From contig JAAWNQ010000023.1 of assembly GCA_022799035.1 (NCBI GenBank), positions 1-34,408 of the forward strand: 34,408 nt of DNA. Reading direction: 5' to 3'. The position numbers were made by a program, and so were the translations under genes. Shown in pieces: positions 1-34,408 of the stretch. How positions within the stretch are numbered: the first letter of the stretch is position 1; every line of letters starts with the position of its first letter. The notes beneath the pieces were generated by a model. The model saw only the letters and a list, made by a program, of their open reading frames with translations. It did not search any database and was not told the DNA's origin. This DNA is from Oscillospiraceae bacterium (GTDB lineage: Bacteria; Bacillota; Clostridia; Oscillospirales; Oscillospiraceae).

Positions 1-567
1 AACTACCCCCACTGGGCCTTCTACTCCGGCATGAACTCCCTGGGCACCCACGACACCCCCCGGATCCTCACCCTCCTGGGGGAGGGCAGCGACCGGAAGG
101 GGGACACCTCCCGGGACTGGCGGGCCTGCCACCGCCTCAGCGAGGGCCAGCGCTCCCTGGCCAAGGCCCGACTGAAGCTGGGCAGCCTTCTCCTCTACGC
201 CCTCCCCGGCTCCCCCACCCTCTATTACGGGGACGAGGCGGGGATGGAGGGCTTTGAGGATCCCTTCAACCGCCGGACCTTCCCCTGGGGCTGGGAGGAC
301 GGGGAGCTCGTAAGCTGGTTCACCGCCCTGGGGCAGGCCCGGAAAACCTTGGCCCCCTTACGAAAGGGGGATCTCCGGTGGCTCGCCGCCCGGGACCGGG
401 TGGTGGTCCTCTCCCGCAGCTATGGGGGGGAGACCCTTATGGCCGCCGTCAACGCCGGGGACCAGGACGCCACAGTGGATCTGCCCGGCGCAGGCCGGTT
501 CCGGCTGGAGGCCATGACCGGCCATCTTCTCCGTTGGGACGGGGAGGGAGTTCAGGTTATTTTGTAA
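1..567 (+). CDS. Glycoside hydrolase family 13 (alpha-amylase/neopullulanase type), C-terminal part
   Basis: The reading frame is open from base 1, so the gene begins upstream and only the last 188 codons are seen. The segment LGTHDTPRI matches conserved region IV of GH13 enzymes, whose His-Asp pair stabilises the transition state. It is followed by YYGDEAGMEGFEDPFNRRTF, typical of the end of the (beta/alpha)8 barrel in cyclomaltodextrinase, neopullulanase and alpha-glucosidase relatives. The last 80 residues resemble the C-terminal beta-sandwich. The catalytic nucleophile and acid lie outside the window, so substrate cannot be judged; cleavage of alpha-1,4 or alpha-1,6 glucans or maltodextrins is the family expectation. 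No signal peptide can be assessed. Confidence 0.88.
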   Translation, partial: NYPHWAFYSGMNSLGTHDTPRILTLLGEGSDRKGDTSRDWRACHRLSEGQRSLAKARLKLGSLLLYALPGSPTLYYGDEAGMEGFEDPFNRRTFPWGWEDGELVSWFTALGQARKTLAPLRKGDLRWLAARDRVVVLSRSYGGETLMAAVNAGDQDATVDLPGAGRFRLEAMTGHLLRWDGEGVQVIL

Positions 568-589
568 CAAAAGGTTACAGAATTGTAAG

Positions 590-627
590 AAATTGTAGCC
601 AAAAACCGGGCTGCAATTTAGACTTTT
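590..627 (+). terminator. Probable intrinsic terminator of the GH13 gene
   Basis: An 11-pair stem (590-600 with 609-619, one G-T pair) with an 8-base loop begins 22 bases after the GH13 stop and is followed by AGACTTTT. The T-run is short and offset, so strength is uncertain. A smaller palindrome, TGTAAC-N5-GTTACA (563-579), overlaps the stop codon. The rest of the 568-750 gap shows no convincing promoter. Confidence 0.4.
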
Positions 628-750
628 GTAAAATTTTCGGGTTATTCTGAAATGGAAGTTTCCCCCCTCCTCTCTGTTCTCCCTTGCCCTTCCCGGACTT
701 TGGACAGGGGGGCGGGGAAGAGGGAGCGGTATGGAAAAGAGGTGGTCGCT

Positions 751-1365
751 GTGAAAAAAAGATGGATCTCCCTTCTGTGCGCCCTGGCGCTGACCACCGG
801 CCTGTGCGGGGCCGTGGAGGCCGGATACCCTGATATCACAGGGGACGAGTGGTTCGTGGAGGCGGTGGAGGCCGTGACTGAGGCGGGGATCATGACCGGT
901 CTGGAGGGCGGAGTCTTCGGCCCCTACGAGCCGGTGACCCGGGCCACGGTGATCACGGTGCTGTGGCGGCTGGAGGGCTCCCCCCAAACGGTGATCCCCG
1001 ACCCCTTCCCCGATGCGGAGGAGGACTGGTACGGCCCTCAGGCCGCCTGGGCCAAGGTGACGGGAGTGGCCTCGGGCTATGAGGACGGCAGCTTTGGCGG
1101 CAGGGACCTGGTGACCAAGGAGCAGTTGGCCTGCTTCCTCTACCGCTATGCCCAGTACAAGGAGGAGGCCCTGGCCAGCGGCGCTTTGGGCCTGTTTCGG
1201 GACGCGGAGGCCATCTCCCCCTGGGCGGAGGAGGCGGTACGCCACGCCGTAGGGGTGGGCATCCTCAAAGGAAACGACCAGGGGACCCTGGAGCCCCAGG
1301 GGATCGCCAACCGGGCGGCGCTGGCCGCCATGCTCCAGCGGATGCAGACTCCGGCGGTGGGGTAA
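751..1365 (+). CDS. Small secreted protein made of three S-layer homology (SLH) repeats
   Basis: The chosen start is GTG at 751: it has an AGAGGTGG ribosome site about 6 bases upstream and begins a classic signal peptide (MKKRWISLLCALALTTGLCG, cleavage near AVEA). A longer in-frame reading from 652 would put unlikely residues before the signal. The mature protein, about 180 residues, is three SLH repeats, roughly residues 27-80, 85-140 and 145-200, each opening with a (Y/F)xD(I/A) motif and containing WFxxAV- or WAEEAV-like helices. SLH domains bind pyruvylated secondary cell-wall polymers. No enzymatic or adhesive domain is attached, so it may be a cell-wall spacer or a stand-alone anchor. 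It lies between a glycosidase and a regulator without an obvious operon link. Confidence 0.85.
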   Translation: MKKRWISLLCALALTTGLCGAVEAGYPDITGDEWFVEAVEAVTEAGIMTGLEGGVFGPYEPVTRATVITVLWRLEGSPQTVIPDPFPDAEEDWYGPQAAWAKVTGVASGYEDGSFGGRDLVTKEQLACFLYRYAQYKEEALASGALGLFRDAEAISPWAEEAVRHAVGVGILKGNDQGTLEPQGIANRAALAAMLQRMQTPAVG

Positions 1366-1432
1366 GGGTTGGATAGGACCCGAAACTTTATGACTATTTT
1401 GGAAACGTTTTGTGAATTATCCACCGCATTTC

Positions 1433-1461
1433 TTGACGAAAGTAAAATTTTAGGATATGCT
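1433..1461 (+). promoter_or_regulatory. Sigma-A-type promoter of the MarR gene
   Basis: TTGACG (1433-1438), a 17-base spacer and TATGCT (1456-1461) form a near-consensus promoter. The predicted transcription start is near 1468, 37 bases before the chosen MarR start. It rules out the upstream ATG at 1457, which lies inside the -10 box. Confidence 0.75.
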
Positions 1462-1504
1462 CCCTTCGACGATTCCAAAGAAAACAGAAAAGGAGCCCAG
1501 GTTT

Positions 1505-1939
1505 ATGGATCGCATTTTGATGAATTATCTGAAGGTAAACCAGCACCTGTCCCAACAGTTCCGGAGTCATTTCGGGAAGGTGAACCTGACCTTCCCCCAG
1601 GCCCTGGCACTTAGCGTTATGGGAGCGGAGGGCCCCATGCCCATCAGCAAGCTGGCCGATCAGGTGGGCAGCGCCAACTCCACCATCTCGGGCATTGTGG
1701 ACCGGCTGGAGCGGCTGGGTCTTGCCCGGCGGACCCGGTCGGAGCTGGATCATCGGGTGATCTATGTGGAGACCACGGAGAAATACCTGGAGATCCGGGA
1801 GAAGGCCAAGAGCGGGGTCAACGAGTATTTCAGCTCCCTTTTGGACAGGCTGGAACCGGGGGAGCGGGAGGAAGTGGCAAACGCCCTGGAGGTGTTGGAC
1901 CGGGCCCTCACCGCCGACCGGTCCTCCCAGGAGGGCTGA
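1505..1939 (+). CDS. MarR family winged-helix transcriptional regulator
   Basis: Encodes 144 residues, usual for MarR proteins. The start ATG at 1505 has AAAGGAG nine bases upstream. The middle shows the winged helix-turn-helix: LTFPQALALSVMG, then MPISKLADQV and NSTISGIVDRLERLGLA (recognition helix), followed by the wing RRTRSELDHRVIYVETT with the conserved D-x-R. The C-terminal helices would form the dimer interface. MarR proteins usually repress an adjacent gene or themselves and respond to small phenolic or stress ligands; here the neighbour 49 bases downstream is a membrane-anchored putative glycosidase, probably co-transcribed. The ligand is unknown. I see no clear operator palindrome at the promoter. 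Confidence 0.9.
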   Translation: MDRILMNYLKVNQHLSQQFRSHFGKVNLTFPQALALSVMGAEGPMPISKLADQVGSANSTISGIVDRLERLGLARRTRSELDHRVIYVETTEKYLEIREKAKSGVNEYFSSLLDRLEPGEREEVANALEVLDRALTADRSSQEG

Positions 1940-1988
1940 GGAGGCAGCGAAAGGCTGTTTGAAGTGAAAGGAAAAGGGAGATGAGAGG

Positions 1989-3059
1989 GTGAGGACCTCT
2001 TACGGCTATGATACCTACCGGGGACGCACCAAGCTGCAGACGGCGCTGACCGTCCTCATCATGATCTTATTGGTGGTACTGCTGCTGGCGGTGGCCGCCT
2101 TCTTCCTGCTGCAGCGGTACATGGTCTACACCGACGATGGGCAGGCCCGTCTGGAGCTGCCCTTTTTCCAGTCGGCGGAATCCGCCCCGCCCCAGGAGCC
2201 CATCCAGAGCCAGGATATCGTTATCGTTACCGCCCAGCCCACCCCGGAACCCACCCCCACCCCCCAGCCGGGGATGGCGCCGGTGGCCCTGCTTCGCTCC
2301 GCCCTCACCGACGGCACCGCGGTGGAGCAGATGGAGCAGGCCGGGGGGGACGCCCTGCTGTTCAACATGAAGGCGGGGGACGGCACCCTGGGGTATGTGT
2401 CCTCGGTGAACCGGGCGGTCTCGGCCAAAGCCTCCGCCGCGGAGCCGGGACTGAACGAGGCCATCCAAGCCCTGACGGGCGGGGAGACCTACACCATCGC
2501 CCGGGTATCCTGTTTTAAGGACAACATCGCCCCCCGGGTGGACGGAAGCCTGTCCATCCGCACCAACAGCGGCTACAAATGGCGGGACGAGGGGGATCTG
2601 CGGTGGATGAATCCTACTATCCCCGCCGCCCGGCAGTACGTGACCGAGATCTGCGGCGAGTTGGCGGGGCTGGGCTTTGACGAGATCCTGCTGGAGGATT
2701 CCGCCTGGCCCACCAAGGGACATTTGGAGTATATCAAGATCGGGGAGGCCTACGATCCGGAGAACCTGACGGAGGCGGTGGAGACCTTCTATCAGGAGGT
2801 CCGGGCCGCTCTGGAGGGGACGGGGACCACCCTGTCCATGGCGGTGGAGGCCGCCGCCCTCTCGGAGGAGGGGGACCGGAGCGGACAGAACGCCCAGCTT
2901 TTGGCCCGGTACGCGGACAAGGTGTATATCCTGGGAGCGGAAGCCCCCGGGGCTTTGGATGAGGCCCTGGCCACCGGAGGGTTTGAGGGACCCAGGGTCT
3001 ATGTGGACCCTGAGGCCGGCCTCACCGGGGCGGGGATCAATCTGGCCTGGACGGAATAA
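1989..3059 (+). CDS. Membrane-anchored putative glycoside hydrolase (DUF4015-like TIM-barrel)
   Basis: Encodes 356 residues starting at GTG 1989, preceded by a purine-rich AAGGGAG/GAGAGG ribosome site. Residues about 18-42 form one membrane helix with a short basic cytoplasmic N-terminus. A proline/threonine-rich linker (PTPEPTPTPQP) follows, then an extracellular domain from about residue 95. The segments ARVSCFKDNIAP, WMNPTIPAARQYVTEICGEL and LGFDEILLEDSAWPT strongly recall the putative glycosidase domain DUF4015 (YngK-like), where FKD, WxNP and GFDEI are hallmark strands; acidic residues in DEILLED may be catalytic. The substrate is unknown. It follows the MarR gene in the same transcription unit and ends at a strong terminator. 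Family assignment is from motif memory; the hydrolase activity is inferred. Confidence 0.72.
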   Translation: MRTSYGYDTYRGRTKLQTALTVLIMILLVVLLLAVAAFFLLQRYMVYTDDGQARLELPFFQSAESAPPQEPIQSQDIVIVTAQPTPEPTPTPQPGMAPVALLRSALTDGTAVEQMEQAGGDALLFNMKAGDGTLGYVSSVNRAVSAKASAAEPGLNEAIQALTGGETYTIARVSCFKDNIAPRVDGSLSIRTNSGYKWRDEGDLRWMNPTIPAARQYVTEICGELAGLGFDEILLEDSAWPTKGHLEYIKIGEAYDPENLTEAVETFYQEVRAALEGTGTTLSMAVEAAALSEEGDRSGQNAQLLARYADKVYILGAEAPGALDEALATGGFEGPRVYVDPEAGLTGAGINLAWTE

Positions 3060-3067
3060 AAGGAAAA

Positions 3068-3114
3068 GCCCGGGACCGGGAGGTCATCCAACCTCCGGTC
3101 CCGGGCCTTTTTTT
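3068..3114. terminator. Bidirectional intrinsic terminator between convergent genes
   Basis: A 16-pair GC-rich stem with one bulged G (3068-3084 with 3091-3106) is followed by seven T on the plus strand. On the minus strand the same stem is followed by TTTTCC. It lies between the stop of the DUF4015-like gene and the stop of queH and can serve both. Confidence 0.9.
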
Positions 3115-3128
3115 CGGGAGGGAGGGGA

Positions 3129-3683
3129 TCAGGTCCCCTCCCTCTCCTTTTTCTTCTTTTTGCAGTACCGGTCCTCCTCGCTGAAGACACAGCCGCAGTA
3201 TTTCTGCATATAGAGCCCCTGCTCCCTGGCCTGGGTCTGCCCCTGGCGGTAATGGGGGGAGAAGTCATAGGGGGCGAATTTCACCCCATACTGGGCCCCC
3301 AGCTTCTCCCCCGTCTCGAAGATCAGGGGGGTGTTCTGGTAGGGGCTTACGGTCAGGGTGGTACAGAAGGCGTCGAACCCGTGCTGGGCGGCGTAGCGGG
3401 CGGTCTCGTTCAGCCGGACGGCGTAGCAGTAGCCACAGCGGTTTTCGATGTTGGCCGCCACCGCCTGGACGAAGGGGCGAAGGCCGTACTCATCCACCTC
3501 CACCAGTTCCAGCCCGATGGTCTTGGCATATTCCCGCAGGCAGTCCCGCCGGGAACGGTATTCGGTGAAGGGGTGGATGTTGGGGTTATACCAGAACCCC
3601 ACAGGCTCGATACCCTCCTGCCGAAGCTGTTGGATACAGGCCACCGAGCAGGGCGCGCAGCAGATATGGAGCAAAAGTTTCAT
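3129..3683 (-). CDS. queH: Epoxyqueuosine reductase QueH
   Basis: Encodes 184 residues, the usual length of QueH (DUF208). The ATG at 3683 has AAGGAGG eight bases upstream; upstream codons in the same frame overlap ileS and look non-coding. QueH performs the last step of queuosine synthesis, reducing epoxyqueuosine in the tRNA anticodon loop, and replaces the cobalamin-dependent QueG in many anaerobes. Hallmarks are the N-terminal LLHICCAPC with paired cysteines, the SRRDCLREYA segment, RCGYCYAVRL with the CxxC pair, and the C-terminal QKYCGCVFSEEDRY. These cysteines form the metal/iron-sulfur site in the family. The gene starts 43 bases after ileS ends, so it is probably carried on the ileS transcript and indirectly under the T-box. 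No other queuosine genes are in the window. The C-terminus ends in a lysine-rich tail. Confidence 0.93.
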   Translation of the reverse strand: MKLLLHICCAPCSVACIQQLRQEGIEPVGFWYNPNIHPFTEYRSRRDCLREYAKTIGLELVEVDEYGLRPFVQAVAANIENRCGYCYAVRLNETARYAAQHGFDAFCTTLTVSPYQNTPLIFETGEKLGAQYGVKFAPYDFSPHYRQGQTQAREQGLYMQKYCGCVFSEEDRYCKKKKKEREGT

Positions 3684-3726
3684 GGGGACGCCTCCTTTTT
3701 CCTCTGCCCAGGGCCTTTGGGGGATC

Positions 3727-6534
3727 TTATTTCCCCTCCACCACGTGGGCGCAGCGGTCGCACAGCTCGGCATGGTGTCCCGCCGTGCCGATGTGAACGT
3801 CGTGGTTCCAGCACCGGGGACACTTCTCTCCGGCGGCGGGGGTCACCTTCACCTTCAAGCCCTCGAAGAACTCTCCGGGAACCCCCTCCCCATCCCCCTG
3901 GGCCAGGGTGACAGCGGAGACGATGCAGATGGTGGCCAGGTCGTCCTCGTCCATGTGGAGGGCCTCAAACTCCTTCCATGCCTCAGGGGTGAAGGTGAGG
4001 ACCAGGTCGGCGTCCTGGTTCTTCTTCACGCCCCCCTCGGCCCGGGAGAGCTCCAGGGCCTTGTTCACGTCGTCCCGGAGGGCCATGACCTTGGCCCAGC
4101 AAGCTTCCTCCTCCTCGGACAGGGCGAAGGCGGGATCCAGGTCGGGCATATCGTTGAGGAGGACGCTCTCGGCGTTGTCCTCCTTGCCGTGGGGCATGGC
4201 GGCCCAGATCTCGTCGCTGGTGAAGGCCAGGATGGGGGCAATGAGCCGGGTCAGGCCGTCCAGAAGGGCGTAGAGGGCGGTCTGGGCGGAGGCGCGGCCC
4301 GCCTCATCCCCGCAGTAGAGCCGGTCCTTGATAATGTCCAGGTAGAAATTGGACATTTCCACCACGCAGAAGTTGTAGATGGCCCGGTAGGCGATGTGGA
4401 AGTCGTAGCTGTTGTAGGCCTCCCGGCAGGTCCGGGCCAGCCGGCCGAGCTGGGCCACCGCCCAGCGGTCCAGGCCGGTCATCTTCTCCGGCGCCACCCG
4501 GGCGTCCGGGTCGAAGCCCACCAGGTTGCCCAGCATGTAGCGGGCGGTGTTGCGGATCTTTAGGTAGGCCTGGGAAAGCTGCTTGAGGATCTCGGGGGAG
4601 ATACGCATATCCTGGGTGTACTCGGCGGAGGCCACCCACAGCCGGAGGATGTCGGCGCCATACTGGCTGAGCACGTCGTCGGGGGAGACGGCGTTGCCTA
4701 GGGACTTGTGCATCACCTTGCCCTCCCCGTCCACGGTCCAGCCGTGGGTGACGATCTGCTTATAGGGGGCTACCCCGTTGCAGGCGATGGAGGTGAGCAT
4801 GGAGGACTGGAACCAGCCCCGGTACTGGTCGCCCCCCTCCAGGTAGAGGTCGGCGGGGTACTTCAGGTAATCCCGGGCCTCACACACGGCGGCCCAGGTG
4901 GAGCCGGAGTCAAACCAGACATCCATGATGTCGGTCTCCTTGGTGAAGTGGGCCTTGCCGCACTTGGGGCAGACAAAGCCCTGGGGGAGAAGGTCGGCGG
5001 GCTCCTTCTCAAACCAGATGTTGCTGCCGTGCTCCCGGAAGAGCTTGGAGACGTTGGCGATGGTCTCGGGGGTGACGATATCCGCCCCGCAGTCGTCGCA
5101 GTAGAAGATGGGGATGGGGACGCCCCACACCCGCTGGCGGGAAATGCACCAGTCATTGCGCTCGGAGATCATGGAGATCATCCGGTCCTTGCCCCAGGCG
5201 GGGTGCCACTGGATGCCGTCGCAGGAGTCCACGGCGGCCTTCTTGATGGCGTCCACCGAGCAGAACCACTGCTCGGTGGCCCGGTAGATGATGGGGTGCT
5301 TGCACCGCCAACAGTGGGGGTAGGAGTGGGTGATGTTCTCCTTACACAGGAGGAAACCCGCCTTCTCCAGGTCCTCCACCACCAGGTCATTGGCCTTGGC
5401 GTAGTACTGGCCGTTGTACTTCTCGTCGGTCATGACGCCCTTGGCGTTCACCGGGACGGGAACGCCAATGTTGGTAAGGCCCGCCTTGTCGTACTGGCGG
5501 CAGATGTTGAAGTCGTCGGCGCCGAAGCCGGGGGCGGTGTGGACACAGCCGGTGCCCGCGTCCAGGGTCACGTGGTCGCCGTTGAGGATCACGGAGTCCC
5601 GGTCAAAGAAGGGATGCTTGGTGGTCATGAGCTCAAAGTCGCTGCCCTTGAGGGTGGCCAGGACGGTACAGGCGGAGTAGTCGATCCCCGCCTCCTTGCA
5701 GACACCCTCCGCCAGATCCTTGGCCAGGACGTAGACCTCCCCGTTGGGGACCTGGAGGAGGACGTAGTCGTAGCCGGCGTTGAGGGAGATGGCCATGTTC
5801 CCCGGGATGGTCCAGGGAGTGGTGGTCCAGATCACGAAGAAGAGCTTGCTCAGGTCACAGTATTGGGACAGCTTGCCCTTGTCATCCCGCACCGGGAATT
5901 TCACGAAGATGGTGGTACAGGGGTCGTCCTGGTACTCAATCTCGGCCTCGGCCAGGGCGGTCTGGTCAAAGGGGCACCAGTAGACCGGCTTCATGCCCTT
6001 GTAAATGAGGCCCTTCTCGGCCATCTTGCCGAACACCTCGATCTGGTGGGCCTCAAACTCGGGAAGGAGAGTGATGTAGGGGTTTTCCCACTCCCCCAGC
6101 ACCCCCAGCCGCTGGAACTGGCCGGTCATCTTTTCAATATAGCCCTTGGCGTACTCCTGGCACTTGGTGCGGAAGTCGGCGGTGGACATCTCCTCCCGCT
6201 TCACCGTCTTGTCCTTGAGGACGGCGGTCTCGATGGGCAGGCCGTGGGTGTCCCAGCCGGGGACGTAGGGGGCGCAGAAGCCGGTCATGTTCTTGGACTT
6301 AACGATGATGTCCTTGAGGATCTTGTTCATGGCGGTGCCGATGTGGATGTTGCCGTTGGCGTAGGGAGGGCCGTCGTGGAGGACGAAGGAGGGCTTGCCC
6401 TCGTTGCGGCGTACCATCTTGTGGTAGAGGTCCTTCCCCTTCATGGTCTCCAGCATCTCGGGCTCCCGCTTGGGAAGGCCCGCCCGCATGGGGAAGTCGG
6501 TCTGGGGCAGGTGGACGGTGTTGTTGTAATCCAT
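3727..6534 (-). CDS. ileS: Isoleucine--tRNA ligase
   Basis: Encodes 935 residues, full length for a bacterial IleRS. It charges tRNA-Ile and edits mischarged valine. Visible motifs are GNIHIGTAMNK (class I HIGH motif as HIGT, residues 64-67), DGPPYANG just before it, the editing-domain region around residues 220-350, WFDSGSTWAAV, and the KMSKS-loop equivalent GKVMHKSLGNAVSPDD. The C-terminal zinc finger has cysteines at 905, 908, 925 and 928. The start ATG follows TAGGAGGAATAGAAAT; the TAG is the stop of the upstream small gene, so its stop overlaps the ileS ribosome site and the two are probably translationally coupled. Control is most likely by the T-box leader upstream of that small gene. 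Confidence 0.98.
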   Translation of the reverse strand: MDYNNTVHLPQTDFPMRAGLPKREPEMLETMKGKDLYHKMVRRNEGKPSFVLHDGPPYANGNIHIGTAMNKILKDIIVKSKNMTGFCAPYVPGWDTHGLPIETAVLKDKTVKREEMSTADFRTKCQEYAKGYIEKMTGQFQRLGVLGEWENPYITLLPEFEAHQIEVFGKMAEKGLIYKGMKPVYWCPFDQTALAEAEIEYQDDPCTTIFVKFPVRDDKGKLSQYCDLSKLFFVIWTTTPWTIPGNMAISLNAGYDYVLLQVPNGEVYVLAKDLAEGVCKEAGIDYSACTVLATLKGSDFELMTTKHPFFDRDSVILNGDHVTLDAGTGCVHTAPGFGADDFNICRQYDKAGLTNIGVPVPVNAKGVMTDEKYNGQYYAKANDLVVEDLEKAGFLLCKENITHSYPHCWRCKHPIIYRATEQWFCSVDAIKKAAVDSCDGIQWHPAWGKDRMISMISERNDWCISRQRVWGVPIPIFYCDDCGADIVTPETIANVSKLFREHGSNIWFEKEPADLLPQGFVCPKCGKAHFTKETDIMDVWFDSGSTWAAVCEARDYLKYPADLYLEGGDQYRGWFQSSMLTSIACNGVAPYKQIVTHGWTVDGEGKVMHKSLGNAVSPDDVLSQYGADILRLWVASAEYTQDMRISPEILKQLSQAYLKIRNTARYMLGNLVGFDPDARVAPEKMTGLDRWAVAQLGRLARTCREAYNSYDFHIAYRAIYNFCVVEMSNFYLDIIKDRLYCGDEAGRASAQTALYALLDGLTRLIAPILAFTSDEIWAAMPHGKEDNAESVLLNDMPDLDPAFALSEEEEACWAKVMALRDDVNKALELSRAEGGVKKNQDADLVLTFTPEAWKEFEALHMDEDDLATICIVSAVTLAQGDGEGVPGEFFEGLKVKVTPAAGEKCPRCWNHDVHIGTAGHHAELCDRCAHVVEGK

Positions 6535-6547
6535 ATTTCTATTCCTC

Positions 6548-6943
6548 CTAAAGTTTGTTAAGGTAATCTCTCAGCGGACTCCAGTCCTTACATTCTCGTA
6601 CCCTCAACCGCTCTTTTTTCAGGGCTTCCTCCGGAGTTAATTTCTTATATTCTGGTTGCAGCTCACAAGCAAGACTATAAAATCCTTCGCCTACACTCTC
6701 TTTTTTTCCACTATATCGTACCAATACGGTTATCAGGGGCAATCCCAAATCAAAGCAACGCTCCATAATTCGCCCCAGAGGATATCTCAGCCCAAAATGT
6801 GGGTTAATGGGCCGTCCCAACTTTTCAGAAAGCGCTTCCGCCGTTTCTTTATAGGTATATGTGAAGCTATTTGCTTTTCCATCCACTTTTTCCAACAGAA
6901 ACTTTGCCAGTTCTATATCAACATCTTTCCATCCTTGCATCAT
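6548..6943 (-). CDS. Small protein of unknown function between the T-box leader and ileS
   Basis: Encodes 131 residues; a second ATG at 6940 lies 8 rather than 5 bases from the AGAAGGAGG ribosome site and may be the true start. I do not recognise a named family with certainty. The stretches TYTYKETAEALSEKLGRPI, RYPLGRIMERCFDLGLPLIT and VGEGFYSLACEL recall short N-terminal domains seen before HNH-type nuclease domains, but no HNH motif is present, so no activity is claimed. There is no signal peptide or membrane helix. Base composition is strikingly lower in GC (about 43 percent by eye) than ileS or divIVA, suggesting recent acquisition. It is the first gene after the Ile-type T-box and its stop codon overlaps the ileS ribosome site. 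Confidence 0.75.
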   Translation of the reverse strand: MMQGWKDVDIELAKFLLEKVDGKANSFTYTYKETAEALSEKLGRPINPHFGLRYPLGRIMERCFDLGLPLITVLVRYSGKKESVGEGFYSLACELQPEYKKLTPEEALKKERLRVRECKDWSPLRDYLNKL

Positions 6944-6962
6944 TCCTGCCTCCTTCTAAAAG

Positions 6963-7001
6963 AAAAAATGCCTTTGTCTCCTGCTTTCAAGAGACAAAGG
7001 C
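6963..7001 (-). terminator. T-box attenuator terminator
   Basis: A perfect 11-pair stem (6991-7001 with 6970-6980), a 10-base loop and ATTTTTTCTTTT form an intrinsic terminator at the end of the T-box leader, 20 bases before the small gene's start. It competes with the antiterminator that contains the GTGGTACCGC element. Confidence 0.93.
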
Positions 7002-7216
7002 GTTCTATCCTCTGCGGTACCACTCTTATTGCCATGCCGGGGCATGACCACTCGGGGGCCTGTAACGGGGCCGGCCGGGGAGGCTTACTGCTTTTTCAGC
7101 CTCCCGCTCGAAGGGGATATTCCCGGTCCCTTCCCGTCCGCCTTTCACCAAACGGCGGCTCTCTGCGCGGGGTGGGGGAGAGGTACTTGGCCTTCTCAAC
7201 GCGTTATCCTGTTCTG
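6963..7216 (-). promoter_or_regulatory. T-box riboswitch leader, probably isoleucine-specific
   Basis: Read on the minus strand, the leader has the T-box hallmarks. Stem I has an AGTA bulge (CCAAGTACCTC) and a distal loop resembling AGAGAGCCGCCG...TTGGTGAAAGGCGG. The T-box sequence itself, AATAAGAGTGGTACCGCAG, lies around 7009-7028. A terminator hairpin with a T-run ends the leader. The putative specifier region GAATATCCCC contains ATC (7116-7118), which would match tRNA-Ile; the register is inferred, not proved. In this family uncharged tRNA pairs with the specifier and with the T-box bulge, favouring an antiterminator. The leader precedes a small AT-rich gene, then ileS and queH. Confidence 0.9.
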
Positions 7217-7222
7217 TTGGTT

Positions 7223-7251
7223 AGTTTAGCCGTTTTTTCTTTTGCTGTCAA
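7223..7251 (-). promoter_or_regulatory. Sigma-A-type promoter of the T-box/ileS operon
   Basis: On the minus strand TTGACA (7246-7251), a 17-base spacer and TAAACT (7223-7228) precede the T-box leader. The transcription start is predicted near 7216. It lies directly after the divIVA terminator, separating the two transcription units. Confidence 0.85.
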
Positions 7252-7253
7252 GG

Positions 7254-7290
7254 GGAAAATCAAGGACCCGGCGGATCCGGCCGGGTCCTT
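7254..7290 (-). terminator. Intrinsic terminator of the divIVA operon
   Basis: A perfect 11-pair stem (7262-7272 with 7280-7290) with a 7-base loop starts 4 bases after the divIVA stop and is followed on the minus strand by GATTTTCC. The short T-run makes it moderate in strength. Confidence 0.7.
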
Positions 7291-7294
7291 GCTC

Positions 7295-8140
7295 TCAGTC
7301 GATCTCGTAGTCCTTGCCGAACTTCAGGTGGCTGAAGTCGATGCGGCGGGTGGGCTCCTCCGCCTGGGTAGGGGTCTTTTCCTCCTGGGGCTCCTCCTGG
7401 GAGGGCTGGTAGAGGACGGGGCCCCGGCGCAGCTCCTGATAGAGGCTGTCCTCCTCCAGGGGGGGCATGGGTGCCTCCTGGGTCTCGGGCTCCTCCTTCC
7501 CAGCGGGGCGTTTGCCGTCCATGGGGATGGTGGGCTCCTCGTCCTCCTCGCTCTGGGGGGCGGGCTCATCAGGCTGGACAGCCGGCTGGGGGTCCTCCTC
7601 CACGGGGGGAAGCTCCTCCACCGCCTTCTCCACGGCGGAGCCGATGGCGTCGGCGGCCTGGGCTACCTGGTCCACCTTGGGCACCGAGGCGTTGAGCTTG
7701 GACAGGCCGGAGAGGTACTCCATCTCGTTCTGGTAGAGATCCTTCAGCTTGGAAATGTAGGCCGCGGTGGCGTTTTGGGCGGCGGTGAGGCGAAGCTGCT
7801 CACTCTCCACCTCCTGGCGGATGGAGGCGATCTTCTCCTCCGCCTCCCGCTGGGCGGTGGCCACGATGCCGCCGGCCTGCTCCTGGGCCTCGTCCACCAT
7901 CTGCTGGGCGGTCATCTGGGCGGAGAGCATGGCACGGCGCATGGCCTCCTCCGTGGCCCGGTACTCCTCCACCTTGTCGGCCAGCACCTTCATCTTGGCT
8001 TTCAGGGCGGCGTTTTCCTTATAGAGAGAGGTGTAGTCGGCGGTGACCAGGTCCAGGAACTCGTCCACCATAGCCATGTTATAGCCGCCGAAGGACGCCT
8101 TGCTAAAGGCGTGTTCCGCTACTTCCTGGGGAGTCAGCAT
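7295..8140 (-). CDS. divIVA: DivIVA domain cell-division/polar-organisation protein
   Basis: Encodes 281 residues. The N-terminus MLTPQEVAEHAFSKASFGGY followed by MVDEFLDLV is the DivIVA lipid-binding start, where F and GGY recall the membrane-inserting loop. A long coiled coil rich in E, K, Q and A runs from about residue 30 to 150, with heptads through the MRRAMLSAQMTAQQMVDEAQ region. The rest is an acidic, proline-rich disordered tail ending in IDFSHLKFGKDYEID. DivIVA binds negatively curved membrane at septa and poles and recruits division or wall-synthesis factors. It is last in the yggS-sepF-divIVA cluster typical of Firmicutes. The ribosome site is weak (GTGGAATGA). The 94-base gap to sepF contains a 9-pair hairpin (8188-8208) without a T-run. 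Confidence 0.93.
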   Translation of the reverse strand: MLTPQEVAEHAFSKASFGGYNMAMVDEFLDLVTADYTSLYKENAALKAKMKVLADKVEEYRATEEAMRRAMLSAQMTAQQMVDEAQEQAGGIVATAQREAEEKIASIRQEVESEQLRLTAAQNATAAYISKLKDLYQNEMEYLSGLSKLNASVPKVDQVAQAADAIGSAVEKAVEELPPVEEDPQPAVQPDEPAPQSEEDEEPTIPMDGKRPAGKEEPETQEAPMPPLEEDSLYQELRRGPVLYQPSQEEPQEEKTPTQAEEPTRRIDFSHLKFGKDYEID

Positions 8141-8234
8141 CGTTCATTCCACACTTTCTATGTAAGATGATGGGCGGTATGCCAGAACGGGCGGACAGCG
8201 TCCGCCCGCCCCAGGCGGAAAGCCCGGTCTATTC

Positions 8235-8717
8235 TCAGAAGTACAGGCCGTTGTTCTCCAGCTCGTCGATAAGGTCCCCCAGAATATCCACGTTGTAGGG
8301 GGTGATGATGTAGGTGGACAGGGCCACCTTCTTCACCTTGCCCTCCTGGGCGTAGGCGGCGCCGGAGAGAAAGTCCAGGATCCGGCGGGAGACATCCTTG
8401 CTGGTCTGCTCCAGGTTCAGGACCACGGTGCGCTTCTCCCGCAGGTGGTCGGCGATCTCGGCGGCGTTCTCGAACCGGTCGGGCTTCACCAGCACCACCT
8501 GGAGCTGGGTGGTGGTGTGGATGTTCACCACCTTGTTGCTCCGCCGCTCAGTGCGGTCGGTATCGAAGGAGATGGCCTCCGCCTTGGGGGCGGCCTTCTC
8601 CCGGACGGCGGTCCGGTCCAGGCGGCCGGTACCCATGGTGTCAAAATCGTCGAAGACGTCGTCCTCCTCGTCCTCGTAAGGCCGGGCGATCCGCTTCAGC
8701 TCGTCAAACAGTCCCAT
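8235..8717 (-). CDS. sepF: Cell division protein SepF
   Basis: Encodes 160 residues, a normal SepF length. The N-terminus MGLFDELKRIARPYEDEED fits the amphipathic membrane-binding helix. A charged linker follows, and from about residue 70 comes the conserved core: VVLVKPDRFENAAEIADHLR, KRTVVLNLEQTSKDVSRRILDFLSGAAYA and KVKKVALSTYIITPYNVDI. SepF tethers FtsZ to the membrane and supports septum formation. The start ATG has GAGGAGG upstream, and this ribosome site overlaps the TGA of yggS 13 bases away, indicating tight coupling in the operon. Confidence 0.97.
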   Translation of the reverse strand: MGLFDELKRIARPYEDEEDDVFDDFDTMGTGRLDRTAVREKAAPKAEAISFDTDRTERRSNKVVNIHTTTQLQVVLVKPDRFENAAEIADHLREKRTVVLNLEQTSKDVSRRILDFLSGAAYAQEGKVKKVALSTYIITPYNVDILGDLIDELENNGLYF

Positions 8718-8730
8718 AGAAGATTCCTCC

Positions 8731-9450
8731 TCAAAAAATATCCTGGGATGGTTTTTCCACGGGTTTCCGTTCCCCGAAAAGGGCGGTCCCCACCCGCACC
8801 AGGGTGGCCCCCTCCCGGACAGCGTCCATGTAGTCGCCGCTCATACCCATGGAAAGGCAGTTTATATCATTTCCATTATGGGCCATTTTCTGTTTTATGT
8901 CAACATAAAATTGAGACATTTTTCGGAAAAATCCTCGATTCCCCTCCGCCCCCGCCACGGGAGGGATGGCCATCAGGCCCCGAAGGCGGATATGGGGCAG
9001 CTCCCCGGCCCGGAGGGCCAGGGCCTCCAGCTCCTCCGGGGGGACGCCGGATTTGCTCTCCTCACCGGCGATGTTCACCTCCAGAAGGATATCCTGGCAG
9101 AGGTCCAGGGCGGCAGCCTGCTTCTCAATGGCCTCCAGAAGCCGGAGGGAGTCCACCGACTCTATGAGGTCCACCCGGCCCACCACCTGCTTGACCTTGT
9201 TAGTCTGGAGGTGACCGATGAAATGAAGCTCCGCCCCGGCGTAAGCGTCGGCATCCAGGTGGGCGGTCATCTCCTGGACCCGGTTCTCCCCGCACAGGGT
9301 GATCCCGGCGGAGATGGCGGCCCGGATGGTCTCGTCGGTCTGGGTCTTGGTGGCGGCGCAGAGGGTGATCTCCTCCGGGGCCCGGCCCGCCTCTTTGGCG
9401 GCGAGAGCGATATTCTGCTTCACCTGGAGGATATTTTGTTGGAGAGACAT
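8731..9450 (-). CDS. yggS: YggS-family pyridoxal phosphate homeostasis protein
   Basis: Encodes 239 residues, the family length. The start is ATG at 9450 (MSLQQNILQVKQNI); a longer TTG-initiated reading exists but has no ribosome site. The fold is a single alanine-racemase-like PLP barrel. The PLP lysine is in LCAATKTQ (Lys35), and GENRVQEM, LHFIGHLQTNKVK, LLEVNIAGEESKSG, CLSMGMSGDY and LVRVGTALFG are all family signatures. The protein binds PLP and buffers vitamin B6 and amino-acid pools. It is the ylmE equivalent of the division cluster and lies directly upstream of sepF. Confidence 0.95.
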   Translation of the reverse strand: MSLQQNILQVKQNIALAAKEAGRAPEEITLCAATKTQTDETIRAAISAGITLCGENRVQEMTAHLDADAYAGAELHFIGHLQTNKVKQVVGRVDLIESVDSLRLLEAIEKQAAALDLCQDILLEVNIAGEESKSGVPPEELEALALRAGELPHIRLRGLMAIPPVAGAEGNRGFFRKMSQFYVDIKQKMAHNGNDINCLSMGMSGDYMDAVREGATLVRVGTALFGERKPVEKPSQDIF

Positions 9451-9498
9451 ATGGTCGCCCGCTTTCTGTATCAAACTGAAAGGCCGCAATCAGGCTGC

Positions 9499-9619
9499 GA
9501 ACAGGTCAAGGCGTTGGGGAGATCTAAGCCCTCCGATTCCGCAAAACCGGCTCTGGAGCCGTTGGCTCCGCCGCCGGTTTCGCTTCACTCCGGTCTTAGC
9601 CTCCCCGACCGACCTGTTC
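9499..9619. repeat. Long imperfect extragenic palindrome between the HlyD-like gene and yggS
   Basis: A nested inverted repeat fills this gap: GAACAGGTC (9499-9507) with GACCTGTTC (9611-9619), GGGGAG..CTAAG (9516-9527) with CTTAG..CTCCCC (9594-9605), and AAACCGG (9544-9550) with CCGGTTT (9574-9580). It begins 10 bases after the HlyD-like stop. There is no T-run, so it is more likely a dispersed palindromic element or a processing hairpin than a terminator. Confidence 0.6.
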
Positions 9620-9628
9620 TCCGCCCTT

Positions 9629-10966
9629 CTATTCCAGTATCATCCCGTCCCAGATCTCCTTTGCGGCCAGGATCACCTGGTCGCCGGGACGGAGGGCTTT
9701 CTTTTTCACTTTGTCGTTGGCGTCCTCCGGGGTCAGGGGCTCTACGATACAGTAGTCCTCCCCCTGGGCCAGGACGGCGATGGGCTTGCGCTCAGCTACG
9801 ATCCCTACCTGGACGTAGACGCAGGAGAGGGAGACCTCCCTCTCCTCCCCGGTATCCGGGTCGGTCTCGGGAACGGTCTCCACCCGGATGGCCTCGGTGG
9901 GGACCCGAATGCCGGTACGCTGGGAGAAGACCAGCTCCACCGTCTGGCGGCGAAGGAGGGTGGTCTCAGAGAGAAAACGGTGGGAGGAGAGGATCACCGC
10001 CACCCGGCCGTTCTCCGGAGTGCCGATCCGCTCCACCTTCATATCCACGTCCCCCGACCAGTCCCGGGAGAAGCGGACGGTGACCGTCTTTCCCTCGGTG
10101 AGCCGCTTGGCCTGGCTCTCCTCCATGGGAAAGACAAAATACCAGGTGGCGTCGGTGATGAGCTTGCCAAGCTGGTCCTCCCCCACAGGAAGGGCCCGGT
10201 CCTCCAGGGCATCCAGGTCGGCTGGGGTCAGGCTCTTCAGCATATCGGGGGTGAGAACGCTCTCGTAGCCGTCCACCAGACCGGAGAAAACGCCGCTCTC
10301 CCCCACGGTGACCCGGCCATTGCCACGGGTATCCCCCGCCTCCAGCTTCACATCCTGGGGCTGGAGAACAGTCACCCGGCCGGCGTCCTGGGCGGTTTGA
10401 ATACGCAGAGTCTCGATCTCCGCCTGGGCGGCGGAGAGGGCGGCGGACAGGTCCCCGGCGTCCCCGTACCGCTGGGCCTGCTGGTATACGGCGCTTTTGA
10501 AGGCGCTGACCTGGCCCTCCAGCCGGGTAAAGTCCCCTCGCTCCACAGCGGAGCGAAGGTCCACCATGGTTCGGGCCACCTGCTCCCGGGTCTCCCCCTG
10601 GGTCCGGTCTCCGGCGGCCAGAATAGCGGCGGAGAGCTGATTCGCCTCCTCCTCCAGGGTCTCCAGCCGCTGGGCCCGCTCCAGGGCGGCCTCGTCGGCG
10701 TAAAGGAGGGCCACGGTGGCCCCGGCGGGGACCTTCTCCCCCTCGGTGGGAAGAAGGCGCACAATGCCGCCGGCCCCCGAGAGCGCCCGCTCCCGGCGGA
10801 CCAGGTAGCCGGTGGCCTCCATGGTATCATCCACGGAGTAGGCGTAGGCCTGGACGGTGGGGTAGGGATCCCGCAGACCCCGCCAGGCCGCCCCCGCCAT
10901 GTAGAGCAGGATGACGACGGTAAAGAGGAGGACGACCAGTTTATTAAGGAGGGTGCCTTGTTTCAT
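9629..10966 (-). CDS. HlyD-like membrane-anchored adaptor protein
   Basis: Encodes 445 residues. Residues about 8-28 form a membrane helix; the rest should be extracytoplasmic. A biotinyl-lipoyl-like half (GGIVRLLPTEGEKVPAGATVA) is followed by an alpha-helical stretch from about 90 to 200 rich in E, Q and R, then a second lipoyl-like piece (LEAGDTRGNGRVTVGESGVF) and beta-barrel segments with RVPTEAI, typical of periplasmic adaptor proteins. In Gram-positive anaerobes such proteins usually serve ABC exporters, but no exporter is adjacent. Its place upstream of yggS, sepF and divIVA is one I recall from other Clostridia and may hint at an envelope or division role. The ribosome site is weak (GAGAGAGACCT). 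A repeat element fills the upstream gap. Confidence 0.8.
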   Translation of the reverse strand: MKQGTLLNKLVVLLFTVVILLYMAGAAWRGLRDPYPTVQAYAYSVDDTMEATGYLVRRERALSGAGGIVRLLPTEGEKVPAGATVALLYADEAALERAQRLETLEEEANQLSAAILAAGDRTQGETREQVARTMVDLRSAVERGDFTRLEGQVSAFKSAVYQQAQRYGDAGDLSAALSAAQAEIETLRIQTAQDAGRVTVLQPQDVKLEAGDTRGNGRVTVGESGVFSGLVDGYESVLTPDMLKSLTPADLDALEDRALPVGEDQLGKLITDATWYFVFPMEESQAKRLTEGKTVTVRFSRDWSGDVDMKVERIGTPENGRVAVILSSHRFLSETTLLRRQTVELVFSQRTGIRVPTEAIRVETVPETDPDTGEEREVSLSCVYVQVGIVAERKPIAVLAQGEDYCIVEPLTPEDANDKVKKKALRPGDQVILAAKEIWDGMILE

Positions 10967-10997
10967 AGGTCTCTCTCTTTCTAAAAGAAGATACAGG

Positions 10998-11120
10998 AAG
11001 TGAAAAATGAAAAGTTAAAAATGAAAAAGCTATGGTCCTGTGGCGGCCGAAGGCGGCTTATTCCAATATAGTCCGGCGAAGCCGGACACCAAAATTTTTC
11101 ACTTTTCACTTTTATTTTTC
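10998..11120. repeat. A/T-rich inverted-repeat element A (MITE-like)
   Basis: The left end is rich in GTGAAAAATGAAAAGTTAAA-type sequence; the right end (11089-11120) is its imperfect inverse. A 24-base stretch at 11008-11031 is identical to 14171-14194 in element B. The GC-rich centre holds GTCCGGC-GAA-GCCGGAC (11071-11087), a 7-pair hairpin. The right end abuts the hfq stop codon. On the minus strand a weak TTTGGT-17-TATATT (11065-11093) could act as a promoter toward the HlyD-like gene; this is speculative. Confidence 0.75.
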
Positions 11121-11350
11121 TATGTATTGTCCGGGCTCAAATCAATGGGGTGGTTGGCTACCACCGTGGAGATGGCGTGTTTATAGATGATCTGCTGCTT
11201 GCCGTCACTGTCCAGGACCACCACAAAGGGGTCGAAGCCGGTGATGATGCCCCGCATCTGGAAGCCGTTCATCAGAAACATGGTCACGGGCTCCCGGGAG
11301 CGGCGGGCTCGGGACAGGTACAGGTCTTGTAATTCGTTGGTTTTAGACAT
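11120..11350 (-). CDS. hfq: RNA chaperone Hfq
   Basis: Encodes 76 residues, a typical Gram-positive Hfq. The start at 11350 has AAAGGA eight bases upstream; an upstream ATG at 11359 overlaps that site. The Sm1 motif is [19 protein letters not shown] and the Sm2 motif is IIYKHAIST, with the KH pair and the preceding DGKQQ strand that form the RNA-binding ring. Hfq assembles as a hexamer and helps small RNAs pair with mRNAs. It follows mutL by 70 bases, a mutL-hfq arrangement common in Firmicutes, though miaA, often found between them, is absent. The stop codon is immediately followed by repeat element A. Confidence 0.97.
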
Positions 11351-11420
11351 GGAAAACATCCTTTCTCTGTAAGATGTTTCCATAATATACCAGTTATTCG
11401 AAAAATCCTGTCGAAGGCCG

Positions 11421-13436
11421 TCAGGTTCGGCGTTTAAATTGTTTTTCCAGTTCCCCGCGGGTCAGCTCCACCGCCACGGGGCGGCCATGGGGGCAGTACT
11501 TCACCTGACCGGAGAGGACGGCCTGGGCCACCCGGTCCAGCTCCTCCGGGGCGCTCTGCCAGCCCCCCTTGATGGCCGCTTTGCAGGCCATGGTGTGGAG
11601 GATCTCGTCCCGGCGTTCCCGAATCCCGGTGGAGCCGGCCAGGGCCAGCTTTCCGGCAATCTCGGTGAGGGCGGCCTCCACATCCCCCAGCTCCAGGTAA
11701 TCGGGGACGCTCCGCACCGCCAGGGAACCGCCGCCGAAGTCCTCCACCTCAAAGCCCACCCGGTCCAGCTCCTCCAGGTGCTCCAGGAGGAGGGCCCCCT
11801 CCTGGGGGGTGGGGGTAAAGACCACGGGGGCCAGGAGAAGCTGGGACATGGGGGCGTAATCCTGGGCCCGCATCCGGTCAAAATTCATCCGCTCGTGGGC
11901 AGCGTGTTTGTCGATGAGAAAGGCCTTCTCCCCCTGCTCCACGATGATATAGGTGTGGAACAGCTCTCCCGCCACCCGCCAGGGCTGGGGCTCCTCCCCG
12001 GCGAGGGGGAGGGAGGGGGGCGTATCCGGGAGGGTCTGGCTTATGGGGGAGGGGGAGGGAAGCTCCGCCTCCGTTGGGGCGGGAATAAATGGCGTGGAGG
12101 GTGGGGGCGCGACGGGGCCGTCGCTCTCCACAGGGTCAGCCGGCTTTGGGGAGACCACAGGCTCTTTTATAGGGGCCGGTTCCAAAACGGCCCGGTCCTC
12201 CCCCATTCCGGACTCCGTCCCGGCAGGGCGGGAGACCGGCTCCGCCGGAGGGCAGGGGGCAGGGCGGCCCACAGGGGGCGCGGCCGGAACGATGGGATCC
12301 TGCCTCCGCCCCCCGGGGCTGGGGACGGGGGGCGTTATGGGGCGGGGGGCTTCCTTGGGGGCGGTGAAGTCGTGGAGAGGAAGGGTGGTCTGCCGGCCCT
12401 GGTCCACCACGGCGGGGCGCACCGCCGACTCCGCCGCCGGACGGGTCTTGTCCGCCCCCAGGGCGGAGAGGACGGCGTAGTAGATAGCGGAGAACACCTG
12501 CCGCTCGGAGCCGAACTTTACCTCCTGCTTGGTGGGGTGGACGTTCACGTCCACCTGGTTCAGCTTCACCGTAAGCTGGAGGACGCAGCCGGGGAATTTC
12601 CCCACCATCCGCTGGTTGGCGTAGGCCTGCTCCACGGCAGCGGTCATGGATTTGCTTTTCACGTACCGGCCGTTGACAAAAAAGAACTGGTAACCCCGGG
12701 TACCCCGGCAGCAGGCGGGCAGGGAGACGAAGCCGGAGACCGACACATCCTCCCCGCTGCCCTCCACAGGGACAAAACCCAGAGCCAGATCCCGGCCCAG
12801 AACGGCATAGAGGGCGGAGTGGAGCTTGCCGTCCCCGGGGGTGAGCAGCTCCTGGCGGCCGTCCCGGAGAAACTTGAAGGCCACCTCCGGGTGAGCCAGG
12901 GCCTGCCGCTGGAGGGCGGCCAGACAGGCGGCCCCCTCGGCGGCGTCCTTCTTCATAAACTTCAGCCGGGCGGGGGTGTTGTAAAAGAGATCCCGGACCA
13001 GAAGGGTGGTGCCCACGGGACACCCCGCCTCCTCCTGCCCCAGGACCACGCCCCCCTCCAGCGCCAGAGAGGTCCCCAGCTCGTCCCCGGGACGGCGGGT
13101 GAGCGCCTCCAGCCGGGACACCGAGGCGATGGCGGCCAGAGCCTCCCCCCGGAAGCCCAGGGTGCCGATGGCCTCCAGATCGTACTCGGTCTTTATTTTG
13201 GAGGTAGCGTGGCGGAGGAAGGCGGTCTGGACCTCCTCCGGGGCGATGCCGCAGCCGTCGTCGGTGACCCGGATGAGGGTCATCCCTCCGTTCTGGATCT
13301 CCACCGTCACCGAGCGGGCTCCGGCGTCGATGGCGTTTTCCGTCAGCTCCTTCACCACGCTGGCGGGACGCTCCACCACCTCGCCGGCGGCGATCAGGTC
13401 GGCCACATGGGGGGAAAGCTGGGCGATATGGGGCAT
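11421..13436 (-). CDS. mutL: DNA mismatch repair protein MutL (endonuclease-type)
   Basis: Encodes 671 residues. The start ATG at 13436 ([20 protein letters not shown]) has AGAAGGTGG upstream. The N-terminal GHKL ATPase shows [16 protein letters not shown] and LGFRGEAL; the transducer domain follows with [10 protein letters not shown] near residues 300-310. A very proline-rich linker spans about 345-485. The C-terminal domain carries [13 protein letters not shown] (equivalent of DQHAxxER), ACKAAIKGG and CPHGRP, the metal-binding set of nicking MutL proteins in organisms lacking MutH. MutL couples MutS mismatch recognition to strand incision. It lies 14 bases after the CPBP protease gene and downstream of mutS. 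The only departure is Lys for Gln in the DQHA motif. Confidence 0.97.
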
Positions 13437-13450
13437 GAGCCCACCTTCTT

Positions 13451-14143
13451 TCAAAGGGAGATAAAGAGCATAAAGCCGTGGAAGGCGCTGTGGAGCAGGA
13501 CACAGCTCCACACGCTGCCCCCCCGGTCATAGCACCAGTGGAGGGCCGCGGAGGGGAACAGGTAGAGCAGGCTGAGCAGAAGATACCGGGGGTCGCCGTA
13601 GTCCAGGGCGTACCGCCACATCTGGGCCAGAGCGGCCAGGAGGGTGCTGAAGGCAAAGCCCAGGGAACGGCTGTAACTGCGCAGGTGACCGTAGATCAGG
13701 CCCCGGTACAGGGTCTCCTCCACCACGGGGATCAGCAGGAGGATCAGGGTCAGGGTGGGGATGGGGGCGGCCAGAAATTCCTGGGCGTACTGGGCGGAAA
13801 CCGGGTCCTTCACCGGGAAGGGCAGCAGATTCAGCAAGACCCAGCTTCCCGCCGCGGCCAAAAACCCCAGGGCCACCGAGAACAGGTTCTCGGGCAGCCA
13901 GTCCAGGAGGCGGAAGAAATCCTTTTTCAGAAAGCCCCAGAAGATAAACAGGGTCAGAGAAAAAAGAAAGATGTAATAGATCACGTTGGCCTCGGCCACC
14001 AGAGTCTCCCCATCCCCCATGAGCAGCCGCTGAAACCAGGCGTTGAGCCGGGGAAACAGCAGCAGATAGAGCAGGAAAAAGACCAGGCCCCGTTGGGTCT
14101 CGGAGGCGGTCATTTCAGTTTTCCAGGTCCGGCGGAACATCAT
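13451..14143 (-). CDS. CPBP family intramembrane metalloprotease
   Basis: Encodes 230 residues from ATG 14143 (a second ATG follows at once) with a GGGGGGTGG ribosome site. About six membrane helices are visible, with a basic N-terminus. The family motif EExxxR appears as VVEETLYRGLIYG (Glu142, Glu143, Arg147). Later histidines in LHWCYDRGG and LLHSAFHGF fit the remaining metal ligands of the Abi/CPBP group. Family members process CAAX-like proteins or bacteriocin-related substrates; the target here is unknown. It is inserted in the mutS-mutL operon, 14 bases before mutL, so it is probably co-transcribed. The gap to mutS is filled by repeat element B. Confidence 0.88.
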   Translation of the reverse strand: MMFRRTWKTEMTASETQRGLVFFLLYLLLFPRLNAWFQRLLMGDGETLVAEANVIYYIFLFSLTLFIFWGFLKKDFFRLLDWLPENLFSVALGFLAAAGSWVLLNLLPFPVKDPVSAQYAQEFLAAPIPTLTLILLLIPVVEETLYRGLIYGHLRSYSRSLGFAFSTLLAALAQMWRYALDYGDPRYLLLSLLYLFPSAALHWCYDRGGSVWSCVLLHSAFHGFMLFISL

Positions 14144-14160
14144 AACCACCCCCCCTTTAT

Positions 14161-14318
14161 AAGTTAAAATTGAAAAGTTAAAAATGAAAAAGCTAAGGTG
14201 TGCGGGGAACAGGGGAATCCCCTTTGAAAAATCGGTGTTTGAAATCCTGGCTTGCCAATAAAAGGGCAAAGTTTAGAGGGTGTGGCTTTTTCACTTTTCA
14301 TTTTTAACTTTTCACTTT
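14161..14318. repeat. A/T-rich inverted-repeat element B (MITE-like)
   Basis: Perfect 20-base terminal inverted repeats (14171-14190 and 14295-14314, TGAAAAGTTAAAAATGAAAA and its complement) flank about 100 bases with no open frame. Further degenerate GTGAAAAAT units extend both ends. The left 24 bases are identical to part of element A. The right end abuts the TGA of mutS. No transposase is present, so this looks like a non-autonomous element or an extragenic palindrome. Confidence 0.8.
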
Positions 14319-16906
14319 CAAAGTTCCTTTTTTAACTGGTATACCAGATTCATCGCCTCGATGGGGGTCAGGGTGTCTATGTCCACCGCCCGAAGCCTGG
14401 CGGCCACCCCTTGGGCGGTGACCTCCTCCAGGGAGACCTGGGCGGCGGGGGAGTGGGCGGTGGGGGCGGTGGCCCGGGCGGCGGGGGTGGACTCCAATTC
14501 CCCCAGGATCACCTTTGCCCGGGAAATGACCCGTTCGGGGACCCCGGCCAGCTTGGCTACCTCGATGCCGTAGCTGGCCTCGGCGCCCCCCCGGACGATC
14601 TTTCGGAGGAAGATGATGTCGTCCTGCCGCTTTTTGGCGGCAATGTTGTAGTTCTTCACCCCGGGGATCTCCCCCTCCAGAGCGGTGAGCTCATGGTAGT
14701 GGGTGGCAAAGAGGGTCTTGGCCCCCAGCCGTTTGGAGTCGGCGCAGTACTCCAGCACCGCCCGGGCGATGGCCATGCCGTCGTAGGTGGAGGTGCCCCG
14801 GCCGATCTCGTCCAGGATGAGAAGGCTTTTCCCTGTGGCGTTTTTCAGCAGCTCGGCCACCTCGTTCATCTCCACCATGAAGGTGGACTGGCCGGCGGAG
14901 AGGTCGTCGCTGGCCCCGATGCGGGTGAAGACCCGGTCCACCACCCCGATGTGGGCGGCCTTCGCCGGGACGAAGGAGCCCATCTGGGCCATGAGGACGA
15001 TGAGGGCCACCTGGCGCATATAGGTGGACTTACCCGCCATATTGGGGCCGGTGATGATGGCGCACAGGTCCCCCTTCCCGTCCATGTAGGTGTCGTTGGG
15101 GACAAAAAGGCTGCCCTTCGCCGCCTTCTCCACCACGGGATGGCGGCCCTCTGTGATCTCGATCACGTCGGACAGGTCCACCCGGGGCATACAGTAGCCG
15201 TTCTCGGCGGCCACCCGGGCAAAGGAACAGAGCACATCCACCTGACCCACAGCGGCGGCGGAACGCTGGATGTCCGCCACCCGCTCCGCCGCGGCCTGGC
15301 GCACCCGGCAGAAGATCTGGTACTCCAGGGCGGTAAGCTGGTCCTGGGCGGAGAGGATGGTGTTCTCCATCTCCTTGAGTTCAGGGGTGATGTACCGCTC
15401 GCAGTTCACCAGGGTCTGCTTGCGGATATAGGCGTCGGGCACCAGGGCGGAATTGGCCTTGGAGACCTCGATGTAGTAGCCGAAAACCTTGTTGTAGCCC
15501 ACCTTCAGACTCTTGATGCCGGTTTTCTCTTTCTCCTGGGCCTCCATGGCGGCCACCATGTCCTTGCCCCCGGTGAGGATCCCACGGAGCCGGTCCACCT
15601 CCGGGTCGGCCCCGGGGCGGATAAAGCCGCCCTCCCGGACGGAGAAGGGGGGCTCCTCCACAAAGGTCTCGTCAATAAGCCCCCGAAGCTGAGGCAGGTC
15701 GTCCAGGCTGTCCCGGAGGACGGTGAGGAGGGCGGAGGAGAAGGGGGAGAGGAGCAGCCGCAGGGCGGGGAGCTTTCCCAGCCCCCGGGAGAGGGAAACC
15801 AGATCCCTCCCGCCGGCGGTGCCGTAGACCACCCGGCCGATGAGCCGCTCCAGGTCGGTGACCTCCTTCAATTCCCTTGACAGCTCCTGGCGGGTGACGG
15901 AATCATTCACCAGATCCCCCACCGCCCCCTGGCGTTTGCCGATCTGGACAGGGGAGAGGAGGGGCCGCTCCAGCCAGGAGCGGATGAGCCGGTGGCCCAT
16001 GGGGGTCCCCGTCTTGTCCAGCACCCAGAGAAGGCTTCCCTTTTTCTCGCCCCCCCGAAGGGTCTCGGTAAGCTCCAGGTTCCTCCGGGCGGTAAGGTCC
16101 AGCTCCATGAACTCCCCGGTGGTGTAGTAATTTACGGTGGACAGATGGGATAGGTCGGTCTTCTGGGTCTCCACCAGGTAGGACATGAGGGCCCCCGCCG
16201 CCTGAAATACAGGTCCCTCGGGCAGGCCGTGGTCGGGACCAAACTGCTTCTCCACCGCCGCGGCCGCCCGGTCCGGGTCAAAGGCGGCGGTGGACCCGGT
16301 CTCTGTCCGGCAGGACAGACGCTGCTCCAGGAAAATCCCCAGGGCCTTGTCCTCCACAGCCTCCCGGGACAGGACCACCTCCCGGGGGGAGTAGCGGCCC
16401 AGCTCGTTTTCCACATGCTCCCGCCAGCCGGAGCCGTCAAATCCGGTGGCCGAGACCTCTCCGGTGGACAGGTCCGCGAAGCACAGCCCCGCCCGGTCCC
16501 CTGTCAGGCACAGAGCGCAGAGGAAGTTATTTTTTCCCTCCTCCAGCATGGTCTCCTCAATGACGGTGCCGGGGGTGACGATGCGGATGATATCCCGGTC
16601 CACCAGGCCCTTGGCCTGGGCCGGGTCCTCCATCTGCTCGCAGATGGCCACCTTGTAGCCCTTGGCGATGAGCCGGGAGATATAGGCCTCGGCGGCGTGG
16701 TAGGGCACCCCGCACATGGGGGTGCGCTCCTCGGGGGGCCGGGTCCGGTCCCGGCTGGTGAGGGTCAGCTCCAGTTCCCGGGAGGCCGTCTTGGCGTCCT
16801 CGTTGAACATCTCGTAGAAGTCCCCCAGCCGGAAGAAGAGGATGCAGTCCGGATGGTCGGCCTTGATTTTATGGTATTGGAGCATCATGGGGGTGCCTTC
16901 GGCCAT
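14318..16906 (-). CDS. mutS: DNA mismatch repair protein MutS
   Basis: Encodes 862 residues, full length. The N-terminal mismatch-binding domain has LFFRLGDFYEMF, with the Phe-x-Glu wedge (F-Y-E), and PMCGVPYHAAEAYI. Connector, lever and clamp regions follow. The ATPase domain has ITGPNMAGKSTYMRQVALI (Walker A, near residue 620), LLILDEIGRGTSTYDG (Walker B) and FATHYHEL. MutS recognises mispairs and recruits MutL, encoded two genes downstream. The start MAEGTPMMLQYHKIK matches the family; the ribosome site AGCGAGG is modest. It is separated from the upstream miaB by the GIY-YIG gene and its flanking repeats. Confidence 0.98.
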   Translation of the reverse strand: MAEGTPMMLQYHKIKADHPDCILFFRLGDFYEMFNEDAKTASRELELTLTSRDRTRPPEERTPMCGVPYHAAEAYISRLIAKGYKVAICEQMEDPAQAKGLVDRDIIRIVTPGTVIEETMLEEGKNNFLCALCLTGDRAGLCFADLSTGEVSATGFDGSGWREHVENELGRYSPREVVLSREAVEDKALGIFLEQRLSCRTETGSTAAFDPDRAAAAVEKQFGPDHGLPEGPVFQAAGALMSYLVETQKTDLSHLSTVNYYTTGEFMELDLTARRNLELTETLRGGEKKGSLLWVLDKTGTPMGHRLIRSWLERPLLSPVQIGKRQGAVGDLVNDSVTRQELSRELKEVTDLERLIGRVVYGTAGGRDLVSLSRGLGKLPALRLLLSPFSSALLTVLRDSLDDLPQLRGLIDETFVEEPPFSVREGGFIRPGADPEVDRLRGILTGGKDMVAAMEAQEKEKTGIKSLKVGYNKVFGYYIEVSKANSALVPDAYIRKQTLVNCERYITPELKEMENTILSAQDQLTALEYQIFCRVRQAAAERVADIQRSAAAVGQVDVLCSFARVAAENGYCMPRVDLSDVIEITEGRHPVVEKAAKGSLFVPNDTYMDGKGDLCAIITGPNMAGKSTYMRQVALIVLMAQMGSFVPAKAAHIGVVDRVFTRIGASDDLSAGQSTFMVEMNEVAELLKNATGKSLLILDEIGRGTSTYDGMAIARAVLEYCADSKRLGAKTLFATHYHELTALEGEIPGVKNYNIAAKKRQDDIIFLRKIVRGGAEASYGIEVAKLAGVPERVISRAKVILGELESTPAARATAPTAHSPAAQVSLEEVTAQGVAARLRAVDIDTLTPIEAMNLVYQLKKEL

Positions 16907-16947
16907 GGGGAGGACCTCGCTTTCTGTTTCTTTCTATAGGGGGAATA

Positions 16948-16986
16948 CGGATTGCCACGGCGGACCTTGCCCGCCTCGCAATGACG
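16948..16986. repeat. Palindromic repeat, copy 1 (GGATTGCCACG...CTCGCAATGACG type)
   Basis: A 39-base imperfect hairpin: ATTGC..GGCGG pairs with CCGCC..GCAAT. It lies 17 bases beyond the GIY-YIG stop, in the gap before mutS. The ends CGGATTGCCACG and CGCAATGACG recur in opposite orientation at 17306-17342. The sequence type, CGTCATTGCGAG...GTGGCAATCC, is one I recall as dispersed in many bacterial genomes. Confidence 0.85.
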
Positions 16987-17003
16987 GGCCTGCGGGGCCA
17001 ACG

Positions 17004-17291
17004 TCAGAAAAGGGTATTGTATAAGTCTTGCCAGCTTGGGTTTTTCGTCTCTACCAGCTTGTTTTTTCTGGCCCGGGGCCAGGATTTGATCTGCTTTTCC
17101 CGCTCAATGGCGGCCCGGGCAGTGTCCAGGGTTTCAAAATAGCCCAGCTTTGTGATACTATATCTTGCTGTAAAGGAGCCCGGGTCCAAATGGTTTTTAT
17201 GTTCATAGACCCGGCGAGCCAAATCATTCGTCATCCCGGTATAGATGGCCACATTGGTGGCGTTGGCCAGAATATAGACACAGTACGCCAT
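17004..17291 (-). CDS. Small GIY-YIG domain endonuclease
   Basis: Encodes 95 residues. The start ATG at 17291 has GGAGGGCGGG just upstream; the longer open frame upstream overlaps miaB and is not coding. The single domain is GIY-YIG: CVYIL (GIY position), IYTGMTNDLARRVYEHK (YIG position with the conserved arginine and the EHK segment), and EREKQIKSWPRARKNKLVETKNP, the typical C-terminal helix of the small stand-alone UPF0213-like group. These proteins are presumed nucleases; their biological role is largely unknown. It is inserted between miaB and mutS and is bordered on both sides, 15 and 17 bases away, by inverted copies of the same palindromic repeat, suggesting a mobile cassette. Confidence 0.92.
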   Translation of the reverse strand: MAYCVYILANATNVAIYTGMTNDLARRVYEHKNHLDPGSFTARYSITKLGYFETLDTARAAIEREKQIKSWPRARKNKLVETKNPSWQDLYNTLF

Positions 17292-17305
17292 CCCGCCCTC
17301 CGTTC

Positions 17306-17342
17306 CGTCATTGCGAGGGCCCGCAGGGCCCGTGGCAATCCG
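17306..17342. repeat. Palindromic repeat, copy 2, inverted and overlapping the miaB 3' end
   Basis: CGTCATTGCGAG-N12-CGTGGCAATCCG, the inverse orientation of copy 1. Its centre, GGGCCCGCAGGGCCC, is itself self-complementary. It contains the last codons and the TGA stop of miaB on the minus strand and ends 15 bases before the GIY-YIG start. Confidence 0.85.
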
Positions 17343-18759
17343 CATCCGCCAGCTCTCCCCACAGGGACCAGGTGTTGGCCCCGGTGATCTCGATCTCCCG
17401 GAAGGTGCCGATAAGCTCCCGGCCGCCCTCCAGCACCCGGACCAGCCGGTTCCCCGGGGTGCGGGCGGTGAGGGCGTAGCCCTCCTCCTCGCAGACCCCG
17501 TCCACCAGACACCGGAGGGTCTTGCCGATGTAAGCGGCGTGTTTTTCCGCCGAGATGGCGTTTTGGGCCTCCACCAGGCGCTGGAAGCTGGCCTTTTTCT
17601 CTGCCATAGGCAGGGGGTCGGGCATCCTGGCCCCCGGGGTGCCCTCCCGGGGGGAGTAGATAAAGGTGAACAGGGCATCGTAACGGACCTCCTCAACGAG
17701 ACTCAGGGTCTCCTCAAACTCCGCGGTGGTTTCCCCGGGGAAGCCCACGATGATGTCGCTGGTAAGGACCACGTCCGGCACCTGCTCCCGGAGGCGGCGG
17801 ACCTTGTCCAGGTATTCCCCCCGGGTATAGTGGCGGTTCATAGCCTTTAAGACCCGGTCGTTTCCCGCCTGGACAGGGAGGTGGAACACGGGGGCTACCT
17901 TTTCGCATCGGCCCATGGCCTCAAAGAGCTTTTGGGAGGCGTCCCGGGGATGGGAGGTCATAAAGCGGATGAGGAACTCCCCGGGGATGGCGTTGATGGC
18001 CTCCAGCAGATCGGCAAAGTCGGTCTCCAGCCCCAGGTCCTTGCCGTAGGAGTTCACATTCTGCCCCAGGAGGGTGATATCCTTATAGCCCTCCTTCACA
18101 AGCCCCTCCACCTCGGAGAGCACATCCTGGGGGAGGCGGGAGCGCTCCCGGCCCCGGACATAGGGCACGATACAGTAGGTACAAAAGTTGTTGCAGCCGT
18201 ACATGATGGAGACCCAGGCCTTCACCTTCCCCTGGCGCACCACGGGGATCCCCTCGGCGATGGAGCCGGGCTCGTCCGTGTTTTCAAAGACCCGGCCCCT
18301 TCTGGTGAGCACCCGGTAAAGAAGCTCGGGAAATTTCCACAGGGCATGGGGGCCAAAGACAAGGTCCACATGACGGTAGGACTGGCGGAGCTTCTCCGCC
18401 ACATGCTCCTCCTGGGCCATGCAGCCGCACAGGCAGATGATCTGGCCCGGATGCCGCCGCTTGGCGTGAACCAGGGCCCCCACGTTGCCCAGCACCCGAT
18501 CCTCGGCGTGCTCCCGAATGGCGCAGGTATTGATAACAATGACGTCGGCGGCGTTTTCGTCGGTGGTAAAGCCGTAGCCCATGGCCCGGAGATAGCCCCG
18601 AATCCGCTCGGAATCGGCCTCGTTCTGCTGGCAGCCGTAGGTATCCACAAAGGCCAGATAGTCCCTGGGCTGAGCGGAGAGCCGCTGGGCTATTTTTTCG
18701 CAGAAATCCCTCTGCCGTTCCATGTCGGCAGGGGAGACGCGGGTGGTTTTGGTGTCCAA
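17308..18759 (-). CDS. miaB: tRNA-2-methylthio-N6-dimethylallyladenosine synthase MiaB
   Basis: Encodes 483 residues. The chosen start is TTG at 18759, seven bases after AAGGAGG; the next ATG (18723) lacks a ribosome site. The N-terminal UPF0004 domain has VDTYGCQQNEADSE, VINTCAIREHAEDR and CLCGCMAQ, whose cysteines hold the auxiliary iron-sulfur cluster. The radical SAM motif is MYGCNNFCTYCIVPYVRGRE (CxxxCxxC). A TRAM domain ends the protein. MiaB methylthiolates adenosine 37 of certain tRNAs. The final residues DCHGPCGPSQ and the stop are encoded by the palindromic repeat copy 2, so the native C-terminus appears to have been replaced or extended. Confidence 0.96.
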   Translation of the reverse strand: MDTKTTRVSPADMERQRDFCEKIAQRLSAQPRDYLAFVDTYGCQQNEADSERIRGYLRAMGYGFTTDENAADVIVINTCAIREHAEDRVLGNVGALVHAKRRHPGQIICLCGCMAQEEHVAEKLRQSYRHVDLVFGPHALWKFPELLYRVLTRRGRVFENTDEPGSIAEGIPVVRQGKVKAWVSIMYGCNNFCTYCIVPYVRGRERSRLPQDVLSEVEGLVKEGYKDITLLGQNVNSYGKDLGLETDFADLLEAINAIPGEFLIRFMTSHPRDASQKLFEAMGRCEKVAPVFHLPVQAGNDRVLKAMNRHYTRGEYLDKVRRLREQVPDVVLTSDIIVGFPGETTAEFEETLSLVEEVRYDALFTFIYSPREGTPGARMPDPLPMAEKKASFQRLVEAQNAISAEKHAAYIGKTLRCLVDGVCEEEGYALTARTPGNRLVRVLEGGRELIGTFREIEITGANTWSLWGELADADCHGPCGPSQ

Positions 18760-18801
18760 AAGAGCCCCTCCTTTTTGGGGTATGGGAGATCATAGGATCA
18801 G

Positions 18802-18830
18802 ATTATATCATTTTTCCCCCGGTCTTTCAA
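18802..18830 (-). promoter_or_regulatory. Sigma-A-type promoter of miaB
   Basis: On the minus strand TTGAAA (18825-18830), a 17-base spacer and a perfect TATAAT (18802-18807) lie 42 bases upstream of the miaB TTG start. It probably also drives the downstream mut genes. Confidence 0.85.
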
Positions 18831-18844
18831 GGGAGCCCCCTCCC

Positions 18845-20035
18845 TTAAATCTTTTTCTCTCGCTCCAAAAGACGAGAGGTCGCCCAATCCATGGCAAAGG
18901 CCCCCAGGGGTGCGGTGAGAAGGATGGCCAGTACCGCCGCGGAGAGCACCAATTCCCCGCAGGGAAGGCCCAGGGCCAGCGGGACGCCGCCAATGGCCGC
19001 CTGGACAGTGGCCTTGGGGAGATACGCCAGTACGCAGTATAGCCGCTCCTTTTTCTCCAGGGCTGTCCCGGCGGTACACAGCCAGCTTCCCACAGAGCGC
19101 ACCGCCAGGGCCCCCAATATGACCGCCACCGCCGCCGGACCCGCCCGGAGGGTGTACCGGAGATCCACCGCCGCCCCCACCAGGGTGAACAGCAGGATCT
19201 CCGCCCCCTGCCAAAGCTTGCCGAACTGCGCCTTCAGGGTCTCTGTGGTCTGGGGAAAGCTTTGCCGGGCCAGAACCAGAGCCATAGCCATGACCCCCAG
19301 CAGGCCGGAGAGGGGAAGCCGGCCCTTCAGTCCCTCCTCCAGCCCCAGCAAAAGAAAGGCGGCAGAGAGGAGAATCAGGAGCCTTCCCATCCCCTCAAGG
19401 GATGCCTGCCGAAAAAGCCAGACCAGCGCCGTCCCCGCCGCCGCCCCTATCCCGAGGCCCAGAAGGATGGCCACCGGCACCTGAACAAGGGCCCCCCAGT
19501 GAGCCCCGCCCCCCTGGGCCATGCCCGTAAAGGCGGTAAAGAGCACAATGACAAAAACATCGTCCAGAGACGCCCCCGCCAGTATCATCTGGGGGATCCC
19601 CTTGTTTGTCCCCCGGCCCTCCTCCAGCAGCCCCACCATCCGGGGCACCACCACCGCCGGAGACACCGCCCCCAGCACTGAGCCCAGCACCGCCGCTTCC
19701 ATCCGGCTCACCCCCAGCAGGGGAGGGGCCAGCGCAAGCACCCCCAGGAGCTCAAAGACAGCCGGGAGAAAGGAGAGCAGCAGGGCGGGCCGGCCCACCC
19801 GCTTCAGATCCTCCAGCCGGAGGGAGAGCCCCGCCTTGAGCAGTATGATCACCAGGGCCATCTGCCGCAGCTGGGATGAGATCTGCAAAACGGAGCCGTC
19901 CACCAGATCTAACATATGGGGCCCCAGGAGCATCCCCGCCCCCATCATCCCCACCAACCGGGGAAGCCCCAGCCGCCCCGCCAGGGTACCCAGGGACAGG
20001 CCCCCCAAAAGAAGAAGCGCCAACGCTGTCAACAT
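18845..20035 (-). CDS. Cation:proton antiporter (CPA family), fluoride-riboswitch controlled
   Basis: Encodes 396 residues from ATG 20035, which follows AAGGAGGGATCCGGA. The protein is almost wholly membrane helices, about twelve. GAVSPAVVVP (122-131) and AGASLDDVF (Asp158, Asp159) match the discontinuous helix and the acidic transport pair of monovalent cation:proton antiporters. There is no C-terminal RCK/TrkA domain. The leader contains a fluoride-type riboswitch with a terminator switch, so the gene is probably induced by fluoride; Na+/H+ antiporters are among the gene classes reported with this riboswitch. Whether this one moves fluoride, protons or sodium during fluoride stress cannot be decided from sequence. 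It ends 15 bases before the miaB promoter, and no clear terminator separates it from miaB. Confidence 0.9.
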   Translation of the reverse strand: MLTALALLLLGGLSLGTLAGRLGLPRLVGMMGAGMLLGPHMLDLVDGSVLQISSQLRQMALVIILLKAGLSLRLEDLKRVGRPALLLSFLPAVFELLGVLALAPPLLGVSRMEAAVLGSVLGAVSPAVVVPRMVGLLEEGRGTNKGIPQMILAGASLDDVFVIVLFTAFTGMAQGGGAHWGALVQVPVAILLGLGIGAAAGTALVWLFRQASLEGMGRLLILLSAAFLLLGLEEGLKGRLPLSGLLGVMAMALVLARQSFPQTTETLKAQFGKLWQGAEILLFTLVGAAVDLRYTLRAGPAAVAVILGALAVRSVGSWLCTAGTALEKKERLYCVLAYLPKATVQAAIGGVPLALGLPCGELVLSAAVLAILLTAPLGAFAMDWATSRLLEREKKI

Positions 20036-20069
20036 TCCGGATCCCTCCTTGTTTTTGTCCAGGGGAAGC

Positions 20070-20110
20070 AAAAAAGCCGACTTCCCCTGCGGTTTTCAAT
20101 CGCAGAAGTC
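20070..20110 (-). terminator. Fluoride riboswitch expression platform (terminator)
   Basis: The aptamer's last ten bases, GACTTCTGCG (20101-20110), pair with CGCAGGGGAAGTC (20079-20091, three-base bulge), followed by GGCTTTTTTG. The hairpin uses the same GACTTC needed for the pseudoknot, so ligand binding would prevent termination. A competing 9-pair hairpin, CAGGGGAAG with CTTCCCCTG (20060-20068 with 20081-20089), can form instead as an antiterminator. Confidence 0.82.
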
Positions 20111-20163
20111 ATCAGCTTTTAAAAAGCGGTTTCGGTAAAATACCGGGGGAGAACCTCATTCCC
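20101..20163 (-). promoter_or_regulatory. Fluoride riboswitch aptamer (crcB motif)
   Basis: Read on the minus strand: GGGA-ATGAGGTT-C-TCCC forms the first stem and loop (20163-20147); an extra small hairpin follows (CGGTATTTTACCG); then AAACCGCTTTTTAAAAGC gives the second stem, and TGATGACTTCTGCG the conserved end. GAGGTT in the first loop can pair with GACTTC six for six, counting G-U pairs, which is the pseudoknot of this class. It starts at the predicted transcription start. Known members are ON switches for fluoride-resistance genes. Confidence 0.88.
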
Positions 20164-20171
20164 TGTCCGCT

Positions 20172-20200
20172 ATTATATCTCCTTTTTCTCCCCTTTGCAA
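20172..20200 (-). promoter_or_regulatory. Promoter of the riboswitch-antiporter unit
   Basis: On the minus strand TTGCAA (20195-20200), a 17-base spacer and TATAAT (20172-20177). The predicted transcription start, about 20165, coincides with the first base of the riboswitch. Confidence 0.85.
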
Positions 20201-20251
20201 CCCCTGTTTTCCCCCCGGCGGAGCCTCCCCTGCCTTTCGCGCCCGTCCCCG

Positions 20252-20280
20252 TTGACCTTTTTTCCCGAAAAGGATATAAT
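20252..20280 (+). promoter_or_regulatory. Sigma-A-type promoter of the dtd operon
   Basis: TTGACC (20252-20257), a 17-base spacer and TATAAT (20275-20280) lie 38 bases before the dtd ATG. The promoter diverges from the antiporter promoter about 50 bases away. Confidence 0.88.
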
Positions 20281-20318
20281 AATAGGCAGAATTTTCATAG
20301 GATAGGAGGGCTTTGCCC

Positions 20319-20762
20319 ATGCGCGCGGTGGTGACAAGGGTGAAAAATGCCCGGGTGGAGATCGACGGGAAGGTCAACGGTAAGACCGACGGGGGCTTTC
20401 TGGTGCTTTTGGGGGTGGCCGCCGGGGATACTGAGGCCCAGTGCGACAAGATGGCCGACAAGGTCTGCGGTCTTCGCATTTTCGAGGATGAGAACGAGAA
20501 GATGAACCTGAATCTGGAGCAGGTGGGCGGGTCCCTGCTGGTCATCAGCCAGTTCACCCTCTTTGCCGACTGCAAATCCCGCCGACCCGGCTTTACAGGG
20601 GCGGCCCGGCCCGATGTGGCCATCCCCCTCTACGAGCGCTTTATGGCCCAGTGCGAGGAGCGGGGCTTCCATGTGGAGCACGGCGAGTTTGGCGCAGATA
20701 TGCAGGTTTTCTCCCAAAATGACGGCCCGGTGACCATTCTGCTGGATACGGAGGTTCTGTAA
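20319..20762 (+). CDS. dtd: D-aminoacyl-tRNA deacylase
   Basis: Encodes 147 residues, the usual DTD length. The start is ATG 20319 with AGGAGGG eight bases before it; an in-frame TTG two codons earlier is less likely. DTD hydrolyses D-amino acids from mischarged tRNA. Signatures are MRAVVTRVKNARVEIDG, FLVLLGVAAGDT, LRIFEDENEKMN, the active-site SQFTLFADCKSRRPGF and the C-terminal NDGPVTILLDT, with the Gly-cis-Pro pair in GPVT. Its TAA overlaps the ATG of the next gene (TAATG), so translation is coupled. It leads an operon of at least five genes. Confidence 0.97.
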   Translation: MRAVVTRVKNARVEIDGKVNGKTDGGFLVLLGVAAGDTEAQCDKMADKVCGLRIFEDENEKMNLNLEQVGGSLLVISQFTLFADCKSRRPGFTGAARPDVAIPLYERFMAQCEERGFHVEHGEFGADMQVFSQNDGPVTILLDTEVL

Positions 20763-21202
20763 TGGTTTCTTTCCGGTCAATCGACAAGAAAAATTTCTAT
20801 TCCCTGCTGAAAATGGATCCGGGAGACGGAGGGAAATTTGTGGCCTCCAACGCCGTTTCCCTGGCCGAGGCCTGGCTCCACTATGAAAACCACGACACCC
20901 ACCCCTTTGCCGTCTATGAGGGGGATACCCTGGTGGGCTTTATGATGGTCCATGAGGACCTTCAAAAAGGGGTCCTGGACCTGTGGCGGCTGGCCATCGC
21001 CAGGGAGCACCAAGGGAAGGGCTACGGTTCCGCAGCCCTCTCCCAATTCATCACCCTGGCCCGGGAGAGCGGAAAATATATCTGCATCGCCATCGGCTAC
21101 ATGGAGGGCAACGACCGGGCCCGCCATATCTATGAGAAGCTGGGCTTCCGCCCCACCGGGCTGGTGGAGGACGGGGAGATCATCATGCGGCTGGACCTGT
21201 GA
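20762..21202 (+). CDS. GNAT family N-acetyltransferase
   Basis: Encodes 146 residues. The acetyl-CoA binding motif A is RLAIAREHQGKGYGSAAL (Q-x-x-G-x-G), preceded by the beta-strand GVLDLWRLAI and followed by NDRARHIYEKLGFRPTG, the usual C-terminal half of GNAT enzymes. The general shape recalls spermidine/diamine acetyltransferases or ribosomal-protein-type acetyltransferases, but the substrate cannot be assigned. Its start codon overlaps the dtd stop. Confidence 0.9.
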   Translation: MVSFRSIDKKNFYSLLKMDPGDGGKFVASNAVSLAEAWLHYENHDTHPFAVYEGDTLVGFMMVHEDLQKGVLDLWRLAIAREHQGKGYGSAALSQFITLARESGKYICIAIGYMEGNDRARHIYEKLGFRPTGLVEDGEIIMRLDL

Positions 21203-21223
21203 GCCGCCACAGGAGATTCCAAA

Positions 21224-21835
21224 ATGGATATTAAGCACATTTATATACCCTCTGTATATACAAACTGTTATCTTCTGGCGGACGAGGACAGCGGGGCTTT
21301 GGCGGTCATTGACCCGGGGGAGGATGTCTCCGATACCCTGCGGCCGCTCTGTGCGGACAACGGCTGGGACCTGCGCGCTGTCTTTCTCACCCACGGTCAC
21401 TACGACCATGTGGGAGGAGTGGCGGCTTTGCGGCAGGCCTTTCCCCCTGTGCCCGTGTACCTCCATCCCGAGGACGCCGGCGGGACTGATCGGCTCATGC
21501 CTACGGCGGCGCTGGGGCCCCTGACCCTCTGGCGGGAGGGGGAGGTAGTCCCCCTGGGAAATTTGAAGGTTGAGGTCCTCCACACCCCCGGTCACACCCG
21601 GGGGTCGGTGTGTCTGCGGTGCCGGGACGCCCTCTTTACCGGAGACACCCTCTTTGCCGGGTCCTGCGGGCGGACCGACTTTCCCGGGGGAAGCTGGGAA
21701 CAGATGGTCCGGTCCCTCCGGCGGCTGGGGGAGCTGGAGGGGGATCTCCGGGTCTTCCCCGGTCACAACGAGTTCACCACCCTGGACCGGGAGCGGCAGG
21801 GAAATCCCTACCTGCGGGAGGCGATGGCCCCATGA
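21224..21835 (+). CDS. MBL-fold metallo-hydrolase (glyoxalase II-like)
   Basis: Encodes 203 residues. AGGAG lies eight bases before the ATG. The HxHxDH motif is LTHGHYDHVGG (His57, His59, Asp61, His62); later ligands are the histidine in TPGHTRGSVC, the aspartate in FTGDTLFAGSCGRTD and the histidine in FPGHNEFTT. This pattern matches small hydroxyacylglutathione-hydrolase-like enzymes. The real substrate is unknown; many Firmicute members are thiolesterases with unassigned roles. Its last codons overlap the hemZ start by four bases (ATGA). Confidence 0.92.
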   Translation: MDIKHIYIPSVYTNCYLLADEDSGALAVIDPGEDVSDTLRPLCADNGWDLRAVFLTHGHYDHVGGVAALRQAFPPVPVYLHPEDAGGTDRLMPTAALGPLTLWREGEVVPLGNLKVEVLHTPGHTRGSVCLRCRDALFTGDTLFAGSCGRTDFPGGSWEQMVRSLRRLGELEGDLRVFPGHNEFTTLDRERQGNPYLREAMAP

Positions 21836-23355
21836 AGCTGTGGCTCACATCGGACAACGTGGACTGGGACGCCGAGCGCTACCACTACGCCGCCGAGCAG
21901 ATGATGCTTACCCTCTTTCCCGGGGAGCGGCCGGAATACCCCGGATCTCCGCCTCCTCAAAGCTTGGCCCAGGAACAAAACGCCGTCATCTTTACCCTTC
22001 ACCGCGGGGCAAAGATGACCAATATGAGCGCTCTGGTCTTTCGGGAGAAGGGCTGGCACAATGGGGTGGTCCGGTTCCCCAGCGAAAAGCTGGAGGAGGC
22101 CCCTGAGGCGGTCTACCACACCCTCCAGCGGGTGCTGAAGCAGGCTTTCTACCATGCCGGCTCCGCCCTCTTGGGCCGGGATCTGCCCTGGGGGTCCCTC
22201 ACCGGGGTACGGCCCACCAAGCTGCCTACCAAAGCCCTTTGGGAGGGGGCCACTCCCGCCCAGGCCAGACGGGAGCTGGAAAAGACCTATCACGTCCACC
22301 CCCTTCGCTCCGCCCTGGCGGTGGACTGCGCCGGGTACAGCGTGGCGGCTAAGGGGTCTCTCAGGGGGGATGAGGTCTCCCTCTATGTAGGGATCCCCTT
22401 TTGCCCCAGCCGGTGTATCTACTGCTCCTTTGTCTCGGCGACGGTGGAGAAGTGCCTGCCTTTGGTGGAGCCCTTCGTGGAGGGACTTTGCCGGGAGATC
22501 AAGGCCGCGGGGGAACTGCTGGGGAAGACCGGGCAGGTCATCCGCTCGGTCTATATCGGAGGGGGGACCCCCACCACCCTGTCGGCGGAGCAGTTCCACC
22601 GGGTCTTCTCCGCCATGGAGGAGCATCTGCTCCTTGACCGGTGCAGCGAGTTCACCGTGGAGGCCGGGCGGCCTGACACCATCACCCCGGAAAAGCTGGC
22701 GGCTTTTGCCCGGCACGGGGTGGACCGGGTGTCGGTGAATCCCCAATCCATGAACGATTTGGTGCTGGAGCGCATGGGGCGGCCCCATTCCGGGGAGGAT
22801 ATCCGCAGGGCCTATGCCGAGGTTCGGCAGGCGGGGAAGTTCGCGGTCAACATGGACCTGATCGCCGGACTGCCCGGAGACTCCCCCCAGGGTTTTGCCA
22901 ACTCCCTCCGGGAGGTGATGGACCTGGAGCCGGAAAACATCACCGTCCACACCCTGGCGTTGAAAAAGGGTTCTCAGCTTATGGAGCACCGGTCGGCCCT
23001 CCCCACCGACGGGGAGGTGGAGGATATGCTCAACGCCGCCTGGGAAGCCCTGCGGCAGGAGGGCTATGTCCCCTACTACCTTTACCGGCAGAAATATATG
23101 TCCGGCTCCTTTGAGAACGTGGGATGGACCAGGCCGGGGTATGAAAGCCTTTACAATATGGTTATGATGGAGGAGCTGCACTCCATCATCGCCCTGGGGG
23201 GCGGGGGCGTGACCAAACTCTTCTGGCCTAAGACCGGGAAGATAGAACGCTTTGCCAACCCCAAATATCCCCAAGAATATTTACGGGACATAGACGTCCT
23301 TTGCCAAAAGAAGGAGGACCTTGTCCCGCTGCTGCTGGAAACGAAAGGAGACTAA
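21832..23355 (+). CDS. hemZ: HemZ-type coproporphyrinogen III oxidase/dehydrogenase-like radical SAM protein
   Basis: Encodes 507 residues from ATG 21832, which overlaps the stop of the MBL gene; a longer upstream frame is an overlap artefact. The N-terminal 180 residues form the HemZ-specific domain (LTGVRPTKLPTKAL is characteristic). The radical SAM motif is VGIPFCPSRCIYCSF (CxxxCxxC, about residues 190-200), followed by YIGGGTPTTLSAEQF and RVSVNPQSMNDLVL. It ends with the HemN-like YLYRQKYMSGSFENVG. Named members act in anaerobic heme synthesis, but several HemN/HemZ-like proteins do other chemistry and no other heme genes are here, so the reaction is uncertain. The ribosome site of the next gene lies within its last codons. 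Confidence 0.92.
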   Translation: MKLWLTSDNVDWDAERYHYAAEQMMLTLFPGERPEYPGSPPPQSLAQEQNAVIFTLHRGAKMTNMSALVFREKGWHNGVVRFPSEKLEEAPEAVYHTLQRVLKQAFYHAGSALLGRDLPWGSLTGVRPTKLPTKALWEGATPAQARRELEKTYHVHPLRSALAVDCAGYSVAAKGSLRGDEVSLYVGIPFCPSRCIYCSFVSATVEKCLPLVEPFVEGLCREIKAAGELLGKTGQVIRSVYIGGGTPTTLSAEQFHRVFSAMEEHLLLDRCSEFTVEAGRPDTITPEKLAAFARHGVDRVSVNPQSMNDLVLERMGRPHSGEDIRRAYAEVRQAGKFAVNMDLIAGLPGDSPQGFANSLREVMDLEPENITVHTLALKKGSQLMEHRSALPTDGEVEDMLNAAWEALRQEGYVPYYLYRQKYMSGSFENVGWTRPGYESLYNMVMMEELHSIIALGGGGVTKLFWPKTGKIERFANPKYPQEYLRDIDVLCQKKEDLVPLLLETKGD

Positions 23356-23358
23356 GCG

Positions 23359-24297
23359 ATGGCCTATCAGTTACAGGACATCAACGCCCGGATATGCGCG
23401 GACACCCCTGCCTTTTTGGCCCAGTGTGATGAAAATTACCACAAGCGGGTGGTGGAGGCTGCCGACAAGATCGTGGAGCGGATGGACGCTTCCCCCATCG
23501 TGCTTTTGTCCGGACCCTCCGGGTCGGGCAAGACCACTACGGCCCTGAAGATCGAGGAGGAGTTGGAGCGGCGGGGCATCAACACCCACACCGTCTCTCT
23601 GGACAACTACTTCAAGACCCGGGACCCGGCTACCGCCCCCCGGACCGCCGACGGGGAGTACGACCTGGAGTCCCCCCTGTGCCTGGACATGGAGCTGCTG
23701 GACGAGACCTTTACCCTTTTGAGCCAGGGGCGGGAGGTCGTCATCCCCCACTTTGAATTCTCCCGCCAGATGCGAAACGACGCCAGAGGCCGGCCCTTGA
23801 AGCTGGAGAAAAACGAGATCGCCATTTTTGAGGGGATCCACGCCTTAGGCCCCGGCATCGCGGGGCCTCACCCGGAGGCAACAAGGCTCTATATCTCCGC
23901 CCGGAGCAACGTGATGGAGGACGGGGAGGTCAAATTCAAGGGCACTTGGATGCGCTTGACGAGAAGAGCGGTCCGGGACTATAATTTCCGGGGCAACGAT
24001 ATCTCCTTCACCCTGGCCCAGTGGGCCAACGTGCGGCGGGGGGAGAAGCTCTACATCTCCCCTTACAAAAATACCGCCCATGTGATGGTGGATTCCTCCC
24101 TGCCCTATGAGGTATCGGTGATGAAGAACTACGCCCTGCCCCTTTTGAAGGCGGTGCCGGAGGAAAACCAAAGGCGGGCGGAGCTGCTGGACCTGATGGC
24201 CGCCTTCGACGCTTTTGAGGCCATCGACCCGGCTCTGGTCCCCAAGGCCTCCCTTCTGCGGGAATTCATCGGGGGCGGGAGCTACAAATATAAGTGA
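23359..24297 (+). CDS. Uridine kinase-like P-loop nucleoside kinase
   Basis: Encodes 312 residues. GAAAGGAG overlaps the hemZ stop and lies close to the ATG. Walker A is LLSGPSGSGKTTTALKI (residues 52-59 core). The lid and substrate region has VSLDNYFKTRDPATAPRTAD and YDLESPLCLDMELL; a Walker B-like strand is EIAIFEGIHALG. The C-terminal half, LTRRAVRDYNFRGNDISFTL and RRGEKLYISPYKNTAHVMVD, is typical of the uridine-kinase-like domain found alone or fused to a threonyl-tRNA-synthetase-like N-terminus. It probably phosphorylates a nucleoside; which one is unknown. It is the fifth gene of the dtd operon. Confidence 0.88.
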   Translation: MAYQLQDINARICADTPAFLAQCDENYHKRVVEAADKIVERMDASPIVLLSGPSGSGKTTTALKIEEELERRGINTHTVSLDNYFKTRDPATAPRTADGEYDLESPLCLDMELLDETFTLLSQGREVVIPHFEFSRQMRNDARGRPLKLEKNEIAIFEGIHALGPGIAGPHPEATRLYISARSNVMEDGEVKFKGTWMRLTRRAVRDYNFRGNDISFTLAQWANVRRGEKLYISPYKNTAHVMVDSSLPYEVSVMKNYALPLLKAVPEENQRRAELLDLMAAFDAFEAIDPALVPKASLLREFIGGGSYKYK

Positions 24298-24304
24298 ACA
24301 TACT

Positions 24305-24373
24305 ATCGTTCGTGGCATTTGGAGACCTTTCATTGAAAATAGTCCGGCGAAACCGGGCGCCACAACGATTTTT
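24305..24373 (+). terminator. Hairpin downstream of the kinase gene, possibly a decayed relative of element A
   Basis: ATCGTTCGTGGC (24305-24316) pairs with GCCACAACGAT (24359-24369, one bulge), followed by five T, so it can act as a terminator. The interior contains ATAGTCCGGCGAA, identical to 13 bases in element A. The region up to 24418 holds only the ribosome site of the next gene and a CCCATTTTTAAC piece resembling the repeat ends. Confidence 0.55.
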
Positions 24374-24418
24374 CCCATTCCTTCCTCCCATTTTTAACAA
24401 AAAGGAGATGCGTAAAAG

Positions 24419-25234
24419 ATGGCAGAGTGCAACCACGACTGTTCCTCCTGCGGCGAGAGCTGCGGAGAGCGCACCGCGCCCCAGGACCTCCAGGCTGCGG
24501 CCAACCCCCACGCCAATGTGAAGAAGGTCATCGCCGTTATGTCGGGCAAGGGCGGCGTGGGCAAGAGCCTTGTCACCGCCTCCCTGGCCGCCGCCGTTCA
24601 GAAAAGCGGCCGTCAGGCCGCCGTGCTGGACGCGGACATCACCGGCCCTTCCATCCCCAAGGCCTTTGGCGTCCATGACCGGGCCATGGGGGACGACGAC
24701 GGGATCTATCCCGCCGTCACCTCCACAGGGCTGAAGCTCATGAGCCTGAACCTGCTGGTGGAGAACGAGTCTGACCCCGTAGTATGGCGGGGAGCCCTCA
24801 TCGCCGGAACGGTGAAACAGTTCTGGACCGACGTGCAGTGGGGGGATGTGGACTACATGTTTGTGGATATGCCTCCGGGGACGGGGGATGTTCCTCTCAC
24901 CGTGTTCCAGTCCCTTCCCGTGGACGGCATCATCGTGGTCACCTCCCCCCAGGAGCTGGTGAGCATGATCGTGGAGAAGGCGGTAAAGATGGCCGAGATG
25001 ATGGACCTTCCCATTCTGGGCCTCATTGAGAATTACAGCTACTTCAAGTGCCCCGACTGCGGCAAGGAGCACAGGATCTTCGGGGAGAGCCATCTGGAGG
25101 AGATCGCCAAGGCCCACAGCCTGAGCGTCCTGGCCCGGCTGCCCATAGATCCGGCCCTGGCCAGGGCCTGCGACGAGGGAAGGGTGGAGCAGCTGGAGCG
25201 GAATTATCTGGAGGATGTGGCCAGAGCGTTGTAA
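24419..25234 (+). CDS. Mrp/NBP35-type iron-sulfur carrier P-loop ATPase
   Basis: Encodes 271 residues. The N-terminus MAECNHDCSSCGESC is a four-cysteine cluster like that of NBP35/Ind1 relatives. The deviant Walker A is MSGKGGVGKSLVTASLA (43-50 core), then LDADITGPSIPKAFG, the Walker B-like YMFVDMPPGTGDVPLT, and the CxxC dimer-interface motif KCPDCGKEH near residue 208. Such proteins bind and transfer [4Fe-4S] clusters to apoproteins in the cytoplasm. AAGGAG precedes the ATG by about ten bases. It lies 121 bases after the kinase gene beyond a possible terminator, so it may be a separate unit; no clear promoter is seen. Confidence 0.92.
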   Translation: MAECNHDCSSCGESCGERTAPQDLQAAANPHANVKKVIAVMSGKGGVGKSLVTASLAAAVQKSGRQAAVLDADITGPSIPKAFGVHDRAMGDDDGIYPAVTSTGLKLMSLNLLVENESDPVVWRGALIAGTVKQFWTDVQWGDVDYMFVDMPPGTGDVPLTVFQSLPVDGIIVVTSPQELVSMIVEKAVKMAEMMDLPILGLIENYSYFKCPDCGKEHRIFGESHLEEIAKAHSLSVLARLPIDPALARACDEGRVEQLERNYLEDVARAL

Positions 25235-25269
25235 AAAAGAGAATGGCGCGTTGCAAAACAGCGCGGAGG

Positions 25270-25316
25270 AAAAAAGCGAAGCGGTCAACCTCTTTCTGGG
25301 TTGACCGCTTCGCTTT
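25270..25316. terminator. Strong hairpin terminator between convergent genes
   Basis: A perfect 18-pair stem (25273-25290 with 25299-25316) with an 8-base loop. On the minus strand it runs into a TTTTTTT-type tract (25270-25275 is A6), ending the alpha/beta hydrolase gene. On the plus strand the tail is CGCTTTGC, so it may stop mrp transcription less efficiently. Confidence 0.85.
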
Positions 25317-25391
25317 GCAAAGTACAATTGTTAAAAAACAAAATGATATAAAACGGGGGGATGTTTGGAATAAACTTGAAACCCGCCGAAG

Positions 25392-27164
25392 TTAGACAAT
25401 GGGGCTCCCCCCAGGAATCAATATGCCAAACAGAATGGCGCAGAAGAAAGCGCCCGGCCAGATCGTCCCCGTTTTCCGGTAAAGTACTGTGTTGGTGGCG
25501 GTTACTGCATTGCCAATAAAGATAAAGTTATACATGTAGTAGGAATGACCGATGTCATCGACCACAGCCCAGATAATATTATGATCGTTGCACCACATGT
25601 TGATAAAGAAATAGAGCGTCAACAGGCCGGTCCCCACAAGGCAGTTAACAACAATATCACGCACCATATCCTTTGTCTCATGGCCTGTGGGCTTTAAGCG
25701 GCGGCTAATGTTGCTTCCAAACTGCATACCAATAAAAAGAATGAGGAAAATAGGAATGTAGGCCAGGCTTTTGAGCACGCGGGTCCAGGTAACCGCACGA
25801 ATGTTCAGATAGAAACAGGTAAAGCTCATGCCAAAGGCGACCTCAAGTACATAGAGGAACGTCAATCCGATGGCAGCGGCCAGAGCCGCAAGGGCCAGTG
25901 ATTTGCCAAGGTTCCGGAGATTATCTTTCCCGCTCTCTTCCCACGCCAACCCCAACTCAGCCAAAGAGGCATTTTCTTTGCGGTAAAAGGAGAAGAAGAA
26001 CAGAAGACACTCATAAATTCCGATGGCGATAAAGTAGAGAATGAACCGGTTTGTTGTGCTGACCGGCAGAAGCGCACTGGTTTTACTCATGTGCAGATAT
26101 TGCTCCGAAAAATAACTGATACCAATGAAAAAGGGAAGAATCGGGATAAGACTTAAAAGGGCAGAATAGGCCCAGCGCATGCCAGTACGTCCTCGCCAAG
26201 CGGGAATGTTACGGTTGACGGAAGACAACGCAGGAAGCTTGGAAAGTTCCAGCGCCAAGCATACCAGAACTCCCACGAAAGAAATCATACCCAGCAGAGA
26301 AATCAGGAAAAATGGAATAATGATTTGATCCTCCGGGGCAAGAGCAGTACCGGTGGGAACAAGGATCTCCATATACTTACACACCCGGTTCACTACCCAC
26401 GGATTCCACCGGGCAGCGGCGTGCTGGGAGAATATACCGTCAAAAGATTCGAATGCGCGGTAATTATTTTCCTCTACGGAACCAAATTGGGCACCAGACT
26501 CGGGATATTTTCCTTCGGTATACTCTGGACCGTACATGATTTCCATAAATTGCATATTTATCTTTTCCATGTTGTCCAACCGGTTCATCCAGTCGCCGCG
26601 GCCAATAATGGTTACCATATTCCCTTCAAAACTGTCGCCCCAAGTTTTTGCGGCACGCATTCCGGCAGAGCCTATGCCACCCGCCAGGTCCAACTGGTCT
26701 ACCAGGTAAGCACTATAGCTGGCTCCTTTCGAATGGCCGGTAACAGCAACCCGGGTCCCGTCAATAAAGGAGAGATCCTGCACAAATTGTGTAAACTCCC
26801 TTACTGTTGCGTTGTCATCGCTGAACCCACTGTCAGATAGGCCGGAATCGCCAACATCCAAAATAAACACATTATAGCCCCGCCGGATCAGTTCAACGGC
26901 CCATCCGGAAAAGCTTTGCGCATTGTCGTTGTTCCCATGGAAAATTAGCACAGCCGGGCCCGGGTTGTCATCGCTGACATCATTTTGCTGAAAGGAAAGA
27001 TAGCTGTACTGAAGACCGTTTTCAGAGGGCATTAGATTGCGCCGTACGGTTACATTACCCCAGTTGTTGTAAAAGCCGCCCATAATGAACAGGCTGAGTG
27101 CAAGGAGGAGGACCCAGATCAACAGGGCAGGAAATTTTTTAGAATGAATACCGGTTTTGTTCAT
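25392..27164 (-). CDS. Membrane-bound alpha/beta hydrolase with C-terminal multi-helix domain
   Basis: Encodes 590 residues from ATG 27164 (AAAGGAG eight bases upstream). Residues 11-31 are a signal-anchor helix. An extracytoplasmic alpha/beta hydrolase domain follows (about 60-270): oxyanion-side LIFHGNNDN, ILDVGDSGLSDSG, and the nucleophile elbow VAVTGHSKGAS with Ser145. The acid and histidine are not certain; GRGDW and FSQHAA are candidates. From about residue 275 there are seven or eight membrane helices. The substrate is unknown. Codon use and base composition are clearly AT-richer than the neighbouring mrp and gyrA regions, suggesting acquisition from elsewhere. It is 72 bases downstream of the uxaA-like gene on the same strand; co-transcription is possible but no functional link is evident. 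Confidence 0.82.
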   Translation of the reverse strand: MNKTGIHSKKFPALLIWVLLLALSLFIMGGFYNNWGNVTVRRNLMPSENGLQYSYLSFQQNDVSDDNPGPAVLIFHGNNDNAQSFSGWAVELIRRGYNVFILDVGDSGLSDSGFSDDNATVREFTQFVQDLSFIDGTRVAVTGHSKGASYSAYLVDQLDLAGGIGSAGMRAAKTWGDSFEGNMVTIIGRGDWMNRLDNMEKINMQFMEIMYGPEYTEGKYPESGAQFGSVEENNYRAFESFDGIFSQHAAARWNPWVVNRVCKYMEILVPTGTALAPEDQIIIPFFLISLLGMISFVGVLVCLALELSKLPALSSVNRNIPAWRGRTGMRWAYSALLSLIPILPFFIGISYFSEQYLHMSKTSALLPVSTTNRFILYFIAIGIYECLLFFFSFYRKENASLAELGLAWEESGKDNLRNLGKSLALAALAAAIGLTFLYVLEVAFGMSFTCFYLNIRAVTWTRVLKSLAYIPIFLILFIGMQFGSNISRRLKPTGHETKDMVRDIVVNCLVGTGLLTLYFFINMWCNDHNIIWAVVDDIGHSYYMYNFIFIGNAVTATNTVLYRKTGTIWPGAFFCAILFGILIPGGSPIV

Positions 27165-27236
27165 GGCTATTTCTCCTTTCATCTCTTAAGCACGGTGAGG
27201 CTGTTTATAGAATCTTCAATAAGAAGATATGGCCTC

Positions 27237-28745
27237 CTACACAAACCGACAGACGTGGTCTACCGCGATATCCGAAAAACCATAGGCCTCAGCCTTGGTC
27301 AGTTTGCCGTTACAGATATCAAAAATCACCTGGAGCAGCTCCCGCCCCATCTCCTGATAGGTCTTTTCCCCCCGGATGATGGGGGACAGATCCACATCCA
27401 TATTATCCTCCATCCTTTGATAGGTCAGCTCGTTTCCCGTCACCTTAAGTACCGGCGCGATGGCATTTCCTGTGGGCGTTCCCCGGCCGGTGGTGAAGAT
27501 CACCAACTGGCAGCCGCCCGCCACCATGCTGGTCACGGAGGATATGTCATACCCGGCGGTATCCATCACCACAGCTCCCCGGCATACGGGCCTCTCGGCC
27601 TGCTCCAGCACCTCTACAATGGGGCGGGTCCCACCCTTTCGGATACAGCCAATACTCTTTTCATCCAGAGTGGAAAGCCCTCCCTTTTTATTGCCGGGGG
27701 TGGGCTGTCCCGCCCGGCAGTCCTGGCCGGCAGCCTTTAGATGCTCTTCATAGGCCCGGCAGATCTCAATGACCGCATTGTGAAGCCGGGGCGTGGCGGC
27801 CCGCTTGGCCACCACGTGCTCTCCGCCGATCCACTCAATGGATTCACTCATCATGCTGGTGGCTCCCAGATCCACCAGCAGATCGCTGAGCTCCCCCACG
27901 GCGGGGTTTGAAGCAATGCCGGAGGTGGCGTCGGAACCCCCACATTCGATCCCCATCAGCAGCTCCGAAATGGGAAACAGTTCCTTCTGCTGCATCCCCG
28001 CCAGAGCCGCCATCTCCCGGGCCGCCCGGACTGCCTTTTCAATGGTTTTCAGCGTCCCGCCCTCCTCCTGTATTCCAAAGGAGACCACCGGCTTGCCCGT
28101 CATACCCTGGATCTTTTCCCGCAGCTCTTTATGCCCTACCGTCTCACAGCCAAGACCGATGATCACCACGCCATAGACGTTGGGATTGCAGGCAAATCCG
28201 GTCAGCACCTTCTGGCTCATGGCTGTGTTGGCCGCCACATCGGAACAGCCGGTATTGAACACGATGTTGACCGCTCCCCGAACCTGGCTTGCCACAATGC
28301 GGCAGGACTCTGAACCGCAGGCGCAGGAGGGGAGGATCAACACATGGTTTCGAATTCCGGGCCGGCCTTCCGTCCGGCGGTAACCCCAAAACCGGATCCC
28401 GCTGTCCGCCCCGGCGGTTTGTTCCGGGGGGATCGGATCCTCCGGCTCCGGGACAAGCTCGCTGTCATAATCCCGGGGGACGCTGACGATATTCTCATGG
28501 GAGACCCAGCCTCCTTTTTGAATGAAGGCGGTGGCGCGGCCGATCCGCTCCCCGTACTTCAGCACGTTCTCTCCCGGGGCAATGTCCCGCAGGGCGGCTT
28601 TGTGGCAGAAGGGGATCGCCTCCTCCGCCCGGAGGGTCTTTCTCTCCCCCTCCAGGTAATAGACGATCTCCTCCCCCGCGGAAATATCCTTTATGCAGGT
28701 CACTACATTGTCCCGTCCGTCCATCAGCAATGCATTGGGATCCAT
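27237..28745 (-). CDS. UxaA family hydrolase (altronate/galactarate dehydratase type)
   Basis: Encodes 502 residues from ATG 28745, eight bases after AGGAG; the ATG at 28751 is only two bases from that site. The N-terminal 95 residues form an SAF domain (NVVTCIKDISAGEEIVY, IPFCHKAALRDIAPGENVLKYG). After a linker comes the dehydratase domain: FWGYRRTEGRPGIRNHVLIL, ILPSCACGSESC, FNTGCSDVAANT, MGIECGGSDATSGIASNPA and FTTGRGTPTGNAIAPVLKV. This is the full UxaA layout; cysteines may ligand iron. Typical substrates are D-altronate, D-galactarate or related sugar acids, and SuyAB sulfolactate lyase shares the fold. No transporter or uronate genes are adjacent, so the substrate is open. It is divergent from a LysR regulator that is its likely controller. 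Confidence 0.9.
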   Translation of the reverse strand: MDPNALLMDGRDNVVTCIKDISAGEEIVYYLEGERKTLRAEEAIPFCHKAALRDIAPGENVLKYGERIGRATAFIQKGGWVSHENIVSVPRDYDSELVPEPEDPIPPEQTAGADSGIRFWGYRRTEGRPGIRNHVLILPSCACGSESCRIVASQVRGAVNIVFNTGCSDVAANTAMSQKVLTGFACNPNVYGVVIIGLGCETVGHKELREKIQGMTGKPVVSFGIQEEGGTLKTIEKAVRAAREMAALAGMQQKELFPISELLMGIECGGSDATSGIASNPAVGELSDLLVDLGATSMMSESIEWIGGEHVVAKRAATPRLHNAVIEICRAYEEHLKAAGQDCRAGQPTPGNKKGGLSTLDEKSIGCIRKGGTRPIVEVLEQAERPVCRGAVVMDTAGYDISSVTSMVAGGCQLVIFTTGRGTPTGNAIAPVLKVTGNELTYQRMEDNMDVDLSPIIRGEKTYQEMGRELLQVIFDICNGKLTKAEAYGFSDIAVDHVCRFV

Positions 28746-28772
28746 TTTCATAGCTCCTATTCTATAATGGCC

Positions 28773-28802
28773 AAGCTTCCCCGTTTCCCCGGGGCTTTTT
28801 TT
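28773..28802 (+). terminator. Terminator-like hairpin facing out of the uxaA/lysR gap
   Basis: AAG-CTT-CCCCG pairs with CGGGG-CTT (28779-28783 with 28790-28794 plus three outer pairs), followed by seven T. On the plus strand it would stop antisense transcripts leaving the uxaA gene before the lysR promoter. On the minus strand it would be a hairpin in the uxaA leader. Confidence 0.4.
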
Positions 28803-28810
28803 ATTCCTTC

Positions 28811-28839
28811 TTTACAATAGCACAGAATTATGATATAAT
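28811..28839 (+). promoter_or_regulatory. Promoter of the LysR gene
   Basis: TTTACA (28811-28816), a 17-base spacer and TATAAT (28834-28839); transcription would start near 28846. The divergent uxaA promoter is not clear on the other strand. Confidence 0.72.
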
Positions 28840-28846
28840 CTATTTT

Positions 28847-28872
28847 ATAATTTTTATAACATCATAAATTAT
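28847..28872. promoter_or_regulatory. Candidate LysR operator palindrome
   Basis: ATAATTT-N12-AAATTAT lies between the predicted lysR transcription start and its ribosome site, in the gap shared with uxaA. The dyad with a T-N11-A-like core fits LysR-type binding sites. The surrounding sequence is very AT-rich, so chance is possible. Confidence 0.4.
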
Positions 28873-28893
28873 CTATTATAGTTGGAGGTCTCT

Positions 28894-29847
28894 ATGGAGC
28901 AGGACATGGAGTACATCTACCAGGTTTACCGGGATCAGAGCTTTTCCAAGGCCGCCGAAAACCTGTTTATGACACAGCCGGCATTGAGTCTGGCCATCCG
29001 GCGGGTGGAGGACCGGCTGGGGGCGGAGCTCTTTGACCGCAGCCGCCGTCCCCTGCGGCTGACCCAGGCGGGGGAGGCCTATATCGCGGCCATTGACCGT
29101 ATCCGCCAGTTGGAAAAGGGGCTGGTTCAGGAAATCGAGGATCTGCGGAACCTGGAGACGGGGACCCTTCGTATTGGCGGCACTCATTTTCTCAACTCTT
29201 ACGTTCTGGCCCCTCTTGCGGTCGGTTTTTCCCAGCGTTACCCCGGTATTCATCTGGAATTTGCCGAGACCAGCTCCGATAGGCTGCCCCCGCTTTTGAA
29301 AAACCACGACGTGGATCTGATCCTGAGCTGCGCCCCCGACGCGGTGGAGCAGTTTGATCACCGCCTGGCCTTTCAGGACCATATCCTTCTGGCCGTCCCC
29401 CAGACCTTCCCCCTTGCAGAGCCCGCCCTACACGCCGCCCTCAGCGGGGAGGATATTATCGCGGCGCGCCATCTGCGCCCGGACTGCCCCAAGGCCTCCT
29501 TTTCCTGGTTTCAGGATCTGGATTTTCTTCTGCTCACCCCGGGAAATAACCTGAGAAAGCGTTCCGACGAGTTTTTTTCTCGGGAGGGTTTCGTCCCCAA
29601 GATCAAAATGGAGCTGTCTCAGCTGGTAACGGCGTACCGCCTGGCCTCCTGCGGCATGGGATGCACCTTTACCAGCGATCATCTGGTTCGCACCTTCTCT
29701 TCCGGACTGCGCTTTTTCCGGCTGCAAGACCTCCATATGGATCGAACCTTTTTTGTCCTGCTCTCCAAGCAAAACTATACGCCCTTCGCCCTCCGGGCCT
29801 TTCTGCAATACGCCGAGGGCAGAAATTGGAACGGCTGGATCGAATAA
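28894..29847 (+). CDS. LysR family transcriptional regulator
   Basis: Encodes 317 residues from ATG 28894, five bases after GGAGG. The N-terminal winged helix-turn-helix is plain: YQVYRDQSFSKAAENLFMTQPALSLAIRRVEDRLGAELFDR and PLRLTQAGEAYI. Residues from about 90 form the periplasmic-binding-protein-like effector domain (TLRIGGTHFLNSYVLAPL, DVDLILSCAPDAVEQFDHRL). It is transcribed away from the UxaA-family gene, so it most likely senses that enzyme's sugar-acid substrate or product and controls it and itself. A strong bidirectional terminator follows. Confidence 0.94.
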   Translation: MEQDMEYIYQVYRDQSFSKAAENLFMTQPALSLAIRRVEDRLGAELFDRSRRPLRLTQAGEAYIAAIDRIRQLEKGLVQEIEDLRNLETGTLRIGGTHFLNSYVLAPLAVGFSQRYPGIHLEFAETSSDRLPPLLKNHDVDLILSCAPDAVEQFDHRLAFQDHILLAVPQTFPLAEPALHAALSGEDIIAARHLRPDCPKASFSWFQDLDFLLLTPGNNLRKRSDEFFSREGFVPKIKMELSQLVTAYRLASCGMGCTFTSDHLVRTFSSGLRFFRLQDLHMDRTFFVLLSKQNYTPFALRAFLQYAEGRNWNGWIE

Positions 29848-29878
29848 CCCAGGAAACCGGATGTCCTTATACGCAAAA

Positions 29879-29922
29879 AGGATCCGGCTGCGGAGCGCCT
29901 CCGCAGCCGGATCCTCTCTTTT
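29879..29922. terminator. Bidirectional terminator between lysR and the RNase HI fusion gene
   Basis: A perfect 17-pair GC-rich stem (29879-29895 with 29899-29915) with a CGC loop, followed by CTCTTTT on the plus strand and CTTTTTG on the minus strand. It ends both convergent genes. Confidence 0.9.
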
Positions 29923-29985
29923 CAGACGCAAAGCAAAACAAAATAAAATCATATCTTTTCCTCGCCGCTTGGGGATCGCTCTGGA

Positions 29986-31176
29986 TCACGGCTCCAGATG
30001 CGTCCGCAGCTCCGCAAGCTGGTCGGCTCTGCTCCAGGGCATCTGGTGGCCGGGAAGGGCCAGGTCATAGTCCAGGGTATCCAGAAAGGAGAGGAAAGTC
30101 TCCAGCCTCCGGGTGTCATATTGCCCGTCCAGCTCGTAGTAGTCGCCGCTCTCCCCGTCCCCCACGGCCAGAGCCTTCTCCTCGGGAAAATAGAGGAAGA
30201 GGCCGTCCCGGGAGTGGGGGGAGTCCTGGGGGATGACCTGGCAGGTGATCCCGCCCAGGTCGAGGGCCACCGGTCCATTGATCTCCATGTCCGCCGTCAC
30301 CACCCGGATCTTCTCCGGGTCGTCGTACTCCCGACGGATACAGTCGGCGCAGGCCTGAATGTCCTCCCCGGAAGCGAGCCGCTCCTCCATGGAGGCCGGA
30401 TCCCAGGCCCAGGTCTGAACCTTCCGCAGGACCTCGTTGGTGGCCTGGGTGGCCAGGGTGAGGCCCTTCACCGCCCGGAGGCCGAAGGTGTGGTCCCAGT
30501 GCCAATGGGTCAGAATGGTGAGGTCCGGGGTGGGGTGGCCCGCCGCCTTCAGGGCGGCATAGAAGGCCTTCACATGGGCGGGAGAGTTGCCAGCGTCCAC
30601 CGCCAGGCGGAGCTTGTCCCCCCGGACGAAGTAGAGAAAGGGCCTGTCCCGGCCGTTGAAGTCCTCCCCTGGGAAGACATAGATCCGGTCGGTGACCTGC
30701 TCCAGCGGGGGGATATCCTCCTGGACGGGGGGCTCCTCCCCCTTGAACTTCTGGCTCTCCATCACCGCCAGCTCATCGCAGCGGTTGTTGAATTCGTTGT
30801 CGGCGTGGCCCTTGACCCAGTGAAGGTTTACCTGGTGCTTGGTGCACAGCTCCAAAAGCCGCTCCCAGAGATCCGGGTTCAGGGCGGGCTTCTTGTCCGC
30901 CTTCACCCAGCCCTTGGCCTTCCAAGACTTGGCCCAGCCCTTTTGAAGTGCGTCGATGACATACTTGGAGTCGGAGTAAAGCTCCACCTGACAGGGTTCT
31001 TCCAGGGCCTCCAAGGCGGCGATAACCCCGGTGAGCTCCATGCGGTTGTTGGTGGTATGCCCCTCCCCGCCGGAAAGCTCCTTCTTGAATTTTCCGTACT
31101 GGAGGATAGCCCCCCAGCCCCCGGGGCCGGGGTTGCCGGAGCAGGCTCCGTCGGTGTAGATGGTGACAGTTTTCAT
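29986..31176 (-). CDS. rnhA: Ribonuclease HI fused to a metallo-beta-lactamase-fold domain
   Basis: Encodes 396 residues from ATG 31176, with AAAAAGGAG upstream; upstream codons belong to the neighbouring gene. Residues 1-140 are a complete RNase [18 protein letters not shown] (Asp9), NNRMEL (Glu47), YSDSKYV (Asp69), [19 protein letters not shown] (His124, Asp134), including the basic-protrusion segment [15 protein letters not shown]. It degrades RNA in RNA-DNA hybrids. After a linker (about 141-160), an MBL domain has [11 protein letters not shown] (224-229), His321 in DSPHSRDG, Asp340 in [12 protein letters not shown] and His377 in LPGHQMP, so the metal site looks intact. One frame runs through both domains without a stop. 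It is the last gene of the gyrA-led cluster, four bases after the previous stop. Confidence 0.93.
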
Positions 31177-31180
31177 GGGG

Positions 31181-31660
31181 TTACTCCTTTTTGAGAGAAA
31201 AGTGGCCTTCCGTCTTGCTTCGCCAGGCCGGGATGATCCGGGCCAGAGAGATCCCACAGGGGAGGATACTCGCCCCCCAGAGGAGGGCGCAGATCCCGGC
31301 GCACTGGGCCCGGGTCAGGACCCCCGAGGCCACCTCCCGCCAGGGCTGGAGGATCAGGACCGCCGCGGGGCCTAGGAGGAGAAGGCCGGACCGGTTTGCC
31401 AGGGCCGCCCAAAAAGCCCCTCTGTCCGTGAGCCGCCGGTAACAACCCAGGAGGAAGCTGGCCCCCGCCGCCGTCAGGCCCAGGCCCAGGAGGAGCATCC
31501 CCAGGGCGGGAAGGGGCGCCTCCAGCCCGAGGCCATAGACCGCCCCGCCCAGGCAGGGTAGCCCGGCCAGGGTCATGAGCCAAAGATAGCTGCGCTGGCG
31601 CCAGGTGGTGTGGACCCACCAGGGGGCGGGTCCACTGTTGGGCGGTGTTTTCCCTTTCAT
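31181..31660 (-). CDS. Small integral membrane protein, unknown function
   Basis: Encodes 159 residues. Four hydrophobic helices are visible, roughly residues 25-45, 50-72, 85-105 and 120-143, with short charged ends. No known motif is recognised. Its ATG overlaps the stop of the preceding SHOCT protein (ATGA), and its final KKE-stop codons contain the ribosome site of the RNase HI fusion gene, so it is tightly embedded in the operon. A role connected to its neighbours is unproved. Confidence 0.75.
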
Positions 31661-32046
31661 TGTCTGTCCTGAAGCTCCTTTCGCTTTTCCCGGTATTCCT
31701 CCTCAGACAGGACCCCCTGGTCCCGGAGGATTTTTAGATGCTCCAGCCGATCCTCGGGGGAGAAAGCCTCGCTGAGTGCGTCGGGCTCCTCCCAGACCGC
31801 CTCACAGGCGGCGGCCCAGTCCTTCCATGTCAAGGGAAGACCCTTCTTCGCAAAAAGCAGCCCAAGGCCTAAAAAGAGAAGGATCAGGGCGGTAAGTACA
31901 AACCAGAGTTGGCCGAAGCCCCAAGGATAATGGGCCATGTACCACAGGCCGGACAGGAGAAGGCACAGGCTCCCCCCTGTCATGGCCAGCCCCGCCCCCC
32001 GGGTGACCCACAGGGGGAAGCGGCGGATCTTTTTGGGCTTCTCCAT
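31657..32046 (-). CDS. Two-helix membrane protein with C-terminal SHOCT motif
   Basis: Encodes 129 residues. Two membrane helices lie at about 14-36 and 45-66. The C-terminus LEHLKILRDQGVLSEEEYRE, then a short lysine-rich end, is a SHOCT-type short helix pair (Lxx-LK-x-L-x-x-x-G-x-[IL]-[ST]-x-E-E-[YF]), usually an oligomerisation module. The function is unknown. It starts three bases after the stop of a related SHOCT gene and overlaps the next gene by four bases. Confidence 0.8.
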   Translation of the reverse strand: MEKPKKIRRFPLWVTRGAGLAMTGGSLCLLLSGLWYMAHYPWGFGQLWFVLTALILLFLGLGLLFAKKGLPLTWKDWAAACEAVWEEPDALSEAFSPEDRLEHLKILRDQGVLSEEEYREKRKELQDRQ

Positions 32047-32049
32047 GGC

Positions 32050-32460
32050 TCACAGCTCCCGCAGGATCTCGGCCCGCTTGGCCTCGTACTCCTCCCGGGT
32101 GAGAAGCCCGGCCTCCTTCAGGGTCTCCAGCTGCTCCAGCCGGGCCTTGGGGGTGATGCCGGCGGCAGTGATATGCTCGTGCTGGGCGCTGTCCCTTAGA
32201 AAGGCAGGGGACTCCGCCGTCCCCTTGGGGGTGCGGGCCTCGTCCTCCTCGATCTCGATCTCGGGACCGATGTACCCCTTGCCGAAGGCGTGATAAAGGT
32301 TCATCACGGTCATGACCAACGCCATCAAAGTCCAGAACACGCCGAAAAGGCCAGCGTTGGGGATGGCCTCAAAAATGCCGATGAGGACAAAGATCACCCC
32401 CACCACACCGCCCAGGATGGAGCTGGCCTTGCTGGGCCGATAGGTCACTTTGCGTTTCAA
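32050..32460 (-). CDS. Membrane protein with C-terminal SHOCT motif
   Basis: Encodes 136 residues from TTG 32460 (LKRKVTYRP, with AGGAGG seven bases upstream). Two membrane helices lie at about 14-36 and 39-60. The tail LEQLETLKEAGLLTREEYEA is the same SHOCT type as in the next gene, suggesting duplication or a paired complex. An acidic linker (GPEIEIEEDEAR) separates helices and tail. It follows gyrA by 54 bases, beyond a hairpin with a weak tail, so transcription may continue from gyrA. Confidence 0.78.
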   Translation of the reverse strand: MKRKVTYRPSKASSILGGVVGVIFVLIGIFEAIPNAGLFGVFWTLMALVMTVMNLYHAFGKGYIGPEIEIEEDEARTPKGTAESPAFLRDSAQHEHITAAGITPKARLEQLETLKEAGLLTREEYEAKRAEILREL

Positions 32461-32484
32461 TGTCCTTCCTCCTCCCTGTATCAA

Positions 32485-32508
32485 GGGGGCCGGCTCTCAC
32501 CGGCCCCC
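32485..32508 (-). terminator. Hairpin after gyrA, probably a weak terminator
   Basis: A perfect 9-pair GGGGGCCGG/CCGGCCCCC stem with a 6-base loop lies 6 bases after the gyrA stop on the minus strand, but is followed by TTGATAC rather than a T-run. It may only partly terminate, allowing read-through into the SHOCT genes. Confidence 0.45.
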
Positions 32509-32514
32509 GCGGAC

Positions 32515-34408
32515 TTATTCCTCTCCGGAGGGCTCGCTCTGGACTTCCTCGGTCTCCTCCTCGTGGTCGGTACGGGCAATGGAGATGACCTTCACGCCCT
32601 CGTCCAGGTTCATCAGCTTCACGCCCTGGGCGCCCCGGCTGTAACAGCTGATCCCGTCACAGGCCATGCGGATGATAACGCCGGCGTCGTTGATCACCAA
32701 CACATCGTCGTTGTCGCTGACCACCTTCAGCCCCACCAGGGCTCCGGTCTTGTCGGTGCAGTTATAGCCCTTCAGGCCGTAGCCGCCCCGCTTCTGGGGC
32801 CCGTCGCCCCGGATATATTCGTCCATCTCGGTGCGCTTGCCGTAGCCGTTCTCGGTGACCATAAGGACGTAGTGCTCCCGCTTGGCCCGGGCGGCCCCCA
32901 CCACATAGTCCCCCTGGCGCAGGCGGATACCCATGACGCCGCAGGCGTCCCGTCCCATACAGCGCACGTCGGTCTCCTTAAAGCAGATGCTCATGCCCTC
33001 GTGGGTGGCCAGAAGGATGGCCTGCTCCCCGTCGGTCTCCCGGACGGCGATAAGCTCGTCGTCGGGATCCAGGGTGATACAGCGGATGCCCGCCTTCCGG
33101 GCGGTGAAGATGGAGGAGAGCTGGATCCGCTTCACCGTGCCCTTCCGGGTGACCATCATCAGGTATTTATCCTCAGGGAATTCCCGCAGGTGGATCATGG
33201 CGGTGACCTTCTCCTCGGCTTCCAGGGGCAGCACGTTCACCATGGCGGTACCCTTGGCGGTGCGGCCCGATTCGGGGATCTGGTAGCCCTTCTTCCGGTG
33301 TACCTTGCCCATGTTGGTGAAGAAGAGGATATAGTCGTGGGTGGAGGCGGTAAAGACCGTATCCACATAGTCCTCCTCCTTGGTGGCCATGGCGGTGATG
33401 CCCTTGCCGCCCCGCTTTTGGGCCCGGTAGGTGGACACGGGCAGGCGCTTGATATAGCCCCCGGCGGTGAGGGTGAAGGCGCAGTCCTCCTCCTCGATGA
33501 GATCCTCGATGTCGATCTCGTCCTCCACATCCTGGATCTCGGTGCGCCGCTCGTCACCGTACTTGTCGGCCACGGCGGTGAGCTCCTCCTTCAGGATCCC
33601 TTTCACCATGTTCTCGTCGGAGAGGACCTGGTTATAGTAGGCGATGCGCTCCTCCAGCTCCTTGTATTCGTTCTCCAGCTTCTCCCGGTTCAGGCCCTGG
33701 AGGGCAATGAGGCGCATATCGCAGATGGCCTGGGCCTGGACGTCATCCAGGCCAAAGCGGGTCATCAGGTTCTCCTTGGCGTTGTCGTAGGAGGAGCGGA
33801 TGATCTTGATGACCTCGTCGATGTTGTCCTGGGCCACCAGCAGACCCTCCAGCAGATGGGCCCGCTCCTGGGCTTTCCGCAGGTCGTACTGGGTGCGGCG
33901 GACGATGATCTCCTCCTGGAATTTCAGGTACTCGTCGATGATGTGCCGCAGGGAGAGGATCTTGGGCTGGGACTGGTCGTCCACCAGGGCCAGCATGTTG
34001 ATGGCGAAGGAGGACTGGAGCTGGGTCTGGGAGAACAGGCGATTGAGCACCACCTGGGGGTTGGCGTCCCGCTTGAGCTCAATGACGATGCGCATGCCGT
34101 TGCGGTCGGTCTCGTCCCGGATGTCGGAGATGCCCTCCAGCCGCTTGTCCTCCACCTGCTCGGCCATGGACTTGATGAGCATCCGTTTATTCACCTGGTA
34201 GGGAAGCTCGGTGACAATGATGCGGATGCGATCCTTGCCGTATTCCTCAAACTCGGTGCGGGCCCGGACAATGACCTTGCCCCGGCCGGTGGCGTAGGCG
34301 GAGCGGATACCGCTGCGGCCCATGATGATGCCGCTGGTGGGGAAGTCGGGGCCCTTGACGCACTCCATCAGGTCGGGAAGGGTGACCTCCGGGTCGTCCA
34401 GCACCTTG
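32515..34408 (-). CDS. gyrA: DNA gyrase subunit A, C-terminal two-thirds
   Basis: The frame is open to the window edge, so the N-terminus with the catalytic tyrosine is outside. Present are GPDFPTSGIIMGRSGIRSAY, RIIVTELPYQVNKRMLI, the coiled-coil region (NIDEVIKIIRSS, LGLDDVQAQAICDMRL-like) and the beta-pinwheel C-terminal domain. The GyrA box, QKRGGKG, is present and separates GyrA from ParC. It forms the A2B2 gyrase that introduces negative supercoils. The end is an acidic tail (EEETEEVQSEPSGEE), which in some gyrases tunes DNA wrapping. It appears to lead, or lie early in, the operon with the SHOCT proteins and the RNase HI fusion. Confidence 0.98.
   Translation of the reverse strand, partial: KVLDDPEVTLPDLMECVKGPDFPTSGIIMGRSGIRSAYATGRGKVIVRARTEFEEYGKDRIRIIVTELPYQVNKRMLIKSMAEQVEDKRLEGISDIRDETDRNGMRIVIELKRDANPQVVLNRLFSQTQLQSSFAINMLALVDDQSQPKILSLRHIIDEYLKFQEEIIVRRTQYDLRKAQERAHLLEGLLVAQDNIDEVIKIIRSSYDNAKENLMTRFGLDDVQAQAICDMRLIALQGLNREKLENEYKELEERIAYYNQVLSDENMVKGILKEELTAVADKYGDERRTEIQDVEDEIDIEDLIEEEDCAFTLTAGGYIKRLPVSTYRAQKRGGKGITAMATKEEDYVDTVFTASTHDYILFFTNMGKVHRKKGYQIPESGRTAKGTAMVNVLPLEAEEKVTAMIHLREFPEDKYLMMVTRKGTVKRIQLSSIFTARKAGIRCITLDPDDELIAVRETDGEQAILLATHEGMSICFKETDVRCMGRDACGVMGIRLRQGDYVVGAARAKREHYVLMVTENGYGKRTEMDEYIRGDGPQKRGGYGLKGYNCTDKTGALVGLKVVSDNDDVLVINDAGVIIRMACDGISCYSRGAQGVKLMNLDEGVKVISIARTDHEEETEEVQSEPSGEE

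Follow-up and report, generated by a model that had tools for sequence, protein, structure and literature searches.

The window analysed here (the whole stretch of 34,408 nucleotides from an Oscillospiraceae bacterium) carries, between mutS and miaB, a small gene for a GIY-YIG nuclease that is bracketed by two inverted copies of one hairpin repeat. The gene has 95 codons and a stop (17004..17291, minus strand; start ATG at 17291-17289, stop at 17006-17004). Its downstream neighbour, mutS, is an open reading frame at 14318..16906 on the minus strand, and the miaB reading frame, also on the minus strand, occupies 17308..18759, with its last codons and stop inside the right-hand repeat. The left repeat (16948..16987, minus strand) has an inner stem of GGCGG/CCGCC and the right repeat (17305..17342, plus strand) one of GGGCCC/GGGCCC, with the CGTC tag pointing towards the gene in both. 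From repeat through gene to inverted repeat the cassette extends over 16948..17342, which is the 395 bases estimated in a preliminary description of this DNA. The gene, its two neighbours and the inverted pair of hairpins were likewise correctly recognised there; the distances of 15 and 17 bases given between repeats and gene need amending, to 16 and 13 bp. That description had found no obvious target duplication, and none was seen around the cassette here.

A search of the window that presupposed no motif returned the inverted pairs 16974-16996/17296-17318 and 16940-16960/17330-17350, both of which flank the gene. The core CGTCATTGCGAG is present exactly at 16975-16986 on the minus strand and at 17306-17317 on the plus strand. 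However, with two mismatches allowed this 12-mer is found twice in the window versus an expected 2.39, and because that is not beyond chance the 12-mer alone was dropped as evidence for the repeat, the evidence being instead the full hairpin. The strict hairpin pattern, CGTCATTGCGAGN{8,38}GTGGCAATCC, has two matches in the source assembly (2.27 Mb in 65 contigs, 94.95% complete), one to each side of the gene, and its reversed-pattern control has none. As single-stranded DNA both repeats fold into hairpins (-9.6 and -10.3 kcal/mol, z -1.9 and -2.4), with 8 and 9 of 200 shuffled sequences folding as well. The stem is in two parts with unpaired bases between them, and the inner stems differ between the two copies with pairing kept in each. 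No Rfam family matched positions 16500-17800 at E values up to 1.

PF01541 is the sole Pfam domain matched by the encoded protein (E=1e-13), and residues Y6, Y17, G19, T21, R27, H31, R64, E65, K69, N84 and P85 are among those invariant across 49 relatives. The AlphaFold model is confident (pLDDT 97.4). UPF0213 provides the nearest solved structure both by profile (1zg2, E=6e-9) and by fold, BH0048 being the single solved structure with E<0.001 and Slx1 following at E ~0.01, though identity in the fold alignment is 26%. Likeness to GIY-YIG homing endonuclease genes lies in the catalytic fold, the small selfish-looking unit and possible insertion at a target; a difference is that neither intron nor intein is present here, and the score against the NCBIfam intron endonuclease model (21.3 bits) falls far below its cut-off of 56.05. 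A defence-system reading was set aside, PADLOC giving just a weak match (UzuA, E=0.0069), and no relative of the nuclease was found in 50,697 phage records at an E value of 1e-5. In a plasmid of Planktothrix agardhii (L249, 2992-3276) the gene and its repeats are located between an MmeI-type restriction-modification gene and DISARM drmA, in a defence island.

A homologue in Neisseria gonorrhoeae is 47% identical to the window protein over 91 residues and its gene has GTCATTCCCGC repeats on both sides. We take it to be a member of Ssn, which Chenal et al., reportedly in Nature Communications in 2025, are said to have described as a GIY-YIG family of site-specific single-strand nucleases. The neisserial enzyme reportedly has single-stranded DNA as its substrate, acting at a repeat that has hundreds of copies, and uses these repeats as targets in modulating DNA uptake or recombination. 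The window protein resembles it in being a small stand-alone GIY-YIG enzyme and in having a cognate repeat at its gene (two strict hairpins, the sole copies in the genome), an arrangement that is general in relatives. A link of the nuclease family to repeats has thus reportedly been published, and the connection between enzyme and repeat is probably partly known; the evidence that gene and repeats form a mobile unit may be new.

For the repeats the pertinent comparison is with the CGTC-tagged REPs, described by Di Nocera et al. 2013 (PMC3733652) as found in five phyla and apparently lacking a dedicated transposase, with neisserial dRS3 and rickettsial RPE repeats counted among them. As defined there, the tag is CGTC (or TGTC or CCTC), the first two stem positions are A-T pairs, the stem is simple, 8-9 bp long, and encloses a loop of 4-5, the tail is mostly, but not always, CCA, and copy number is high. 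Both window repeats begin with CGTC and occur as an inverted pair, and their stems start with A-T pairs (CGTC-AT...AT-CCG), the DNA fold drawing the first A unpaired. In contrast, the window stem is two-part and departs from this simple stem and loop, the tail is CCG where REPs mostly have CCA, and the genome has two strict copies, with up to 216 in relatives. On sequence grounds the repeat resembles this superfamily, to which it would belong or lie close.

Whether such an arrangement could be fortuitous, an ordinary gene with chance or terminator hairpins to each side, is best judged from its relatives, and they leave that explanation with next to no credit. In its favour is that CGTC-tagged REPs are, according to PMC3733652, mostly intergenic. 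Among 120 genomes of the family the protein matches are bimodal: eight are strong (87-232 bits, the window's included) and the others reach at most 43 bits. A repeat core is present within 200 bp of the gene in all eight strong matches, and on both sides in seven, whereas among 24 control GIY-YIG genes of the same genomes one has a core on one side and none on both. The first query contained nine repeat-derived residues, and because of this a scan of one genome for each of 84,980 species, made with a profile from which such residues were absent, gives the cleaner set. At least 588 stretches matched, at least 575 of them relatives, and the best 80 were retained (L038 and L009 among these being one contig). 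Without prior choice of a motif, the 9-mers enriched in their flanks versus distal windows were GTCATTGCG (24 loci versus 3), CATTGCGAG (22 versus 0), GTCATCCTG (20 versus 1), TGTCATTCT (20 versus 0) and GTCATTCCG (17 versus 0).

With the core written as GTCAT[TC][GCT][CT][GC], 73 of these best 80 of at least 575 relatives have it within 200 bp of the gene and 56 on both sides. The remaining seven have near-variant repeats as judged by eye, the count by pattern being kept at 73. Core density declines from 9.2 per kb beside the gene to 0.1-0.8 per kb past 600 bp. At the loci in the same 80 with enough sequence, 53 of 75 have the core on both sides, while at six larger offsets the counts are 0/70, 0/68, 0/64, 1/59, 0/57 and 0/54. 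Inverted matches of at least 14 bp joining the two flanks, sought without a motif, were present in 30 of 74 loci versus 0/64 and 0/57 at larger distances. The distal-window and paralogue controls contradict the chance and terminator readings of the hairpins, which were rejected. The preliminary description had proposed asking whether such genes are flanked more often than chance would allow; they are, and by far.

The linkage holds across phyla, loci with a named phylum spanning 19 phylum names. At the level of the order 23 of 27 loci have the core on either side and 15 on both, one locus (L244) being cut off by a contig end. A point against a mobile element is that three loci of one small clade (L236, L237 and L242, in G475 and G441) have no flanking repeats, and the gene there is possibly domesticated. 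Hairpins of the general type were seen by eye at all eight loci from a plasmid collection, though downstream only at L245. At L245 and L251 the tag is of CCTC type, a change reported for CGTC-tagged REPs in PMC3733652. The annotation of L262 and of the Sphingobium plasmid copies considered below misleads, naming the product hypothetical protein or excinuclease ABC subunit C.

Repeat type follows the protein tree, with 34 changes where 200 shuffles give 55.9 on average and never fewer than 49 (99 labelled rows, two rows left out), a fit that is partly due to shared ancestry. Between phyla the agreement is weak: 33 of 96 proteins have the repeat type of the closest relative from a different phylum, where 23.3 are expected with labels shuffled inside phyla, and 55 of 2000 shuffles do as well. 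These relationships bear on a further possibility, that the repeats owe their movement to an unrelated transposase acting in trans, the gene being merely a captured passenger. Mobilisation by other transposases is offered as a possibility in PMC3733652. However, across many phyla it is this one gene family that adjoins repeats of differing type, and type tracks the protein, leaving the passenger account very improbable.

Evidence that the unit spreads comes from genomes with several copies. In Fluoribacter gormanii 17 matches were found, many cut at contig ends. Fourteen copies share one right end, consisting of a CGTC-type hairpin and about 12 bp, after which the sequence is unrelated; the left ends are mostly lost at contig breaks, and identity is 95.2-99.7% among the pairs listed. 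A Clostridia metagenome-assembled genome, G120, has four matches; three of these, at separate locations, are related cassettes (92% identical over 422 bp in one comparison, about 81% over 420-440 bp otherwise). The inner stem of their left repeat varies and that of the right is constant. Two further copies, in G142, are 86% identical over 370 bp; in the other multi-copy genomes, G167, G157, G156, G155, G135 and G158, the copies are too diverged or match just partly. Multiple copies that share their ends and sit in unrelated surroundings, as found in relatives and not in the window genome, are what is seen with an insertion sequence that has passive MITEs. G157 and G142, from Doudnabacteria and Moraniibacteriota, have seven and five profile matches in genomes of 1.1-1.2 Mb.

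G120 also offers the clearest view of repeats that have no gene. It has 47 + 47 strict repeats (control 0), three pairs of which enclose the gene (334, 334 and 336 bp), with one chance neighbour at 2862 bp. A further 30 inverted pairs are without a gene, with spacers of 84-110 bp, 97-99 bp in 26 of them; the 20 that were fetched have lengths of 172-179 bp. The cassette ends match these gene-less pairs over 40-59 bp at 95-100% among the better rows listed, with one row at 85%. By sequence, then, cassette and gene-less pairs appear related as an autonomous element is to its MITEs. In many copies, however, similarity reaches about 50 bp past the tags, and this counts against the explanation we prefer. 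Longer mosaic units surround the fetched pairs (L266-L285), and a common AAACTNNAATTT-like motif tends to terminate the outer arms of these units.

Occupied and cassette-free versions of one site were found in relatives. Azospirillum lipoferum 4B carries the gene in its suf operon, where it separates sufB from sufC and is flanked to left and right by complete repeat pairs. The flanks match at 95-96% in A. ramasamyi, A. oryzae and strain B510, which are without the cassette there, as are three further relatives, TSH58, A. brasilense and A. thermophilum. Cassette-free sites align just roughly with occupied ones, the suf spacer itself affording no base-by-base alignment between the two, and no target duplication was seen. 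Plasmids of Sphingobium TomTYG46 and TomTYG73 have repeat, gene and repeat where those of TomTYG64 and TomTYG74 have one intact repeat at the same place; TomTYG72 has none. The TomTYG73 copy of the nuclease gene carries a frameshift.

The Sphingobium sites invite the view that the repeats spread by other means, and that a free-standing homing-type endonuclease gene cuts the repeat, break repair then placing a copy of the gene there. A single repeat precisely where others have the whole cassette is what homing would leave for comparison. So, perhaps, is the inconstancy of the left inner stem in G120 beside a constant right one, as though the target had supplied one side, together with the occurrence of the cassettes' stem types among the gene-less repeats of that genome and the presence of repeats in genomes lacking the gene. 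However, the cassette-free sites in Azospirillum and in G118, discussed below, hold no repeat, the sole strict repeats of the window's own genome are the two at the gene, and loss by recombination between repeats would give the same Sphingobium picture, for which gain by homing and such loss both fit. A homing parasite accordingly seems to us unlikely, though still deserving of attention.

Co-occurrence of gene and repeats across genomes is strong, not absolute. The gene is present in 25 of 394 genomes of the order (E 1e-18). On repeat tallies counted by eye from a table of genomes, at least five strict copies are present in 11 of the 25 gene-bearing genomes versus 18 of the 369 lacking the gene (p=1.1e-7), and at least ten in 9 of 25 versus 13 of 369 (p=1.1e-6). 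Contrasts within genera can be pronounced: G469 has the gene and 216 repeats and its three genus mates 0, 1 and 0, G527 the gene and 42 repeats and its two mates none, and G022 the gene and 18 repeats versus one in each of three mates. Against our preferred explanation, however, 14 of the 25 gene-bearing genomes have fewer than five strict copies, and a fourth genus mate of G022, G446, has 23 repeats without the gene. Repeats are also kept without the gene elsewhere, with 39 in G052 and 29 in G214.

To this evidence we would put a probability of about 0.6 on the window cassette being a copy of a widespread small mobile element, in which the nuclease recognises and cuts the repeats that bracket it and so causes their spread. 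The protein would recognise the inverted repeats on either side of its own gene and most likely cut or nick folded, single-stranded copies of the repeat, for example on the lagging strand. Repair or rejoining could then copy the repeat unit, or the whole cassette, elsewhere, sometimes into an existing repeat. REPINs are non-autonomous dependants of RAYTs, and the gene-less repeat pairs may be dependants of the nuclease in the same way. The stronger proposition, that CGTC-type repeats have as their dedicated mobiliser a GIY-YIG single-strand nuclease in place of an HUH transposase, which by cutting them in folded form moves both its own cassette and the MITE-like gene-less pairs, we regard as evenly poised.

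An analogy with RAYT transposases and REP sequences had been drawn in the preliminary description, and the multi-copy cassettes, gene-less derivatives and cassette-free sites of relatives suit it well. Common to RAYT REPtrons with their REPINs and to the present case are a nuclease-type gene bracketed by inverted palindromes and dispersed repeat pairs lacking the gene; the enzyme differs, being GIY-YIG alone and not an HUH tyrosine transposase. The cassette may, by this analogy, work like a REPtron though it is not one. RAYTs are, according to PMC3733652, HUH tyrosine transposases of the IS200/IS605 group, associated with GTAG repeats. No mention of GIY-YIG occurs in that paper, nor of GIY in the passages of RepRanger 2025 consulted. 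In titles and the openings of abstracts, in a searched literature from which bioRxiv preprints are absent and where subscription papers are sparse, no printed link between GIY-YIG and REPs was found.

A nuclease gene travelling within CGTC-type repeats is a concrete candidate for their missing mobiliser, and makes the question of what moves them testable. Should the nuclease prove to be a dedicated mobiliser, there would be a further kind of bacterial REP system, spread over some 19 phylum names and transposing without a classical transposase. The idea of a REP mobiliser would then extend beyond HUH transposases, and a nuclease family reported mainly for single-strand cutting would acquire a selfish-element reading.

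As to the window copy itself, the mobile cassette of the preliminary description is borne out in relatives, and the mobility of this particular copy is a matter of extrapolation from its kin. Within the family, 113 of 120 genomes have a conserved mutS N-terminus. Thirty mutS loci were fetched, and miaB lies upstream in 25 of them and not in the other five; the cassette is at the miaB-mutS junction in three of the 25 (G000, G078 and G022). The other 22 are without it, and these include both genus mates in the draw, so that the empty junctions which the preliminary description suggested seeking in relatives do exist. G118, of the same genus as G022, has the junction with neither cassette nor repeat, its spacer giving no base-by-base alignment with the occupied site. 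In a fourth genus, G091 has the cassette beside mutS. Because four genera share the site the window copy may be old or fixed; alternatively, the site may be a hot spot, the tree favouring neither view.

That sharing is also what would be anticipated if the nuclease served its host, using the repeats as fixed targets in modulating DNA uptake or recombination with no part in their spread. Such a role accords with the reported neisserial Ssn work and with the close resemblance of the window protein to a neisserial homologue similarly flanked by repeats. Selfishness is, however, the appearance given both by the patchy distribution of the gene in the order and by multi-copy cassettes with unrelated flanks and gene-less derivatives, and a host function without mobility is, in our estimation, quite improbable.

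If the window copy did arrive as a mobile cassette, its arrival was not without effect on a neighbour. The miaB frame enters the right hairpin and has its stop codon there, at 17308-17310, and miaB ends differently in both genus mates; since the right repeat writes the end of the frame, the C-terminus of MiaB would have been changed by the insertion. Among the loci counted as cassette-free are G042 (L129) and G073 (L139), whose miaB-mutS spacers, measured as far as the mutS motif, are long (493 and 499 bases) and have no repeat core. In the genus mate G116 (L117) the spacer contains a different palindromic unit of about 54 bp, twice in tandem, so that palindromes of different kinds have gathered in this spacer.
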